Below are positions 1 to 64,000 of a stretch of DNA of 64,000 bases, piece by piece. Below the pieces are notes generated by a model. That model had not been told where the DNA came from and did not search any database. It saw only the letters and a list, made by a program, of their open reading frames with translations. The stretch comes from Paramicrobacterium humi. GTDB lineage: Bacteria; Actinomycetota; Actinomycetes; Actinomycetales; Microbacteriaceae. Position 1 is the stretch's first letter. The number at the start of each line of letters is the position of its first letter. The stretch spans positions 2,480,001-2,544,000 of the forward strand of contig NZ_FNRY01000001.1 in NCBI RefSeq assembly GCF_900105715.1, in the 5' to 3' direction. The position numbers and the translations under genes were made by a program.

Positions 1-1337
1 TGGGCCACCTGATTCCCGCGAAGCTGTTCGGCGTCAAGGTGACGCAGTACATGATCGGCTTCGGCAAGACCGTCTTCTCCCGACGCAAGGGCGAGACGGA
101 GTACGGGATCAAGGCGATTCCGCTCGGCGGCTACATCTCGATGATCGGCATGTTCCCGCCGACCCGGCCGGGTGAGAAGCTGCACGCCTCGAGCACGGGC
201 TTCGTGCAGCAGCTCTCGGATGCGCACCCGGACGCCGCCGCGACCGACGTGGCCGGCGCGATCGAAGAGGCCATCGAGACGCCGCCGGTGGGAGAGACCG
301 GCAAGCGACGCATGTTCGACACGCTCGTGCAGGACGCGCGAGACGCGAGCGCCGAGACGATCGGCGACGAGCACGAGCGCGCGTTCTACCGGCTGCCGGT
401 CTACAAGCGCATCATCATCATGCTCGGCGGGCCCGCCATGAACCTCGTGCTCGCCGTGCTGTTCTACGGCATCGTCCTCGTCGGATTCGGGGTTCCCACG
501 GCGTCCACGACTGTTGCCGCCGTGAGCGAGTGCGTGCTGCCGGCCGGAAGCAGCCAGTCGAGCTGTCCGGCGGACGCCGAGCCGTCGCCTGGCGCCGCGG
601 CGGGCATCAAGCCGGGCGACCGCATCGTCAGCATCGACGGCACCCCGATCGACGAGTGGACGCAGTCGACGAAGATCATCCAGGACAACCCCAACCGCGC
701 GCTCAGCGTCGTCGTCGATCGGGACGGCGAGCAGAAGACGCTCACGGTCACACCGCGCCCCACCGAGCGCGAGGTCGCGACGGCTGAGGGCGGAACACGT
801 GTGGCGAACGTCGGCTTCGTGGGCATCACGGCGGCGACGCCGTTCAAGCCGCAGCCGGTGACGACCGTGCTTCCCGCGGTGGGCGACAATATCGCGGCCG
901 TGACGAACATCGTCGCGCACTTGCCGCAGCGCATGGTGGCCGTCGCTCAAGCCGCGTTCGGCTCACAGGAGCGCGACCCCAACGGTCCCATCAGCGTCGT
1001 GGGCGTGGGGCGCATCGCGGGCGAGGTAGCGAGCCTCGACACGATTCCCGTGGTCGCGAAGGCGCAGACGATGTTCGGCATTCTCGCCTCGCTCAATGTC
1101 GCCCTCATGGTGTTCAACCTCATCCCGCTGACCCCGCTCGACGGGGGCCACGTCGCCGCCGCCCTGTGGGAAGCGCTCAAGAAGGGCTTCGCGAAGCTGC
1201 GCCGCAAACCGGATCCCGGCCCCGTCGACGCGGCGAAGCTCATGCCGCTCACCTTCACCGTCGTCGTGCTGCTCGGCGGCATGAGCGTGCTGCTCATGTA
1301 CGCCGACATCGTGAAGCCCGTCAACCTCTTCGGCTGA
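1..1337 (+). CDS. rip1: Site-2 intramembrane zinc metalloprotease, Rip1/RseP family (5' end outside window)
   Basis: Membrane-embedded M50 protease that cleaves anti-sigma factors and other transmembrane substrates. The frame is already open at base 3 and begins with GHL, the tail of the family HExGH zinc motif, so the start and first histidine lie upstream. Then follow a KAIPLGGYISM motif, a membrane segment (GGPAMNLVLAVLFYG), a PDZ domain with GIKPGDRIVSIDG (about bases 600-780), the second active-site segment (IPLTPLDGGHV, near 1125-1150) with the zinc-ligand Asp, and a last membrane helix. In actinobacteria this gene normally lies between dxr and ispG; here ispG is 16 kb away. The stop overlaps the end of the convergent MFS gene by 17 bp. 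Confidence 0.93.
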   Translation, partial: GHLIPAKLFGVKVTQYMIGFGKTVFSRRKGETEYGIKAIPLGGYISMIGMFPPTRPGEKLHASSTGFVQQLSDAHPDAAATDVAGAIEEAIETPPVGETGKRRMFDTLVQDARDASAETIGDEHERAFYRLPVYKRIIIMLGGPAMNLVLAVLFYGIVLVGFGVPTASTTVAAVSECVLPAGSSQSSCPADAEPSPGAAAGIKPGDRIVSIDGTPIDEWTQSTKIIQDNPNRALSVVVDRDGEQKTLTVTPRPTEREVATAEGGTRVANVGFVGITAATPFKPQPVTTVLPAVGDNIAAVTNIVAHLPQRMVAVAQAAFGSQERDPNGPISVVGVGRIAGEVASLDTIPVVAKAQTMFGILASLNVALMVFNLIPLTPLDGGHVAAALWEALKKGFAKLRRKPDPGPVDAAKLMPLTFTVVVLLGGMSVLLMYADIVKPVNLFG

Positions 1338-2700
1338 CCGGTCGCCACAGGGCGAGCACGGGAACGAGCACGGCCGAGAGCACGGCGGCGACGACAGTCA
1401 CCTCGAGCCAGCTCGCCGGGCTCGTACCGTCGCTGAACGCGATGCCGAGCAGCGTCGTTGCGAGGATCGCGCCGACATAGCGTGAGGTCTGGAAGATCCC
1501 GCTCGCCACACCGGCCTGCTCCCGGCGCGCTGACGAGTACAGTGCCTGACTCAGCGCAATGCTGACGACGCAGTACGGCACGCCCATCGCGGCCGTCACC
1601 AGCAGGGGCACGAATGCGGCCGTGCTCCACGCCAGCAGACCGAGAAGCATCGCCGACCCGACGAGCCACAAGCCGCCGCCGATAAGCGTGACGCGCACAC
1701 CGCGTCGCTCGATGAAGCGCGCGGCGAACGGCGTGAGCAGCACGTTGAGAGCCGCGAGCGGCAGCATCAGAAGCCCGGTCGCATCCGCACGGTATTCGCC
1801 GTGCTCCTCAAGGAACTGCGGCAGCCCGAAGAACGCGCAGTAGTAGACGAGATTGAACAGCGCGAAGCTCGCGTACACGATGACGAGGGAACGGTTGCCC
1901 GCCAGCATCCGAAGATCGATGAACGGATGCCGGCCGCGCAGCTCCCGCCAGACGAACAGAGCACCGCAGACCACCGCGGCGGCCAGCAGCCACCACAGCG
2001 GCTGTGTCGGCATGCGCAGCAGGAACACGAGAAGCGACACGAGCATCCCCGTGAACGCGAGGATGCCGGGAATGTCGGACTGCGCGAGCGTCGTCGACAG
2101 GGGAGCCTTGTCGCGTGGAGCGTCAGCCGGCGCGAGAAGCCGCACACCGACGAGCGCGATGATCGCGAGCGGAACGTTGATCCAGAAGATCGCCTGCCAG
2201 CCGAGGGTCGTCACGAGGACGCCGCCGATCACCGGGCCGATCGCGGCTCCCGCCGTGTTGGCGACCTGAATGCGGCCGAGCAGGCGCGGAGAGCTGAGCC
2301 CCGAGCGTGACGTGATCGGGTGAAGGAGCGAGACGGCGGAGGGGAACGCGCTCGCCGTCCCGATCGCCAGCAGCACTCGCCCGGCGCACACGAACGCGAA
2401 GTTCGGCGAGAACGGCGTGAGCGCGCACGCGACGACAACCACGCACATGCCGAACACGAACAGCCGGCGCGGGCCGAATCGGTCGCCGAGCCGACCCATG
2501 AGCGGCTGACCCGCCGCCGACGCGAGATAGAACGCCGTGATCACCCACGTCACCGTGAGCACGTCGAGACCGAAGAACTCGCGCAAGGTCACGAGGGCGA
2601 TGGCGATCATCGACGAGTTCAGCGGATTGAGCAGCGTGCCGAGACTCAGCGCGGCGATGCCGAGGCCCGCCCGGCGCGGGGAGATCGGTTCGTCGCTCAC
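1321..2700 (-). CDS. MFS multidrug-type efflux transporter (DHA2-like, 14-TM type)
   Basis: Proton-driven major facilitator exporter of 459 residues with many hydrophobic helices. It has the N-terminal LNPLNSSMIAIAL helix and the MGRLGDRFGPRRLF loop, the MFS motif A between helices 2 and 3. The frame is open further upstream, but GTG at 2700 is preferred: it gives VSDEPISPRRAG just before the first helix and sits 6 nt after a TACAGT -10 box. It is divergent from a two-component system, and a TACTCC-N4-GGAGTA palindrome lies between them, so that regulator may control it. Substrate unknown. Confidence 0.85.
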   Translation of the reverse strand: MSDEPISPRRAGLGIAALSLGTLLNPLNSSMIAIALVTLREFFGLDVLTVTWVITAFYLASAAGQPLMGRLGDRFGPRRLFVFGMCVVVVACALTPFSPNFAFVCAGRVLLAIGTASAFPSAVSLLHPITSRSGLSSPRLLGRIQVANTAGAAIGPVIGGVLVTTLGWQAIFWINVPLAIIALVGVRLLAPADAPRDKAPLSTTLAQSDIPGILAFTGMLVSLLVFLLRMPTQPLWWLLAAAVVCGALFVWRELRGRHPFIDLRMLAGNRSLVIVYASFALFNLVYYCAFFGLPQFLEEHGEYRADATGLLMLPLAALNVLLTPFAARFIERRGVRVTLIGGGLWLVGSAMLLGLLAWSTAAFVPLLVTAAMGVPYCVVSIALSQALYSSARREQAGVASGIFQTSRYVGAILATTLLGIAFSDGTSPASWLEVTVVAAVLSAVLVPVLALWRPVSRRG

Positions 2701-2706
2701 TGCTCC

Positions 2707-2712
2707 ACTGTA
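2707..2712 (-). promoter_or_regulatory. Leaderless -10 box for the MFS gene
   Basis: TACAGT on the minus strand, exactly 6 nt before the GTG at 2700, so transcription would start at or next to the start codon. The GGAG in the spacer is only 2 nt from the start, too close to act as a Shine-Dalgarno. Confidence 0.55.
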
Positions 2713-2731
2713 GGCGCTCGCCGTGCCCCCG

Positions 2732-2747
2732 TACTCCGCAGGGAGTA
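2732..2747. promoter_or_regulatory. Palindrome TACTCC-GCAG-GGAGTA, candidate response-regulator site
   Basis: Perfect 6-bp inverted repeat with a 4-bp spacer between the divergent MFS and kinase genes. Its centre is about 40 bp upstream of the predicted MFS transcript start and about 65 bp upstream of the predicted kinase transcript start, both typical activator positions. A near copy lies at 4606-4621, directly after the response-regulator gene. Confidence 0.55.
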
Positions 2748-2791
2748 GCCGTTCCCCCGACGGGAGGACGCGGCAGGCGACCGTCAGGTCG

Positions 2792-2797
2792 TAGCCT
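2792..2797 (+). promoter_or_regulatory. Leaderless -10 box for the histidine kinase
   Basis: TAGCCT ends 7 nt before the ATG at 2805, placing the transcript start at the start codon. No Shine-Dalgarno is visible. Confidence 0.5.
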
Positions 2798-2804
2798 TTC
2801 GGGT

Positions 2805-3947
2805 ATGCCCTACCCGAGCTCGGCCATCGACGAACCGCCACGGTTCCGGATGCCGCCGGCCGTGCGCCTGTGGCTGCCGGTCATCCTCAGCTTCGTCGTG
2901 CAGCTGTTCGGCACCGTGGGCATCCTCGCCTGGACGCGCCCGGGCTCGGCCGCGACGTGGGCGGTCGCGCTCCTCGTCGCCGTCGCCGGGCCGCTCGCGC
3001 TCATCGCCGCCAGGCGCCTTCCCGGCCCGGTCGCGACCGTGACGGTCGCGGCGGCGGTTGTGGATCTGCTGCTTCCGCCCGCGTTTCAGCCGCTTCCGCT
3101 CGCGCTCCTCTTCGGCGTCGTGCTCGGCATCGTGCGGGGCGCGCGCGTCTGGGTGTACGCGTCGCTCGCGCTCGGGTGGAGCGTGGCGCTTCTGCTGGGC
3201 GGGCTCTCCGGAGTGCTGTGGCATCCCGGGCGCATCGTCGGCACGACGCTCGGACTCATCGTGCTCTGCGGCATCGCCGAGGGCGCGAGAGTGCGTCGGC
3301 AGCGGGCCAAGGAGCGGCGACGCCGGTTTCGCGAGCAGCGTGCCAGCGCAGAGCAGGAGGAGCGCGTGCGCATCGCCCGCGAGCTGCACGACGTCATCGC
3401 GCACTCGCTCTCCCAGATTTCGGTGCAGGCCGGCGTGGGCCTGCACCTCATGGACGCGCAGCCCGAGCAGGCCCGCACCGCACTCGAGAACATCAAGGCG
3501 ACGAGCAAGGCGGCTCTCGACGACGTCCGCGGCGTGCTTGGCGTGCTGAGGGGAGACGACGCGCCGCTCGCGCCGTCACCGGGACTCGCGCAGCTGCCGC
3601 AGCTGGCGGCATCCGTCACCGCCATCACGGTGCAGCTCGACGCCATCGATGTCGGTCGCGTTCCCGACACCGTGCAGCAGGCGGCGTACCGCATCGTGCA
3701 GGAGTCCCTCACGAACGTCGTCCGACATGCCCGCGCGACCGCCGCGCACATCACCGTGCGTCGCGAGGCCGGCATGCTCGTCGTGAGCGTCGCGGACGAC
3801 GGCCGCGGTGGCCCGATCGAGCCGGGCAACGGCGTTCTCGGCATGACCGAGCGCGCCGAGCAGCTCGGCGGGCGGCTCGAGATCTCCGCGACCGCGAGCG
3901 GCACGACCGTCACCGCGACGCTTCCCGTGGGGGAGGAGACCCGATGA
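2805..3947 (+). CDS. Sensor histidine kinase, NarL-partner (HisKA_3) type
   Basis: Membrane sensor kinase of 380 residues. Several hydrophobic segments fill residues 20-155, with no sizeable extracytoplasmic domain, so the signal is probably sensed in or at the membrane. The HisKA_3 dimerisation helix has ARELHDVIAH with the phospho-acceptor His195. The ATPase domain follows, with an N box (VQESLTNVVRHA), the DDGRGG motif and GNGVLGMTERAEQLGG. The stop overlaps the next start (ATGA), so kinase and regulator are translationally coupled. The stimulus cannot be read from sequence; envelope stress or drugs is a guess from the adjacent exporter. Confidence 0.93.
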   Translation: MPYPSSAIDEPPRFRMPPAVRLWLPVILSFVVQLFGTVGILAWTRPGSAATWAVALLVAVAGPLALIAARRLPGPVATVTVAAAVVDLLLPPAFQPLPLALLFGVVLGIVRGARVWVYASLALGWSVALLLGGLSGVLWHPGRIVGTTLGLIVLCGIAEGARVRRQRAKERRRRFREQRASAEQEERVRIARELHDVIAHSLSQISVQAGVGLHLMDAQPEQARTALENIKATSKAALDDVRGVLGVLRGDDAPLAPSPGLAQLPQLAASVTAITVQLDAIDVGRVPDTVQQAAYRIVQESLTNVVRHARATAAHITVRREAGMLVVSVADDGRGGPIEPGNGVLGMTERAEQLGGRLEISATASGTTVTATLPVGEETR

Positions 3948-4603
3948 TCCGCGTCGCCCTTGCCGATGACCAGCAGCTGATCCGCGCTGGATTCCGGGCG
4001 CTGCTCTCGGCCGAGCCCGACATCGAGGTGGTCGGCGAGGCGAGCACGGGCGACGAGATCGTCGCGCTCGCGGCCGAGCAGAGACCCGATGTCGTGCTCA
4101 TGGACATCCGGATGCCGTCGGGCGACGGCCTGTCGGCGACGGAGCGCATCGTCGCGACGCCCGGCCTCGAGGACTGCCACATCGTGATCGTCACGACGTT
4201 CGAGCTCGACGAATACGTCGCCCGGGCGATCGCGGCGGGAGCCAGCGGCTTCCTCGTGAAGGACACGGAGCCGGTCGAGCTGATCCGCTCGGTGCGGGTC
4301 GCCGCCGGGGGAGAGGCGCTGCTGTCGCCGTCCGTGACGAAGCGACTGCTCGAACGGGTCGCCGGCAGCATCCGCCCCGACCGCGCGCCGTCACTCGACG
4401 CGCTCACGACCCGCGAGCGCGAGGTGCTCGCCCTCGTCGGCGAGGGCCTCACGAACGAGGAGATCGGCGCACGCCTGTACCTCAGCCCGCTCACGGCCAA
4501 GACGCACGTGTCACGCATTCTCGGCAAGCTCGGCGCCCGCGATCGCGTGCAGCTCGTGATCGCCGCCTACGAGACGGGCCTGGTGCGCCCCGGCGCGATC
4601 TGA
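3944..4603 (+). CDS. Response regulator, NarL/LuxR family
   Basis: Partner of the kinase just upstream; 219 residues. The receiver domain has the acidic pair in ALADDQ, phospho-acceptor Asp54 (VVLMDIRMP), Thr in IVTTFE and Lys in FLVKDTEP. A LuxR helix-turn-helix lies at about residues 148-205 (LTTREREVLALVGEGLTNEE). ATG 3944 overlaps the kinase stop. The same frame is open much further upstream within the kinase gene, but the receiver domain begins at this ATG. A candidate operator lies 2 nt after its stop codon. Confidence 0.94.
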   Translation: MIRVALADDQQLIRAGFRALLSAEPDIEVVGEASTGDEIVALAAEQRPDVVLMDIRMPSGDGLSATERIVATPGLEDCHIVIVTTFELDEYVARAIAAGASGFLVKDTEPVELIRSVRVAAGGEALLSPSVTKRLLERVAGSIRPDRAPSLDALTTREREVLALVGEGLTNEEIGARLYLSPLTAKTHVSRILGKLGARDRVQLVIAAYETGLVRPGAI

Positions 4604-4605
4604 CC

Positions 4606-4621
4606 TGCTCCTCCCGGAGTA
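4606..4621. promoter_or_regulatory. Second copy of the response-regulator palindrome, TGCTCC-TCCC-GGAGTA
   Basis: Same architecture as 2732-2747, with one mismatch in the left arm. It lies between the response-regulator stop and the SHOCT gene, 92 bp upstream of the latter's start, suggesting that gene belongs to the same regulon. Confidence 0.5.
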
Positions 4622-4712
4622 CGGCAAGTGCCTCCCGCGGGCAGACGCGCCGCGAGCGCCCCGCGAGGAGTCTGGTGGAGACGGCCCAGAGCGGGCCGCG
4701 TGAAAGGAAATC

Positions 4713-5003
4713 ATGCTGACCTCAGCCCTCGCCACCGCACTCGCCGTCCACGGCCCCTGGGTCGCCGGCCCCGGGTTCGGCTGGTGGTTTCTCCTGATCC
4801 CGCTGTCCTGGATCGTGGTGCTCGCACTGCTGTTCACGTTCGTGTTCCGCCGCCGCCGCGGCGCGTGGCGCGCCTGGCAGGAGGAGCACTCGCCCGTGCG
4901 CAGCGCGGAGTCGACGCTCGCGCAGCGCTACGCCAACGGCGACATCGACGAGACGGAGTATCGTGCTCGGCTCGAAGTGCTCCGCGCGAACGCTCGCGAG
5001 TGA
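4713..5003 (+). CDS. Small membrane protein with C-terminal SHOCT domain
   Basis: 96 residues. One strong transmembrane helix (WWFLLIPLSWIVVLALLFTF) is followed by a basic stretch (FRRRRGAWRAW) and a SHOCT-type C-terminus (LAQRYANGDIDETEYRARLEVL), a short oligomerisation motif common at the ends of bacterial membrane proteins. An AAAGGA Shine-Dalgarno precedes the ATG. It follows the two-component genes with a shared palindrome upstream, so it may be a target or accessory of that system. Molecular role unknown. Confidence 0.85.
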   Translation: MLTSALATALAVHGPWVAGPGFGWWFLLIPLSWIVVLALLFTFVFRRRRGAWRAWQEEHSPVRSAESTLAQRYANGDIDETEYRARLEVLRANARE

Positions 5004-5012
5004 CGATCGGAT

Positions 5013-5042
5013 GCCGCCGACCGGCGCTTAGCGGCCGGCGGC
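5013..5042. terminator. Hairpin between convergent genes
   Basis: GCCGCCGACCG (5013-5023) pairs with CGGCCGGCGGC (5032-5042), 11 bp with one mismatch, around an 8-nt loop. It lies between the SHOCT gene and the convergent thiolase and could end both transcripts. There is no clear U tract, as is common in high-G+C actinobacteria. Confidence 0.5.
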
Positions 5043-5066
5043 GCCCCGTCGCCCGTGAACGCCTTG

Positions 5067-6251
5067 CTAGCGCTCCAGGAGAAGCGCCTCGCCCTGTCCG
5101 CCGCCGCCGCACAGCGACACTGCCGCGCGCCCGCTGCCGCGGCGAGAGAGCTCGAGTGCCGCGTGCAGCGCGAGACGGGCGCCGGACGCGCCGATCGGGT
5201 GACCGATCGCTATGGCACCACCGTGGATGTTCACCTTTTCGTCGCTCAATCCGAGGTCTCGCATCGACTGCGCGCTCACGGCGGCGAAGGCCTCGTTGAT
5301 CTCGACCAGGTCCAGGTCAGACACCTGCCAGCCCTGACGACTCAGCGCGTGCTCGATGGCTCGTGAGGGCTGCGAGTGCAACGAATTGTCCGGCCCGGCG
5401 ACCTGGCCTGGGGAGCGCACGATGGCAAGCCAGGAGTGCGCGTTCTTCTCCGCCCACTCGCGATCGGCGACCACGAGAGCCGCCGCGCCGTCGCTCAGCG
5501 GTGAGGAGTTCCCCGCGGTGATCGTCCCGTCCGCGCTGAAGGCGGGTCGAAGCGCGGCCATGGTCTCGGCGGTGGAATCCTCCCGCACTCCCTCGTCGGT
5601 GTCGACGACGGTGACGGCACCGCGCCGTCCCTTCACCTCGACAGGAGCGATCTCGTCCGCGAACACGCCATCGGCGATGGCGGCAGCGGCCCTGTTGTGC
5701 GAACCGAACGCGATTCTGTCCTGCTCCTGCCGTGTGATGCCGAGGCGGCCGTTGTGCCTCTCGGTCGAGGACCCCATCGACTCCTTATCGAAGGCGTCGG
5801 TGAGCCCGTCGAAGGCGGCGGTGTCGAGCATCGTGGCGTCGCCGTACTTGAAGCCCTTTCGGGAACCGGGCAGCACGTGCGGCGCATTCGTCATGGACTC
5901 CTGCCCGCCAGCGACGACGACGGTCGCCTCGCCGCTGCGGATGAGCCGGGCGGCGTCGCTTACGGCGGCGAGCCCCGAGAGGCACACCTTGTTGATCGTG
6001 ACGGTGGGCACGTTCCAGCCGATTCCCGCCGCGATCGCCGATTGCCGTGCCGGGTTCTGGCCGGCGCCGGCCTGCAGCACCTGCCCCATGATGACCTGGT
6101 CGACCTTGTCGGCGTCGACGCCCGCGTTGCGCAGAGCGGCGGTGATGGCCACCGTGCCGAGCTCGACAGCACTCAGGCTCGCCAGGGCGCCGAGCAGCCG
6201 GGTGAACGGGGTGCGGGCTCCGCCAAGGATGACGACGTCACGTTCGGTCAT
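5067..6251 (-). CDS. Acetyl-CoA C-acetyltransferase (thiolase)
   Basis: Converts acetoacetyl-CoA (or a longer 3-oxoacyl-CoA) plus CoA to acetyl-CoA; 394 residues, normal length. Nucleophile Cys90 lies in INKVCLSGL. EINEAFA and GHPIGASGAR supply the conserved Asn and His, and the second catalytic Cys is in VSLCGGGGQG (about residue 381). It has an AAGGAG Shine-Dalgarno. It is divergent from an operon encoding an SDR of the 3-hydroxybutyrate dehydrogenase type and a 3-oxoacid CoA-transferase, which would feed acetoacetyl-CoA to this enzyme. Confidence 0.95.
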   Translation of the reverse strand: MTERDVVILGGARTPFTRLLGALASLSAVELGTVAITAALRNAGVDADKVDQVIMGQVLQAGAGQNPARQSAIAAGIGWNVPTVTINKVCLSGLAAVSDAARLIRSGEATVVVAGGQESMTNAPHVLPGSRKGFKYGDATMLDTAAFDGLTDAFDKESMGSSTERHNGRLGITRQEQDRIAFGSHNRAAAAIADGVFADEIAPVEVKGRRGAVTVVDTDEGVREDSTAETMAALRPAFSADGTITAGNSSPLSDGAAALVVADREWAEKNAHSWLAIVRSPGQVAGPDNSLHSQPSRAIEHALSRQGWQVSDLDLVEINEAFAAVSAQSMRDLGLSDEKVNIHGGAIAIGHPIGASGARLALHAALELSRRGSGRAAVSLCGGGGQGEALLLER

Positions 6252-6280
6252 GGAAGACTCCTTTGTCGAGTGCGGTACCC

Positions 6281-6292
6281 GTCAAGCTTGAC
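6281..6292. promoter_or_regulatory. Perfect 12-bp palindrome GTCAAGCTTGAC
   Basis: Lies between the divergent thiolase and ABC-transporter genes and overlaps the candidate -35 box (TTGACA, 6288-6293) of the rightward promoter. A plausible operator; the binding protein is not known. Confidence 0.4.
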
Positions 6293-6316
6293 ACGGATCC
6301 GCGATTGGGAATAGCT
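6288..6316 (+). promoter_or_regulatory. Candidate promoter of the ABC importer/catabolic operon
   Basis: A consensus TTGACA -35 (6288-6293), a 17-bp spacer, then ATAGCT as -10. The -10 overlaps that of a leftward candidate promoter for the thiolase (CTGACA as the complement of 6337-6342, TAAGCT as the complement of 6313-6318), so the two probably cannot be used at the same time. Confidence 0.5.
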
Positions 6317-6320
6317 TAGC

Positions 6321-6344
6321 TGACACCTGAACCACCTGTCAGGT
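6321..6344. promoter_or_regulatory. Inverted repeat at the predicted transcript start, candidate TetR operator
   Basis: TGACA (6321-6325) is inverted as TGTCA (6337-6341), and ACCTGA (6325-6330) as TCAGGT (6339-6344). The position overlaps the expected +1 of the rightward promoter and the -35 of the leftward one, as expected for a repressor. The TetR protein at 12552-13226 is the natural candidate. Confidence 0.45.
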
Positions 6345-6396
6345 TTTGCATCGAAGCAGCACCACGCACAGTGTGTCACCTACGAAAGGCATTCCC

Positions 6397-7605
6397 ATGC
6401 GAGAAACAAGGAAGTATCTTGCACCGGTCATCGTCGCTACGGCGGCGCTGCTCCTCGCCGGTTGCGCTCCCTCCTCGGCCAGCGGCGGCGGCGCCGGAGG
6501 GGGAGGCGGCGACGCCGACGCTTCAGCCGTCGACGTCTCGATCATCTACTCGGAGACCGGCCCGCTCGCCGCATACGGCGCCGCGTACAAGGCCGGCCTC
6601 GAAGCAGGGCTCGACTACGCCACGGACGGCACGAACAAGGCCGGTGGCCACCCGATCAACATCACCTACTCCGACGACGCCGGAGACGCCGACAAGGCCG
6701 TGAGCCTCGCGAAGGACGCGATCGGCAAGGGATCCACGATCATCGCCGGCACCGTCGTTTCCGGCATCGCGCTCGCGCTCGCCGAGCAGGCGGAGCAGAA
6801 CAAGATCCTCTACATCTCCGGCCCTGCCGCCGTCGATCAGATCACCGGCATCAACGACTACACGTTCCGCTCCGGCCGTCAGACATACCAGGACATCGCC
6901 ACCGCGGGAACCTTCATCGGCGACCCGAGCGGCAAGAAGGTCGTCGTGTTCGCTCAGGACACCGCGTTCGGACAGGGCAACCTCGCCGGCGTCCAGGCGG
7001 TGCTCGGCGAGAAGGGCGCGGACGTGAGCGACGTGCTCGTCCCCGAGGACGCGACGGAGTTCACGCCCTTCGCGCAGAAGGTGCTCGCGGCAAAGCCGGA
7101 CCTCGTGTTCGTCGCCTGGGCCGGAGCGACAAGCGGCGCCATGTGGGAGTCGCTGCAGCAGCAGGGCGTGTTCGACAAGACGACAGTCGTGACCGGGCTC
7201 GGTGACGTCGCGACCTACGAGGCGTTCGGTGCCGCAAGCGACAAGATCAACTTCCTCAACCACTATTTCCCTGGCGCGACGGACAACAAGGCGTCGAAGG
7301 CCATGGACGCGTACCTTGACGAGCACGGCGCGAGCGCCGACCTCTTCTCGCCGGACGGCTTCAACGCCGGAATCATGATCGCCCACGCCGTCGAAGAAGG
7401 CGCAGGCGACGTCGACGCGATGGTCAAGTCCCTCGAGGGCTTCAGCTTCGAAGGCCCCAAGGGCACGATGACCGTCCGCGCCGAGGACCACGCCCTCCTC
7501 CAGCCGATGTTCCAGGCGAAGCTCGTGCAGAAGGACGGCAAGTGGGTCCCCGAGCTCGTGAAGGTCGTGGACGCCGAGACCGTCGCACCACCGGTCGCCG
7601 GCTAG
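6397..7605 (+). CDS. ABC importer substrate-binding lipoprotein, branched-chain amino acid (HAAT) type
   Basis: 402-residue extracytoplasmic solute receptor. The N-terminus is a lipoprotein signal peptide (MRETRKYLAPVIV...) ending in lipobox LAGC, then a Gly-rich linker. The mature part is a periplasmic-binding type-1 fold (SIIYSETGPLAAYGAAYKAG, ISGPAAVDQI, VVFAQDTAFGQG). ATG 6397 is chosen because it begins the signal peptide and has GAAAGG upstream. HAAT receptors bind amino acids, amides, aromatic acids and other carboxylates; the acyl-CoA ligase and ketone-body genes in the operon point to a carboxylic acid rather than leucine. Confidence 0.9.
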   Translation: MRETRKYLAPVIVATAALLLAGCAPSSASGGGAGGGGGDADASAVDVSIIYSETGPLAAYGAAYKAGLEAGLDYATDGTNKAGGHPINITYSDDAGDADKAVSLAKDAIGKGSTIIAGTVVSGIALALAEQAEQNKILYISGPAAVDQITGINDYTFRSGRQTYQDIATAGTFIGDPSGKKVVVFAQDTAFGQGNLAGVQAVLGEKGADVSDVLVPEDATEFTPFAQKVLAAKPDLVFVAWAGATSGAMWESLQQQGVFDKTTVVTGLGDVATYEAFGAASDKINFLNHYFPGATDNKASKAMDAYLDEHGASADLFSPDGFNAGIMIAHAVEEGAGDVDAMVKSLEGFSFEGPKGTMTVRAEDHALLQPMFQAKLVQKDGKWVPELVKVVDAETVAPPVAG

Positions 7606-7612
7606 GCAGACG

Positions 7613-8371
7613 ATGACGGATCGGACAGCGCTCGCCGTCTCGGACCTCGACTTGCGGATCGGGGGAGCGCACATCATCGACGACGTCTCCTTCGAGGTCG
7701 CAGCGGGCGAGATGCTCGGGGTCATCGGGCCGAACGGGGCCGGGAAGACGACACTGTTCAACCTCATCTCAGGAGTGCTCCGGCCGAGCGGCGGTCGCGT
7801 CGTCCTCGACGACGCGGACGTCACCCGCTCACCCGTTGACAAGCGGGCGCGAGCGGGGCTCGGCCGGACATTCCAGACCTCGAGCCTGTTCCCGGAGCTG
7901 AGCGTTCACGAGAACGTGCGCCTCGCCGCTCAATCGCGGCTCGGCCACGTCGCCTCGTTCCTGCGGTTCCCGCGTCGCGGCGACGAGGCGAGCACGATCG
8001 CTGACCGGCGCCTCGACGAGGTGGGGCTCAGCGAGCTCGCCGACAGGGATGCCGCGGGCCTCTCCCACGGCGACAAGCGCAAGCTCGAGATCGCCATGCT
8101 GCTCGCGCAAGACGCGGACGTCATGCTTCTGGACGAGCCCATGGCAGGAGTCGGCTCCGCCGACGTGCCCGGCCTCGTCGAGGTGATCAGGCACCTGCAC
8201 AAGGATCAGGGCAGGACCATTCTCATGGTCGAGCACCACATGGACGTCGTCCTCGGCCTCGTCGACCGCGTCGCCGTGATGCACCACGGGCGACTGCTCG
8301 CCATCGGATCCCCCGACGAAGTCATGTCGAACGAACTCGTCCAGGGTGCGTACTTGGGAGAACAACTGTGA
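7613..8371 (+). CDS. ABC importer ATPase, LivG type
   Basis: First nucleotide-binding subunit of the HAAT importer; 252 residues. Walker A is GPNGAGKTT with Lys45. The signature is LSHGDKRKLEIA, a normal LivG variant of LSGGQ, and Walker B is VMLLDEPMAG. The LivG-specific middle region (ARAGLGRTFQTSSLFPELSV) is present. It starts 7 nt after the receptor gene and its stop overlaps the next GTG. Confidence 0.93.
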   Translation: MTDRTALAVSDLDLRIGGAHIIDDVSFEVAAGEMLGVIGPNGAGKTTLFNLISGVLRPSGGRVVLDDADVTRSPVDKRARAGLGRTFQTSSLFPELSVHENVRLAAQSRLGHVASFLRFPRRGDEASTIADRRLDEVGLSELADRDAAGLSHGDKRKLEIAMLLAQDADVMLLDEPMAGVGSADVPGLVEVIRHLHKDQGRTILMVEHHMDVVLGLVDRVAVMHHGRLLAIGSPDEVMSNELVQGAYLGEQL

Positions 8372-9084
8372 CAAGCAGCATCCTCGAGGTGGAGAACCTC
8401 ACCGCCTCGATCGGCGGTCAACAGGTGACGGAGGACGTGTCGTTCTCCGTGCCCGCGACCGGAGTGACCGCGCTTCTCGGCCGAAACGGCGTCGGGAAGA
8501 CGAGTACGCTTCGGGGAATCCTCGGGCTCATCTCCCGTCGCGGGCGCATCGTTCTCGACGGCAAGGAGATTCAGTCGCTCCCCACCCACCGAATCGTGCA
8601 GCGCGGCGTCGGCTACGTGCCGGAGGACCGGGAAGTGTTCTCGAAGCTCACCGTCGCGGAGAACCTGCGCATCGCCGAACGGGACGCGCAGCCCCGACGC
8701 GAGCTCGTCGCCGAGCTGTTCCCTGACCTCGTCGAGCGCTCGGGCCAGGCGGCCGGGACGCTCTCGGGCGGGCAGCAGCAGATGGTGTCGCTCGCCCGGG
8801 CGCTCATCAACGACAACCGTCTGCTGCTCGTGGACGAACCCACGAAGGGCCTCGCGCCGAAGATCGTCACCGAAGTGGCGACCGCGCTCGAATCCGCTGC
8901 GCAGATCGCACCCGTGCTGCTCGTCGAGCAGAACCTGCAAGTGGTTCGCCGGCTCGCGCACGACGTGATCGTCCTCTCCGGCGGACGCGTCGTCTACACG
9001 GGAACCGCGTCCGAGCTTCTCGACGACCCGGAGCTCACCCGACGCCACCTCGGCGTGCACGCAGAGAGCGAGGCGGGCGCGTGA
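8368..9084 (+). CDS. ABC importer ATPase, LivF type
   Basis: Second ATPase of the importer, 238 residues, shorter than LivG as usual. Walker A is GRNGVGKTS, the Q-loop region VQRGVGYVPEDREVF, the signature LSGGQQQMVSLARAL, and Walker B LLLVDEPTKGLAP. The GTG start overlaps the livG-type stop (GTGA), and its own stop overlaps the permease start in the same way, indicating coupled translation at fixed stoichiometry. Confidence 0.93.
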   Translation: MTSSILEVENLTASIGGQQVTEDVSFSVPATGVTALLGRNGVGKTSTLRGILGLISRRGRIVLDGKEIQSLPTHRIVQRGVGYVPEDREVFSKLTVAENLRIAERDAQPRRELVAELFPDLVERSGQAAGTLSGGQQQMVSLARALINDNRLLLVDEPTKGLAPKIVTEVATALESAAQIAPVLLVEQNLQVVRRLAHDVIVLSGGRVVYTGTASELLDDPELTRRHLGVHAESEAGA

Positions 9085-9956
9085 GCACAGTCATCCTCCT
9101 GCTCGTCACCGGCCTCGGGCTCGGTGCCGTGTACTTCCTCGTCTCCTCTGGCCTCTCCCTCATCTACGGCCTCATGGGCGTGCTGAACTTCGCGCACGGC
9201 TCGTTCCTCACGCTCGGCGCCTTCGCGGGCTGGGAGATCGGCCGACGCATCGGCGACGGCTCCTGGTTCTCGCTGATCATCTCGCTCATCGTCGGACTCG
9301 TCGTGGGCGCACTGTTCGCAGCGGCGACCGAGTTCGTGCTCATCCGGCGTCTCTACGAACGGCACATCGAGCAAGTGCTCGTCACCGTCGGCCTCGCACT
9401 CGCGACAGTCGCGCTGTTCGAAGGCATCTGGGGCACGGACGCGATCTACGTGAACGGCCCCGCCTGGCTCGGCCAGACGACGAACATTCTCGGCGCCGCG
9501 ATACCGAACAACCGGTTCCTGCTCATCGCCTGCGCGGTCCTCGTCCTCATCGGGATCGTCCTGTTCCTGACGAAGACCCGCTACGGGCTCATCATCCGAG
9601 CCGGTGTGGAGAACCGGGCAATGGTGACGGCACTCGGAATCGACGTGCGCCGGGCGTTCACTCTCGTGTTCGCGATCGGCGGGGCCGCCGCCGGGCTCGG
9701 CGGCGTTCTCGCCTCGCACTACACCGGCTACGTGTCGCCGCAGCTCGGCGCCTCCCTGCTCATCTTCGCGTTCATCGTCACCGTCATCGGCGGGCTCGGC
9801 TCTCTCGCGGGAGCCGCCATCGCGAGCGTCCTCGTGGCCGTGCTGCAGCAGTTCGCGAACTTCTACCTCTTCGGCACCGGCGATCTCGTCGTCGTGCTGC
9901 TGCTCGCGCTCGTGCTGCTGGTGCGGCCGCGCGGCCTGATGGGAGTGAAGGCATGA
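9081..9956 (+). CDS. ABC importer permease, LivH type
   Basis: Inner-membrane permease of 291 residues with about eight hydrophobic helices. Family hallmarks are the N-terminal GLSLIYGLMGVLNFAHGS and the cytoplasmic IRAGVENRAMVTALGIDV segment contacting the ATPases, then GGLGSLAGAAIAS. In operons of this family LivH pairs with the LivM permease, which follows with a 4-bp overlap (ATGA). Confidence 0.93.
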   Translation: MSTVILLLVTGLGLGAVYFLVSSGLSLIYGLMGVLNFAHGSFLTLGAFAGWEIGRRIGDGSWFSLIISLIVGLVVGALFAAATEFVLIRRLYERHIEQVLVTVGLALATVALFEGIWGTDAIYVNGPAWLGQTTNILGAAIPNNRFLLIACAVLVLIGIVLFLTKTRYGLIIRAGVENRAMVTALGIDVRRAFTLVFAIGGAAAGLGGVLASHYTGYVSPQLGASLLIFAFIVTVIGGLGSLAGAAIASVLVAVLQQFANFYLFGTGDLVVVLLLALVLLVRPRGLMGVKA

Positions 9957-11005
9957 CCACCTCACGCATCCGCATCCTGATCGGCGTCCTCGTCCTCGTC
10001 GTCGCCGCCGTGCTTCCGCTTCTCAACATCTCGGTGCCCGGAGTCTTCCCCGGACCCACCTACACGCCGGGCACGCTGCAGCTGCTCGCGCTCGCCATGC
10101 TCATGTCGGGACTCGCGCTCAGCTACCACCTGATGTTCGGAGTGACGGGCATGCTCTCCTTCGGACACGCGCTGTACTACGCCATCGGGGCGTACGGACT
10201 CGGCATCGTGCTCGAGCGCACGCCGTTCGGCCTGCTGCCGGCCATCGCGCTGGTCGTCGCCGGCGGCCTCGTCGTCGCGACAGTGCTAGGCGCGCTCAGC
10301 CTCCGCGTCACCGGCATCTCCTTCGCAATGGTGACGCTGGCCTTCGCGCAGGCCGGCTCCGTGCTCATCCGGCGAAACTCCGGCATCACCGGTGGTGACG
10401 AGGGCCTCTCGCTCGCGACCGAGCACGTGCCGGACTTCTTCATCGGCGTCTTCAACACGCGCAACCTGTACTGGCTTTCCCTCGCGGTTCTCGTCGTCGT
10501 GTTCGCGGTCGTGCTCTGGTTCGAGAAGTCGCGCGCGGGACACGTCGCCGTCGCCATCCGCGAGAACGAGATGCGGGTGCGCGTGCTCGGCATGCAGCCG
10601 TTCACGATCCGGCTCGGCGCGTTCGTCGTCGCCTCTGTGCTGGCGTCGGTCGTCGGAATCGTCTACATCGTGCTGCAGTCCGGCGTCACGACACGGGCGG
10701 CCTCCACGGACCTCACGCTCACGATTCTCGTCATCGTCGTGCTCGGCGGCGTCGGCTCCCGGTGGGGCGCCGTCATCGGCGGCGTCGTGTACACGATCCT
10801 CGACCAGCGGCTCACGGCGCTCGCGGCATCCGACTGGATCGATCAGCTGCCCGCCGTGCTGCGCATCCCGCTCTCGGAACCGCTGTTCATCCTCGGTACG
10901 CTTTTCATACTCGTCGTGATCTTCCTGCCGGGCGGCATCGCCGGAGCGGCACGCGAGGTTCGAACGGCGCGGAAGGAGCCCGTACTCGAGGAGGAGCTGC
11001 GATGA
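9953..11005 (+). CDS. ABC importer permease, LivM type
   Basis: Second permease, 350 residues, with about ten hydrophobic segments. LivM features are SYHLMFGVTGMLSFGHAL, the ATPase-coupling segment (VAIRENEMRVRVLGMQPF) and VVLGGVGSRWGAVIGGVVY. It completes a five-component HAAT importer (receptor, two ATPases, two permeases). The stop overlaps the start of the acyl-CoA ligase gene, tying uptake and activation into one transcript. Confidence 0.93.
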   Translation: MTTSRIRILIGVLVLVVAAVLPLLNISVPGVFPGPTYTPGTLQLLALAMLMSGLALSYHLMFGVTGMLSFGHALYYAIGAYGLGIVLERTPFGLLPAIALVVAGGLVVATVLGALSLRVTGISFAMVTLAFAQAGSVLIRRNSGITGGDEGLSLATEHVPDFFIGVFNTRNLYWLSLAVLVVVFAVVLWFEKSRAGHVAVAIRENEMRVRVLGMQPFTIRLGAFVVASVLASVVGIVYIVLQSGVTTRAASTDLTLTILVIVVLGGVGSRWGAVIGGVVYTILDQRLTALAASDWIDQLPAVLRIPLSEPLFILGTLFILVVIFLPGGIAGAAREVRTARKEPVLEEELR

Positions 11006-12555
11006 CCTCGTTTCACACAATCGGACGGTGGATCGAAGATCGTGCCATCGCGACGGGGGACCGCGTCGCGATCGACGACCGCGGCGTCCGCTTGAGCTAC
11101 CGCGAGCTGCACCGGCGAGCCGTCGCACTCGCCGACCGGTTCCGGGACGCCGGGTACGGCGTCGGCGACCGCATCGCCACGATCACCGGCAACTCGAGCG
11201 ATCACGTCGTCGTCTTCTTCGCGTGCGCGCTCTCGGGGCTCGTGCTCGTGCCGCTGTCGTGGCGACTGTCGCCCGCCGAGCTCGCTCAGCAGCTGGAACG
11301 GGCGCGCCCGGAGCTCCTGCTCGTGGAGGACGAGTTCAGCGCGCTCGGCGGCGCCGCTCTCGAACGGCTTCCCGTTCCGCCCGTGCGCACCGGGCTCGGC
11401 GCGCGCGGCGTCGAGACGGAAGTGCCCCGCGCCCGCCGCAGCGACGGTCGCACCGCGAGCGCTCGTCCCGTCGAGGACGATGACGCGCTTCTCATCATCT
11501 TCACGGCCGGAACCCTCGGGCGGCCGAAGGGCGCTGTGCTCACGCACGCGAACTGCTTCTGGACGAACCTCGCTCTGTCGCGCACCGCCGAGATCTCCGG
11601 CGACGACGTCGTGCTCTCAGTCATGCCGCAGTACCACGTCGGCGGCTGGAACGTGCAGCCGCTTCTCGCCTGGTGGGTCGGCGCGACCGTCGTGCTCGAG
11701 CGCACGTTCGACCCGGGACGTGTGCTGCAGCTCATCGCCGAACGGCGCATCACGACGATGATGGGAGTTCCCGCCAACTACCTGTTCCTCGCCGAGCACC
11801 CCGACTTCCAGCGCACCGATCTGAGCAGCCTGCGCCACGCGATCGTCGGTGGCGCGCCGATGCCCGAGCCGCTCCTGCGGACCTGGCACTCCCGCGGCGT
11901 CGCGCTCACGCAGGGCTACGGTCTGACCGAGGCGTCGCCGAACGTGCTGTGCCTCGCCGACGAGGACGCCAAGCGCAAAGCGGGCCTCGCCGGGAAGCCG
12001 TACCCGCACGTCGACATCGCCGTCGCCGACCCTGTGACGGGAGAGCGGCTCACGGGCAACGCCACGGGAGAGCTCATCGTGCGCGGCCCCGGCGTCTTCG
12101 CGGGCTACGTCGACGATCCCGAAGAGACGGCTCACGCTCTGCGCGGCGGCTGGCTGCACACCGGCGATCTCGTGCATCGCGACGATGACGGCTATGTCCG
12201 CGTCATCGACCGCATCAAGGACATCTACATCTCCGGAGGCGAGAGCATCGCGCCGGCGGAGATCGAGAGCGCGCTCTTCGGCCACCCCGCCGTGGCCGAC
12301 GTCGCCGTGATCGGCGTGCCCGACGCACGCTGGGGCGAGGTCGGCGTCGCCTACGTCGTCCGACGCCGCGGAGTCGCCACCGACGCCGAAGAGCTCACCG
12401 CCTGGCTGAGGCAGCACATCGCCTCGTTCAAGGTGCCCCGGCAGATCCTCTTCATCGACCGCATCCCGCGATCGTCCTCCGACAAGATCGTCCGACGCGA
12501 GCTCTCAGCCCGGCACGCGGCCCGCTCGGACACGCACGAATCGACGACAGCATGA
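11002..12555 (+). CDS. Acyl-CoA synthetase (AMP-forming, ANL superfamily)
   Basis: Activates a carboxylic acid to its CoA thioester with ATP; 517 residues. The P-loop A3 motif is FTAGTLGRPKGAV, where the family usually has TSGTTGxPKG, and both changes are conservative. Later motifs are QGYGLTEASPNV (A5), WLHTGDL (A7), IYISGGESIAPAEIE (A8/hinge) and the C-terminal catalytic Lys in SSDKIVRR (A10). ATG 11002 overlaps the permease stop. Its presence with the importer suggests the imported substrate or a hydrolysis product is CoA-activated. Chain length or aromaticity cannot be told from sequence alone. Confidence 0.9.
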   Translation: MTSFHTIGRWIEDRAIATGDRVAIDDRGVRLSYRELHRRAVALADRFRDAGYGVGDRIATITGNSSDHVVVFFACALSGLVLVPLSWRLSPAELAQQLERARPELLLVEDEFSALGGAALERLPVPPVRTGLGARGVETEVPRARRSDGRTASARPVEDDDALLIIFTAGTLGRPKGAVLTHANCFWTNLALSRTAEISGDDVVLSVMPQYHVGGWNVQPLLAWWVGATVVLERTFDPGRVLQLIAERRITTMMGVPANYLFLAEHPDFQRTDLSSLRHAIVGGAPMPEPLLRTWHSRGVALTQGYGLTEASPNVLCLADEDAKRKAGLAGKPYPHVDIAVADPVTGERLTGNATGELIVRGPGVFAGYVDDPEETAHALRGGWLHTGDLVHRDDDGYVRVIDRIKDIYISGGESIAPAEIESALFGHPAVADVAVIGVPDARWGEVGVAYVVRRRGVATDAEELTAWLRQHIASFKVPRQILFIDRIPRSSSDKIVRRELSARHAARSDTHESTTA

Positions 12556-13226
12556 GCGCACAACCGAGAACCGCACGCGGCACCCGCACGAAGGAGGCGA
12601 TCGTGCGCGCCGCCGAGACCGTCTTCGCCGAACTCGGCTACAACGACGCGTCCATCGTGCGGATAACCGACGCCGCGGGAGTGGGCCAGGGCACGTTCTA
12701 CCTGTACTTCGCCTCGAAGCTCGAAGTGTTCAACGAAGTCGTCGAGGACCTCAACCGCCGGGTGCGCCACGCGATGACCTCGGCGGCCGTCGCGGCCGAC
12801 ACGCGAGCGGCATCGGAGCGTGCCGGATTCCGGGCCTTCTTCGAGTTCACGGCGCAGCATCCGGCCCTGTACCGCATCATCCGGCAGGCCGAGTTCGTGT
12901 CACCCGGCGCGATGCGCATGCACTACACGCGCATCGTCGCCGGCTATATCCACGGGCTCACCGAGGCGCGCGGCCGGGGAGAGGTCGGCGACATCGACCC
13001 CGCCGTCGCAGCCTGGTCGCTCATGGGCATCGGCGAGATGATCGGCATGCGCTGGGTGCTGTGGGGCGACGACGCCGCCTCACCGGGCGCGGACGACGAT
13101 CCCTACGCCTCGGGCACGCGGGAGATCCCCGACGAGGTTTTCGAGCAGATGATGCGATTCATCGAAGGCGGGCTTGGCACGCGCGACAACAGCGCGGGCA
13201 CCCACACGGAAGGAGCACTCTCATGA
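12552..13226 (+). CDS. TetR-family transcriptional regulator
   Basis: 224 residues. The N-terminal helix-turn-helix spans about residues 10-58 (TKEAIVRAAETVFAELGY, AAGVGQGTFYLYFASK), followed by an all-helical ligand/dimer domain. It sits inside the catabolic operon, overlapping both neighbours by 4 bp, which suggests local control. The inverted repeat at 6321-6344 is a candidate operator, and an acyl-CoA or pathway acid is a reasonable inducer guess. Confidence 0.9.
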   Translation: MSAQPRTARGTRTKEAIVRAAETVFAELGYNDASIVRITDAAGVGQGTFYLYFASKLEVFNEVVEDLNRRVRHAMTSAAVAADTRAASERAGFRAFFEFTAQHPALYRIIRQAEFVSPGAMRMHYTRIVAGYIHGLTEARGRGEVGDIDPAVAAWSLMGIGEMIGMRWVLWGDDAASPGADDDPYASGTREIPDEVFEQMMRFIEGGLGTRDNSAGTHTEGALS

Positions 13227-13969
13227 GTTCGTTCGAAGGCAAGCGCGCCCTCGTCACGGGCGCCGCGAGCGGCATCGGCCTCGCGTGCGCGGAAATGTTC
13301 GCCGCCCGCGGCGCGCACGTCATCATCGCCGACGTGAACGCGGATGCCGCAAACGAGCTCGCCCGGCGCATCGACGGCGAGGCATGGGTCGCGGATCTGA
13401 GCGATACGACGGCGCTCGACGAGCTGAGCCTCGACGTCGACATCCTCGTCAACAACGCGGGAGTGCAGACGGTCGCCCCCATCGAGGAGTTCGACCCCGA
13501 GCGCTACCGCTTCATGATGCGGCTCATGCTCGAGGCGCCGTTCCTGCTCGTGCGCGCCGCGCTGCCCCGCATGTATGAGCGCGGCTGGGGGCGCATCATC
13601 AACATCTCCTCTGCGCACGGTGTGCGAGCGTCCGCGTACAAGTCGGCATACGTCACCGCGAAGCACGGGCTCGAGGGGCTCTCGAAGGTGATCGCCCTCG
13701 AGGGCGCCGAGCACGGGGTGACGAGCACGTGCGTCAACCCTTCGTACGTGCGCACACCGCTCGTCGAGAAGCAGATCACCGACCAGGCCGCCGTGCACGG
13801 GATCCCCGAGAGCGAGGTCGTGGAGAAGATCATGCTCACCGAGACGGCGATAAAGCGCCTCGTCGAGCCCGAGGAGGTGGCCTCGCTCGTGGGCTGGCTC
13901 GCAAGCGATGACGCCGCAATGGCGACGGGAAGCGACTTCCTCCTCGACGGCGGATGGAGCGCCCGATGA
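13223..13969 (+). CDS. Short-chain dehydrogenase, 3-hydroxybutyrate dehydrogenase type
   Basis: Likely oxidises (R)-3-hydroxybutyrate to acetoacetate with NAD; 248 residues. The Rossmann motif is VTGAASGIG at residues 11-19; NNAG is at 77-80; the catalytic triad is Ser130, Tyr143 and Lys147 (SAYVTAKHG). The C-terminal part NPSYVRTPLVEKQITDQA and IKRLVEPEEVASL matches the pattern of 3-hydroxybutyrate dehydrogenases better than generic SDRs. The neighbouring CoA-transferase and thiolase support acetoacetate as product. Another 3-hydroxyacid substrate is possible. Confidence 0.82.
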   Translation: MSSFEGKRALVTGAASGIGLACAEMFAARGAHVIIADVNADAANELARRIDGEAWVADLSDTTALDELSLDVDILVNNAGVQTVAPIEEFDPERYRFMMRLMLEAPFLLVRAALPRMYERGWGRIINISSAHGVRASAYKSAYVTAKHGLEGLSKVIALEGAEHGVTSTCVNPSYVRTPLVEKQITDQAAVHGIPESEVVEKIMLTETAIKRLVEPEEVASLVGWLASDDAAMATGSDFLLDGGWSAR

Positions 13970-14868
13970 CCGAAACCCGAACCGTGCCCGTCACCGGCGG
14001 CGGTCTCGCCGTGCGCGAATGGAACCCCGACGCCGCCGGCCGCGCCGTCGTCGCCCTGCACGGCATCACCGCCTCGCACCTCGCCTGGCAGGAGCTCGCC
14101 TCCCGGCTGCCCGACGTGCGGATCATCGCCCCCGACCTGCGCGGCCGCGGCCGAAGCAGAGCGCTGCCAGGGCCGTACGGTCTCGACACGCACGCCGACG
14201 ACGTCGCCGCCCTCATCACGGAGCTCCGCCTCGACCACCCTCTCGTCGTGGGGCACTCCATGGGCGGATTCGTCACCGTGCAGCTCGTCCGCGCCCACCC
14301 CGGAGCCGTCGGCGGCGTGCTGCTCATCGACGGCGGACTGCCGCTGCAGTCCGCCGCCGCGACCCCCGAGGACGCCACGGCGCTGCTCGGCCCCGCGGCC
14401 GAGCGGCTGCGCATGACGTTCGAGAGCCGGAGCGCGTACCGCGACTTCTGGCAGCGGCATCCGGCCTTCGCCGACGACTGGAGCGACTCGATCGAGCGCT
14501 ACGTCGACTACGACCTCATCGACAGCCCCGACGGGCTGCGGCCGTCGACAGTGCCCGAGGCGATGCTCGAGGACTCGCTGTGGCTCGCCCGCGACGCCGG
14601 CGTCGTCGACGACCTGAACGCGTGGCCGCACGAGATTCCGCTGCTCGCCGCGCCCCGCGGGCTGCAGGATGAGCCGGTACCGTTGTACGCGAGCGACGAT
14701 CTCGACCGCTGGCGCTCGGCGATTCCGCGACTTCGCCCTCGCATCATCGAGGATGTCAACCACTACACGATCGTGATGGGCGCGAGGGGAGCGGATGCCG
14801 TCGCGGCAGCGCTTCGGGACCAGCTCGCGTCGCTCACGACAAATGCAGCAACGGAGGTGCGCTCATGA
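13966..14868 (+). CDS. Alpha/beta hydrolase (first of two in the operon)
   Basis: 300-residue cytoplasmic hydrolase. It has the oxyanion-hole motif [21 protein letters not shown], nucleophile Ser98 in VVGHSMGG, and a C-terminal candidate His in NHYTIVMG. No signal peptide is seen. ATG overlaps the SDR stop and the stop overlaps the CoA-transferase start. By context it may cleave an ester or thioester of the imported compound, for example a hydroxybutyrate ester or oligomer; this is inference. Confidence 0.85.
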
Positions 14869-15644
14869 CCATGGACACGACCGTCGGCAGCCCGCAGGAA
14901 GCGGTCGCCGACATTCCCGACGGAGCATCGCTCGCGGTCGGCGGCTTCGGGCTGTGCGGCAACCCGATGGCGCTCATCACGGCGCTGCTCGACACGGGAA
15001 GCAGCGGCCTGACCGTCGTCAGCAACAACTGCGGCGTCGACGACTGGGGCCTCGGCCTGCTGCTCGGCGCCGGACGGCTCAGCAAGATGATCTCCTCCTA
15101 CGTCGGTGAGAACAAGGAGTTCGAGCGGCAGTTCCTCTCGGGCGAACTCGAGGTCGAACTGACCCCGCAGGGAACGCTCGCCGAGAAGCTGCGCGCCGGA
15201 GGCTCCGGGATCGCCGCGTTCTACACGCAGACCGGTGTCGGCACCCAAGTCGCCGAGGGCGGCCTGCCGCGCCGGTACGGCTCGGACGGCTCTGTTGCGG
15301 TCGCCTCCCCGGTCAAGGAGACGCGCAACTTCACCGTCGACGGCGAGGAGAAGACGTTCGTGCTCGAAGAGGCGATCTCGACCGACTTCGCGCTCGTGCA
15401 CGCCCTGCGCGGCGACCGGCACGGCAACCTCGTCTTCAACAAGTCCGCACGCAACTTCTCGCCGCTCGCCGCCATGGCGGGCAAAGTGTGCATCGCGCAA
15501 GTGGAGGAGCTCGTCGAGCCCGGCGAGATCGATCCCGACGCCGTTCACCTTCCCGGCGTGTTCGTGCACCGCGTCGTCGAGGTCGGCTCCGACATCGAGA
15601 AGCGCATCGAACGCCGAACAGTCCGCGAGAGCGAAGGAGCCTGA
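14865..15644 (+). CDS. scoA: 3-oxoacid CoA-transferase, subunit A
   Basis: Alpha subunit of a family I CoA-transferase that moves CoA from succinyl-CoA (or another donor) to acetoacetate or a related 3-oxoacid; 259 residues. It has the Gly-rich [14 protein letters not shown] near the N-terminus and the [14 protein letters not shown] region. The catalytic Glu is in subunit B, encoded 2 nt downstream. 3-oxoadipate CoA-transferases look similar, but there are no protocatechuate-pathway genes here, so the acetoacetate type is preferred. Confidence 0.9.
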
Positions 15645-15646
15645 GC

Positions 15647-16285
15647 ATGGTACTCACACGCAACGAGATGGCCGCGCGCGCGGCACAGGAGCTGCAAGAC
15701 GGCGCCTACGTGAACCTCGGCATCGGGCTGCCAACGCTCGTGCCCAACTACGTGCCCGAGGGCGTCACCGTGACCTTGCAGTCCGAGAACGGGATCCTCG
15801 GCGTCGGCCCCTACCCGACCGAGGACAAGGTCGACCCCGACCTCATCAATGCGGGAAAGGAGACCGTGACGACGCTGCCGGGCACCGCGTTCTTCGACTC
15901 GGCGACGAGCTTCGCGATGATCCGCGGCGGCAAGATCGACGCCGCCATCCTCGGCGCCATGCAGGTCTCCGGCGCCGGCGACCTCGCGAACTGGATGATT
16001 CCTGGAAAGATGGTCAAGGGCCCTGGCGGCGGCATGGACCTCGTGCACGGCGCCAAGCGCGTCATCGTGCTCATGACCCACACGGCGAAAGACGGCAGCC
16101 CGAAGATCGTGAACGAGTGCTCCCTCCCGCTCACGGGCAAGGGCGTGGTCGGCCGCATCATCACCGACCTCGCCGTCGTCGACGTCACCGACGAGGGCCT
16201 CGTTCTCGTCGAGCTCGCCCCCGGCGTGACAGCCGACGAGGTCATCGCAGCGACAGAGCCGCCGCTGCGCATCGCGCTGGACTGA
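15647..16285 (+). CDS. scoB: 3-oxoacid CoA-transferase, subunit B
   Basis: Beta subunit, 212 residues. Catalytic Glu47 lies in the SENG motif ([12 protein letters not shown]) after [17 protein letters not shown]; it forms the glutamyl-CoA thioester intermediate. [15 protein letters not shown] and [17 protein letters not shown] are further conserved segments. A longer open frame exists upstream inside scoA, but ATG 15647 directly follows the scoA stop. The acetoacetyl-CoA product would be split by the divergently encoded thiolase. Confidence 0.92.
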
Positions 16286-16300
16286 GACCAGGAGAGGACC

Positions 16301-17392
16301 ATGTCCACACTTCTCGACGGCATCGCCTCCCGCACCGTGACGACACAGCGGCTGACGAGCAACGTGCTCGAGCGTGAGCGGGACGCCGGCAGCGACGCGC
16401 CCGTCGTCGTCTTCATCCACGGCAACGTCTCCTCGAGCCTGTTCTGGCAGCCGTTCATGCTCGCGCTGCCGGAGACCGTGCGGCCGATAGCCATCGACTT
16501 GCGCGGCTTCGGCGACTCCGACGTGCGTCCCGTCGACGCGACGCGCGGGCTCGGCGACTTCAGCGACGACATCGCCGAGGTGCTCGCCGCGCTCGATATC
16601 GAGGCGGCGCACTTCTACGGCTGGTCGATGGGCGGCGGCATCGTCATGCAGTACATGCTCGAGCATGCCGAGGACGACGCGTGCCGGGTGCTGAGCGCGA
16701 CGCTTCAGTCGCCCGTCTCGCCGTACGGGTTCGGCGGCACAGACGCCGAGGGACGCATCCTCAACGGCGCGGCGGGAAGCGGCGGAGGCGGCGGAAACCC
16801 TGACTTCATCGCGGCCCTCAACGCCGGTGATACGGGAGACGGGCCCGCATCGCCGCGCACGGTGTTCCGCACAACGTACGTGGCCCCCGGCTACGCGAGC
16901 GAGCACGAGGACCTCTGGGTCGAGTCGATGCTCTCGACGGCCACGGGCGTCGACAACTACCCCGGCGACGCGGTGGAGTGCGAGGCATGGCCCGGGTTCG
17001 CGCCAGGCGAGCGCGGCATCCTGAACACCATGACCCCTGACCACTTGAACACCGCCGGCATCGCCGACCTCCCGACGAAACCGCCTGTGCTGTGGGTGCA
17101 CGGGGAACTCGACGCGATCGTCGGCGACCACTCGGGGTTCGATTTCAACGTGCTCGGCGAAATGGGCGTCATTCCCGGCTGGCCGGGCTCCGACACGGCT
17201 CCCGCGCAGCCGATGGTGAGCCAGACGCGACGCGTGCTCGAGCGCTACCGGGCCGCGGGCGGGGAGGTCGCCGAGCTGCTGCTTCCCAATTGCGGGCATT
17301 CGCCGCACCTCGAGCACCCCGATGCCGTGCGAGAGGCACTGCTTGACCTCATCGACTCGTCCTCTCAGCCGGATCCGACAACAGGGCCGTAG
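16301..17392 (+). CDS. Alpha/beta hydrolase with large cap insertion (second in the operon)
   Basis: 363 residues. Core motifs are [12 protein letters not shown] (oxyanion hole), [10 protein letters not shown], nucleophile Ser109 in YGWSMGGG, a likely acid in WVHGELDAI, and catalytic His in [11 protein letters not shown]. About 130 residues between the nucleophile and the acid form a cap with a Gly-rich loop ([10 protein letters not shown]). It starts 15 nt after scoB with an AGGAGAGG Shine-Dalgarno and is the last gene of the operon; its TAG stop falls in the predicted -10 box of ispG. Substrate unknown. Confidence 0.83.
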
Positions 17393-17395
17393 GAT
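17390..17395 (+). promoter_or_regulatory. Leaderless -10 box for ispG
   Basis: TAGGAT, whose first three bases are the stop codon of the preceding hydrolase, lies 7 nt before the GTG at 17403. It would give ispG its own leaderless transcript, separate from the catabolic operon. Confidence 0.5.
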
Positions 17396-17402
17396 TATCG
17401 GC

Positions 17403-18566
17403 GTGCCAGCAGTGAACCTCGGTATGCCGAAAGCCCCAGAGACCCTCGCTCCGCGTCGGAAGTCCCGGCAGATCGCCGTGGGGAAGGTGCTCGTCGGCGG
17501 TGACGCGCCGATCAGCGTGCAGTCGATGACGACGACGCCGACGACCGACATCAACGCGACGCTGCAGCAGATCGCCGAGCTCACGGCGTCGGGCTGCGAC
17601 ATCGTGCGCGTCGCCGTGCCGAGCCGCGACGATGCCGAGGCGCTGCCGATCATCGCGAAGAAGAGCCAGATCCCGGTCATCGCGGACATCCACTTCCAGC
17701 CGAACTACGTGTACGCCGCGATCGACGCCGGCTGTGCGGGCGTTCGCGTGAACCCGGGGAACATCCGCAAGTTCGACGATCAGGTCGGCGAGATCGCCCG
17801 TCGCGCGAAGGCCGCCGGCGTGTCCCTCCGCATCGGCGTCAACGCGGGATCGCTCGATCGGCGTCTGCTCGAGAAGTACGGGAAGGCCACCCCGGAAGCG
17901 CTCGTGGAGAGCGCCGTGTGGGAGGCGAGCCTGTTCGAAGAGCACGACTTCCACGACTTCAAGATCTCGGTCAAGCACAACGACCCCATCGTCATGGTCA
18001 AGGCGTACCGGCTGCTCGCCGAGCGCGGGGACTGGCCGCTGCACCTCGGCGTCACCGAGGCCGGGCCGGCGTTCCAGGGCACGATCAAGAGCGCCACCGC
18101 CTTCGGCATCCTGCTCGCCGAGGGAATCGGCGACACGATCCGCGTCTCGCTGAGCGCACCGCCCGCAGAAGAGGTGAAGGTCGGGCTGCAGATCCTGCAG
18201 TCGCTCAACCTGCGGGAGCGCAAGCTCGAGATCGTCTCGTGTCCCAGCTGCGGCCGCGCGCAAGTGGACGTGTACACGCTCGCCGACCAAGTGACAGAGG
18301 GCCTGCAGGGCATGAGCGTGCCCCTGCGCGTCGCCGTCATGGGCTGCGTCGTCAACGGTCCCGGAGAAGCACGCGAGGCAGATCTCGGCGTCGCCTCCGG
18401 CAATGGGAAGGGCCAGATCTTCGTCAAGGGCGAAGTCATCAAGACCGTGCCCGAATCGGAGATCGTCGAGACCCTCATCACGGAGGCGAACCGCATCGCC
18501 GCCGAGATCGGACACGCCGATCCCGGCACGGTCGGTGCGCCCGTCGTGAGCGTCGGCGCCCAGTAG
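17403..18566 (+). CDS. ispG: 4-hydroxy-3-methylbut-2-en-1-yl diphosphate synthase (flavodoxin/ferredoxin)
   Basis: Penultimate step of the MEP isoprenoid pathway; a 4Fe-4S enzyme of 387 residues. The N-terminus [20 protein letters not shown] fits GTG 17403. The TIM-barrel part includes [26 protein letters not shown] and ADIHFQPNY. Cluster ligands are CPSC in the [10 protein letters not shown] motif and the Cys of [11 protein letters not shown]; the bridging Glu of the latter motif is present. In many actinobacteria it directly follows dxr-rip1; here it is separated from rip1 by the catabolic island. Confidence 0.96.
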
Positions 18567-18622
18567 CCCCCGACTACACTGAGACGCGCGAACTCGCGCC
18601 ACACCGCTTGGGGGACAACTTC

Positions 18623-19624
18623 GTGAACCAGCCGTCGACCGCCGCGATCAGTCCCGACGAGATGGACAGGGCCCGCGAGGTGCTCACCACGATCGTGGGA
18701 TCCTACGGCGCCAAGGTCGTCGGGCAGGCGAGCCTGCGCACGAGCCTGCTCGTCGCGCTCATCTCGGGCGGACACGTTCTTCTCGAGAGCGTTCCCGGGC
18801 TCGCGAAGACCACGGCGGCCGAGGCCATCGCCGAAGCCGTGCAGGCGAGCTTCCGCCGCATCCAGTGCACGCCGGACCTGCTGCCCTCCGACATCATCGG
18901 CACGCAGATCTACGATCCGCGCAGCGGCTCGTTCACGACCCAGCTCGGGCCCGTGCACGCGAACTTCGTGCTGCTCGACGAGATCAACCGGGCGAGTGCG
19001 AAGACGCAGTCCGCGATGCTCGAAGCCATGCAGGAGCGCCAGACCTCCATCGGGGGCGAGAACTACGGCTTGCCCACGCCGTTCCTCGTGCTGGCGACGC
19101 AGAACCCCATCGAGCAGGAGGGCACCTACCACCTGCCGGAGGCGCAGCTCGACCGCTTCCTCATCAAGGAGGTTCTCGGCTACCCGAGCATCGCCGAAGA
19201 GGCCGAGATCGTGCAGCGCGTCAACGCGGGCGTGTATGACGCCGGCGTGCAGCATCCGCACGTCAGCCTCGATGACGTGCTGTTCCTGCAGCAGCTCGTG
19301 CGCCGCGTGTACCTCGATCCCGCGATCCTCAACTACATCGTGCAGGCGATCTACGTCACGCGCCACGTCGAGCAGTATCTGCCGCAATCCCTCGCCCGGT
19401 ACGTCGACTACGGCGCGAGCCCGCGCGCGAGCATCGCGTTCGCCACCGTCGCGCGGGCGCTCGCGATTCTCTACGGCCGTGACCACGTCGTGCCCGACGA
19501 CGTCAAGCTGTTCCGTCACCAGGTGCTGAGGCACCGGCTGATCCTGAACTTCGAGGCGGACGCCGACGGCGTCTCGCCCGAGACCATCGTCGACGCCGTC
19601 TTCGGCGTCGTCCAGGCTCCGTAG
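18623..19624 (+). CDS. MoxR-family AAA+ ATPase
   Basis: 333-residue AAA+ ATPase of the MoxR/MRP type, which acts as a chaperone with VWA partner proteins. Walker A is SVPGLAKTT (Lys62), with Ser where most relatives have Gly; Walker B is FVLLDEINRA; sensor region LVLATQNPIEQEGTYHLPEAQ. GTG 18623 is chosen for a GGGGGA Shine-Dalgarno 7 nt upstream; a TACACT box at 18575-18580 may be the promoter. First gene of the MoxR-DUF58-VWA-VWA-TPR group. Confidence 0.93.
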   Translation: MNQPSTAAISPDEMDRAREVLTTIVGSYGAKVVGQASLRTSLLVALISGGHVLLESVPGLAKTTAAEAIAEAVQASFRRIQCTPDLLPSDIIGTQIYDPRSGSFTTQLGPVHANFVLLDEINRASAKTQSAMLEAMQERQTSIGGENYGLPTPFLVLATQNPIEQEGTYHLPEAQLDRFLIKEVLGYPSIAEEAEIVQRVNAGVYDAGVQHPHVSLDDVLFLQQLVRRVYLDPAILNYIVQAIYVTRHVEQYLPQSLARYVDYGASPRASIAFATVARALAILYGRDHVVPDDVKLFRHQVLRHRLILNFEADADGVSPETIVDAVFGVVQAP

Positions 19625-19630
19625 GCGCGC

Positions 19631-20518
19631 ATGACGCAATTGCTCCACCGGGTGAAGTCGAAGCTCGCGATTCGCGCGCATCGACGCGTCAGGGGAGTGC
19701 TCGACGGGGAATACGCCTCGGTCTTCCACGGCAAGAGCCTCGAGTTCGACGAGCTCCGGCCCTACGTGCCCGGCGACGAGGTCAAGGACATCGACTGGAA
19801 GGCGACGGCGCGCTACGGGGTTCCCTTCACGAAGCTCTACGTCGCCCAGCGCAAGCACACCGTGATGCTCGTCGTCGACACGGGGCGGAACCTCGCCGCC
19901 CTCGGAGCCGACGGACGTGCGAAGCGGGACACGGCGGTGCTCGCCGCGGGCATCATCGGGTACCTCGCTCACCGGCACGGTGACCTCGTCGGCCTCGTCT
20001 GCGGGGACGCCGACGGCGTGCATGCGGTGCGCGCGGGCGGGACCGAGTCGCAGCTCGAGCAGCTGCTCGCCCACATCGACCGGCGCGCACGTGCGGACTC
20101 CGGCCGCAGCGACCTCGACCGCCTGCTCGGATATGTCACGCGCCGCATTCGTCGTCGCATGATTCTCGTCGTCCTCTCCGACGACGAGCGCATCTCCCCC
20201 GAGCGCGAGCGGCTGCTGCGCCGCCTGCACGCGCAGCACGAGATTCTCTGGCTCAGCATCGCCGACGCCGACCTCATGAGCGGCGAACTCGCCGAACGGG
20301 ACATGATCGACGTAGACGACGGCCGCATGCTGCCCGAGTTCATCCGCCGCAGCGCGACGCTGCGCTCCGAGTACCGCACGGCGACCGTGGAACAGACCGA
20401 GCGCACGCGCGACCAGCTCGAAGCCCTCGGCGTGACGGGCGTTCGCATCACGGGCGAGGACGATGCGGTCCCGCAGATCTTCCGACTGCTCGAGAAGCAC
20501 AACCATGCCAGGCGATAA
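19631..20518 (+). CDS. DUF58 domain protein of the MoxR locus
   Basis: 295 residues. The DUF58 hallmark is VPGDEVKDIDWKATARYG at about residues 50-70, followed by a degenerate VWA-like fold (MLVVDTGRNLAALG, ILVVLSDDERIS). DUF58 proteins nearly always lie next to MoxR ATPases and are thought to be membrane-associated partners in a protein maturation complex. No strong transmembrane segment is seen. It begins 6 nt after moxR. Confidence 0.9.
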   Translation: MTQLLHRVKSKLAIRAHRRVRGVLDGEYASVFHGKSLEFDELRPYVPGDEVKDIDWKATARYGVPFTKLYVAQRKHTVMLVVDTGRNLAALGADGRAKRDTAVLAAGIIGYLAHRHGDLVGLVCGDADGVHAVRAGGTESQLEQLLAHIDRRARADSGRSDLDRLLGYVTRRIRRRMILVVLSDDERISPERERLLRRLHAQHEILWLSIADADLMSGELAERDMIDVDDGRMLPEFIRRSATLRSEYRTATVEQTERTRDQLEALGVTGVRITGEDDAVPQIFRLLEKHNHARR

Positions 20519-20963
20519 CGGCTATTACGACCCGGTCGGCTACAGCCCCGGCTGGACCTGGCTTGCGATCGCCATCATCGCGCTCGTCGTGGCGTGGTTC
20601 CTCTTCCTCTGGCTGAGCGGTCCGCGCCGCCGCCGAACCGTCGCGCCGCCCGTGCTCACGACCGAGCAGGTGACGCAGCGCTACCTCGGTCTCGTCGACG
20701 AGGTCGAGGCAGCGTACGCCTCCGGAGACCTCTCGGCGCGCGAGGCGCACCTCAAGCTGAGCGCGATCCTGCGACTGTGCGCGGCGGAGCGCTCGGGCGT
20801 CCCCGGCAGCGTCATGACCCTCGCCGAGCTCAGCGAGGCCGACGTCCCCCTTCCTCCGCACACTGTCGCGCACTACTACCCGGCGGAGTTCGCCGCCGGA
20901 GGAGACGGCGACGTCGAGACAGCCGCCGCGTTGGCGCGTGAGGCGGTGATCCCGTGGAACTGA
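20505..20963 (+). CDS. Small single-pass membrane protein of the MoxR locus
   Basis: 152 residues. One transmembrane helix near residues 13-33 (TWLAIAIIALVVAWFLFLWL), then a basic RRRR, and a cytoplasmic helical region (LTTEQVTQRYLGLVDEVE). It overlaps the DUF58 gene by 14 bp and the first VWA gene by 10 bp. Its place corresponds to the DUF4381-like membrane protein of other MoxR-Bat loci, but sequence identity cannot be claimed by eye. Confidence 0.75.
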   Translation: MPGDNGYYDPVGYSPGWTWLAIAIIALVVAWFLFLWLSGPRRRRTVAPPVLTTEQVTQRYLGLVDEVEAAYASGDLSAREAHLKLSAILRLCAAERSGVPGSVMTLAELSEADVPLPPHTVAHYYPAEFAAGGDGDVETAAALAREAVIPWN

Positions 20964-21946
20964 TAAACGGTTGGATGCCGCTCGCGTGGCTCGCCGCGAT
21001 CGCCGCGTTCGCGGTAGTCATCGTTCTCGTGCGCAGCCGCCGGCGTCGCGCCTCCCGCTCCGCGGCCCGCATCGCGCACGCGGAACGGCTCGCCGCGCTC
21101 CCCGGCTACGCCACGGCGAGATCCCGGCTGCGCGCCCTCCTCATCGCCGGCGTCGCCGTCGCCGGCGTGCTGCTGCTGTCGGCGATAGCGCTGAGCTCCC
21201 GCATCGTCGCGGTCACCTCGCATGAGCCAGAACTGCACAATCGCGACATCGTGCTGTGTCTTGACACCTCCGGCTCGATGACCGACTACGACGTCGCCAT
21301 CCTCGACACCTTCGCGACGCTCGTCGACAGCTTCGAAGGGGAGCGCATCGGACTGACGATCTTCAACGCGTCCGCTGTCACGGTGTTCCCGCTCACGACC
21401 GACTACGACTACGTGACCGAGCAGATGTCGAAGCTGCGCGAGAACATGGCGGATCCCGACACGGACTACGCGTACACCGACGGGACCCTGCTGGGCGACG
21501 GCTCCTCGCTGATCGGCGACGGACTGGCATCCTGTGTCATGCGCTTCGACAATCTCGACGAGGAGCGCTCGCGATCGATAATCTTCGCGACTGACAACTT
21601 CGTCGCCGGCAAGCAGCTCATCTCGCTGCCCGAAGCGGGACGGTACGCGAGCGAGAACGGCGTCACGGTGTTCGGCGTCAACCCGGGAGACGCGGCGGCG
21701 AAGGACTACATCGCCGAACTCGCGACCGAGATGCGCGAGACCGTGGAGAGCACGGGCGGCTCGTACTATGCGCTCGCCGATCCCGACGCGATCCCCGGCA
21801 TCGTGCACGCGATCCAGAGCGAAGAGGCGACGGCGATGACCGGGCCTCCGCAAATGGTGCGCACCGACCAGCCCGTGCCGTACCTGTGGATCGCCCTGCT
21901 CTCGACGATCGCGCTCATGCTGCTCGGGTGGAGGCTGCGCCGATGA
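20954..21946 (+). CDS. VWA-domain membrane protein (BatA/BatB-like), first copy
   Basis: 330 residues. Two N-terminal transmembrane helices are followed by a von Willebrand A domain with an intact MIDAS start (CLDTSGSM, the DxSxS motif). The TDN in IIFATDNFVAG stands where the family usually has a TDG turn. A C-terminal helix (YLWIALLSTIALMLLGW) anchors the domain. Architecture TM-TM-VWA-TM matches aerotolerance-type Bat proteins linked to MoxR. GTG overlaps the previous gene; the stop overlaps the second VWA start. Confidence 0.88.
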   Translation: MELINGWMPLAWLAAIAAFAVVIVLVRSRRRRASRSAARIAHAERLAALPGYATARSRLRALLIAGVAVAGVLLLSAIALSSRIVAVTSHEPELHNRDIVLCLDTSGSMTDYDVAILDTFATLVDSFEGERIGLTIFNASAVTVFPLTTDYDYVTEQMSKLRENMADPDTDYAYTDGTLLGDGSSLIGDGLASCVMRFDNLDEERSRSIIFATDNFVAGKQLISLPEAGRYASENGVTVFGVNPGDAAAKDYIAELATEMRETVESTGGSYYALADPDAIPGIVHAIQSEEATAMTGPPQMVRTDQPVPYLWIALLSTIALMLLGWRLRR

Positions 21947-22938
21947 CCTTCGCCCCGATCATGCCCGGCATGCTCCTGCTCGCGCTCTACCTCGTGCTCG
22001 CCGGCTTCGCCATCGCGCAGGCCGTTCTCGCTCACGGACGGGCGGCGCGCGTGCACTGGTTCGCTCGGCTCGCCATGGTGACGCTCGCGTGCCTCATGGC
22101 TCTTCGGCCCTCCCTCGGGCCCGACGGCGCGCCGTCCACCGTCGGCGGTGACGTCGACGTGTATTTCGTCGTCGACACGACCAGCAGCATGGCCGCGGAG
22201 GACTGGGACGGCGACGCCCCGCGCCTCAACGGGGTGCGCGAAGACATCACGAGGCTCGTGGCGGGACTCGCCGGGGCTCGCTTCTCTCTCGTCACGTTCG
22301 ACGCCGCCACCGTGCAGCGGGTGCCGCTCACGACGGATGCCGGTGCGATCGACCAGTCCGTCGCCGCGCTCACCCAGGAGATCACCGCCTACTCGACGGG
22401 CAGCAGCATCTCGGCGCCCGTCGACAAGCTCTCGACGCTGCTCGCCGACGACCCGGACGACCACACGACGATCCTGTACTACCTCGGCGACGGCGAGCAG
22501 ACCGCAAGCGAGAGTCCCGAGAGCTTCTCGAGCCTCGCCGCGTTCATCGACGGGGGAGCGGTGCTCGGCTACGGAACCGCAGACGGCGGCCGCATGCGCG
22601 AGTACCTGGGCTACGACACCGACGAGCCGAACGAGTACATTCCCGACCCGAGCACGGGCGGGGACGCGATCTCCCACATCGACGAAGACGCTCTCGGCCG
22701 CATCGCCGACGAGCTCGGCGTCTCGTACCTGCACAGGGACGCCGGCACCTCGCCGGACGCCGCGCTCGACGGCATCAGCGTGCACGCCGACCAGGCGAGC
22801 GTGGCGGAGCCCTCCGCATCAGCGGAGCTGTATTGGCTGCTCGCCATCCCGTTCGGACTGCTCGCCTTCGTCGAGCTCGGCGGCCTGCTCGTCGGACTGC
22901 GAGAGCTGCGCGAGCCGAAGGGGGCTCGCGATGCCTGA
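21943..22938 (+). CDS. VWA-domain membrane protein, second copy
   Basis: 331 residues with the same TM-TM-VWA-TM architecture as the preceding gene. The MIDAS start reads VVDTTSSMAA, so the third position is Thr instead of the usual Ser; Thr can still offer a hydroxyl ligand. ILYYLGDGEQTASE replaces the usual TDG motif. The copy is diverged from its neighbour, so it probably has a distinct role in a heteromeric complex rather than being a recent duplicate. Confidence 0.86.
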   Translation: MTFAPIMPGMLLLALYLVLAGFAIAQAVLAHGRAARVHWFARLAMVTLACLMALRPSLGPDGAPSTVGGDVDVYFVVDTTSSMAAEDWDGDAPRLNGVREDITRLVAGLAGARFSLVTFDAATVQRVPLTTDAGAIDQSVAALTQEITAYSTGSSISAPVDKLSTLLADDPDDHTTILYYLGDGEQTASESPESFSSLAAFIDGGAVLGYGTADGGRMREYLGYDTDEPNEYIPDPSTGGDAISHIDEDALGRIADELGVSYLHRDAGTSPDAALDGISVHADQASVAEPSASAELYWLLAIPFGLLAFVELGGLLVGLRELREPKGARDA

Positions 22939-23650
22939 ACGCCGCACAGCTCGCCGCCGCATGCGCCTGGCGCTCGCGACCCTCCCGCTTGTCCTGGTCG
23001 CGCTCGTGTTCGCGGGAAAGCTGTTCAGCCTGCCCGTCATCGTCGCCCAGGGCGCGGGCGACTACGAGTCCGGGCAGTGGAAGAACGCCGCTCAGAGCTT
23101 TGACCGGCTGGACTTCTGGAACGCCTTCGAACCATGGGTCGCGCACTTCGACCAGGGAACCGCGCTCGCGGCCGCCGGCTCGTTCACGCGCGCAACCGAC
23201 GAGCTCTGGACGGCCTTGCAGCTCGCGCCCGCCGACCGGCGCTGCCAAGTGCGCGTCAACCTCGCCCTCGCGTGGGAGCAGCAGGGCGACAGCTACGCCA
23301 AGGCGGGCAGTGTCGACGGAGCCGTGCGGCTGTGGCAGGCCGCGCTCGCCGTGATCGAGGACGGGAAGAAGGAAGGCTGCTTCGAACCGCAGGACACCGA
23401 CGCCGACAAACAGCTGAAGTCCGCGGAGCAGCGGCTGCTCGACAAGCTCAAGCAGAACGGCGGCACCGAAGACGGTGCACCTCCGGGCGAGGACCAGAGC
23501 GGGGATCAAAACGACCGCGACAGCGGCGACGGCAATGCCTTCGACGAGCTCGAGAAGCGCGGGAAGGACGCCGAGCGCGAGAAGCAGAACGGCGACGCCG
23601 GGCGACGCGGCGACAGCGGCGGAAGCGGCGGCACGGACAAGCCGTGGTGA
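22931..23650 (+). CDS. TPR-like membrane-anchored protein with acidic disordered tail (BatE/BatC-like)
   Basis: 239 residues. An N-terminal signal-anchor helix (LALATLPLVLVALVFAG) is followed by helical repeat-like segments (YESGQWKNAAQSFDRLDFWN, RATDELWTALQLAPADRRCQ), then a low-complexity tail rich in Asp, Gln, Gly and Lys from about residue 180. It overlaps the second VWA gene by 8 bp. In Bat loci a TPR protein commonly closes the operon, presumably as a scaffold. Two Cys residues may form a disulfide. Confidence 0.78.
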   Translation: MPERRTARRRMRLALATLPLVLVALVFAGKLFSLPVIVAQGAGDYESGQWKNAAQSFDRLDFWNAFEPWVAHFDQGTALAAAGSFTRATDELWTALQLAPADRRCQVRVNLALAWEQQGDSYAKAGSVDGAVRLWQAALAVIEDGKKEGCFEPQDTDADKQLKSAEQRLLDKLKQNGGTEDGAPPGEDQSGDQNDRDSGDGNAFDELEKRGKDAEREKQNGDAGRRGDSGGSGGTDKPW

Positions 23651-23659
23651 TGGCACGGG

Positions 23660-23665
23660 TACGAT
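23660..23665 (+). promoter_or_regulatory. Leaderless -10 box for proS
   Basis: TACGAT, 6 nt before the GTG at 23672; no Shine-Dalgarno in the 21-bp gap after the preceding stop. Confidence 0.5.
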
Positions 23666-23671
23666 GGGTGC

Positions 23672-25444
23672 GTGGTTACGCGCCTATCGAACTATTTCCT
23701 CCGCACGCTCCGTGAAGACCCCTCCGACGCGGAAGTGGCGAGCCATCGGCTCCTCGTCCGCGCCGGCTACATCCGCCGACAGGCGCCAGGAATTTTCGCG
23801 TGGCTCCCGCTCGGCCTGCGCGTGAAGAGCCGCGTCGAGCAGATCGTGCGCGAGGAGATGGCCGCCGCAGGGGCCCTCGAGGTCCACTTTCCCGCTCTCA
23901 TGCCGCGGGAGCCATATGAGCTCACCGGCCGCTGGGAGGAGTACGGCGAGAACCTCTTCCGCCTCGCTGACCGCAAGGGCGCCGACATGCTCCTCGCGCC
24001 GACGCACGAAGAGGCCTTCACGCTGCTCGTCAAGGACCTGTGCACGTCGTACAAGGACCTGCCGCTGACGATCTACCAGATCCAGGACAAGTACCGCGAC
24101 GAGGCGCGCCCCCGCGCCGGACTGCTGCGCGGACGCGAGTTCACGATGAAGGACGCCTACTCCTTCGACTACACGGATGCCGGCCTCGACGCCAGCTACC
24201 AGAAGCAGCGTGACGCGTACGAGCGCATCTTCAGCAGGCTTGGCCTCGACTATGTGATCGTCAAGGCCGACGCGGGCGCGATGGGCGGCTCGAAGAGCGA
24301 GGAGTTCCTGCACCCGACGCCCGTCGGCGAAGACACCTTCGTGCACTCCGCGGGCGGGTACGCCGCCAACGTCGAGGCGTACACGACGCTCGCCCCCGCG
24401 CCGGAGTCGGTCGAGGGCAAGGGAGAGGCAACGGTCTTCGACTCGCCCGACACCCCGACGATCGCGACGCTCGTCGAACTGCTCAACGCACGGCACCCGA
24501 ACCCCGACGGACGGGTCTGGACGGCGGCTGACACGCTCAAGAACGTCGTTCTCGCCCTCACGCACCTCGACGGAACCCGCGAGCTCGTCGTCGTCGGCGT
24601 TCCCGGCGATCGCGACATCGACATGAAGCGCGTCGAGGTCGCATTCGCACCGAGCGAGGTCGAAGCGGCCACCGAGGAGGACTTCGCCAAGCACCCCGCC
24701 CTCGTGAAGGGATACATCGGCCCCTGGTCGGCCGAAGGAGCCGTGCTCGGCGCGGAGTCGGCGAGCGGCGTGCGCTACCTGCTCGACCCGCGCATCGTCG
24801 ACGGCACCGCGTGGGTCACCGGCGCCAACGAGGACGAGAAGCACGTGCTGAGCCTCGTCGCCGGTCGTGACTTCACCGCGGACGGCGTGATCGAAGCAGC
24901 TGAAGTGCGCGCGGGAGATCCCGCGCCGGACGGCTCGGGCCCTGTCGAGCTCTCCCGCGGAACCGAGATCGGACATGTCTTCCAGCTCGGCCGCAAGTAC
25001 GCAGAGGCGCTCGGGCTCCAGGTTCTCGACGAGAACGGCAAGCTCGTCACCGTCACGATGGGCTCCTACGGCATCGGCGTCACCCGTGCGCTCGCGCTCA
25101 TCGCTGAGCTCAACAACGACGACAAGGGACTCGTCTGGCCGAAGGCCGTCGCCCCGTTCGACGTGCACGTCGTCGCGACGGGAAAGGACACGGCCGCGTT
25201 CGACGCGGCGGCCACGATCTCGGAGGGGCTCGAGCAGGCCGGACTCGACGTGCTCTACGACGACCGGCCGAAGGTCTCTCCCGGCGTCAAGTTCGGCGAC
25301 GCGGAGCTCATCGGCATCCCGACGATCGTCATCGCCGGTCGCGGGGTGAAAGACGGTCTCGTCGAGCTGTGGGATCGCCGTTCGGGTGAGCGCACGCAGG
25401 TCGCCATCGAGAAGGCGGTCGAGGCGCTCACGACGGCGCGCTGA
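23672..25444 (+). CDS. proS: Prolyl-tRNA synthetase, bacterial type with editing domain
   Basis: Charges tRNA-Pro; 590 residues, the normal length for the bacterial class II form with an inserted Ala-editing domain. The N-terminus has [20 protein letters not shown] (motif 1 region), then [16 protein letters not shown] and the motif 2 region [13 protein letters not shown]. The INS editing domain lies at about residues 225-400 ([12 protein letters not shown]). Motif 3 is [11 protein letters not shown], followed by the anticodon-binding domain ([14 protein letters not shown]). GTG 23672 fits both the conserved N-terminus and the leaderless promoter. Confidence 0.96.
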
Positions 25445-25446
25445 GA

Positions 25447-25496
25447 CCCGTCGCCGCGGGGCGGCCCCGTTGGTGCCGAAGTCCGGCGGCGTCGGG
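25447..25496. other. Stem-loop between proS and nusA
   Basis: CCCGTCGCCG (25447-25456) pairs with CGGCGTCGGG (25487-25496) except for one T-T mismatch, enclosing a smaller G+C-rich hairpin. It could end proS transcription. A TAGCCT box immediately after (25497-25502) is a candidate -10 for the nusA operon. Confidence 0.35.
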
Positions 25497-25560
25497 TAGC
25501 CTTGGAGTTCGATCGACGTGGCTTGTGCCGTCGGTCACAGTTGAATAGGGAGGCTCTCTG

Positions 25561-26550
25561 GTGGACATCGATCTGAGCGTGCTGAAGTTGATGGAGCGAG
25601 AGAAGGAGATTCCCTTCGATGAACTCGTCCGCATCATCGAGCAGGCCATTCTGACGGCCTATCTCAAGAACGAGGCCCAGCAGGGCAATGAAGACGCCGA
25701 GGGTCGCGTCGAACTCGACCGCAAGACCGGGCATGTCGCCGTTCTCATCCCCGAACGCGACGAGGACGGCAACGTCATTGGCGAATCCGAGGCGATGCCG
25801 GAGGACTTCGGCCGCATCGCTGCGTTCGCCGCGAAGCAAGTGATCAACCAGCGCCTCCGCGACATTGCGGATGACGCCGTGCTCGGCGAGTTCAAGGGAC
25901 GCGAGGGCGACATCGTCGCCGGCATCATCCAGCAGGGCCCCAACCCCCGCATGATCCACGTCGACCTCGGCACCGTCGAGGCGATCCTGCCTCCCGAGGA
26001 GCAGGTCCCCGGTGAGGAGTACCGGCACGGCACGCGTCTCCGGGTGTATGTGACGAGCGTCGCGAAGGGGCTCAAGGGCCCGCAGATCACGGTCTCGCGC
26101 ACGCACCCCGCGCTCGTCCGCAAGCTCTTCGCCCTCGAGGTGCCCGAGATCGCATCCGGTCTCGTCGAGATCGTCTCGCTCGCGCGCGAGGCCGGCCATC
26201 GCACGAAGATCGCTGTGCTCGCAAAGGACCCGAGCATCAACGCGAAGGGCGCCTGCATCGGCGAGCTCGGTCGTCGCGTTCGAGCGGTCACCGAGGAGCT
26301 CGGCGAGGAGAAGATCGACATCGTCGACTACTCGAGCGACCTTGCGACGTTCGTCGCGAACGCGCTCTCACCCGCTCGCGTCTCGTCGTCGTTCATCCTC
26401 GACCCCGAGACGAAGGCTGTTCGCGTCCTCGTGCCCGACTATCAGCTGTCGCTCGCGATCGGCAAGGAGGGCCAGAACGCCCGGCTCGCCGCCAAGCTGA
26501 CGGGCGCGAAGATCGACATCCAGCCCGATTCGATTCTCGACGAAGACTGA
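25561..26550 (+). CDS. nusA: Transcription termination/antitermination factor NusA
   Basis: 329 residues, the short actinobacterial form without C-terminal acidic repeats. N-terminal RNA-polymerase-binding domain (residues 1-120), S1 domain (GREGDIVAGIIQQGPNPR) and two KH domains (DPSINAKGACIGELGRRVRA; AIGKEGQNARLAAKLTG). GTG start with GGGAGG 7 nt upstream. It opens the nusA-ylxR-infB-rbfA group. rimP, usually the first gene of this operon, is absent: proS ends only 116 bp upstream. Confidence 0.96.
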   Translation: MDIDLSVLKLMEREKEIPFDELVRIIEQAILTAYLKNEAQQGNEDAEGRVELDRKTGHVAVLIPERDEDGNVIGESEAMPEDFGRIAAFAAKQVINQRLRDIADDAVLGEFKGREGDIVAGIIQQGPNPRMIHVDLGTVEAILPPEEQVPGEEYRHGTRLRVYVTSVAKGLKGPQITVSRTHPALVRKLFALEVPEIASGLVEIVSLAREAGHRTKIAVLAKDPSINAKGACIGELGRRVRAVTEELGEEKIDIVDYSSDLATFVANALSPARVSSSFILDPETKAVRVLVPDYQLSLAIGKEGQNARLAAKLTGAKIDIQPDSILDED

Positions 26551-26603
26551 GCCGATCCGGTTCGTCAGCGCGTCCGGACGGATCACAGCGCGGGGAGTGT
26601 AAG

Positions 26604-26849
26604 ATGGATCCGGTTAGAACGTGCATCGGATGCCGCATGCGCGCCGAGCGGTCCTCTTTGCTGAGGGTCGTTGCCCGGGAATCCGAGCTCGTGGTCGATG
26701 AGACCGCTTCGCTTCCGGGACGAGGAGCGTGGCTGCATCCGACCGTCGCGTGTTTCGACCGTGCGGTGAAGCGCAAGGCCTTCGGGCGCGCACTCCGCGT
26801 GACCATGGCACTCGACACACGAACACTAGAGAACAGGCTGAACGGCTAA
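26604..26849 (+). CDS. ylxR: YlxR-family RNA-binding protein (DUF448)
   Basis: 81-residue basic protein with the YlxR signature CIGCRMRAERSSLLRVV at the N-terminus and GRGAWLHPTVACFDRAVKRK in the middle. The fold binds nucleic acid, and the gene is nearly always between nusA and infB. The role may be in RNase P or translation-linked regulation; this is not settled. ATG is preceded by GGGGAG. Confidence 0.93.
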   Translation: MDPVRTCIGCRMRAERSSLLRVVARESELVVDETASLPGRGAWLHPTVACFDRAVKRKAFGRALRVTMALDTRTLENRLNG

Positions 26850-26895
26850 TGGACAACTAATGAGCGGCTCGAAATGAGACCCGTCCTTAACTAAC

Positions 26896-26926
26896 GGCTT
26901 GCCCTGTCTGGGCAAGCCCAGACAGG
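26896..26926 (+). promoter_or_regulatory. Two mutually exclusive hairpins at the infB ribosome-binding site
   Basis: Hairpin A: GGCTTGCCC (26896-26904) with GGGCAAGCC (26910-26918), 5-nt loop. Hairpin B: CCTGTCTGGGC (26903-26913) with GCCCAGACAGG (26916-26926), perfect 11 bp. The arms overlap, so only one can form. The last three bases of B are the AGG of the AGGAGAG Shine-Dalgarno (26924-26930); A leaves it free. Confidence 0.6.
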
Positions 26927-26932
26927 AGAGAA

Positions 26933-29653
26933 GTGGCTGCAAAACCACGCGTACACGAGATCGCATCGGAGTTCTCGGTAGACAGCAAGGTCGCCCTCGC
27001 GAAGCTCAAGGAATTGGGCGAGTTCGTCAAGGGACCTTCATCGAGCATTGAGCCTCCCGTCGCGCGCAAGCTGCGTGCGGCGCTCGAGGCTGACGGCGCC
27101 AAGCGCGCCGACGAGGCTGCCGGCGCCAAGCCAGCAGCGAAGTCGCCGGCAAAGCCTGCGACGCCGAAGCCCGCGCAGAAGAAGGCGGACGCCCCCGCTG
27201 AGAAGCCCGCGCAGGACGCACCGGCGCCCGCGGCGAAGACGGAGTCCCCGGCTCAGGCCGCGGTCTCCGGCGCGCCCAAGCCGGGACAGACGGCGCCGAA
27301 GCCGTCGCAAGCGCGTCCCGGCGGCGCACCTCGTCCGGGCAACAACCCGTACTCGAGCGCTCAGGGGATGGGTCAGCGACCGGCTGGCACGCCTCGGCCG
27401 GGCAACAACCCGTACTCAAGCTCGCAGGGCATGGGACAGCACCCGACTCCCGCCAACATCCCGCGTCCTCCGCGTCCGCAGGCGCCGCGTCCGGGAGCTC
27501 CGCGTCCCGGTGCTCCGCGTCCAGGTGGTGCTGGCCGTGGCCGTCCGGGCGGCGCAGGTCGTCCGGGAGCCGGTGGCTTCCAGCGTCCCGGTGGCGGCGG
27601 CGGAGCCGGTGGCTTCCAGCGCCCTGGCGGCGGCGGCGCTCCCGGAGCCGGTGGCTTCCAGCGTCCCGGCGGCGGCTTCGGCGGCCGTCCGGGCGGCGGC
27701 GGCCGTGGTCGCGGCGGCGGAACGGCCGGCGCGTTCGGTCGTGGCGGCGGTCGTGCCAAGTCCCGTAAGTCGAAGCGGGCGAAGAGGCAGGAATTCGAAA
27801 TGCGGCAGGCGCCGTCGATCGGCGGCGTCAACGTCCCGCGCGGTGACGGCGAGACGGTCGTCCGCCTGCGCCGCGGCGCCTCGATCGCGGACTTCGCCGA
27901 CAAGATCGACGCGAGTCCCGGCGACCTCGTGACCGTGCTGTTCCACCTCGGTGAGATGGCCACGGCGACGGAGTCTCTCGACGAGGCGACGTTCGAGGTT
28001 CTCGGCGCCGAGCTCGGCTACAAGATCCAGATGGTCTCGCCCGAGGACGAGGACCGCGAGCTGCTCGAAGGCTTCGACATCGACCTTGAGGGCGAGCTCG
28101 AGGCTGAAGACGACTCCGAGCTTCTTCCGCGTCCTCCCGTGGTCACGGTCATGGGCCACGTCGACCACGGTAAGACGCGACTCCTGGACGCGATCCGCAA
28201 GGCGAACGTCGTCGAAGGCGAGGCCGGCGGAATCACGCAGCACATCGGCGCCTACCAGGTGACGACTGAGCACGAAGGCTCCGAGCGGGCCGTCACCTTC
28301 ATCGACACCCCGGGTCACGAGGCCTTCACGGCCATGCGTGCCCGCGGTGCTCAGGTGACCGACATCGCGATCCTCGTGGTCGCGGCCGACGACGGCATCA
28401 TGCCGCAGACGGTCGAGGCGCTGAACCACGCCCAGGCGGCGAACGTGCCGATCGTCGTGGCCGTGAACAAGATCGACAAGCCGGAGGCGAACCCGCAGAA
28501 GGTGCGCCAGCAGCTGACCGAGTACGGCCTCGTCGCAGAAGAGTACGGCGGCGACGTCATGTTCGTCGACGTGTCGGCACGCAACAACATCGGCATCCAG
28601 GACCTCCTCGACGCCGTGCTGCTCACCGCCGACGCAGGCCTCGACCTGCGCGCGAACCCCGACAAGGACGCTCGAGGCGTCGCCATCGAGGCGAAGCTCG
28701 ACAAGGGCCGCGGCGCCGTGGCGACCGTGCTCATCCAGTCGGGAACGCTGCACGTCGGCGACGCGATCGTGGCGGGAACCGCCTACGGGCGCGTCCGTGC
28801 CATGGTCGACGAGAACGGCGAGTCCGTGAACGAGGCCGGCCCCTCGCGTCCGGTCCAGGTGCAGGGTCTCTCGAGCGTTCCGCGCGCCGGTGACACGTTC
28901 ATCGTCACGGAAGAGGACCGCACGGCACGCCAGATCGCCGAGAAGCGAGAGGCCGCCGAGCGCAACGCCCAGCTGGCGAAGGCGCGCAAGCGCATCAGCC
29001 TCGAGGACTTCACCCGCGCTCTCGAAGAGGGCAAGGTCGAGTCGCTCAACCTCATCATCAAGGGTGACGTCTCCGGTGCCGTCGAGGCGCTCGAGGAGTC
29101 GCTGCTCAAGATCGAGGTCGACGAGAGCGTTCAGCTGCGCATCATCCACCGCGGCGTCGGTGCGATCACCGAGTCGGATGTCAACCTTGCGACGATCGAC
29201 GACGCGATCATCATCGGCTTCAACGTGCGCCCCGACGCGAAGGCGCGGGAGCGCGCCGCGCGCGAAGGCGTCGACATCCGCTTCTACTCCGTCATCTACA
29301 GTGCGCTGGAAGATGTCGAGTCGAGCCTCAAGGGACTCCTCAAGCCGGAGTACGAAGAGGTCCAGTCGGGTGTCGCCGAGATCCGCGAGGTGTTCCGCTC
29401 CTCCAAGTTCGGCAACATCGCCGGTGTCATCGTGCGTTCGGGAACCATCACCCGAAATGCGAAGGCCCGCGTCATCCGCGACGGCGTCGTCCTCGCGGAC
29501 GGCCTCGCGATCGAGTCGCTGCGTCGGTTCAAGGACGATGTCACCGAGGTCCGCACGGACTTCGAAGCCGGCATCGGCCTCGGCAAGTACAACGACATCC
29601 AGGTCGGTGACGAGATCGAGACGACCGAGCTGGTCGAGAAGCCGCGCGACTAG
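26933..29653 (+). CDS. infB: Translation initiation factor IF-2
   Basis: GTPase that brings fMet-tRNA to the 30S subunit; 906 residues. IF2_N domain at residues 1-55 ([19 protein letters not shown]), then a long Ala/Pro/Lys then Gly/Arg/Pro-rich disordered linker to about residue 285 containing DNA-level repeats. Second IF2_N domain, then G domain with G1 GHVDHGKT, G3 DTPGHE and G4 NKID, followed by the C-terminal domains. The linker is Gly-rich with GGFQRPGGG repeats. GTG start; the Shine-Dalgarno AGGAG overlaps a hairpin. Confidence 0.97.
27329..27421 (+). repeat. Two 30-bp in-gene repeats in infB
   Basis: Copies at 27329-27358 and 27392-27421 differ at two positions and encode [10 protein letters not shown]; the period is 63 bp (21 codons). 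They lie in the disordered linker of IF-2. Confidence 0.8.
27567..27663 (+). repeat. Three exact 19-bp in-gene repeats in infB
   Basis: GAGCCGGTGGCTTCCAGCG occurs at 27567-27585, 27603-27621 and 27645-27663, encoding [11 protein letters not shown]-like units separated by polyglycine. Likely length-variable between strains by slippage. Confidence 0.8.
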
Positions 29654-29674
29654 TCGAGATGCAACGAGCTGCTG

Positions 29675-29704
29675 CGGCCCGGTGGGGACACTCCCGCCGG
29701 GCCG
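29675..29704 (+). terminator. Hairpin between infB and rbfA
   Basis: CGGCCCGG (29675-29682) pairs with CCGGGCCG (29697-29704), with a further GGGA/TCCC pairing inside. There is no U tract. It may attenuate read-through or mark an RNA processing site, since rbfA follows on the same strand. Confidence 0.5.
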
Positions 29705-29731
29705 TTCGGCTCACGACACAAGGAGAACAGC

Positions 29732-30175
29732 ATGGGTGAGAACCCCCGGGCGCGCCGCATGGCCGATCGCATCAGGGAGATCATCGCGAAGCGGCTGGAT
29801 CGCGGACTGCGCGATCCCAGGCTCGGCTTCGTCACCATCACCGATGTGCGTATGACGGGCGACCTGCAGCACGCGAGCATCTTCTACACGGTCTACGGGA
29901 CCGACGAGGAGCGCGCCGACACGGCGAAGGCGCTCGAGTCGGCGAAGGGGATGCTGCGCAGCGAAGTCGGACGGAACATCACCGCCCGCGTCACGCCGAG
30001 CCTCGAGTTCATCCACGACGCGATTCCCGAGAACGCGAAGCACATCGAAGACCTGCTCCGTGAAGCGCAGGAGCGCGACACGGCCGTCGCGGGCCTCGCG
30101 GCCGGCGCCGCCTATGCGGGCGAGGAAGATCCGTACGTCAAGCCTCGTGAGCACGACGAGGACGACGAGGACTAG
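29732..30175 (+). CDS. rbfA: 30S ribosome-binding factor A
   Basis: Binds the 30S subunit late in assembly and helps 16S 5'-end maturation; 147 residues. KH-type fold with RARRMADRIREIIAKRLDRG, DPRLGFVTITDVRMTGDLQH and VTPSLEFIHD. An acidic tail (HDEDDED) closes the protein. An AAGGAG Shine-Dalgarno precedes ATG 29732. Its 3' end overlaps the convergent RNB gene by 4 bp. In other actinobacteria truB often follows more closely; here about 3.7 kb intervene. Confidence 0.95.
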   Translation: MGENPRARRMADRIREIIAKRLDRGLRDPRLGFVTITDVRMTGDLQHASIFYTVYGTDEERADTAKALESAKGMLRSEVGRNITARVTPSLEFIHDAIPENAKHIEDLLREAQERDTAVAGLAAGAAYAGEEDPYVKPREHDEDDED

Positions 30176-31587
30176 GCCAGCTCGAACTGCACCGCGCCCT
30201 TCTCGACATCGGCCGTCACGAGACGAACGGTGACGCGAGACCCGGCCTCGAGGCTCCCCGTGCACGAGGCCGTGATCGGCGGCTCCGCGATCTGCACGCG
30301 GCCGCGGCCGTCGCCGGCGGAGACCACCTCGGCGGGGAACAGGTCGCCGACCCGGTGAGCGACGCTCGCCGCCTCGATGATGTCGGTGCTCAGTCGCGTC
30401 GCCTCGGCGGACTTCGAGGTCGCCATGATGGCCGGCAGATCGCCGAGCGACTCGCGCGCCCACGACGGGACCTCTCGCTGGTTCGCGAGGGCTTCGCACA
30501 CGACGAGGCCGAATCGGTCCACGAGCCGTCGCAGGGGAGCGGTCACGTGCGCGTACGGTGCGGCGATCGCCGACTGCATCGTCTCCGCCGGGGCCGCTCC
30601 GTCGAACGCCGTGTATCCCGCGCCGCGGAAGAGGGACGCCGCGGCGTGCAGGATAGCGAGCCCGGCGGACACGTCCGGATCGACGGTGCGCAAGTAGTCG
30701 CCGTAGTGCATTCCGCGCAGCCACGGCTGGCCGAGCGCGACAGTCTGCGCGCGGAACTCCGCTTCGGCCTCCCGCGTCGGCGGCGGCATGGTCCGCAGGA
30801 TGCCGACGCCGCCGTCGAGCATGATCCGCGCCGCCGCCATCCCGGTGAGCAGTGAGATCTGCGCATTCCAGTCCTCAACGGGCAGCGGCCGCCGGCGCAC
30901 GAGCACGTAGCGGCCGTCCTCGTCGTCCACTTCGACGTCGGGAACGTTGAGGCTCGCCCCGCCGCGCTCATGCTCAACGGCCGCCCGCAGCTCGCCGATC
31001 CGCTTCAGCAGCGCGAGCATGGGATCGGGCGCATTCGAGTCGATGCTCGCCTGGGCGTCCTCGTAGTTCCACGCGCGCCGGCTGCAGACCTCCGCGCGTC
31101 GCAGCTCGGTGCGGGAGAGCGTGCCGTCCGCGCTCAGGTGCAGTGTCCAGACGAACGCGCGGCGCCGCTTGCCGGGAAGCAGCGAGCTCGCTCCCTCGCT
31201 GAGCACGAGGGGGTGCAGCGGAATGCGCCGCGTCGGAAGATAGATCGTCTCGACGCGGCGCCGGGCCTCGGCATCCAGCGCCGATCCCGGCGTCACGACG
31301 GCGGGCACGTCCGCGATCGCGTAGAGCACCGTGAACCCGTCGGCGGTCGCCGTGAGGTGCATCGCCTGGTCGAGATCGCGCGAGCCCTTCGGATCGATCG
31401 TGACGAACGGCACGTGCGTCATGTCGTGCTCGACGGGCGGGTCGGATGCCGCTGCCGCTTCGGCCTCCCGCACGGCCGCGTCCGGGAAGGCCTCCGGCAG
31501 CTCGAGCCTGTCTCGCAGGTCTTCGAGCGCCGCGAGCACGCGCCCGTGCGCGAGTCCGGGCGCGACGTGCGTCGAGTGACGGGGCAT
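30172..31587 (-). CDS. RNB-domain exoribonuclease (RNase II/R family)
   Basis: Processive 3'-5' exoribonuclease of 471 residues. It lacks the N-terminal cold-shock domains of Escherichia coli RNase II and consists mainly of the RNB catalytic domain. Metal-binding acidic residues are in TIDPKGSRDLDQAM (family DxxxxxDxDD). Other RNB motifs: YLPTRRIPLHPLVLSEGASS and APLRRLVDRFGL, and a C-terminal S1-like segment. ATG at 31587 follows a TAGGCT -10 box by 6 nt. It is divergent from a lipoprotein gene. Confidence 0.9.
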   Translation of the reverse strand: MPRHSTHVAPGLAHGRVLAALEDLRDRLELPEAFPDAAVREAEAAAASDPPVEHDMTHVPFVTIDPKGSRDLDQAMHLTATADGFTVLYAIADVPAVVTPGSALDAEARRRVETIYLPTRRIPLHPLVLSEGASSLLPGKRRRAFVWTLHLSADGTLSRTELRRAEVCSRRAWNYEDAQASIDSNAPDPMLALLKRIGELRAAVEHERGGASLNVPDVEVDDEDGRYVLVRRRPLPVEDWNAQISLLTGMAAARIMLDGGVGILRTMPPPTREAEAEFRAQTVALGQPWLRGMHYGDYLRTVDPDVSAGLAILHAAASLFRGAGYTAFDGAAPAETMQSAIAAPYAHVTAPLRRLVDRFGLVVCEALANQREVPSWARESLGDLPAIMATSKSAEATRLSTDIIEAASVAHRVGDLFPAEVVSAGDGRGRVQIAEPPITASCTGSLEAGSRVTVRLVTADVEKGAVQFELA

Positions 31588-31593
31588 GGCGAC

Positions 31594-31599
31594 AGCCTA
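31594..31599 (-). promoter_or_regulatory. Leaderless -10 box for the RNB exoribonuclease
   Basis: TAGGCT on the minus strand, 6 nt before the ATG at 31587; no Shine-Dalgarno. Confidence 0.55.
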
Positions 31600-31691
31600 G
31601 CGGCGCTGCCGCGTCGCGAATCGGTAACGGTTCCCGCCGGGAGCACACGTGCAGCCCCTACAATGGCGGCGACGGCATCGGAGGGGGAGAG

Positions 31692-32339
31692 ATGGCACGC
31701 GTGCGCTCGCATCCAGCGGTGGCGCTCCTGGTCGCCGGCGTCCTCACGCTCGGACTCGCCGCCTGCGCCGACGCGACCGATCCGCCGCGCTCGCCCGCGC
31801 CGAGCGCATCCGACACTCCGCCCGCCAGTCCGTCGCCGACGCCGAGCGAGACCGCCGCTGACGGCGTCGAAGGCTGGACCGTGACACCGGACGGTATCGG
31901 ACCCTTCCAGATCGGAATGCGCTACGTCGACGCACTGACCGCCCACGACGTCACCGTCGCCGAGACCTGCACGGGCGTCGCCTCCGTCGACACGGGCGGC
32001 AGCGACGTCGACATGTGGCTCGTCGCGACCGGGCAGGACCCGCAGGGGACCGTCTCGGAGATCACCGTCTCGGTGATGGCCGACACGGCCGCCGAGCACG
32101 CGGGCACGGGACCGCTCACCGACACGGGCATCGGGCTCGGCTCGAGCGTGAAGGAGCTCGAAGCCGCATACCCCGACGCTCGCGAGCTCGACGACACGCA
32201 GGCGCCGAATCGCAGCATGTACTACGTGCAGAGCGACACGGGCGGCGGGCTCATCTTCACGACGGCGAGCGGAGCCGACGTGATCTGGTCGATCTCCGTC
32301 ACGACCGGCGAGACGCCCGTCTACGAGCCGTGCGCGTGA
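31692..32339 (+). CDS. Putative secreted lipoprotein
   Basis: 215 residues. Lipoprotein signal peptide with lipobox LAAC in TLGLAACADATD, then a Pro/Ser/Thr-rich linker (about residues 30-58) and a globular domain beginning WTVTPDGIGPFQIGMRY. The IGPFQIGM and GLGSSVKELEAAYPDA segments resemble a repeat seen in actinobacterial surface lipoproteins of unknown role. ATG 31692 has GGGGGAGA upstream; TACAAT at 31659-31664 may be its -10. No function assigned. Confidence 0.8.
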   Translation: MARVRSHPAVALLVAGVLTLGLAACADATDPPRSPAPSASDTPPASPSPTPSETAADGVEGWTVTPDGIGPFQIGMRYVDALTAHDVTVAETCTGVASVDTGGSDVDMWLVATGQDPQGTVSEITVSVMADTAAEHAGTGPLTDTGIGLGSSVKELEAAYPDARELDDTQAPNRSMYYVQSDTGGGLIFTTASGADVIWSISVTTGETPVYEPCA

Positions 32340-32345
32340 GCCGCG

Positions 32346-33218
32346 TCAGGGGAGCGTGACGCCGCGCGCCGTGCGCACCGCGAGACCGTCCGCGACGAGG
32401 CCCTCGAGGGCGCGCGTGCGCTGGGCCGCGTCGGGCCACAGCGGCTCGACTGCGACGTCGGCGAGCGGTTCGTGGGCGGAGCGGAGGGCGGCGAGAATGA
32501 GGCCGCGCACTTGCCGATCGCTGCCTTCGTACTTCTTCTGCACGGCCTTCCGCGGGCCCGCATAGTCGGGATAGCCCGCGGCACGCCACACGCACTGCGC
32601 AGCGATCGGGCACTCCGCGCACAGCGGTGAGCGAGCCGTGCACACCATGGCGCCGAGCTCCATCGCCGCCGCGTTGAACTGCCGCGCCTCGTCGTCAGGG
32701 TCGGGCAGCAGCTCGGTCATGTCGGCGAGGTCGCGCACGGCCGACGGCGGCGCCGGCTCCGCCTGGCCCTTGACCGCTCGCGCGATGACGCGGCGGGTGT
32801 TCGTGTCGACGACGGGATGCCGCTCGCCCCATGCGAACGCCGCTACCGCCCGGGCCGTATAGTCGCCGACGCCGCTCAAGCGAAGCAGATCCTCGACGCT
32901 GCGCGGCACGACGCCGCCGTGACGCTCGGTGATCTGCACAGCAGCGGCGTGCAGCCATAACGCTCGACGCGGATAGCCGAGATTCGCCCATGCCCGCACG
33001 GCGTCCCCCGCGGGAGCGGCCGCGAGGTCCGCCGGGGTCGGCCAGCGACGCAGCCACTCGTCAAGGCGCGGCAGCACCCGGATAACGGGAGTCTGCTGCA
33101 GCATGAACTCGCTCACGAGAATCCCCCACGCGGGAAAGCCCTCGCGCCGCCACGGCAGGTCGCGAGCGTTGTCGCGATACCACGCGTTGACAATCTGGGC
33201 GAGCGGGGGAGCGTTCAC
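32346..33218 (-). CDS. mutY: A/G-specific adenine DNA glycosylase
   Basis: Removes adenine opposite 8-oxoguanine; 290 residues. Catalytic Glu in ILVSEFMLQQTPV, helix-hairpin-helix LSGVGDYTARAV, and catalytic Asp in PVVDTNTRRV. The 4Fe-4S loop C-x6-C-x2-C-x5-C is CTARSPLCAECPIAAQC. The protein is shorter than E. coli MutY (350): the C-terminal MutT-like domain that recognises 8-oxoG is missing or reduced, as in many actinobacteria. GTG 33218 follows a leaderless -10 box. Confidence 0.94.
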   Translation of the reverse strand: MNAPPLAQIVNAWYRDNARDLPWRREGFPAWGILVSEFMLQQTPVIRVLPRLDEWLRRWPTPADLAAAPAGDAVRAWANLGYPRRALWLHAAAVQITERHGGVVPRSVEDLLRLSGVGDYTARAVAAFAWGERHPVVDTNTRRVIARAVKGQAEPAPPSAVRDLADMTELLPDPDDEARQFNAAAMELGAMVCTARSPLCAECPIAAQCVWRAAGYPDYAGPRKAVQKKYEGSDRQVRGLILAALRSAHEPLADVAVEPLWPDAAQRTRALEGLVADGLAVRTARGVTLP

Positions 33219-33224
33219 CCGACC

Positions 33225-33230
33225 AGCCTA
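33225..33230 (-). promoter_or_regulatory. Leaderless -10 box for mutY
   Basis: TAGGCT on the minus strand, 6 nt before the GTG at 33218. It lies 6 bp from the opposite-facing -10 box for the kinase-like gene. Confidence 0.55.
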
Positions 33231-33236
33231 AATCGC

Positions 33237-33242
33237 TAAGCT
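33237..33242 (+). promoter_or_regulatory. Leaderless promoter for the P-loop kinase-like gene
   Basis: TAAGCT lies 6 nt before ATG 33249; TTCACC at 33214-33219 gives a -35 with a 17-bp spacer that runs into mutY. Confidence 0.55.
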
Positions 33243-33248
33243 CGCAGT

Positions 33249-33923
33249 ATGAGACTGACGAGCACGGCGCGCGTCGAGGCACTGCGTGAGCTGCGCGACG
33301 AGTTCCTGCACAACTACCCGGTCGGCCGCACCATCATCGGCGTCGACGGCGCATCGGGGACGGGAACCTCGCGCTTCGCCGACGGGCTCGCCGCGGTGTT
33401 CGGCGAGATCGACCACGCCGCCTTCCGCGCGTCCATGGACGACTTCCACTTCCCTCGTGCTCGGCGCTACCGCCTCGGCCGGGACTCCGCGGAGGGCTAC
33501 TACCGCGACTCCTTCGACGAGGGCCTGCTGCGTCGCGTGCTCGTCGAACCATTCCGGCTGGGGGGCAGCACGGGCTTTCAGCTCGCCGGGTTCGACGACG
33601 AACGCGACCAGGCGGTCGAGGCGCGGTGGACGACCGCGCCGAGAGACGCTGTGCTCATCGTCGATGGGCCGTTCCTGCTGCGCCCCGAGCTGCGCGGCAT
33701 CTGGAACTGGAGCATCCACCTCGACGCGCCGCCCGCCGAGTCATACCGGCGGCTCGCCGAGAGCATCGGAGCCGATCCCGACCCGCGCGCCGGCTCCAAC
33801 GCGCGCTACGTCGGCGGCCAGGCCCTCTACCGGCGCGACGCGGCGCCGCGCCAGATCGCGCACGTCCTCGTCGACAACGCCGACGAGGACCAGCCTCGAC
33901 GCGTCTTCGCGGACAGCTGCTGA
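33249..33923 (+). CDS. P-loop uridine-kinase-like protein with altered Walker A
   Basis: 224 residues of the uridine kinase/phosphoribulokinase-like fold: GVDGASGTGTSRFADGL at the P-loop, MDDFHFPRARRYRLG (the DDF motif), RDSFDEGLL and VLIVDGPFLLRPELRG. The expected Walker A Lys (GxxxxGKS/T) is Thr: GASGTGTS. The DNA (ggaacctcg) reads clearly, without sign of a frameshift. Either activity is lost or another residue compensates. The stop overlaps the truB start by one base. Role unknown; nucleoside or pantothenate-like phosphorylation would be a guess. Confidence 0.75.
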   Translation: MRLTSTARVEALRELRDEFLHNYPVGRTIIGVDGASGTGTSRFADGLAAVFGEIDHAAFRASMDDFHFPRARRYRLGRDSAEGYYRDSFDEGLLRRVLVEPFRLGGSTGFQLAGFDDERDQAVEARWTTAPRDAVLIVDGPFLLRPELRGIWNWSIHLDAPPAESYRRLAESIGADPDPRAGSNARYVGGQALYRRDAAPRQIAHVLVDNADEDQPRRVFADSC

Positions 33924-34837
33924 TGGCGGCCGCACCCGGCCCGACAGGCGTCGTGCTCGTCGACAAGCCGAACGGGCTCACGAGCCACGACGTCGTCGCA
34001 CGCGCTCGCCGCATCGCGGGCACCCGCAAGGTGGGGCACGCGGGAACACTCGACCCGATGGCGACGGGACTGCTCATCCTCGGAATCGGCTCGTCGACGC
34101 GGCTGCTGACCTACATCGTCGGCGTCGACAAGGACTACGCGGCCACGATCCGACTCGGACAGGCGACGAGCACCGACGACGCGGAGGGCGAGATCACGGC
34201 GACCGCCGAGCCCTCCGCGATCGCGGGCATCGCGGAGCCCGCGATCGCGGAGGGGGTCGCGGCCCTCACGGGCGACATCGAGCAAGTGCCCTCGACGGTC
34301 AGTGCGATAAAGGTCGGCGGCAAGCGCGCCTACAAGCTCGCACGTGAGGGCGAGCAGGTGACGCTCGCGGCCCGGCCTGTCACGATATCGGCCTTCATCG
34401 TGGACGCCGTCCGGCGCGACACCTCGAGCATCGACATCGACGTGCGCGTCACGTGCTCGAGCGGAACCTACGTCCGCGCGCTCGCCCGCGACCTCGGCGC
34501 CGCGCTCGGCGTCGGGGGTCATCTGACGGCGCTTCGGCGCACTCGCGTCGGCCCGTTCCCCGTGACGGATGCCGTCGAGCTGCAGAGCCTCGCGGTGCCT
34601 CGCGACCTCGTGGCCCCGTCGGACGCCGCGAGCAGAATGTTCCCGAGCGTCGAACTGACAGCGCAGCAGGCCGTCGACCTCGGGCACGGCAAGCGCATCG
34701 CCGCCGCGATCCTGCCGGAGGGGCACGGGCCGATCGCAGCCATCTCCCCAGAGGGCCGGCTCGTCGGCCTCGTCGAGCGCCGCGGCGACACGGCGAAGAG
34801 CATCGTCAACTTCCCGGATGAGGAGCGCAGCGCATGA
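33923..34837 (+). CDS. truB: tRNA pseudouridine(55) synthase
   Basis: Makes pseudouridine 55 in the T-loop of tRNAs; 304 residues. Motif GVVLVDKPNGLTSHDVV at the N-terminus and catalytic Asp44 in GHAGTLDPMATGLL. DKDYAATIRLGQATSTDDAEG and SSGTYVRALARDLG are further family motifs. A PUA-like C-terminal region follows. ATG 33923 shares its A with the TGA of the preceding gene, so they are coupled; ATGA also overlaps the following gene. Confidence 0.95.
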   Translation: MAAAPGPTGVVLVDKPNGLTSHDVVARARRIAGTRKVGHAGTLDPMATGLLILGIGSSTRLLTYIVGVDKDYAATIRLGQATSTDDAEGEITATAEPSAIAGIAEPAIAEGVAALTGDIEQVPSTVSAIKVGGKRAYKLAREGEQVTLAARPVTISAFIVDAVRRDTSSIDIDVRVTCSSGTYVRALARDLGAALGVGGHLTALRRTRVGPFPVTDAVELQSLAVPRDLVAPSDAASRMFPSVELTAQQAVDLGHGKRIAAAILPEGHGPIAAISPEGRLVGLVERRGDTAKSIVNFPDEERSA

Positions 34838-35193
34838 TCGTCGGCTACACCATCGCGCAAGTGGCCGTGGCCGTGCTCGCCGGACTCCTGTGCATCGTCG
34901 TCGGGCTCGCCGGCAAGAAGCCGAGCGACCTCACGATGGGCGCGCTCGCGCTCGTCGAGCTGCTTCTCATCGCACAGCTCGTCATCGCGATCGCCGCTCC
35001 GGCGTTCGGAAACACGTCGAGTGGCAGCATCCTCGAGTTCTACACCTACCTCGTGAGTGCCGTCGTCGTTCCGCCCGCCGCCGCGTTCTGGGCGCTCATC
35101 GATCGCAGCCGCTGGGCGACGGTGATCCTCGGCGCCGGCTGTCTCACGGTGGCGGTCATGGTGTACCGCATGCAGCAGATCTGGACGGCCTGA
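34834..35193 (+). CDS. Small four-helix membrane protein
   Basis: 119 residues with about four transmembrane helices (VAVAVLAGLLCIVVGLA, ALALVELLLIAQLVIAIA, YTYLVSAVVVPPAAAFWALI, WATVILGAGCLTVAVMVY). It overlaps truB by 4 bp. The first of two unrelated small membrane proteins between truB and ribF. I do not recognise a family with a known function. Confidence 0.75.
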   Translation: MIVGYTIAQVAVAVLAGLLCIVVGLAGKKPSDLTMGALALVELLLIAQLVIAIAAPAFGNTSSGSILEFYTYLVSAVVVPPAAAFWALIDRSRWATVILGAGCLTVAVMVYRMQQIWTA

Positions 35194-35202
35194 CACCTCG
35201 AT

Positions 35203-35208
35203 TAGAAT
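35203..35208 (+). promoter_or_regulatory. Candidate near-leaderless promoter
   Basis: TAGAAT lies 9 nt before ATG 35218; CTGGAC at 35181-35186 gives a -35 with a 16-bp spacer. It may drive the small membrane protein gene and ribF. Confidence 0.45.
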
Positions 35209-35217
35209 CGACGTGTC

Positions 35218-35658
35218 ATGACTCCCACACGCACGCCCGCTTCCCCCGTCGAGACGCACACTTCCCGGATCTCCGGGATCGGCCGCGTGCTCGTCGCCGT
35301 GTACGGCATCCTCGCCCTCGCCGCGACCGGTCGCTCCTTCGTGCAGATCGTCTCGAAGTTCGGGGAGGCTCCGCTCGCCTACACGCTCTCGGCGCTCTCC
35401 GCCGTCGTGTACATCGTCGCGACGATAGCGCTCGTGCGCCGTGGCCGCACGTGGCGCCGCATCGCGTGGGCGACGATCAGCTTCGAACTCGTCGGCGTGC
35501 TCGTCATCGGAACGCTGAGCCTCATCGAGGCGCAGTGGTTCCCGCACGACACCGTGTGGAGCGTCTACGGCCGGGGCTACCTGTTCATTCCGCTCGTGCT
35601 TCCCGTGCTCGGCATGATCTGGCTACGTCGCACGGCGCGGACGGAAGAGGCACGATGA
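35218..35658 (+). CDS. Small membrane protein upstream of ribF
   Basis: 146 residues with about four transmembrane helices (VLVAVYGILALAATGRSF, YTLSALSAVVYIVATIALV, ATISFELVGVLVIGTLSLI, YLFIPLVLPVLGMIWL) and a disordered N-terminus rich in Thr and Pro. Its stop overlaps the ribF start (ATGA). Conserved position by ribF is likely in relatives but is not checked here. Function unknown. Confidence 0.78.
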   Translation: MTPTRTPASPVETHTSRISGIGRVLVAVYGILALAATGRSFVQIVSKFGEAPLAYTLSALSAVVYIVATIALVRRGRTWRRIAWATISFELVGVLVIGTLSLIEAQWFPHDTVWSVYGRGYLFIPLVLPVLGMIWLRRTARTEEAR

Positions 35659-36584
35659 TCCGCATCAGCGACGTTGACGGGATTCCCGCCGACTTCGGCC
35701 CCACCGCCGTCACGATCGGCAAGTTCGACGGCGTGCACGCCGGACACCGCGCGATCATCCGCCAGCTCAAGGCTGTCGCGGCCGAGCGCGACCTGAAGAG
35801 CGTCGTCGTCACGTTCGACCGGAACCCGCTCTCGGTTGTCGCGCCGCAAGTGTGCCCCGACTCTCTCGTGAGTCTCGAGCAGAAGCTCGACCTGCTCGAG
35901 CAGACCGGCGTCGACGCGTGCCTCGTGCTGCGCTTCGACACCGAGTTCGCCGCGCAGTCGCCGGAGGACTTCATCCGCGGCATTCTCGTGGAGGACCTCG
36001 ACGCCCGCGCCGTTCTCGTCGGCGAGGACTTCCGGTTCGGTCACAAGGGCCGCGGCGACGTCGCCCTCTTGCGTGAGGCGGCGCCGACCTACGGCTTCGA
36101 GGTCATGATCATCGACGACGTCGCCCCGCTCGGAGAGCGGCGCGTGTCCTCCACCTGGATCCGCGAACTGCTCTCGCACGGCGACGTCGCGCGGGCGACC
36201 GAGCTGCTCGGCCATGCACCCGCCGTGCGAGGCGTCGTCGTGCACGGCGCCAAGCGCGGCAGGGAGCTCGGCTTCCCCACGGCGAACCTCTCACCGGAGG
36301 CGCAGGGCCTCATTCCCGCCGACGGCGTGTACGCCGGTCACCTCGTCGTCGACGGGCACCGGTACCCGGCCGCCGTCTCCGTCGGCAACAACCCCACCTT
36401 CGACGGCGTGCCCCAGAAGCAGGTCGAGGCGTATGCGCTCGATCAGGACCTCGACCTCTACGATCGCGTCGTCGACGTCGAGTTCGTCGAGCGTATCCGC
36501 GGCATGGTCGCGTTCGCGGGCATCGAGCCGCTCATCGAGCAGATGACCGACGACGTCACGCAGGCCAGACGCATCCTCGGCTGA
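35655..36584 (+). CDS. ribF: Bifunctional riboflavin kinase/FMN adenylyltransferase
   Basis: Makes FMN and then FAD from riboflavin; 309 residues. The N-terminal adenylyltransferase domain has TIGKFDGVHAGHRAII (HxGH nucleotidyl-transfer motif), VVTFDRNPLSVV and GEDFRFGHKGRGD, and RRVSSTWIREL. The C-terminal kinase domain begins about residue 190 with GAKRGRELGFPTANL (PTAN motif) and ends EFVERIRGMVAFAGIEPLI. ATG 35655 is coupled to the previous gene. No FMN riboswitch can lie in front because there is no gap. Confidence 0.95.
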   Translation: MIRISDVDGIPADFGPTAVTIGKFDGVHAGHRAIIRQLKAVAAERDLKSVVVTFDRNPLSVVAPQVCPDSLVSLEQKLDLLEQTGVDACLVLRFDTEFAAQSPEDFIRGILVEDLDARAVLVGEDFRFGHKGRGDVALLREAAPTYGFEVMIIDDVAPLGERRVSSTWIRELLSHGDVARATELLGHAPAVRGVVVHGAKRGRELGFPTANLSPEAQGLIPADGVYAGHLVVDGHRYPAAVSVGNNPTFDGVPQKQVEAYALDQDLDLYDRVVDVEFVERIRGMVAFAGIEPLIEQMTDDVTQARRILG

Positions 36585-36590
36585 GGTGGA

Positions 36591-37259
36591 TCACGCCAAG
36601 CCCGGTGCGGGAGCCCCGGGCGGCAGGGGAGCGAGGACGCGGGACCTGGCCGTGCCCGGGTCGATCGAGCGCCGCCCCGTGACGTAGAGGATCACGCTCT
36701 CCGCGGTGCCGACGATCTCGTTGTCGCCCGAGCCGATCGCCCACCCTGCGTCCTTCGCCGTGAGCAGCCGGTGTCGGAGAACCGTGCGCACCTGGCGGGA
36801 GGCCGTGCGGGTGGCGAGTCGCGCTACCGCGAACGAGGACTCGGAGTCGAACTCGAGGCGCACGCCGACCGGGTGCGCCGCATCGAAGCCGTGCACGACG
36901 GTCTCGAGCAGAGCGGCAGAGGACGCGCGCTGATCGCCCGTGCTGAACCGGCGCGAGAGCAGCGTGAGGTCGTCGAGCAGCTCGCCGGAGCTGCGGCTGT
37001 CGGAGATGGAGCGGGCGATGTCGGCCATCGAGCGCATCGGGTTCACATGGCGGCCGCTGATGCTTGCCGAGACGAGGTCCTCGAGCATCGGCCGAGCGGG
37101 AGTGCCGATGCGCCACACGAGATGCGCGAGAGCATCCTTGACGCTCCACCCCGCGCACAGCGACGGCGCGTCCCACTGCGCATCTCCGAGGGTTGCGAGG
37201 CCGTCGCGCACTCGGACGAGGGCGTCGCCGACGCGTTCACCCGTGTCATCTGACGTCAT
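36591..37259 (-). CDS. Mycothiol-dependent maleylpyruvate isomerase-fold (DinB/MDMPI) protein
   Basis: 222 residues of the four-helix DinB-like superfamily. The N-terminal MDMPI motif is LCAGWSVKDALAHLVWR; H-to-H metal ligand positions are likely in AHLVW and ETVVHGFDAAHP. Such proteins are thiol-dependent (mycothiol) transferases in actinobacteria, often of unknown substrate. ATG 37259 is chosen over an upstream ATG because it begins the domain and follows a -10 box by 6 nt. It is divergent from an MFS gene 22 bp away. Confidence 0.8.
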   Translation of the reverse strand: MTSDDTGERVGDALVRVRDGLATLGDAQWDAPSLCAGWSVKDALAHLVWRIGTPARPMLEDLVSASISGRHVNPMRSMADIARSISDSRSSGELLDDLTLLSRRFSTGDQRASSAALLETVVHGFDAAHPVGVRLEFDSESSFAVARLATRTASRQVRTVLRHRLLTAKDAGWAIGSGDNEIVGTAESVILYVTGRRSIDPGTARSRVLAPLPPGAPAPGLA

Positions 37260-37265
37260 GACTCC

Positions 37266-37271
37266 AGAGTA
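37266..37271 (-). promoter_or_regulatory. Leaderless -10 box for the MDMPI-like gene
   Basis: TACTCT on the minus strand, 6 nt before ATG 37259. It overlaps the opposite -10 box (37270-37275) by 2 bp. Confidence 0.5.
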
Positions 37272-37275
37272 AGCT
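37270..37275 (+). promoter_or_regulatory. Leaderless -10 box for the CynX-like MFS gene
   Basis: TAAGCT, 6 nt before ATG 37282; overlaps the opposing -10 box. Whole intergenic gap is 22 bp, so the -35 lies inside the neighbouring gene. Confidence 0.5.
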
Positions 37276-37281
37276 GAACCG

Positions 37282-38502
37282 ATGCCATTTGAACGTCGAC
37301 TTCCGCTGTGGGCGGGCCGTTCATTCGCACTCGTCGGCATCGTTCTCGTCGCCGTGAACCTGCGCACGGCCGTCGCCGCGCTGTCGCCCATCTACGGTCT
37401 CGTCGACGCGGACCTGCACGGCGGAAGCTTCGGGCTCGGGCTGCTCGGAATGCTCCCGCCCCTGTGCTTCGCCGTCTTCGGCATCGTGACTCCCGCGCTC
37501 TCCCGGCGGTTCGGACTCGAGGGACTGCTCATCGGCGCGATCGTCGTCATGGTCGGCGGTCACCTGCTCCGCGGGCTCGCGAGCGGCTTCGGAATCCTCG
37601 TGCTCGGCAGCGTCCTGTGCTTCGCCGCCATCGGCGCAGGAAACGTTCTGCTGCCGCCGCTTGTGAAGAAGTACTTCAGCGACCGCATCGGGCAGCTCAC
37701 CGCCCTCTACGCCGTCGTGATGTCGGCGAGCACCTTCGTTCCCGCGCTTCTCGCCGTTCCGATGGCGCACGCGGCGTCGTGGCAGTTCTCGCTCGGCATC
37801 TGGGCCGCATGCGCCGTCGTGGCGCTCGCGCCGTGGCTCGTCGTGCTCGCGCGCGCCCGCCGTGCGCGGCGCCTCGACCCGGCCGTCACGGTGGCGACCG
37901 AGCGCGGCGTCGGCCGGATCATCCACTCGCGAACCGCGTGGGCCATCATGACGATATTCGCGGTGTCGTCGTCGACGGCGTACTCGTGCTTCGCCTGGCT
38001 TCCCGCCGTTCTCGCCGACACGGCCGGAGTCAGCCCGACCGCCGGCGGCGCGCTGCTGAGCCTCTTCGGCTTCAGGGGCCTGCCCGCCGCGATCATCATG
38101 CCCATTCTCGCGACGCGGGTGCGGCGCACGGGACTGCTCGCCTGGGCGGGAGTCGCCTTCATCATCGTGGGAATCGGCGGACTGCTGCTCGCTCCCGAAG
38201 TCCTCCCGTGGCTGTGGGTGGCCCTTCTCGGCTCGGGACCGCTGCTGTTCCCGCTCGCGCTCACGCTCATCAACACGAGATCGCGATCGCCGCACACGGC
38301 GATCGCCGTCAGCGGATTCGTGCAGGGGATCGGCTACGTCATCGCGGCGCTGTTCCCGCTCCTCGTCGGCGTGCTGCGCGACGTCACCGGCGGCTGGACG
38401 GCGTCGCTCGTGCTGCTCCTTGCAGCCGCGACGCCTGCCGTGTGGGCGGGGATCGTGCTGGGCGCGGGCCGCACGGTGGATGACGAGATCGGCGCCCGCT
38501 GA
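37282..38502 (+). CDS. MFS transporter, CynX/NimT (cyanate permease-like) family
   Basis: 406 residues with twelve predicted helices. The first helix has VNLRTAVAALSPIYG, a hallmark of the CynX/NimT group, which includes cyanate and 2-nitroimidazole transporters. The MFS motif region LSRRFGLEGLLIG follows, and a basic loop (ARARRARRLDPAV) separates the halves. A cyanate role is doubtful, as there is no cyanase nearby. Substrate unknown; small organic anion or drug export is plausible. Confidence 0.82.
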   Translation: MPFERRLPLWAGRSFALVGIVLVAVNLRTAVAALSPIYGLVDADLHGGSFGLGLLGMLPPLCFAVFGIVTPALSRRFGLEGLLIGAIVVMVGGHLLRGLASGFGILVLGSVLCFAAIGAGNVLLPPLVKKYFSDRIGQLTALYAVVMSASTFVPALLAVPMAHAASWQFSLGIWAACAVVALAPWLVVLARARRARRLDPAVTVATERGVGRIIHSRTAWAIMTIFAVSSSTAYSCFAWLPAVLADTAGVSPTAGGALLSLFGFRGLPAAIIMPILATRVRRTGLLAWAGVAFIIVGIGGLLLAPEVLPWLWVALLGSGPLLFPLALTLINTRSRSPHTAIAVSGFVQGIGYVIAALFPLLVGVLRDVTGGWTASLVLLLAAATPAVWAGIVLGAGRTVDDEIGAR

Positions 38503-38533
38503 CGCGCGGAAGCGAGCGGCATCCGCACTGCCA

Positions 38534-38575
38534 TGCTCATGTGAGCAGAATCGCCAACGAGTGTTGATCTGAGCG
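38534..38575. promoter_or_regulatory. Palindrome pair upstream of the SorC regulator, with promoter
   Basis: TGCTCA-TG-TGAGCA (38534-38547) is a perfect 6-bp inverted repeat; TGTTGATCTGAGCG (38562-38575) matches it at 10 of 14 positions, centres 28 bp apart. TTGATC (38564-38569) and TAGCCT (38588-38593, 18-bp spacer) look like a promoter overlapping the second copy. Probably the SorC operator, autoregulating the deoC operon. Confidence 0.5.
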
Positions 38576-38615
38576 GAGCGCGCGGCCTAGCCTTGAGAGA
38601 GGAGAGGAGACGTGC

Positions 38616-39608
38616 ATGCCGGATGTTCGCATCGACAGTGACGAGCTGCTCTCGATCCGCGCCGCTGAGCTCTACTACGACGAGGACAAGACGCAGGACG
38701 AGGTCGGCGCCATTCTCGGCCTCACGCGCTGGAAGGTGGGGCGACTCCTCGCCGCGGCGAAGCAGAAGGGCTTCATCCGCATCGAGATCGTGCACCCGCG
38801 AGCGCGCAAGCTCTCGCTCGAGCGGGACCTGCGTGAGCGGTTCGGGCTGATCGACGCGGTCGTCGTGCCCGTCGCGGGCGCCCGCTCCGACGCCGATCTG
38901 CGGGACCGTGTCGCGCAAGGCGCCGCGGACTTCCTCGCCGCGCTGCGGCCCGTGCCTCGGACGCTCGGCATCAGCTGGGGCCGTACGCTCCACGACGTCG
39001 CGGCCGTGCTCGGCGAGCAGTGGGCGATCGGCGTGAACGTCGTGCAAGTGAACGGCGGCGTGAGCGTCAACCAGCGTGCGGGAACCGCCGCGGCGACGGC
39101 CGTTGAGATCGCGCGGAAGGCGGCGGGGGAGGCGACGCTCCTGCCGAGCCCCGCCATTCTCGAGCGCGTCGAGACGAAGCAGAGCATCGAGGCCGACCGG
39201 ACGGTAGCGGCCGTGCTCGACGCCGCTTCCGCCGCCGCCGCATATCTCTACAGCGCAGGACCCGCCGACCACCGCTCGGCGCACATCAACAGCGGCTACC
39301 TCAGCACGGCCGAGATGGATGAGCTCGTGCGACGCGGCGCCGTCGGCGACGTGTGGGGGCGCTACATCAACTCCGAGGGCATGATCGTCGATCCCGCCCT
39401 CGACGCGAGGACGCTCGGGCTCGGGCTGGATGCGCTGCGCGCCGCGCGCACCGCGATTCTCGTGACCTCGGGCGAAGCCAAGCACGCCGTCACTCGCGCC
39501 ATCGTGCAGAACGGGCTGTGCACCGTTCTCGTCACCGATGAGGCGACGGCGGTCGACTTGCTCGCCAGCGGGGACCATTCCACAGATGACAAGGACAGCC
39601 ATGACTGA
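38616..39608 (+). CDS. SorC/DeoR-type sugar-phosphate-sensing transcriptional regulator
   Basis: 330 residues. An N-terminal helix-turn-helix (residues 20-55: LYYDEDKTQDEVGAILGL, RWKVGRLLAAAKQKGF) is joined to the SorC sugar-phosphate-binding domain (LGISWGRTLHDVAAVLG, HINSGYLSTAEMDELVRRGA). Bacillus DeoR belongs to this family and senses deoxyribose-5-phosphate; the downstream deoC supports the same ligand here. ATG 38616 is preceded by GAGAGGAGAGGAG. The stop overlaps the deoC start by 8 bp. Confidence 0.9.
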   Translation: MPDVRIDSDELLSIRAAELYYDEDKTQDEVGAILGLTRWKVGRLLAAAKQKGFIRIEIVHPRARKLSLERDLRERFGLIDAVVVPVAGARSDADLRDRVAQGAADFLAALRPVPRTLGISWGRTLHDVAAVLGEQWAIGVNVVQVNGGVSVNQRAGTAAATAVEIARKAAGEATLLPSPAILERVETKQSIEADRTVAAVLDAASAAAAYLYSAGPADHRSAHINSGYLSTAEMDELVRRGAVGDVWGRYINSEGMIVDPALDARTLGLGLDALRAARTAILVTSGEAKHAVTRAIVQNGLCTVLVTDEATAVDLLASGDHSTDDKDSHD

Positions 39609-40593
39609 CACCACAGCGGTCACACCGCGATCAAGCGCCCTCGAGCTGTTCGAGGGACCCGTGAACGGGCAGAGCCTGCGCCGCTACCTCGAGGGAATCC
39701 CCGGGGTCGACGCCGTCGGCCTCGAACAGCGCGCCGCCGGCCTCGGCACCCGCTCGATCAAGACGAGCTCGAAGGTGCGCGCCCTCGACCTGATCATCTC
39801 GATGGTCGACCTCACGACTCTTGAAGGCGCGGACACGCCAGGGAAGGTGCGCTCTCTCGTCGGCAAGGCGCTCACTCCCGACCCCGCCGACCTCTCCTGC
39901 CCGAGACCCGCTGCGGTCTGCGTCTACGGCGACATGGTGCCCTACGCCGTCGAGGCGCTCGGCGGTGCGCACGGGCAGATCCAGGTCGCCGCCGTCGCGA
40001 CGGCGTTCCCCTCCGGTCGCGCCTCGCTCCGGGTAAAGCTCGCCGACACCGCCGACGCGGTCGCCGCTGGCGCCGATGAGATCGACATGGTGATCGACCG
40101 CGGTGCGTTCCTCGCCGGAAACTACCTGCTCGTCTTCGAGCAGATCGCGGCCGTGAAGGAGGCGTGCCGCCGCGCGGACGGCAGCTACGCCCACCTCAAG
40201 GTCATCCTCGAGACGGGCGAGCTCAACACGTACGACAACGTGCGTCGCGCCTCGTGGCTCGCGATCCTCGCGGGCGCCGACTTCATCAAGACGTCAACGG
40301 GAAAGGTCTCGCCCGCCGCGACGCTGCCCGTGACGCTTCTGATGCTCGAGGTCGTGCGCGATTGGAAGCGGCTCACGGGCGAGATGATCGGAGTGAAGCC
40401 CGCCGGCGGCATCCGAACCTCGAAGGACGCCATCAAGTACCTCGTCACCGTCGCCGAGACGGCGGGCGAGGAATGGCTCACGCCGGAACTGTTCCGGTTC
40501 GGAGCATCAAGCCTGCTGAACGACGTGCTGCTGCAGCGCCAGAAGATGGCGAGCGGCCACTACTCCGGCCCCGACTACGTCACGATCGACTGA
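39601..40593 (+). CDS. deoC: Deoxyribose-phosphate aldolase
   Basis: Splits 2-deoxy-D-ribose 5-phosphate to acetaldehyde and glyceraldehyde 3-phosphate; 330 residues, the longer eukaryote/actinobacterial class rather than the 220-residue bacterial form. Schiff-base Lys in ADFIKTSTGKV, second Lys in VKPAGGIRTS, and Asp in ADEIDMVIDRG. ATG 39601 overlaps the regulator gene. The acetaldehyde made would go to the ALDH encoded 13 nt downstream. Confidence 0.94.
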   Translation: MTDTTAVTPRSSALELFEGPVNGQSLRRYLEGIPGVDAVGLEQRAAGLGTRSIKTSSKVRALDLIISMVDLTTLEGADTPGKVRSLVGKALTPDPADLSCPRPAAVCVYGDMVPYAVEALGGAHGQIQVAAVATAFPSGRASLRVKLADTADAVAAGADEIDMVIDRGAFLAGNYLLVFEQIAAVKEACRRADGSYAHLKVILETGELNTYDNVRRASWLAILAGADFIKTSTGKVSPAATLPVTLLMLEVVRDWKRLTGEMIGVKPAGGIRTSKDAIKYLVTVAETAGEEWLTPELFRFGASSLLNDVLLQRQKMASGHYSGPDYVTID

Positions 40594-40606
40594 TCCCAGG
40601 AGAATC

Positions 40607-42127
40607 ATGAGCTTCCTCGAATACGCCCCGGCCCCCGAGTCGACGGCGATCCTCAACCTCAAGAACGAGTACGGGCTGTTCATCGACGGCGAGTTCGTCG
40701 AGGGGTCCGGCACGCCGTTCGCCACGATCTCACCCGCCGACGAGCACGTCATCGCGACGATGCAGTCGGCGACCGACGCTGACGTCGATCGCGCCGTCGC
40801 TGCCGCGCGCACCGCGTACGAGCGAGTCTGGTCGCGCATGTCGGGCTCCGATCGCGGCAAGTACCTCTTCCGCATCGCCCGGCTCATCCAGGAGCGCGCT
40901 CGCGAGCTCGCGGTCGCGGAGAGCCTCGACAACGGCAAGCCCATCAAGGAGAGCCGCGACGTCGACGTTCCGCTCGTCGCCGCCTGGTTCTTCTACTACG
41001 CCGGCTGGGCCGACAAGCTCGACTACGCCGGGCTCGGCCCGAACCCGCGCGCGCTCGGCGTCGCCGGCCAGGTCATCCCGTGGAACTTCCCGCTGCTCAT
41101 GCTGTCGTGGAAGATCGCCCCTGCCCTTGCGGCGGGCAACACCGTCGTGCTGAAGCCCGCAGAGACGACCTCGCTCACGGCGCTGCTGTTCGCCGAGATC
41201 GTGCAGCAGGCCGGCCTGCCGAACGGCGTCGTGAACATCATCACGGGCGCCGGGTCGACCGGGCAGGCGCTCGTGCGGCACCCCGACGTTAACAAGATCG
41301 CGTTCACCGGATCGACGGCCGTCGGGCGGGAGATCGCCAAGAGCGTCGCGGGCACAGGGAAGAAGGTCACCCTCGAGCTCGGCGGGAAGGCCGCGAACAT
41401 CGTCTTCGACGACGCGCCCATCGACCAGGCGATCGAGGGCGTCGTCAACGGGATCTTCTTCAACCAGGGGCACGTCTGCTGCGCCGGCTCCCGGCTTCTC
41501 GTGCAGGAGAGCATCCACGACGAGTTCATCGACCGACTGAAGTCCCGGCTCTCGACCCTGCGCCTCGGCGACCCGCTCGACAAGAACACCGACATCGGCG
41601 CGATCAACTCCGCCGAGCAGCTCGAGCGAATCCGCACGCTCAGCGCCGCCGGCGAGGCGGAGGGCGCGACGCGCTGGAGCCCCGAATGCGAGCTGCCGAG
41701 CCAGGGCTACTGGTTCGCCCCGACGATCTTCACCGGCGTCTCCACCTCGCACCGCATCGCGCGCGAGGAGATCTTCGGCCCCGTGCTCTCGGTGCTGAGC
41801 TTCCGCACTCCCGATGAGGCGATCGCGAAGGCGAACAACACGCCATACGGGCTGTCGGCCGGCATCTGGAGCGACAAGGGCAGCCGCATCCTCGCCGTCG
41901 CCGACCGGCTTCGGGCCGGGGTGGTCTGGGCGAACACCTTCAACCGGTTCGACCCTGCGAGCCCGTTCGGCGGCTACAAGGAGTCCGGCTACGGCCGAGA
42001 GGGCGGCCGTCATGGCCTCGGCGCATACCTCGCGCCGGCGGCATCCGGTCGTGCCGTGACAGCGGCAAGCGACAAGACAGGCAAGAAGGCGCTGAAGCGC
42101 AAGGCGACGAAGGAGAGTGCGAAGTGA
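40607..42127 (+). CDS. Aldehyde dehydrogenase, full-length and catalytically complete
   Basis: 506-residue NAD(P)-dependent ALDH. Key motifs: PWNFPLLML (conserved Asn), TGSTAVGREI, catalytic base Glu in LELGGKAANIV, nucleophile Cys in FNQGHVCCAGSR, and EEIFGPVLSV. An AGGAG Shine-Dalgarno precedes the ATG. In context it oxidises acetaldehyde from deoC to acetate. The Lys-rich tail (KTGKKALKRKATKESAK) is unusual. Overlaps the next gene by 4 bp. Confidence 0.94.
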   Translation: MSFLEYAPAPESTAILNLKNEYGLFIDGEFVEGSGTPFATISPADEHVIATMQSATDADVDRAVAAARTAYERVWSRMSGSDRGKYLFRIARLIQERARELAVAESLDNGKPIKESRDVDVPLVAAWFFYYAGWADKLDYAGLGPNPRALGVAGQVIPWNFPLLMLSWKIAPALAAGNTVVLKPAETTSLTALLFAEIVQQAGLPNGVVNIITGAGSTGQALVRHPDVNKIAFTGSTAVGREIAKSVAGTGKKVTLELGGKAANIVFDDAPIDQAIEGVVNGIFFNQGHVCCAGSRLLVQESIHDEFIDRLKSRLSTLRLGDPLDKNTDIGAINSAEQLERIRTLSAAGEAEGATRWSPECELPSQGYWFAPTIFTGVSTSHRIAREEIFGPVLSVLSFRTPDEAIAKANNTPYGLSAGIWSDKGSRILAVADRLRAGVVWANTFNRFDPASPFGGYKESGYGREGGRHGLGAYLAPAASGRAVTAASDKTGKKALKRKATKESAK

Positions 42128-42984
42128 GCAGACTCACGGTGCCGAAGACCTACAAGCTCTACATCGGCGGCAAGTTCCTGCGCTCCGAGTCGGGGCGCAG
42201 CTTCGAGATCGTCTCCACGAAGGGAGCGTTCCTCGCGAACGCGGCGAAGGCGTCCCGCAAGGACGCTCGCGACGCCGTGAAGGCGGCCCGCGCCGCCGTG
42301 TCGGGCTGGGCCGGCGCGACCGCGTACAACCGCGGCCAGGTGCTGTACCGGATCGCCGAAGTGCTCGAGGGACGCCGTGCGCAGTTCGTCGACGAGATCG
42401 TCTCCGCCGAGGGCGTGAGCCGCGGCCGTGCCGAGCAGCAGGTCGACGAGTCCATCGACCGCTGGGTCTGGTATGCCGGCTGGGCCGACAAGTACGCGCA
42501 GGTCGCAGGCAACGCCAACCCCGTCGCCGGCCCCTACTTCAACATCTCGGTGCCCGAGCCGACGGGAGTGGTCGCGGCGATCGCGCCGCAGGACTCGTCG
42601 CTGCTCGGCCTCGTCAGCGTCGTCGCGCCCGCGCTCGTCACCGGCAACGCGGTCGTCGTCGTCGCGAGCGAGCGGTTCCCGCTCTCGGCGATCAGTCTCT
42701 CCGAGGTTCTCGCGACGAGCGACGTGCCGGGCGGGGTCGTGAACGTGCTCACGGGCTCTCCGGCCGAGATCGCGCCGTGGCTCGCGTCGCACGCCGACGT
42801 GAACGCGCTGGATCTCACGGGAGCGGACGCGCTTGACTGGGTCGACCTGCAGATGTCGGCGGCGGAGACGCTCAAGCGCGTCATCACGCCCGAGCAGGGG
42901 CCGGACGCCGCCTTCCCGAGCCTTGATCGCATCACCGCTTTCACCGAGACGAAGACGGTGTGGCACACCAAGAGCATGCTCTGA
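42124..42984 (+). CDS. ALDH-like protein lacking the catalytic domain
   Basis: 286 residues, little over half an ALDH. The N-terminal cofactor domain is recognisable (YKLYIGGKFLRSESGRSFEI, RGQVLYRIAEVLEGRRAQFV), but IPWNFP is replaced by IAPQDSSLLG, and no Glu or Cys active-site motif is present. The C-terminus (DRITAFTETKTVWHTK) resembles the end of complete ALDHs, so the catalytic domain seems removed internally. The frame is clean and overlaps the full ALDH gene (GTGA), arguing for function, perhaps as a structural partner as in two-domain ALDH16. Confidence 0.82.
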   Translation: MSRLTVPKTYKLYIGGKFLRSESGRSFEIVSTKGAFLANAAKASRKDARDAVKAARAAVSGWAGATAYNRGQVLYRIAEVLEGRRAQFVDEIVSAEGVSRGRAEQQVDESIDRWVWYAGWADKYAQVAGNANPVAGPYFNISVPEPTGVVAAIAPQDSSLLGLVSVVAPALVTGNAVVVVASERFPLSAISLSEVLATSDVPGGVVNVLTGSPAEIAPWLASHADVNALDLTGADALDWVDLQMSAAETLKRVITPEQGPDAAFPSLDRITAFTETKTVWHTKSML

Positions 42985-43000
42985 GCTTCGCCAGTGCACC

Positions 43001-43038
43001 CACGACGGGGCTGATCCGCACGGATCAGCCCCGTCGTG
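43001..43038. terminator. Bidirectional terminator
   Basis: A perfect 18-bp inverted repeat, arms 43001-43018 and 43021-43038, with a 2-nt centre, between the convergent deoC operon and a membrane protein gene. Confidence 0.8.
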
Positions 43039-43050
43039 TCAGTTGCCGAC

Positions 43051-43599
43051 TCAGGAGGCCGCGTCGTCCGTCGGCCCGTCCCCCGGGCGCGGCCCGCTGA
43101 AGACGGGCTCGCCGTCGGCCGCGGGTCGCTCGAGCAGCGAAAGCAGCAGGGAGCAGGGGATCAGCAGAGCGCCGATCGCCGGCAGTGCCCACGAGATCAG
43201 GGGCGAGATGAGCCAGCCCAAGAGGTTGAGGACGTCACGTCCGGTGGTCGAGTTCATGAGCCCCATCTGCAGTGACGTGACGATGCTGGTCGAGACGAAG
43301 CCGACGGTGACGGCGGCGATGCCGATCCACAGCGCCGGGCGTGCCAGCCGTCGGCCGCGCGGCGCGCTGAATCGGCGTCCGTCCAGCGCGAGCACGGGAA
43401 TACTGAACACGATGAAGCCGACGCCGATCTGGGCGACGCTCGTCAGCAGCTCGGACAGGATGATCGAGAGGTCGGCGAACTTCTGAACCTCGCCGAGCCG
43501 GCCGAGGACGACGCCCAAGGCGACATTGAGTCCGAGACCAGCGACGGTCGCGACGATCCCGCCCCACAGCATCCGGCGGGCGATCGTTCCTGCGGCCAT
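43051..43599 (-). CDS. Hypothetical four-helix membrane protein
   Basis: 182 residues with about four transmembrane helices (GGIVATVAGLGLNVALGVVLG, VAQIGVGFIVFSIPVLAL, LWIGIAAVTVGFVSTSIV, ISWALPAIGALLIPCSLLLS) and a charged, Pro/Asp-rich C-terminal tail. GGGGAG upstream of the ATG acts as Shine-Dalgarno. It is divergent from the SNF2 helicase gene. No family recognised. Confidence 0.75.
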   Translation of the reverse strand: MAAGTIARRMLWGGIVATVAGLGLNVALGVVLGRLGEVQKFADLSIILSELLTSVAQIGVGFIVFSIPVLALDGRRFSAPRGRRLARPALWIGIAAVTVGFVSTSIVTSLQMGLMNSTTGRDVLNLLGWLISPLISWALPAIGALLIPCSLLLSLLERPAADGEPVFSGPRPGDGPTDDAAS

Positions 43600-43765
43600 C
43601 TCGCTCCCCTCGTCGGCGCAATCATGGCAAGCGTAGTAACCTGTTCGGCGAGGTCAGCGGATCCCACGCTGAGGTGTCATAGAATGGTGCCAGCTCGCCG
43701 CGTGCTTTCTTCGTCAGAAGACCGCCGCCGTTTTCGCCCGCTCACGCGGCTAGCGCTGCTCGACG

Positions 43766-43785
43766 CCGGACGTGATCCGGTTTTT
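43766..43785 (+). other. Terminator-like hairpin in the SNF2 leader
   Basis: CCGGA (43766-43770) pairs with TCCGG (43776-43780) and is followed by TTTTT (43781-43785), only 18 nt before the helicase ATG. It has the shape of an intrinsic terminator but a short stem. The 204-bp gap also holds a TAGAAT box at 43680-43685 that could be the promoter. Confidence 0.35.
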
Positions 43786-43803
43786 CGATTGCTCAGGAGG
43801 AGC

Positions 43804-45948
43804 ATGCCGAACAACGGTCAACGCCGTTCATCCGGTCGCGGGACGTCTCGCACGGCCACCCGCCACGATGACGACGCGCCCATCATCCCTATCCTCGCCC
43901 GAAAGGTGCGCGAGGTCGAGGCCAAAGCCCAGCGCGGCAAGGTCGGACCCACGAACCGCACGAAGTTCCAGGTCATCGCGTTCCTCGTGCGCGAGGAGCG
44001 CGCGCGAGTGAAGAACGACGACACCCTCAGCGCCGCGGCGCGAGCGGAACTGCTCAAACGCCTCGACGGCGTCGCGACGATTCTCGCGAAGACCGCGGCG
44101 CGCGACACGTCGCTCATCAGCCTGCTCGAAGTCGACCAGGCGACGAGCCCGGTCGCCCAGCGCATGCGTCGCGACTGGCTCATCGAGTCGGGCAAAGAGC
44201 TCTCGCCCGACGAGCTCATCATCACGATCGAGAAGGCGCCCGCCGAGGAGGTCGTGCCCGCAGAGCTTGCGGAGAAGCAGGTCGTTCCCCAGTCCGTCAA
44301 GTCGCGATTGCTCGCGAGCCCGTTCCGGCAGCCCGACTTCGCGCACGTCCCGCCGCGCGAGACTCCGCGCCGGCGCCTCGACGGCTGGGAGCTCATGGGT
44401 CCGCTGTACAAGGCCTTCGAAATGGGATCAGGCGGGGGAGCGGCCACGATGGAGCTTCCCGACGCCCCGAAGATCGACCGGCTCGCGCCCAAGGGCCTGG
44501 AGATCATGAAGCACCAGGCTCGCTTCGTCGAGAGCGTGCGCGACGGGCACCGCACATTCCTGCTCGCCGATGAGCCCGGCCTCGGCAAGACGGCCCAGTC
44601 CGTGCTCGCGGCGTCGGTCGCGGACGCCTACCCTCTGCTCGCCGTCGTGCCCAACGTCGTGAAGATGAACTGGGCACGCGAAGTGGAGCGCTGGACGCCG
44701 CAGCGGCACGCGACGGTCATCCACGGCGACGGCCGCGACATCGACGCGTTCGCCGACGTCATCGTCGTGAACTATGCGGTGCTCGATCGGCACTTGTCCT
44801 GGCTCGGCCAGCTCGGCTTCCGCGGAATGGTCGTCGACGAGGCGCACTTCATCAAGAACCTGCATTCGCAGCGTTCGCAGCATGTGCTCTCCCTCGCACA
44901 GCGCATCCGAGCGAACTCGCCCGGCGGCGATCCGCTCATGATGGCGCTCACGGGAACCCCGCTCATCAACGACGTCGAGGATTTCAACGCCATCTGGCAG
45001 TTCCTCGGCTGGATCAAGGACGGCAAACCCACCGCCGCCCTCATGGAGAAGCTCGACGAGACGGGACTCACTCCCGCCGACGCCGGCTTCTACCGTGAGG
45101 CGCGTCAGGCCGTCATCGACATGGGAATCGTGCGCCGCCGCAAGGTCGACGTCGCGAAGGACCTGCCCGCGAAGCGCATCGCCGATCTCCCCGTCGAGCT
45201 CGACGACGAGGCGGGCCGCTCCATCCGCGCCGCGGAACGCGAGCTCGGCGAACGACTGCTCGGTCGGTACCGCCGCCTGCTCGAGGCGCGGCAGCTGCCG
45301 CCGCGCACGATCGACGAGGACGCCATGCGCCTCGTCGCCCAGGCGGAACTCGACGAGTCCACAACGCAAGGCGGCGGTGAGAACGTGTTCAGCATGGTCC
45401 GCCGCATCGGCCAGGCGAAGGCGGGCCTCGCGGCGGACTACACCGCGCAGCTCGCGCGCTCGGTGGGCAAGGTGGTGTTCTTCGCCAAGCACATCGACGT
45501 GATGGATGCCGCCGAGGAGGCGTTCGCGCAACAGGGCATCGGCACGGTGTCGGTGCGCGGTGAGCAGGCCGCTCCCGCACGGCAGGCGGCGATCGACGCC
45601 TTCAACACCGACGACTCCGTCGCTATCGCGGTGTGCTCGCTCACGGCCGCCGGCGTCGGCGTCAACCTTCAGGCCGCGTCGAACGTCGTGCTCGCCGAGC
45701 TCTCGTGGACGGCAGCCGAGCAGACCCAGGCGATCGACCGCGTGCACCGCATCGGTCAGGAGGAGCCCGTCACCGCGTGGCGCATCATCGCCGCACACAC
45801 GATCGACTCTCGGATCGCCGAGCTCATCGACTCGAAGCAGGGTCTCGCGGCGCGCGCTCTCGACGGCAGCGACCAGGATCTCGGCTCGCAGGACTCCGTG
45901 CAGCTCAACGCCCTCATCCACGTGCTGCGAGAGATGCTGGAAGGCTGA
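43804..45948 (+). CDS. SNF2-family DNA/RNA helicase-like ATPase
   Basis: 714 residues. An unusual N-terminus (residues 1-230, charged, helical) precedes a SNF2 ATPase core: Walker A ADEPGLGKTAQS, DEAH-type box VVDEAHFIKN, motif III LTGTPLIN, and in the C-terminal RecA domain GVGVNLQAASNVV and QAIDRVHRIGQ. ATG 43804 is chosen over an upstream in-frame ATG because of the strong AGGAGG 4 nt before it and lack of conserved features upstream. Not linked to restriction or RNA-polymerase-recycling genes here. Probably DNA repair or RNA-polymerase-associated remodelling. Confidence 0.85.
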   Translation: MPNNGQRRSSGRGTSRTATRHDDDAPIIPILARKVREVEAKAQRGKVGPTNRTKFQVIAFLVREERARVKNDDTLSAAARAELLKRLDGVATILAKTAARDTSLISLLEVDQATSPVAQRMRRDWLIESGKELSPDELIITIEKAPAEEVVPAELAEKQVVPQSVKSRLLASPFRQPDFAHVPPRETPRRRLDGWELMGPLYKAFEMGSGGGAATMELPDAPKIDRLAPKGLEIMKHQARFVESVRDGHRTFLLADEPGLGKTAQSVLAASVADAYPLLAVVPNVVKMNWAREVERWTPQRHATVIHGDGRDIDAFADVIVVNYAVLDRHLSWLGQLGFRGMVVDEAHFIKNLHSQRSQHVLSLAQRIRANSPGGDPLMMALTGTPLINDVEDFNAIWQFLGWIKDGKPTAALMEKLDETGLTPADAGFYREARQAVIDMGIVRRRKVDVAKDLPAKRIADLPVELDDEAGRSIRAAERELGERLLGRYRRLLEARQLPPRTIDEDAMRLVAQAELDESTTQGGGENVFSMVRRIGQAKAGLAADYTAQLARSVGKVVFFAKHIDVMDAAEEAFAQQGIGTVSVRGEQAAPARQAAIDAFNTDDSVAIAVCSLTAAGVGVNLQAASNVVLAELSWTAAEQTQAIDRVHRIGQEEPVTAWRIIAAHTIDSRIAELIDSKQGLAARALDGSDQDLGSQDSVQLNALIHVLREMLEG

Positions 45949-46307
45949 TGGCGCGACCGGCATCCCGGTACGCCGAACCGGAGTTCTCGCGCCCCGCGCT
46001 CGCGCCCGGCCTCCTCGCGGCGATCGTGCTGATGGCGACAGTCGCGCTGTTCGGCAGCGACTGGTTCCTGTACGTGCGTTTCGCCGTATGCATCCTCGTG
46101 GCGGTCATGGCCGTGTTCGTGATCCAGGCGCGCCGCTACGCGTGGCTCGTCGTGCTCGTGCCGGTGATAGTCGCGTGGAACCCGGTGTGGCCGTTCCCGA
46201 TCGGCGGCACAGGGTGGTTCGTCGCGCAGCTTCTCGTGCCGATCGCGCTCGTGGCCGTCGGGGTTCTCGTCAAGGTGCCGCGAACCGAGGGCCGGCAGGC
46301 GCGCTGA
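45948..46307 (+). CDS. Small membrane protein downstream of the SNF2 gene
   Basis: 119 residues with three to four helices (PGLLAAIVLMATVALFG, YVRFAVCILVAVMAVFVI, YAWLVVLVPVIVAWNPVW, LLVPIALVAVGVLV). The aromatic WNPVWPFPIG and WFLYVRFAVC pattern resembles the DUF6804-type small actinobacterial membrane proteins, by memory only. ATG shares a base with the helicase stop (TGATG), so it is co-translated. Converges with the next gene at 3 bp. Confidence 0.72.
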   Translation: MARPASRYAEPEFSRPALAPGLLAAIVLMATVALFGSDWFLYVRFAVCILVAVMAVFVIQARRYAWLVVLVPVIVAWNPVWPFPIGGTGWFVAQLLVPIALVAVGVLVKVPRTEGRQAR

Positions 46308-46310
46308 GCG

Positions 46311-46595
46311 TCACTGGTCCGGCGACTCGGGAGAGATCTCCTCGGCCTCGCTCGGCGTGTCGGCGGTCGTCGACGGGTCCTCGGCCACCTCGTCGGCCTT
46401 CGACGACGGAGCGTCGCTCGCCGTGACGTCGTCACCGGTCGCCTCGCTCGCCCCCACGTCGGCGGTGTCGCCCGACGTCTGATCCGCCGTCACATCCGCG
46501 TCTTGCGGGACGGCGAAGTTCGACGTCGATTCGGTCACTGACACTTTGACGGGTCGTTCGTCAGTGCCGTTCTCGTCGTTCTCGTGCGTTGCCAT
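46311..46595 (-). CDS. Small acidic disordered protein
   Basis: 94 residues, very rich in Asp, Glu, Ser, Thr and Ala (SEATGDDVTASDAPSSKADE) with a short ordered start (RPVKVSVTESTSNFAV). No membrane or enzymatic motif. Leaderless -10 box TACGGT 6 nt before the ATG supports real expression. Function unknown. Confidence 0.6.
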   Translation of the reverse strand: MATHENDENGTDERPVKVSVTESTSNFAVPQDADVTADQTSGDTADVGASEATGDDVTASDAPSSKADEVAEDPSTTADTPSEAEEISPESPDQ

Positions 46596-46601
46596 GGACC
46601 G

Positions 46602-46607
46602 ACCGTA
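46602..46607 (-). promoter_or_regulatory. Leaderless -10 box for the acidic small protein
   Basis: TACGGT on the minus strand, 6 nt before ATG 46595. Confidence 0.5.
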
Positions 46608-46658
46608 ACGCGCACGCCGCCGGGGGCGCCAGGTGCTTGACCGGGAGATGCCGGTGTG

Positions 46659-46916
46659 TCAGGCGCCGAGCGCCTGCTTCACGTGCGCGAGCGACGGGTT
46701 CGTGGCGGCGCTGCCGTCGGGGAAGATCACCGTCGGCACCGTCTGGTTGCCGTTGTTGAGGCTCTCCACGAGCTCCGCCGTGCCCGGCGTCTCTTCGATG
46801 TTGATCTCCGTGTAGCCGATGCCCGCACTCGTGAGCTGCGCCTTCAGCCGCTTGCAGTATCCGCACCACGGGGTGCTGAACATCGTGATCGTTCCTGCGT
46901 CCGGTGTGTAGTCCAT
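46659..46916 (-). CDS. Mycoredoxin-type glutaredoxin
   Basis: 85-residue thioredoxin-fold redox protein that reduces mycothiol mixed disulfides. Active site CGYC (Cys18, Cys21) in STPWCGYCKRL is the mycoredoxin-1 motif. TVPTVIFPDGSAATNPS contains the cis-Pro. The mycothiol setting implies an actinobacterial host. ATG 46916 follows TAGGCT by 6 nt. Confidence 0.9.
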   Translation of the reverse strand: MDYTPDAGTITMFSTPWCGYCKRLKAQLTSAGIGYTEINIEETPGTAELVESLNNGNQTVPTVIFPDGSAATNPSLAHVKQALGA

Positions 46917-46922
46917 AGCCTC

Positions 46923-46928
46923 AGCCTA
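46923..46928 (-). promoter_or_regulatory. Leaderless -10 box for the mycoredoxin gene
   Basis: TAGGCT on the minus strand, 6 nt before ATG 46916. Confidence 0.55.
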
Positions 46929-47101
46929 AACCGCGCGGCTCAGCGCCGGCCGAGGGTTCGCCGTGGCGGAACCGCACGGTGCGCGCGCGGAGCGACCGGG
47001 CAGCGTCCCCGATGCGAAACTCGAGACTCACTCGCGCTATTCTCGATGGAGCAACGGCGCTGACCATTCCTTCCCCCGATCAAGAGGAACGAGACCTATC
47101 T

Positions 47102-48130
47102 ATGCGAATCGGCGTACTGACCAGCGGCGGAGACTGTCCCGGACTCAACGCTGTCATCCGTGGTGCGGTGCTCAAGGGCACGAAGATCCACAATCAGGAG
47201 TTCATCGGCATCCGCGACGGCTGGAAGGGCGTGGTCGAGGGGCTCACGATGCCGCTCGATCGCCACAGCGTGCGCGGCCTGAGTAAGCAGGGTGGGACGA
47301 TCCTCGGCACGAGTCGGACGAACCCGTTCGAAGGCCCCCACGGCGGCCCGGACAACGTGCAGGCGACGCTTGACCGCATCGGCGTCGACGCGCTCATCGC
47401 CATCGGCGGTGAAGGCACCCTCGCTGCCGCGAAGCGGCTCACCGACGCCGGTCTCAAGATCGTCGGCGTGCCGAAGACCATCGACAACGACCTCGATGCC
47501 ACCGACTACTCGTTCGGATTCGACACGGCCGTGGAGATCGCCACGGAGGCGATCGACCGGCTGCGCACGACGGGAGAGTCGCACAAGCGCTGCATGGTCG
47601 TCGAGGTCATGGGGCGGCACGTCGGCTGGATCGCGCTGCACGCCGGAATGGCGGCAGGGGCCCACGCGATCCTCATTCCCGAGCAGCCGCAGTCGATGGA
47701 CCAGATCGTGCAGTGGGTGAAGAGCGTCGCCGACCGCGGTCGCGCACCCGTCGTCGTCGTGTCGGAGGGATTCACTCTCGACACCATGGAGGCCCCGCAC
47801 TCCGAGAAGGGGCTCGACGCGTTCAACCGCCCGCGGCTCGGCGGCATCGCCGACGTTCTCGCTCCCGAGATCGAGGCGCGCACGGGCATCGAGTCCCGCG
47901 CCACGGTACTCGGGCACCTGCAGCGCGGCGGCGTGCCGAGCGCCTATGACCGCGTCCTCGCGACGCGCCTAGGAATGGCGGCCATCGATTCCGTCATGGA
48001 CGGCGGCTGGGGCACGATGCTCGCCCTCAACGGCACCGAGATCGTGCACGTCCCGTTCGAGGACGCGCTCGGCGGACTGAAGACGGTGCCGCAGCACCGG
48101 TACGACGAGGCCGCGGTGCTGTTCGGCTGA
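47102..48130 (+). CDS. pfkA: 6-phosphofructokinase (group III, probably ATP-dependent)
   Basis: Phosphorylates fructose 6-phosphate in glycolysis; 342 residues. RIGVLTSGGDCPGLNAVIRG at the N-terminus, IGGEGTLAAAKR with Gly105, PKTIDNDLDATD with Lys125, and LQRGGVPSAYDR. Gly105 is the ATP-type residue (PPi enzymes have Asp), while Lys125 is otherwise typical of PPi enzymes; this mix is known from actinobacterial ATP-dependent enzymes. ATG 47102 is preferred over an in-frame ATG 123 bp upstream, because conserved sequence starts here and GAGGAACGAG lies upstream. TATTCT at 47038-47043 may be the -10. Confidence 0.94.
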   Translation: MRIGVLTSGGDCPGLNAVIRGAVLKGTKIHNQEFIGIRDGWKGVVEGLTMPLDRHSVRGLSKQGGTILGTSRTNPFEGPHGGPDNVQATLDRIGVDALIAIGGEGTLAAAKRLTDAGLKIVGVPKTIDNDLDATDYSFGFDTAVEIATEAIDRLRTTGESHKRCMVVEVMGRHVGWIALHAGMAAGAHAILIPEQPQSMDQIVQWVKSVADRGRAPVVVVSEGFTLDTMEAPHSEKGLDAFNRPRLGGIADVLAPEIEARTGIESRATVLGHLQRGGVPSAYDRVLATRLGMAAIDSVMDGGWGTMLALNGTEIVHVPFEDALGGLKTVPQHRYDEAAVLFG

Positions 48131-48142
48131 TCCGCGAGCCAC

Positions 48143-48177
48143 ACGGCGCAGGAGCGACACCCGTCGCCCTGCGCCGT
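48143..48177. terminator. Bidirectional terminator between pfkA and the S9 peptidase
   Basis: ACGGCGCAGG (48143-48152) pairs with CCTGCGCCGT (48168-48177); inside, GCGAC (48154-48158) pairs with GTCGC (48163-48167) around ACCC, with one bulged A. Confidence 0.75.
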
Positions 48178-48196
48178 TCGCGTTGGCGGAAGTCGC

Positions 48197-50305
<2,109 letters not shown>

Positions 50306-50311
50306 GACTCC

Positions 50312-50317
50312 ACGGTA
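50312..50317 (-). promoter_or_regulatory. Leaderless -10 box for the S9 peptidase
   Basis: TACCGT on the minus strand, 6 nt before ATG 50305; faces the TACGGT box of the divergent gene. Confidence 0.5.
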
Positions 50318-50328
50318 GTCGCGACCGC

Positions 50329-50334
50329 TACGGT
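50329..50334 (+). promoter_or_regulatory. -10 box for the aldo/keto reductase
   Basis: TACGGT, 6 nt before ATG 50341. The spacer GGAGGC is too close to the start for a normal Shine-Dalgarno, so a leaderless transcript is likely. Confidence 0.5.
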
Positions 50335-50340
50335 GGAGGC

Positions 50341-51180
50341 ATGACACAGATTCCCCAGCGATCCCTCCGCGACGGCACCAGCATCCCCGGAATCGGCTTC
50401 GGGACCTATCCGCTGCAAGGGGAGGACGCGACGAGCGCGGTGCTCGCCGCGCTCGAGAACGGGTACCGGCTCATCGACACGGCCGTGAACTACGAGAACG
50501 AGGCCGCGGTCGGCCGCGCGCTCGCCGAGACGCCCGTGCACCGCTCCGACATCGTTGTCACGACGAAGCTGCCGGGCAGGCATCACGGCTACCAGCAGAC
50601 TCTCGACTCGTTCGAGTCCTCGCGCGCGGCGCTCGGGCTCGACCAGATCGACCTGTACCTCATCCACTGGCCGAACCCGAGCGTGGGCAGATTCGTCGAC
50701 GCGTGGCGCGCCATGATCGATCTGCAGAAGGACGGACGGGTCCGCTCCATCGGCGTGTCGAACTTCACCGTCGACTTCCTCACCCGGCTCGCCGCCGAGA
50801 CCGGGGTGCTTCCCGCCGTCAACCAGGTCGAGGTGCACCCGTACTTCCCGCAGGAGGACCTCATCGCCTTCCACACGAAGCACGACATCGTGACCGAGGC
50901 GTGGAGTCCGCTCGGCAAGCGCGCGGCGCCCTACAACGAGGCCGTCGTCGTCGACATCGCCCACGCCCACGAGGTCACGCCCGCGCAAGTGGTTCTGCGC
51001 TGGCACGCGCAGCGCGGCGTCGTGCCGATTCCGAAATCGCAGAACCCCGAGCGCCAGCGCGAGAACCTCGACGTGTTCGGCTTCAGCCTGAGCGACGAGG
51101 AGATCGCCGCGATCACCGCCCTCGGTCGGCCCGACGGCCGCCTGTTCGGCGGCGACCCGAACACGCACGAGGAGATGTAG
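50341..51180 (+). CDS. Aldo/keto reductase (2,5-diketo-gluconate reductase-like)
   Basis: 279-residue NADPH-dependent (beta/alpha)8 reductase. Catalytic tetrad residues: Asp in RLIDTAVNY, Tyr in NYENEAAVG, Lys in VTTKLPG and His in YLIHWPNPS. C-terminal cofactor loop IPKSQNPERQRENLDV. Followed after one base by a Nudix gene. The natural carbonyl substrate is unknown. Confidence 0.92.
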   Translation: MTQIPQRSLRDGTSIPGIGFGTYPLQGEDATSAVLAALENGYRLIDTAVNYENEAAVGRALAETPVHRSDIVVTTKLPGRHHGYQQTLDSFESSRAALGLDQIDLYLIHWPNPSVGRFVDAWRAMIDLQKDGRVRSIGVSNFTVDFLTRLAAETGVLPAVNQVEVHPYFPQEDLIAFHTKHDIVTEAWSPLGKRAAPYNEAVVVDIAHAHEVTPAQVVLRWHAQRGVVPIPKSQNPERQRENLDVFGFSLSDEEIAAITALGRPDGRLFGGDPNTHEEM

Positions 51181-51181
51181 C

Positions 51182-51670
51182 GTGCCCCACCCCGACGTGT
51201 GCGTGTGCTATCTGCTGCGCGAGACGCCGGACGGAGTCCACGTGCTGCTCGGGCGCAAGAAGCGCGGGCTCGGCACCGGCAACATCGTCGGCCTCGGCGG
51301 GAAGCTCGAACCGGGTGAGGATGCCGCGACCGCCGCCGTCCGCGAGATCCGCGAGGAGTCCGGTCTCGCGGTGGCGCGCGAGGCGCTGCAGCCCCGCGGG
51401 CGCCTCGACTACCGCTTCCCCTTTCGGGAGGAGTGGAGCCAGGTCTCGCACGTGTTCGTGTGCACGCGCTGGCAGGGGGAGCCTCGCGGCTCCGACGAAC
51501 TCGACCCCGTGTGGTATCCGCTTCACGGCGTGCCGTACGGGCAGATGTGGGACGATGCCCGCTACTGGCTGCCGGACGTTCTCGCCGGCGGCACTGTCGA
51601 CGCACGATTCGACTTCGCCGAGGACCTCGCGACCGTCGCCCGGTCCACGGGCGTCGAGGCGGCCTCGTGA
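51182..51670 (+). CDS. Nudix hydrolase, MutT/NUDT1-like
   Basis: 162 residues. The complete Nudix box GGKLEPGEDAATAAVREIRE is followed by ESGL, with the metal-binding REIREESG. The order (VLLGRKKRGLGTGNIVGLGGK) resembles MTH1/NUDT1-type 8-oxo-dGTPases, and MutY elsewhere in the window gives a similar oxidative-damage theme. GTG start one base after the reductase stop, so co-translated. Confidence 0.9.
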   Translation: MPHPDVCVCYLLRETPDGVHVLLGRKKRGLGTGNIVGLGGKLEPGEDAATAAVREIREESGLAVAREALQPRGRLDYRFPFREEWSQVSHVFVCTRWQGEPRGSDELDPVWYPLHGVPYGQMWDDARYWLPDVLAGGTVDARFDFAEDLATVARSTGVEAAS

Positions 51671-53493
51671 CCCGCACCGCCCTGCACCGGCTCGCTCGGC
51701 GCTTCGCGATCGGCGTCATCGTCGCAGCGGGCGCGGTCGCCGGGGTCGCAGCCGCTCCTGCGGCCGCTCTCGCTCCGGCACCGGTCGCCGTCCGCGGCGA
51801 CGTCGATGACTTCAGCTTTGCCTCCTACGAGGGCGACTTCGCTCTCGGCCGGGACGAGTCCGGGCGAGCGCTGCTCACGACCACGGAGGCCTTCGTCGCC
51901 CGGTTCCCGCAGAGCGACCAGAACAAGGGAATCGTCCGCGCGATCCCGCAGTCCGCCGACGGCGTGGACCTGCACACCGAGGTCGTCTCCGTCACGAACG
52001 CGGCCGGCGAGGACGTGCCGTACACCGTCGAGTCCGACGGCGGCTTCCTCGAGGTCGCCACGGGAACCGACGACTACGTGCACGGCGACCAGAGCTACGT
52101 CATCACATACCGTCAGGTCGACGTGGTGCGCGCCTTCGCCGACACCGACGCCGAGGAGTTCTACTGGGACGGACCCGGAACCGGGTGGGAGCAGCCGTTC
52201 GAGAGCGCCGTGATGCGCGTGCACGTTCCCGCCGAACTCGAATCCGCGCTCACAGGCAGCGCGGCGTGCTACGCCGGAAGCCAGGGCTCCGACTCACAGT
52301 GCCGCATCGATGCGCGCGAGACGGACGGGGAGACCGTGTTCACGACCTCCAGCGAACGTCTCGACGCCGAGCAGACGGTGACGGTGGCGGTCGGCTTCCG
52401 CAACGGCACGTTCACCGAACCGGTGCGTCCCATCACGTGGCCGGTGTTCACGATCGTGCCGGTCGTGCTCCTCGTCGTGAGCCTCGCGCTTCTCGTGGTC
52501 GCCATCGTGGCGCGCCGGCTCAGCGTGCGCGACGAGAAAGGCCGCGGCACCGTCATCGCCGAGTACTCGCCGTCGGGGGCCGGGCTGCGCATGGAGGCGG
52601 ACATCGTCGATCGTGCCGGGCGCTACGTGCCCGCCGCCATGATCCGTCTCGCGGTGTCGCGCGCCGCACGCATCATCGACAGGCCCGAGCACAAGTCGTT
52701 CACGCTCGAGCTCGTCGACCCCTCCCGCATCCCCGACGAGGACAAGAAGCTGTGCGCGCGGCTGTTCGACGGATCGCGCCACGTCGACCTGTGGCGCAAC
52801 GACGCCGAGCTCGGCAGCTATCTGCAGGGCGCCCCCGGCCGGCTGCGCCGCGCGGCGGAGAAGGCCGGGCTCCGCGTCGTGCGACGGGTGCCGCGTCGCG
52901 GTCTGCTGCTCGGCGCCGCCGGCGCGGCGGCCGCCGGCAGCATCCTGTTCGTGATCATCGCGAGCCAGTTCTACGCCGTCACCGACGTCGCCGGGCTCGC
53001 CGTCATCGTCGCCGTCGGCTCCTTCATCGCCGACGTCATCATCACCGCCAAGCGCAGCGCGCGCACGAAGCGCGGAGCGGAGCTCCGCGAGTACGTCGAG
53101 GGGCTCAAGCTGTATCTCACGGTCGCGGAGGAGGACCGCATCCGGATGCTGCAGAGCCCGACGGGCGCGGAGCGCATCGACGCGGGCGACGCGGGGGCCG
53201 TGCTCGTGCTCTACGAGAAGCTGCTGCCGTATGCCGTGCTCTGGGGAGTCGCCGATTCGTGGGCGCGCGTGCTCGAGCAGCGATACCGCGTCGCGGGAAC
53301 GGGAAGCGACTGGTTCGTCACTCAGGCGGGCGTGCCGCTCGGCTCCCTCGTGCGCGGCGTCTCCGCGTTCACGATCACGAGCGGCACGGCGACACCGTGG
53401 GCGCAAGCGGCCTCGACCAGTTCCTCCGGCGGCTCGACGGGCGGCGGCTTCGCCGGCGGGGGCGGAGGCGGCGGCGGGGGAGGCGGCCGGTGA
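51667..53493 (+). CDS. DUF2207 membrane protein with Gly-rich C-terminus
   Basis: 608 residues. N-terminal signal/anchor (FAIGVIVAAGAVAGVAAAPA), an extracytoplasmic DUF2207 domain (residues 40-255, with FSFASYEGDFALGRDESGRA), a helix (FTIVPVVLLVVSLALLVVAI), a cytoplasmic region, then two or three helices and the polyglycine tail (GGGFAGGGGGGGGG) typical of this family. Two Cys may form a disulfide (AACYAGSQGSDSQC). GTG overlaps the Nudix stop. Function unknown; widespread in actinobacteria and firmicutes. Confidence 0.88.
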   Translation: MTRTALHRLARRFAIGVIVAAGAVAGVAAAPAAALAPAPVAVRGDVDDFSFASYEGDFALGRDESGRALLTTTEAFVARFPQSDQNKGIVRAIPQSADGVDLHTEVVSVTNAAGEDVPYTVESDGGFLEVATGTDDYVHGDQSYVITYRQVDVVRAFADTDAEEFYWDGPGTGWEQPFESAVMRVHVPAELESALTGSAACYAGSQGSDSQCRIDARETDGETVFTTSSERLDAEQTVTVAVGFRNGTFTEPVRPITWPVFTIVPVVLLVVSLALLVVAIVARRLSVRDEKGRGTVIAEYSPSGAGLRMEADIVDRAGRYVPAAMIRLAVSRAARIIDRPEHKSFTLELVDPSRIPDEDKKLCARLFDGSRHVDLWRNDAELGSYLQGAPGRLRRAAEKAGLRVVRRVPRRGLLLGAAGAAAAGSILFVIIASQFYAVTDVAGLAVIVAVGSFIADVIITAKRSARTKRGAELREYVEGLKLYLTVAEEDRIRMLQSPTGAERIDAGDAGAVLVLYEKLLPYAVLWGVADSWARVLEQRYRVAGTGSDWFVTQAGVPLGSLVRGVSAFTITSGTATPWAQAASTSSSGGSTGGGFAGGGGGGGGGGGR

Positions 53494-53588
53494 GCGTGCA
53501 CCGCCTCGCGGCGCGCTCGCTTCGAGTTGACCGGCGAGCCGTCCGGGTGCGAGTATCAATTACGTCCGCCTTAACCGCCGTTGTTCGA

Positions 53589-53625
53589 GCGCCGAACTTC
53601 TCATGACGTTTCGAGAAGGCGGCGC
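53589..53625 (+). other. Stem-loop upstream of the phosphate transporter
   Basis: GCGCC (53589-53593) pairs with GGCGC (53621-53625) and CTTCTC (53597-53602) pairs with GAGAAG (53613-53618), separated by an internal loop. It ends 33 nt before the GTG start and may be a leader structure or the end of the DUF2207 transcript. Confidence 0.4.
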
Positions 53626-53658
53626 CTGCATCACGACCTGAATCAGAGATACTTTCCG

Positions 53659-54834
53659 GTGGAAATAGCCTCCTTAGTCGTCGTACTCGTCATCGGGTTC
53701 GCTCTCTTCTTCGATTTCACGAACGGCTTCCACGACACGGCGAACGCCATGGCGACTCCCATCGCGACGGGCGCGATGAAACCGAAGGTCGCTGTCGGCG
53801 TCGCGGCCATCCTCAACCTCGTCGGCGCGTTCCTGTCGACGGAAGTGGCGAGGACCATCTCGGGCGGCATCATCCGCGAGGGCCAGGGCGGCGTGCTCAT
53901 CACGCCCGACCTCATTCTCGCGGGTCTCATCGGCGCCATCACCTGGAACATGGTGACGTGGCTGTTCGGGCTGCCCTCGAGCTCCTCGCACGCGCTGTTC
54001 GGCGGGCTCATCGGAGCGGCCATCGTCGGCGTCGGCGTGCACTCCGTCGACTTCGGCGTGCTGCTGTCGAAGGTGATCCTGCCCGCGCTCATCGCGCCGC
54101 TCACCGCCGGAGTGATCGCCTTCCTCGTGACGCGCATGGCGTACGCCATGACGCGTCGCTACGACCGCAAGGTCGACGGCCGCAGCGGCTTCCGCTACGG
54201 CCAGATCTTCACGTCATCCCTCGTCGCCCTCTCGCACGGAACCAACGACGCGCAGAAGACGATGGGCATCATCACCCTCGCGCTCATCGCGGTGGGCGCG
54301 CAGGACGCCGGCACGGGCCCGCACATCTGGGTCGTCACCGTGTGTGCACTCGCAATCGCCCTCGGCACGTATGTGGGCGGCTGGCGCATCATCAAGACGC
54401 TCGGCACGGGCCTCACCGAGGTGAAGCCTGCGCAGGGCTTCTCGGCCGAGGCGTCGACGGCGGCCACGATCCTCGCCTCGAGCCACCTCGGCTTCGCGCT
54501 GTCGACGACGCAGGTCGCCTCGGGCTCCGTGATCGGCTCCGGCCTCGGACGGCGCGGCTCGAAGGTGCGCTGGGGCACGGCCGGCCGCATCGCCCTCGGC
54601 TGGCTCATGACCCTGCCGGCCGCGGCCATCGTCGGCGCCCTCGCGGCTCTGCTCGCGGGCTTCGGAGCCTGGGGCGTCATCGCCGACACCCTCGTCGGCG
54701 TCGTGGTGATCCTCGGAATCTTCCTCTGGTCGCGCCGCGAGCAGGAGCACCGTGAGGCGATGATCGCTGATGTCGCGGCATCCGGTGAAGCGGTCGACAT
54801 CAAGGCGAAGCGAAAGAAGAAGGCAAAGAAGTGA
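53659..54834 (+). CDS. pit: Inorganic phosphate transporter, PiT family
   Basis: Low-affinity phosphate/metal-phosphate symporter of 391 residues with about ten helices. Family signatures occur in both halves: NGFHDTANAMATPIATGAM, LFGLPSSSSHALFGG and SHGTNDAQKTMGII. A Lys-rich tail (KAKRKKKAKK) ends the protein. GTG 53659 begins the first helix; a weak GAGAT Shine-Dalgarno lies upstream, and the frame is open further 5' without recognisable content. Translationally coupled (GTGA) to the next small membrane gene. Confidence 0.9.
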   Translation: MEIASLVVVLVIGFALFFDFTNGFHDTANAMATPIATGAMKPKVAVGVAAILNLVGAFLSTEVARTISGGIIREGQGGVLITPDLILAGLIGAITWNMVTWLFGLPSSSSHALFGGLIGAAIVGVGVHSVDFGVLLSKVILPALIAPLTAGVIAFLVTRMAYAMTRRYDRKVDGRSGFRYGQIFTSSLVALSHGTNDAQKTMGIITLALIAVGAQDAGTGPHIWVVTVCALAIALGTYVGGWRIIKTLGTGLTEVKPAQGFSAEASTAATILASSHLGFALSTTQVASGSVIGSGLGRRGSKVRWGTAGRIALGWLMTLPAAAIVGALAALLAGFGAWGVIADTLVGVVVILGIFLWSRREQEHREAMIADVAASGEAVDIKAKRKKKAKK

Positions 54835-55166
54835 TCGATTGGGTAGCGTTTCTCATCGTCTTCGCCTCGGCGCTGATCGGCGCGCTCGTCGTCGTCGGGC
54901 TCTACGCGCTCGGCCTGCGCCTGCTTGTCACGGCCGGCCGAGTGCCCGTCGTCGTGCCGGCGGAGTTCACGGACGCCATCACGGTGATGAGCCCGAAGAA
55001 GATCGCCCAGGCTGAGAAGAAGGCGGAGAAGGCGGCGCGCAAGAACCCGCTGACGCCCGCCCAGCAGATGGCGGCGCGAGTGGGTGCGTACGCGTGCTTC
55101 GTGCTGTGCGCGGGTGCCGTGCTGTTCGGCATCTACCTGATCGTCCCGGCACTGCACGGGGGCTGA
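54831..55166 (+). CDS. Small two-helix membrane protein coupled to pit
   Basis: 111 residues. Helix 1 (WVAFLIVFASALIGALVVVG), a cytoplasmic helical Lys/Ala-rich middle (IAQAEKKAEKAARKNP) and helix 2 (AYACFVLCAGAVLFGIYLIV). GTG overlaps the pit stop, so it is probably an accessory subunit or regulator of the phosphate transporter; no PhoU domain is seen. Confidence 0.78.
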   Translation: MIDWVAFLIVFASALIGALVVVGLYALGLRLLVTAGRVPVVVPAEFTDAITVMSPKKIAQAEKKAEKAARKNPLTPAQQMAARVGAYACFVLCAGAVLFGIYLIVPALHGG

Positions 55167-55170
55167 TAGC

Positions 55171-55207
55171 GCTCGGGGCGCTCCGGCTGTCGCCGAGCGC
55201 CCCGAGC
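55171..55207. terminator. Bidirectional terminator between pit and uraA operons
   Basis: GCTCGGGGCGCT (55171-55182) pairs with AGCGCCCCGAGC (55196-55207); inside, CGGC and GCCG pair around TGTC. It is followed by the convergent permease gene. Confidence 0.8.
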
Positions 55208-55224
55208 ACAACCCCGCGGGGGAG

Positions 55225-56505
55225 TCACTCCGTGCCGCGCCACCGTCCGATCCACGTCATGACGTGGTAGATCGCGATGGCCGCGATCGTTCCGAAGGCG
55301 ATGCCGTTGAACGTGACACCGCTCGCCTCGTCCGACCAGACGAAGTTCGCGATGCCGATGATGAGGGCGGTCGCTGCCGTGAACTGATTGACGGGCTTGT
55401 TGAAGTCGACTCTGTTGTCGAGCCAGATCTTCACGCCGATGATGCCGATCATGCCGTACAGCGCCGTGGTCACGCCGCCGAGAACGCCGGCGGGAATGGT
55501 GTTGATGAGCGCGCCGAACTTCGGTGACAGTGCGAGCACGATGGCCACGAGGCCCGCGACCCAGTACGCCGCCGTCGAGTAGACGCGAGTGGCCGCCATG
55601 ACGCCGATGTTCTCGCCGTACGTCGTCGTCGCCGAGCCGCCGCCGAACCCGGCGAGCATCGTCGCCAGGCCGTCTGCGAGCAGGCCGCGACCCGTCTGCT
55701 CGTTCACGGACGGGTCCGTCATCTGCGCGACGCCGCGAATGTGCCCGACGTTCTCAGCGACGAGCACGAGCACGACGGGCAGGAACGCGGGGAGCAGCCC
55801 CCACAGTTCAGGGTGCGTGAACGGGTTCTCCGGCGCCGACAGGTGCGGGAAGCCGATCCACGCCGCTTTCTGCACGGTGGAGAAATCCACTTCGCCGAGG
55901 AACGCGGCGGCGATGTAGCCGACGACGACGCCGAGGAAGATCGAGAGCCGGCCGAGGATTCCGCGGAACAGCACCGACGAGAGGATCACCGCCGCGAGTG
56001 TGATGGTCGCGCTGATCGGAGCGAGCTTGAAGTTGTTCCAGGCGGCGGGACCAAGGTTGAAGCCGATGAGGGCGACGATGGTGCCGGCGACGACCGGGGG
56101 CATGACGGCGTCGATCCAGCCGGAGCCTGCGACCTGGACGATGACGCCGATGAGAACGAGGAGGAGCCCGACGGCGATGATGCCGAACTGGGCGGCACCC
56201 ATCGACTCGGCGGCGGTGGCGGCGGTGATGGGCGCGATGAACGCGAACGACGAGCCGAGGTAGCTCGGCAGCCGGTTCTGCGTGATGAGCAGGAACAGCA
56301 GCGTACCGATGCCGGAGAACAGGAGCGTCGTGCTCGGGTCGAAACCCGTGAGAATCGGGACGAGGAACGTCGCACCGAACATCGCGACGACGTGCTGGGC
56401 GCCGATTCCGATGGTCCTCGGCCACGAGAGCCGTTCAGCCGGGCCGACGATCTCTCGGGCATCGACGTTCTTGCCATCGCCGTGCAGTGTCCAGGGAAGG
56501 CCCAT
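55225..56505 (-). CDS. Uracil/xanthine permease, NCS2 (UraA) family
   Basis: Proton-coupled nucleobase symporter of 426 residues, with 14 helices typical for the family. IGIGAQHVVAMFGATFLVPI at the start, GSSFAFIAPI, AENVGHIRGVAQ (conserved Glu in the substrate site) and GGVTTALYGMIGIIG. VAENVGHI rather than the xanthine-permease QNNGV motif favours uracil. Divergent from an AzgA-type purine permease, so the two cover pyrimidine and purine salvage. Confidence 0.9.
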   Translation of the reverse strand: MGLPWTLHGDGKNVDAREIVGPAERLSWPRTIGIGAQHVVAMFGATFLVPILTGFDPSTTLLFSGIGTLLFLLITQNRLPSYLGSSFAFIAPITAATAAESMGAAQFGIIAVGLLLVLIGVIVQVAGSGWIDAVMPPVVAGTIVALIGFNLGPAAWNNFKLAPISATITLAAVILSSVLFRGILGRLSIFLGVVVGYIAAAFLGEVDFSTVQKAAWIGFPHLSAPENPFTHPELWGLLPAFLPVVLVLVAENVGHIRGVAQMTDPSVNEQTGRGLLADGLATMLAGFGGGSATTTYGENIGVMAATRVYSTAAYWVAGLVAIVLALSPKFGALINTIPAGVLGGVTTALYGMIGIIGVKIWLDNRVDFNKPVNQFTAATALIIGIANFVWSDEASGVTFNGIAFGTIAAIAIYHVMTWIGRWRGTE

Positions 56506-56658
56506 GCGATCTCGCTCTCAGTCTCGAGTGGTGGTGGACGGAACTCGCCCTTCGATACCGTAGCGGCATCCGGTCGTCTGCGCGGGGACGAGCGATCGTC
56601 GGGGGCAATAGGATGATTCCGGCGGCGACTCGGCCGCTCTCTCTCCACCCCGACGAAG

Positions 56659-56683
56659 GGGCGTGCCACGCCCACAGGAAGGA
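56659..56683 (+). promoter_or_regulatory. Hairpin and Shine-Dalgarno of the AzgA-type gene
   Basis: GGGCGT (56659-56664) pairs with ACGCCC (56668-56673), 3-nt loop, two bases before the Shine-Dalgarno AGGAAGGA (56676-56683), which decides GTG 56691 as the start. TAGGAT at 56609-56614 may be the -10. The rest of the 185-bp gap shows nothing clear. Confidence 0.45.
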
Positions 56684-56690
56684 CCCCTGC

Positions 56691-58115
56691 GTGTCAACCG
56701 GTACCACGGCGCCCAGCCGCCTCGATCGCTTCTTCGAGATCACCAAACGCGGTTCGTCCGTCGGCGCTGAGGTGCGTGGCGGCGTCGTCACGTTCGTGGC
56801 GATGGCCTACATCGTCGTGCTCAACCCCATCATCCTCTCGTCGGGCGCCGACGTGACGGGAGCAACGCTCGACTTCGCGCAGCTCTCTGCCGTGACAGCC
56901 CTCACGTCGGGTGTCATGACGATCCTGTTCGGGGTCATCGCCCGGCTGCCGTTCGCGTTCGCGGCGGGGCTCGGCATCAACTCCTTCCTCGCGTTCAGCG
57001 TCGTCGGGCAGGTAACGTGGGCCGAGGCGATGGGCCTCGTCGTGGTCAACGGGCTAATCATCGTGCTTCTGTCGGCAACCGGCCTGCGCCGAATGATCTT
57101 CGACGCCGTCCCGATGCAGCTCAAGATATCGATCACCGTGGGCATCGGCCTGTTCATCGCGTTCATCGGCTTCGTCAACTCCGGCTTCGTCACCGCGACC
57201 GGGCAGGCCTCGCCGCCCGTCGGCCTCGGGGTCGGCGGCTCCGTCGCAACCGGTCCAACGATCGTGTTCGTCGTGACGCTGCTCATCACGGGAATCCTCG
57301 TCGCCCGCAAGGTCAAGGGCGGTCTGCTCATCGGCATTCTCGCCGGCACGATCATCGCGATGATCGTCGAGGCGATCTTCCACCTCGGGTCATCGGCCGA
57401 CAATCCCGGCGGCTGGAGCCTTGCGGTGCCGACCCTGCCGAGCAGCATCGTGGCGGTGCCCGACCTCGGTCTTATCGGCCAGTTCTCGTTCGGCAGTTTC
57501 GGTCGCATCGGCATCCTCGCCTCTCTCATGCTCGTGTTCACGCTCGTCTTCACAAACTTCTTCGACGCCATGGGAACCATGACGGGCCTGTCGAAGGAGG
57601 CGGGCGTCGCCGACAAGGACGGCACCTTCCCGCGTCTCAAGTCAGCTCTGATCGTCGAGGGCGTCGGCGCTGTCGTCGGCGGCGCCACGTCCGGCTCCTC
57701 GAACACCGTGTTCGTCGAGTCTGGCGCCGGCATCGGCGAGGGGGCGCGCACCGGCTTCGCGAACCTCATCACGGGCGTGCTGTTCCTGCTCGCGATGTTC
57801 TTCACACCGCTCACGAGCATCGTGCCCAGCGAAGTGGCTGCTGCTGCCCTCGTCATCGTCGGCTGCCTCATGATGGCTCAGATCCGGGAGATCGACTGGA
57901 GCGATGTCTCGGTCACGCTTCCCGTCTTCCTCACCGTCACGGTCATGCCGCTGACGTACTCGATCGCCAACGGCATCGGCGCGGGATTCATCGCGTGGGT
58001 GATCGTGCGCTCCCTGTCCGGAAAGGCACGCCAGATCAGCCCGCTGCTGTGGATCGTGGCTGCCGGCTTCGTCGTCTACTTCGCACGGGGCCCCATCGAG
58101 GCGCTCGTCGGCTGA
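56691..58115 (+). CDS. Purine permease, AzgA (NCS2/PbuG-GhxP) family
   Basis: Adenine/guanine/hypoxanthine proton symporter of 474 residues. EITKRGSSVGAEVRGGVVTF at the start, then FAAGLGINSFLAF, TGLRRMIFDAVPMQLK, NFFDAMGTMTGLS and ATSGSSNTVFVESGAGIGEG are AzgA signatures. A longer frame is open upstream, but GTG 56691 has a strong Shine-Dalgarno and starts the conserved part. The final helix carries no targeting signal. Confidence 0.93.
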   Translation: MSTGTTAPSRLDRFFEITKRGSSVGAEVRGGVVTFVAMAYIVVLNPIILSSGADVTGATLDFAQLSAVTALTSGVMTILFGVIARLPFAFAAGLGINSFLAFSVVGQVTWAEAMGLVVVNGLIIVLLSATGLRRMIFDAVPMQLKISITVGIGLFIAFIGFVNSGFVTATGQASPPVGLGVGGSVATGPTIVFVVTLLITGILVARKVKGGLLIGILAGTIIAMIVEAIFHLGSSADNPGGWSLAVPTLPSSIVAVPDLGLIGQFSFGSFGRIGILASLMLVFTLVFTNFFDAMGTMTGLSKEAGVADKDGTFPRLKSALIVEGVGAVVGGATSGSSNTVFVESGAGIGEGARTGFANLITGVLFLLAMFFTPLTSIVPSEVAAAALVIVGCLMMAQIREIDWSDVSVTLPVFLTVTVMPLTYSIANGIGAGFIAWVIVRSLSGKARQISPLLWIVAAGFVVYFARGPIEALVG

Positions 58116-58133
58116 CGGTTCGTCGACAGGCGC

Positions 58134-58155
58134 CCGGCATGCGAGAGCATGTCGG
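58134..58155 (+). terminator. Hairpin after the AzgA-type gene
   Basis: CCGGCATGC (58134-58142) pairs with GCATGTCGG (58147-58155), one G-U pair, closed by a GAGA tetraloop (GNRA type). Confidence 0.6.
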
Positions 58156-58165
58156 CCGCGCTCGT

Positions 58166-58171
58166 TAAGCT
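58166..58171 (+). promoter_or_regulatory. Leaderless -10 box for the phosphoesterase
   Basis: TAAGCT, 6 nt before ATG 58178. The in-frame GTG at 58172 lies directly after the -10 box and would be upstream of the transcript start, so ATG is preferred. Confidence 0.55.
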
Positions 58172-58177
58172 GTGCCC

Positions 58178-59074
58178 ATGTCTGTTCAGCTCGGCCAGCA
58201 TGCTCCCGCACGGCACACCGTCGCCCACTTCAGCGACCCGCACTTGCTTTCCGGCGGGAGACAGCTCTACGGAAGGGTGCCGACCGACGAGAACCTCGCA
58301 CAGGCTCTGCTGCAGCTCGAGCGCACAGGGCTGAACCCGACGGCCATCGTCTTCACGGGAGATCTCACGGATCTCGGCGAGCCCGACGCCTACCGGCGGC
58401 TGCGTGACGCCGTCGACCCCGTTGCCGAGCGGCTCGGCTCGACAGTGATCTGGCTCATGGGAAACCACGACGAGAGACCGGCGATGCGCTCTGTCATGCT
58501 CGACGAGGTCGCGAGCGAGGAGCCTGTTGACCGCGTGTGGGACTTCGACGGACTGCGCTTCATCGGGCTCGACACGAGCGTTCCCGGATACCACCACGGC
58601 GAGCTCACGACCGCGCAGCTGCGGTGGCTCGACAGCGAACTCTCGAAGCCTGCTCCGCACGGCACCATCATCGGGCTCCATCACCCGCCCATTCCCGCGC
58701 CCCAGCCCATCTTCGACATCCTGGAGCTGCGCGAGCAGAGCCGTTTCGCCGACGTCGTTCGCGGGCGTGACGTCCGCGCAATCCTCGGCGGACACTTGCA
58801 CTATTCCAGCCATGGCACATTCGCCGGCATACCGGTGTCGGTCGCCGCCGCGACCTGCTACACGATGAACCTGTCCATGCCGCAGCGTGCCGTGAACGGC
58901 ATGGCCGGAGGGCAGGCGTTCAACCTCGTGCACGTGTACGAGGACACGATCGTTCATTCAGTGGTGCCGCTGGGCGATCACGCGGGATTCGACTCGTTCA
59001 CCGACGAGTTCATCACGCGGCTCGAACAGATGACGCCGGACCAGCGCGTCGAGGCGTTCTCGCGAAAGCGCTGA
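58178..59074 (+). CDS. CpdA-like calcineurin-type phosphodiesterase
   Basis: 298-residue metallophosphoesterase, class III cyclic nucleotide phosphodiesterase-like. Metal-binding motifs in order: HFSDPHLL (DxH), FTGDLTD (GDxxD), GNHD, LHHPP and GGHLHYSSHG (GHxH). Likely hydrolyses 3',5'-cAMP or a 2',3'-cyclic nucleotide or phosphate ester; family members are promiscuous. Monocistronic by position. Confidence 0.9.
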   Translation: MSVQLGQHAPARHTVAHFSDPHLLSGGRQLYGRVPTDENLAQALLQLERTGLNPTAIVFTGDLTDLGEPDAYRRLRDAVDPVAERLGSTVIWLMGNHDERPAMRSVMLDEVASEEPVDRVWDFDGLRFIGLDTSVPGYHHGELTTAQLRWLDSELSKPAPHGTIIGLHHPPIPAPQPIFDILELREQSRFADVVRGRDVRAILGGHLHYSSHGTFAGIPVSVAAATCYTMNLSMPQRAVNGMAGGQAFNLVHVYEDTIVHSVVPLGDHAGFDSFTDEFITRLEQMTPDQRVEAFSRKR

Positions 59075-59092
59075 TCCGGCGTCGGCCGGTCG

Positions 59093-60736
59093 TCAGAGGG
59101 AGACGTCACCGCACAAGTGAACCTCGACCCCCAGGTGGTCGAAGAACGCGGCCTTGGCGAGGAGCGCCTTGTCCGCCGTCTCCGCGTCAGGCGCGTAGAC
59201 CACTTGCGCGTGATTGGCCTTATGCCGGGCCATCAGCTGGTCCCGAGAGACACCGTCGAGCACCGCGTGCATGATGGGCCACTGCGGGTCCGTCGCGTTC
59301 AGGCGGCGCTGGGTCTCTTCCTCGGGCAGCTCGACGACGTGGCCGCGACCGATGTCGAGGTGAAGGCGGCCGTTCTCGATGTAGACGCGCGACCAGACGA
59401 TCTCGCCGGGCTTGGACACCCCGGAGAGGGTTCCGCCGCCCTTGGGGAAGAAGTGCGGCACCTGGCGCATGCTGTAGCTCTTGTCGTAACCGCCGTTGTG
59501 GCTCGCCGGCACGGCGCCGGAGATCTCGAAGACCCACACGAATTCGCCGTCGTACTCCTCGCCCCAACGGACGTCGTGGAGCGTGTTCGCCGGGTCGAGC
59601 CCCATCGCGGTCCAGATGCGGTTCGTGACGAGCGCGTCGACGGCGACGCCCTCGTCGACCTCGTTGAAGTGGGGGAGCGCCTTGCCGGCGTACAGCTCCC
59701 GCGAGCCATCCCGCGAGAGCACTTCGGGGCGTTCGACGTTGTTGAGCAGTCCCTCCGCGAGGTCGCTCGCGCTCGTCATGTCCTTGAGTCCTTGCTGGTA
59801 CTGGATGCCGACGGCGTCGAGGCCGAAGTCGTCGCTGATGCGCAGGGCCGCGATGTACATCTTCATCTGCTCGTGCACTTGCGCCGGGGTGAGCTCGGTC
59901 GCGTCGTCGGTTCCGAAGTGGAACGTGAAGCCGCGGTCGTCGAGCCACTGGCGTGCGGCCTCGGCCTCGGCATCCGTCACTCGCGCCATCTCGGCGAGCA
60001 GGGCGCTCTGCGAGAGCCGCTCCTTGTAGATGCCGAGCGGATTGAGCAGCTCGTCGTCGATGATCGCGTTGTACATGCCCATGCAGCCCTCATCGAAGAC
60101 GCCGATGATCGCCTTCTCGGTTCGCAGCTGCTCAGCGAGCGCCCGACCGAGCCGCACCTCTTCGCTCGAGCCGTCGAGCTCGGGCAGAACCCGCACGTGC
60201 GAGAGGTCGTGCGTGATGGAGCCCGTCTCGAGCCACTCACGGAGCTTGCCGAGCGCCCACTCGTCGGTGAAGTCCTTGCTCCACAGCGCCGAGTAGCGGA
60301 TGCCCGCCTTCGTCATGCTTCCCGTGAGGTTCAGCAGCCCGACGAGGCCGGGGAAGTCGCCCGCCCAGTTCGCGACGACGAGGATCGGGCCCGTGTGGGT
60401 CCGCAGCCCGGGCAGCACGTGGTGCGAGTACTGCCACACGGCGTCGACGACGACGAGCGGAGCGTCAGCCGGGATGCCGCGGAAGACGTCCATGCCCTTC
60501 TTCTGCGAGTCGATGAAGCCGTGCCCGGTCTCCGGGTCGACGTCGTGCGCGCGCACGACCGACCAGCCGAAACGCTCGGCCGCCGCGGCGAAGTCGGCCT
60601 CGAGCTGCTTCTGCGTCTCCCACCCTGCCTCGTTCGCGCTGAGACGAAGATCGCCGGACGCGACGGTGTACAGGGTGTTCGGCTCGGCCGTCGGGGCCGC
60701 ATGCTCGACGGGGAAGGCGTACGAGGCAGATGGCAT
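59093..60736 (-). CDS. L-fucose/L-arabinose isomerase-fold protein
   Basis: 547-residue cytoplasmic protein of the FucI/AraA-like sugar isomerase superfamily. Recognisable parts are DSQKKGMDVFRGIPADAP, VVANWAGDFPGLVGLLNLTG, VFDEGCMGMYNAIIDDELL and SHNGGYDKSYSMRQVPHFFP. It differs from E. coli FucI, so the aldose/ketose pair is uncertain. A perfect AAGGAGGA Shine-Dalgarno and a promoter with a LacI-like operator lie upstream; the LacI gene is adjacent on the same strand. Metal ligands were not assigned by eye. Confidence 0.75.
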   Translation of the reverse strand: MPSASYAFPVEHAAPTAEPNTLYTVASGDLRLSANEAGWETQKQLEADFAAAAERFGWSVVRAHDVDPETGHGFIDSQKKGMDVFRGIPADAPLVVVDAVWQYSHHVLPGLRTHTGPILVVANWAGDFPGLVGLLNLTGSMTKAGIRYSALWSKDFTDEWALGKLREWLETGSITHDLSHVRVLPELDGSSEEVRLGRALAEQLRTEKAIIGVFDEGCMGMYNAIIDDELLNPLGIYKERLSQSALLAEMARVTDAEAEAARQWLDDRGFTFHFGTDDATELTPAQVHEQMKMYIAALRISDDFGLDAVGIQYQQGLKDMTSASDLAEGLLNNVERPEVLSRDGSRELYAGKALPHFNEVDEGVAVDALVTNRIWTAMGLDPANTLHDVRWGEEYDGEFVWVFEISGAVPASHNGGYDKSYSMRQVPHFFPKGGGTLSGVSKPGEIVWSRVYIENGRLHLDIGRGHVVELPEEETQRRLNATDPQWPIMHAVLDGVSRDQLMARHKANHAQVVYAPDAETADKALLAKAAFFDHLGVEVHLCGDVSL

Positions 60737-60765
60737 GGATCCTCCTTGATCGGGATTGTCATCAC

Positions 60766-60794
60766 ATCCTGCCCGAAATCGATTTCACGTGCAA
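60766..60794 (-). promoter_or_regulatory. Promoter of the isomerase gene with a LacI operator in its spacer
   Basis: On the minus strand TTGCAC (60789-60794), a 17-bp spacer and CAGGAT (60766-60771) form a promoter. The spacer contains the perfect palindrome GAAATCGATTTC (60775-60786), whose central CG is typical of LacI-family operators. Confidence 0.6.
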
Positions 60795-60825
60795 GACGAC
60801 GCGCGCTCGGGAGCGGGGCCGCGGC

Positions 60826-61785
60826 TCAGTCGCCTGTGCCGAGCACGATGGTCTCGGGCGCGCTCTCCGTCCCCGCGATGCGGCGTAGCAGCACCTCGGC
60901 GGCGGTGATGCCGAGGGCGCGGGCAGGCAGGTCGATGACGAGCGTGTTCTCCGGCATGACCGGTGCGCTCGGCAGATCGCCGAGGGAGGCGACGGCGATA
61001 TCGCCCGACCGGATGCCGCCTTCGTGAAGCGCTTGGAGGGCGCCGATCGCCATCATGTTGTTCGTCGCGACAACGGCGTCGGGCGGCTGCGGAAGGGCCA
61101 GCAGCTCGCGCATCGCGGCGCGCCCGCCTAGAACGCGGAAGTCGGCGTGCCGTTCAAGGCCGGCCGTGTCGAGGCCGTGCGCGGTCATCGAGGAGCGCCA
61201 GCCCTCGAGGCGCAGCTGAGCGGTCTCGACGCTCTCCGGCCCCGTGATGCACGCGATGCGGCGTCTGCCTTGGGCGATGAGCGCTTCCGTCGCTTCGCGT
61301 CCAGCCGCGGGATTGTCGATCACCACCGAGTCCACGCGCCGATCGTGGCTGCGGCGGTCGACGGCGACGAGCGGACGGCCCGCCGAGGCGATGCGGTCGA
61401 GATCTGACGCGTCGGATGCCGGCGCGACGATGACGCCGGCCATGTGCTCGAGAACCGCGATGTCGAAGTACGCGGCCTCCTTTGTCGAATCCTCGTCGGT
61501 GTTGCACAGCACGACGCTGTAACCCGCCTCGCGGGCGCGGTCCTCGACGCCGCGAGCGATCACGGTGAAGAACGGGTTCTCGATGTCGGGAATCACGAGC
61601 GCGATCATGTTCGACGATCTGCGGCGCAGCGAGCGAGCCGTGCGATTGGGTACGAAGGAGAGCTCTTCGGCTGCCGCGCGAACCCGTTCGGCCTTCTCCG
61701 GTGAGACGCTCGAGCCATTGATCACGCGCGAGACCGTTGCCGGCGACACCTGGGCGAGGGCTGCGACGTCGTAGATGGTGCTCAC
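60826..61785 (-). CDS. LacI-family transcriptional regulator
   Basis: 319 residues. N-terminal LacI helix-turn-helix (TIYDVAALAQVSPATVSRVI) and hinge (AARSLRRRSSNMIALVIPD-like), then a periplasmic-binding-protein-type sensor domain (NPFFTVIARGVEDRAREAGY, GVIVAPASDASDLD). GTG 61785 is the start that gives the standard domain beginning. It represses or activates the isomerase gene through the operator at 60775-60786; an inverted repeat GGGGTGT/ACACCCC at 61806-61833 upstream may serve autoregulation. Divergent from aspA. Confidence 0.92.
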   Translation of the reverse strand: MSTIYDVAALAQVSPATVSRVINGSSVSPEKAERVRAAAEELSFVPNRTARSLRRRSSNMIALVIPDIENPFFTVIARGVEDRAREAGYSVVLCNTDEDSTKEAAYFDIAVLEHMAGVIVAPASDASDLDRIASAGRPLVAVDRRSHDRRVDSVVIDNPAAGREATEALIAQGRRRIACITGPESVETAQLRLEGWRSSMTAHGLDTAGLERHADFRVLGGRAAMRELLALPQPPDAVVATNNMMAIGALQALHEGGIRSGDIAVASLGDLPSAPVMPENTLVIDLPARALGITAAEVLLRRIAGTESAPETIVLGTGD

Positions 61786-61805
61786 GCGGGCTCCGTTCGG
61801 CTGGC

Positions 61806-61833
61806 GGGGTGTGCACAACCATCTATACACCCC
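61806..61833. promoter_or_regulatory. Inverted repeat between lacI and aspA
   Basis: GGGGTGT (61806-61812) and ACACCCC (61827-61833) flank a 14-bp centre that includes the palindrome TGTGCACA (61810-61817) and the TATACA/TATAGA -10-like sequence of the divergent genes. Candidate operator. Confidence 0.4.
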
Positions 61834-61866
61834 AGCCGGCTCGCCCGGCGCGGACGCAGAGGCCGG

Positions 61867-61872
61867 TAGGCT
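61867..61872 (+). promoter_or_regulatory. Leaderless -10 box for aspA
   Basis: TAGGCT, 7 nt before ATG 61880; no Shine-Dalgarno. Confidence 0.5.
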
Positions 61873-61879
61873 CCCAGTC

Positions 61880-63355
61880 ATGAGCGAATTTGCTACACGC
61901 ACGGAGACAGATTCCCTCGGATCGATGGAGATCCCCGCAGACGCGTACTGGGGCATTCACACCGCGAGGGCCATGGAGAACTTCGACATCACGAAGCGGC
62001 CGATCTCGGTGTACCCGCACCTCGTCGTCGCCCTCGCGTCCGTCAAGCAGGCGGCCGCTCGCGCGAACGCCGAGCTTGGGGCTCTGAGCCCCGAGAAGGC
62101 GGAGCTCATCGATCGGGCGTGCCAGCGCATCATCGACGGCGAGTTCCACGACGAGTTCTGCGTCGGCGTCATCCAGGGCGGCGCCGGCACGTCGACGAAC
62201 ATGAACGCCAACGAAGTGATCACGAACATCGCGCTCGAGATGGCCGGCCACGACAAGGGCGATTACACGTTCATCTCGCCCTACGACCACACGAACCGCA
62301 GCCAGTCGACAAACGACGTGTACCCCACGGCCATCAAGATCGCTCTCGCGCGTTCTCTCGTCGACCTGCTCGATGAGCTCGACCTCCTGCGCGAGTCGTT
62401 CGCGGGGAAGTCTGAGGAGTTCCGTCAGGTCCTCAAGGTCGGCCGGACACAGCTTCAGGATGCCGTGCCCATGACGCTCGGCCAGGAGTTCCACGGCTTC
62501 GCCACGACACTCGGCGAAGACCACAAGCGCCTCTCCGAGACGATCTGGCTGCTCGCCGAGATCAACCTCGGCGCCACCGCGATCGGCACCGGCATCACGG
62601 CGGATCCGCGGTACGCCTCCGTGGTTGTGCGGCACCTGAACGCCATCACTGGGCTCAAGCTCGAGACCGCTCCCGACCTTGTCGAGTCGACGAGCGACGC
62701 GGGCGCGTTCATGTCGTTCAGCGGAGCCCTCAAGCGGTCGGCGATAAAGCTGTCGAAGATCTGCAACGACCTGCGACTGCTCTCAAGCGGTCCACAGGCC
62801 GGCTTTGGCGAGATCAACCTGCCGTCGAAGCAGGCGGGCTCCTCGATCATGCCGGGAAAGGTGAACCCCGTCATCCCCGAGGTGATGAACCAGATCGCCT
62901 TCTCCGTCGCCGGAGCTGACACGACGGTGACCATGGCGGCCGAGGCGGGTCAGCTTCAGCTCAACGCCTTCGAACCCGTCATCGCGCACTCGCTGCTGCA
63001 GAGCATTCTGTGGATGGCGCGCGGCTGCCACACGCTTCGCGTGAACTGCGTGGACGGGATCACCGCGAACGAGAGTCGTCTTGAGACGATGGTCGGAACC
63101 TCTGTCGGCGTCGTCACGGCGCTCACACCGTTCATCGGTTACACCGCCGCCGCTGCGCTCGCGAAGACGGCGCTGCTGACGCACCGGAACATCGCCGATC
63201 TCGTCGTCGAGGCCGACCTCATGACGCGTGAGGAAGTCACGAAGCAGCTGTCACCTGCGCGGCTCTCGGGCCTCGAGGCGATCACGACCGCCATCCCGGT
63301 AATCGACGCTGAATCAGAACATTCGGCAGTGGGTGGTGAGCTCACCGATTCCTGA
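61880..63355 (+). CDS. aspA: Aspartate ammonia-lyase
   Basis: Reversibly converts L-aspartate to fumarate and ammonia; 491 residues. TETDSLGSMEIPADAYWGIH start, GGAGTSTNMNANEVI, TGITADPRYASVV and the fumarase/aspartase signature GSSIMPGKVNP with the catalytic Ser loop. TSTNMNANEV and the SMEIPADAYWG region distinguish it from fumarase C by pattern; the exact substrate rests on that. The 3' end overlaps the convergent FAH gene by 42 bp. Confidence 0.9.
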   Translation: MSEFATRTETDSLGSMEIPADAYWGIHTARAMENFDITKRPISVYPHLVVALASVKQAAARANAELGALSPEKAELIDRACQRIIDGEFHDEFCVGVIQGGAGTSTNMNANEVITNIALEMAGHDKGDYTFISPYDHTNRSQSTNDVYPTAIKIALARSLVDLLDELDLLRESFAGKSEEFRQVLKVGRTQLQDAVPMTLGQEFHGFATTLGEDHKRLSETIWLLAEINLGATAIGTGITADPRYASVVVRHLNAITGLKLETAPDLVESTSDAGAFMSFSGALKRSAIKLSKICNDLRLLSSGPQAGFGEINLPSKQAGSSIMPGKVNPVIPEVMNQIAFSVAGADTTVTMAAEAGQLQLNAFEPVIAHSLLQSILWMARGCHTLRVNCVDGITANESRLETMVGTSVGVVTALTPFIGYTAAAALAKTALLTHRNIADLVVEADLMTREEVTKQLSPARLSGLEAITTAIPVIDAESEHSAVGGELTDS

Positions 63356-64000
63356 TACGGCGACGGTCACCGTCGACCTGTCCCGCAGGAACACCTGCGG
63401 GTCTCGCGAGTAGCCGGCTCCGCCCGGACTGCCCGTGGAGATCAGCGTTCCGGGCAGCAGCGTCGTCGAGCGCGACAGGTACGAGACGAGCTTCGCGACC
63501 GAACGCACCATGAGCCCTGTCGAGGAGTCCTGCATCATGTGCCCGTCGAGAACCGTGGTGATCCGCAGATCCTGAGGGTCGGGAACCTCGTCGGCCGTCA
63601 CGACGACAGGTCCGGTCGGCGTGAAGCCGTCGAATGACTTGCAGCGGGTCCACTGGGCTTCCGAGTACTGGATGTCGCGCGCCGTGATGTCGTTCACGAC
63701 CGTGTAGCCGAAGACGTAGTCGAGGGCTTCGTCCTCGGAGACGTCGTGCGCGGCCGTGCCGATGATGACGCCGAGCTCCGCCTCGTAGTCGATGGCCTCG
63801 CTCAGCGCGCGCGGCCATGTCGTGGTGCGCAAGTGACCGTTGAGCGAGTTCGGCCACAACGTGAACACGGTCGGCGCCTGGTCGGCTTTGAGCTTCAGCT
63901 CGCTCGAGTGCGCCGAGTAGTTCAAGCCGATCGCGATCACGGCCGGCGGAGTGAGCACCGCCGAATCGAAGTCGAGGTCGCTGATTGGAGCCGTCTCCGC
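63314..64000 (-). CDS. Fumarylacetoacetate hydrolase-family protein (5' end outside window)
   Basis: At least 228 residues visible; the frame stays open to the window edge, so the real start lies beyond base 64000 (a GTG at 63958 is probably internal). Conserved: AIGLNYSAHSSEL, metal-binding Glu in DYEAELGVIIG, FGYTVVNDITARDIQ and STGSPGGAGYS. Members hydrolyse C-C bonds or hydrate/decarboxylate acylpyruvates; the substrate is not readable. The nearby isomerase-like gene may belong to the same sugar or acid pathway. Confidence 0.85.
   Translation of the reverse strand, partial: AETAPISDLDFDSAVLTPPAVIAIGLNYSAHSSELKLKADQAPTVFTLWPNSLNGHLRTTTWPRALSEAIDYEAELGVIIGTAAHDVSEDEALDYVFGYTVVNDITARDIQYSEAQWTRCKSFDGFTPTGPVVVTADEVPDPQDLRITTVLDGHMMQDSSTGLMVRSVAKLVSYLSRSTTLLPGTLISTGSPGGAGYSRDPQVFLRDRSTVTVAVSGIGELTTHCRMF

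Follow-up and report, generated by a model that had tools for sequence, protein, structure and literature searches.

A LacI-type operator within the promoter of a FucI-fold isomerase gene of Paramicrobacterium humi and its probable place in a D-arabinose regulon of actinobacteria

In the window, i.e. the whole stretch of 64,000 nucleotides of Paramicrobacterium humi DNA that was analysed, a palindromic sequence lies inside the promoter spacer of a gene for an aldose-ketose isomerase and next to a gene for a LacI-family protein. In many actinobacteria, genes for the breakdown of D-arabinose and D-arabinan are preceded by a like arrangement, which makes it very probable that a LacI-type repressor puts these genes under induction by a D-arabinose-type sugar. 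The best overall explanation, to which we assign a probability of roughly 0.78, is that the palindrome is the operator of the adjacent LacI, that this protein would act by promoter occlusion until released by a D-arabinose-type sugar, and that the controlled gene would encode an isomerase of D-arabinose (or L-fucose).

On the minus strand, positions 60766 to 60794 read TTGCAC G TGAAATCGATTTCG GG CAGGAT; next come AAGGAGG and the start codon ATG for a protein of 547 amino acids. This interval comprises precisely two promoter hexamers and a 17-bp spacer, which confirms the placement of the palindrome given in the earlier note: the -35 hexamer TTGCAC (60789 to 60794), the spacer (60772 to 60788), which encloses the entire candidate LacI-type operator TGAAATCGATTTCG (60774 to 60787), and the -10 hexamer CAGGAT (60766 to 60771). 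The ribosome-binding site AAGGAGG (60741 to 60747) and the isomerase gene (59093 to 60736) follow on the minus strand. The lacI gene (60826 to 61785) is situated upstream on the same strand, and the promoter falls within the 89-nt gap between the two genes. The core of the operator is a perfect 12-bp palindrome with a central CG, GAAATCGATTTC, at 60775 to 60786; an even palindrome with a central CG is a trait of LacI-family operators (PMC4052901), which TGAAATCGATTTCG shares. No operator-like site was found before the window's own lacI, where the best match reaches 7 of 14 letters. Taken alone, the palindrome is weak evidence and only mildly improbable. When the 89-nt gap was shuffled 20,000 times, a perfect 12-bp palindrome appeared in 598 cases (approximately 3%), 71 such palindromes exist in the whole window, and a simple consensus-promoter scan of positions 58000 to 64000 found no promoter, because CAGGAT is a poor -10 hexamer. 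Since the palindrome by itself is hardly beyond chance, relatives of the isomerase were compared.

This comparison covered the best 80 loci of at least 595 confirmed places, 79 of them labelled Actinomycetota and one Chloroflexota. The motif NGNAATCGATTNCN is present in 65 of these 80 loci. It gave 89 matches over the best 80 loci versus none for 14 and a single one for the other of 15 control cores similar in composition, one of the 15 being not self-complementary. The complete composite, TTG-N4-operator-N3-A-N3-T, with TTG and the -10 letters at the operator distance seen in the window, has a 17-bp spacer in 45 and an 18-bp spacer in 10 of the best 80 loci, and it occurs in none of them with a spacer of 15, 16, 19 or 20 bp. 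When the -10 letters were shifted by -3 to +4 positions, the composite was left in only one locus or none, and shuffling of the 40-nt operator flanks led to an expectation of 0.11 composites with 17-bp spacer versus the 45 observed in the best 80 loci. Related genomes are not independent samples; the loci nevertheless spread over many families. The -10 hexamer has the conserved form NANNNT: of 50 anchored sites, one of them that of the window, 46 have the A and 47 have the T. The motif is absent from 15 of the 80 loci (L006, L026, L030, L042, L046, L048, L050, L053, L059, L061, L064, L065, L073, L076 and L080), of which L030 has a form with one mismatch. Four extra relatives, represented by 3.6-4.6 kb each, have the motif in two cases (L118, L120) and lack it in two (L119, L121). 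The sites precede genes for the isomerase, an FGGY kinase, GH116, GH172 (DUF2961), GH183 (DUF4185) and LacI, and distances to the kinase starts are rough, called kinase starts being often too early. Judged from this comparison, the conserved composite is decisive for the assignment as an operator, and the palindrome is not special to the window gene but appears to mark a regulon of many actinobacteria.

The genes around the isomerase point to the sugar concerned. The fetched stretches of 81 loci contain the FGGY kinase (one cluster) at least 45 times, GH116 at least 21 times, DUF2961/GH172 at least 14 times and DUF4185/GH183 (two clusters) at least seven times. Pfam was used to verify one member per cluster, and the counts are lower bounds, as ORF calling found the isomerase as such in 72 of the 81 loci and an antisense frame in some. 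Degradation of mycobacterial D-arabinan by the glycosidase families accompanying the kinase was demonstrated in 2023 (PMC10509167). One of our loci, L058, comes from the strain used in that study, Microbacterium arabinogalactanolyticum JCM 9171, and its GH116 protein is identical over 854 residues to PDB 8IC6, an exo-beta-D-arabinofuranosidase. The JCM 9171 genome contains GNAATCGATTNC four times and the reversed control not at all, and all four sites are located within one 14-kb part of the D-arabinan locus (C7:1112906 to C7:1126849), where they precede the kinase-GH116-isomerase unit, lacI, a solute-binding-protein gene and a DUF4185 gene; two DUF4185 genes of this locus (L152:9950-12639) have no exact site directly upstream. 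On D-arabinose, GH116 and four DUF4185 genes were more than 10-fold up in qRT-PCR, the solute-binding-protein gene was raised significantly and the GH172 gene mildly (3.5-fold) (PMC10509167), with the DUF4185 and binding-protein genes matched by us to the published ones by family and neighbourhood, not by a tag table. These data refer to another species than that of the window, and the genes named as measured do not include the isomerase gene. The authors assign "a putative isomerase and kinase" to D-arabinose metabolism (PMC10509167).

Comparison with the JCM 9171 locus, which comprises GH183, GH172, GH116, isomerase and kinase genes, reveals both likeness and difference. The two isomerases are 69% identical, the 14-mer operator TGAAATCGATTTCG stands before the kinase-GH116-isomerase unit as it stands before the window gene, and the adjacent LacIs share 51% identity over the 239 residues available from L058. 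In contrast, the spacer measures 18 bp in JCM 9171 and 17 bp in the window, and the window genome has no match to GH116, DUF2961 or DUF4185 and no orthologous kinase.

The window protein is a FucI-fold aldose-ketose isomerase, as indicated by Pfam, by its predicted fold and by its relatives, which stand beside the FGGY kinase and D-arabinan glycosidases. The Pfam domain Fucose_iso_C scores 38 bits, above its cut-off of 29.3, while Fucose_iso_N1 stays at 23.3 bits, below its cut-off of 28. A structure predicted from 40 sequences (pLDDT 90.7) has as its top PDB match the D-arabinose isomerase 3A9R (E 6.6e-20), with L-fucose isomerases next, and the 41 structure matches at E<=0.001 consist entirely of isomerases, acting on D-arabinose, L-fucose or L-arabinose. 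The global TM-scores of approximately 0.5 and rmsd of approximately 23 imply that the domain placement differs from that of the solved isomerases. Identity in the structural alignments is 15-17%, and no solved isomerase was reached by sequence, neither with phmmer at 0.001 nor with a 13-sequence profile at E<=1. The protein shares its predicted fold and Fucose_iso_C with E. coli FucI (1FUI) and the Bacillus pallidus enzyme (3A9R), but differs from both in its low identity, in its distance by phmmer and profile, and in the N1 domain below the Pfam cut-off. Many acidic and histidine columns are invariant in the isomerase alignment. D-arabinose and L-fucose have the same configuration at C2-C4, which is why the fold is unable to separate these two sugars. 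The genomic context favours D-arabinose over L-fucose, and because the sites precede D-arabinan genes and because of the published induction by D-arabinose, D-arabinose is the most likely substrate, or else L-fucose as its homologue. The earlier note had called the substrate unknown, which needs to be corrected to this stereochemically equivalent pair; its proposal that the regulation would offer a route to the substrate proved useful through comparative genomics of the regulon. The isomerase was found in five of 59 genomes searched at E<=1e-100, own genome included; in four further genomes belonging to the genus of the window, it was not found at this threshold.

The window genome itself holds the isomerase without its usual companions. 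Searches revealed no orthologue of the dedicated FGGY kinase (closest match 34%), no GH116 (the control was positive in 3 of 14 genomes) and neither DUF2961 nor DUF4185, for which both controls were silent everywhere; the D-arabinan context was therefore not found in the window genome. Among 16 relatives, some represented by draft genomes, eight have a kinase at least 50% identical to the L005 query (L004, L005 itself, L007, L058, L035, L078, L011, L030) and eight do not (L008, L009, L010, L016, L017, L049, L066, L057; best matches 30-34%). The Agromyces locus L016, whose aspartase-side neighbours are as in the window, carries between operator and isomerase a kinase relic of 41 codons that is 85% identical to the L007 kinase, from which it follows that the two-gene form arose there by loss. 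Short blastx matches to the kinase between operator and isomerase elsewhere (8-35 residues, E 0.012 or worse) were dismissed as chance or start-calling artefacts. Kinase-bearing and kinase-less members are interspersed within the window clade. Most likely, as far as these genomes tell, the operon of the window lineage lost the genes for kinase and glycosidases found with the isomerase in other genomes.

A search for further copies of the palindrome had been suggested in the earlier note as a means to list the regulon. The own genome has in its 3.36 Mb one exact copy of GAAATCGATTTC and two places with one mismatch; with up to three mismatches allowed, 41 places were found, whereas the reversed control gave 7. 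Among these, one further place was seen as a plausible target, the one-mismatch operator TGATATCGATTTCA at C1:1681200, before a CUT2 sugar ABC transporter. Beside it are genes for FucU-like, L-fuconolactonase-like, MR/MLE dehydratase, aldo-keto reductase and FAA hydrolase proteins, i.e. an L-fucose-type oxidative cluster, whose NCBIfam matches fall below the curated cut-offs. The transporter ATPase is 77% identical to one encoded near the isomerase in two Cryobacterium genomes, and kinase-less Agromyces ISL-38 has an exact operator approximately 49 bp before FucU and a CUT2-type transporter. The dehydratase of the cluster exists in 15 of the 16 relatives, in seven of the eight with the kinase and in all eight without it, and is therefore not tied to kinase loss. 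Together, these observations suggest that the transporter site may be a shared member of the regulon; we rate it as a lead because of this dehydratase distribution and because some genomic sites occur at unrelated places. Such a place is found in Cryobacterium tagatosivorans, whose genome has two matches, one of them (C58:81175) away from all genes of the regulon set; Glaciibacter has nine matches and Cryobacterium RYN_91 seven. An exact site of Glaciibacter (C7:12931) was not counted as an operator, since it lies within the start of an aldo-keto reductase coding match. Two further places of the own genome were likewise not taken as regulon members, C1:541458 because of its imperfect match GGAAACCGATTTCC, with neighbours judged by eye, and the pair C1:2361494 and 2362597 because of its other gene context and the lack of the composite spacing. 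In this pair (L115:5494 and L115:6597), two AATCGATT palindromes 1.1 kb apart flank an ORF of 319 aa, each followed by the similar text CACA-CTG-GACAGCGGAAC.

Given the oxidative cluster in the same cell, L-fucose represents a real alternative, albeit an unlikely one. Operator and repressor would then be the same, but the kinase-less lineage would use L-fucose, with LacI sensing L-fucose or L-fuculose and the isomerase working together with the FucU-ABC transporter and the oxidative cluster. The sites before the own CUT2 transporter and before FucU-CUT2 of Agromyces ISL-38 would fit such a use. However, the window isomerase is 80% identical to the isomerases of the kinase-GH116 operons L005 and L007 and clusters with them in a quick tree (clade of 11 rows, SH-aLRT 97), and the dehydratase is found in kinase-keeping relatives as well as in kinase-less ones. 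Another reading, likewise rather unlikely, is a rewired D-arabinose switch, in which LacI, operator and isomerase were kept while the kinase and glycosidases of the operon were lost, and the same repressor would also control the FucU-ABC unit of a non-phosphorylating L-fucose/D-arabinose pathway. If true, the isomerase would feed or drain that pathway, for example by turning D-ribulose or L-fuculose into aldoses for oxidation.

For the regulator, we return to the D-arabinose reading. Repressors such as CcpA, RbsR and PurR belong to the LacI family. The protein encoded next to the isomerase, of 319 aa, is indeed a member, as previously noted: its N-terminal LacI HTH domain (PF00356) scores 56.2 bits (cut-off 27, E 3e-15), and its sugar-binding, periplasmic-binding-protein-like effector domain scores 113.1 bits with PF00532 and 88.5 bits with PF13377. 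With the sugar repressors described in PMC4052901, whose main text has no word starting with arabinose or fucose, the window system shares these two domains, the even palindrome with central CG and the adjoining presumed target gene. In 49 of 81 loci (window included), a LacI-like protein of one cluster is encoded within 5 kb of the isomerase gene on either side, in some cases not as a direct neighbour, and several relatives have a further site before lacI itself. Identity to the window LacI amounts to 55-63% for 23 of the 48 other LacIs (in four cases aligned over 276-287 residues only) and to 38-55% for the remaining ones, and V-S-x-A-T-V-S-R occurs in 40 of the 41 LacIs with readable HTH, including the window's. 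The simplest reading of these similarities would be that at least the more similar half of the LacIs are orthologues of a single regulator and share a single operator, and the adjacent LacI is most likely a D-arabinose-type repressor working by promoter occlusion. The assignment of the operator to its neighbour, already proposed before, thus gains support from the similar LacI genes that travel with the same operator. It is quite improbable that the operator belongs to another LacI-family protein while the adjacent one controls something else: the own genome yields 20 LacI matches at E<=1e-15, the adjacent LacI among them, and many LacI operators are alike, being even palindromes with central CG (PMC4052901), but 23 of the 48 LacIs of relatives are at least 55% identical to the adjacent protein, versus 43% for its closest paralogue in the own genome, and the HTH sequence VSxATVSR is common to almost all LacIs in which it could be read. 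A chance palindrome, for which the shuffling frequency, the abundance of palindromes in the window and the empty promoter scan could be quoted, was rejected as very unlikely in view of the conservation footprint across relatives, motif and spacing being sharply conserved in 55 of the best 80 of at least 595 loci.

Generally, in the LacI family a dimer bound in this way covers the spacer, so that polymerase and repressor are mutually exclusive, and a sugar ligand frees the site. The position of the window operator in the spacer, kept in relatives, would suit such repression by promoter blocking, in line with the earlier note, whose interpretation as a whole is partly supported. The LacI dimer would bind TGAAATCGATTTCG between the -35 and -10 hexamers and keep RNA polymerase off the isomerase promoter. 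Once a D-arabinose-type sugar enters the cell, the sugar or its product would bind LacI, and the ligand-bound protein would leave the operator and permit synthesis of the isomerase, which would convert D-arabinose to D-ribulose or, as a close alternative, L-fucose to L-fuculose. The effector could instead be D-ribulose, a phosphate or an arabino-oligosaccharide.

This type of mechanism is already known. Our search of open-licence papers retrieved no regulator or operator of D-arabinose use and no account of the regulon. The two reports of 2023 on the D-arabinan enzymes (PMC10509167, PMC10115798) name no regulator in the text searched, and the main text of PMC10509167 contains none of the terms LacI, operon and transcriptional regulator. 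For the use of D-arabinose and D-arabinan in actinobacteria, the present analysis offers a probable regulator together with a promoter signature that can be recognised. The 29-bp composite is usable as a query for further D-arabinan genes, the LacI could become a D-arabinose-responsive sensor, and an isomerase of doubtful substrate is reduced to a two-sugar question. It also raises the question why some bacteria kept isomerase and switch without the kinase.

Several minor observations concern the transcripts and the surroundings of these genes. In 23 of the 46 loci with the 17-bp composite (window counted), an ATG, mostly that of the kinase gene, is found 6-8 nt past the -10 hexamer (L004, L005, L008, L012-L015, L018-L023, L025, L029, L031, L033, L034, L037, L039, L060, L062, L083), which points to leaderless mRNA; the predicted leader of the isomerase mRNA in the window has approximately 23 nt and a good ribosome site. 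Agromyces subbeticus possesses two operators 22 bp apart (L173:3937 and L173:3959), approximately 2.5 kb upstream of lacI and before another gene. An FGGY-family kinase beside the fucose-type cluster of the own genome (L092:15297-16768, C1:1689296-1690767) is split between two frames, with the N domain in one and the C domain in the other, and may be a broken gene or a sequencing error. On the other side of lacI, aspartase-like and FAA-hydrolase-like genes (61880-64000) adjoin, which have the same place in L009, L010 and L017 and also in L016, where the lacI position was miscalled in the ORF calling, and the FAA protein resembles 2,4-didehydro-3-deoxy-L-rhamnonate hydrolase with a score below the cut-off. 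Finally, an inverted repeat, GGGGTGT...ACACCCC, at 61806 to 61833 between lacI and the aspartase-like gene is possibly the regulatory site of another protein.
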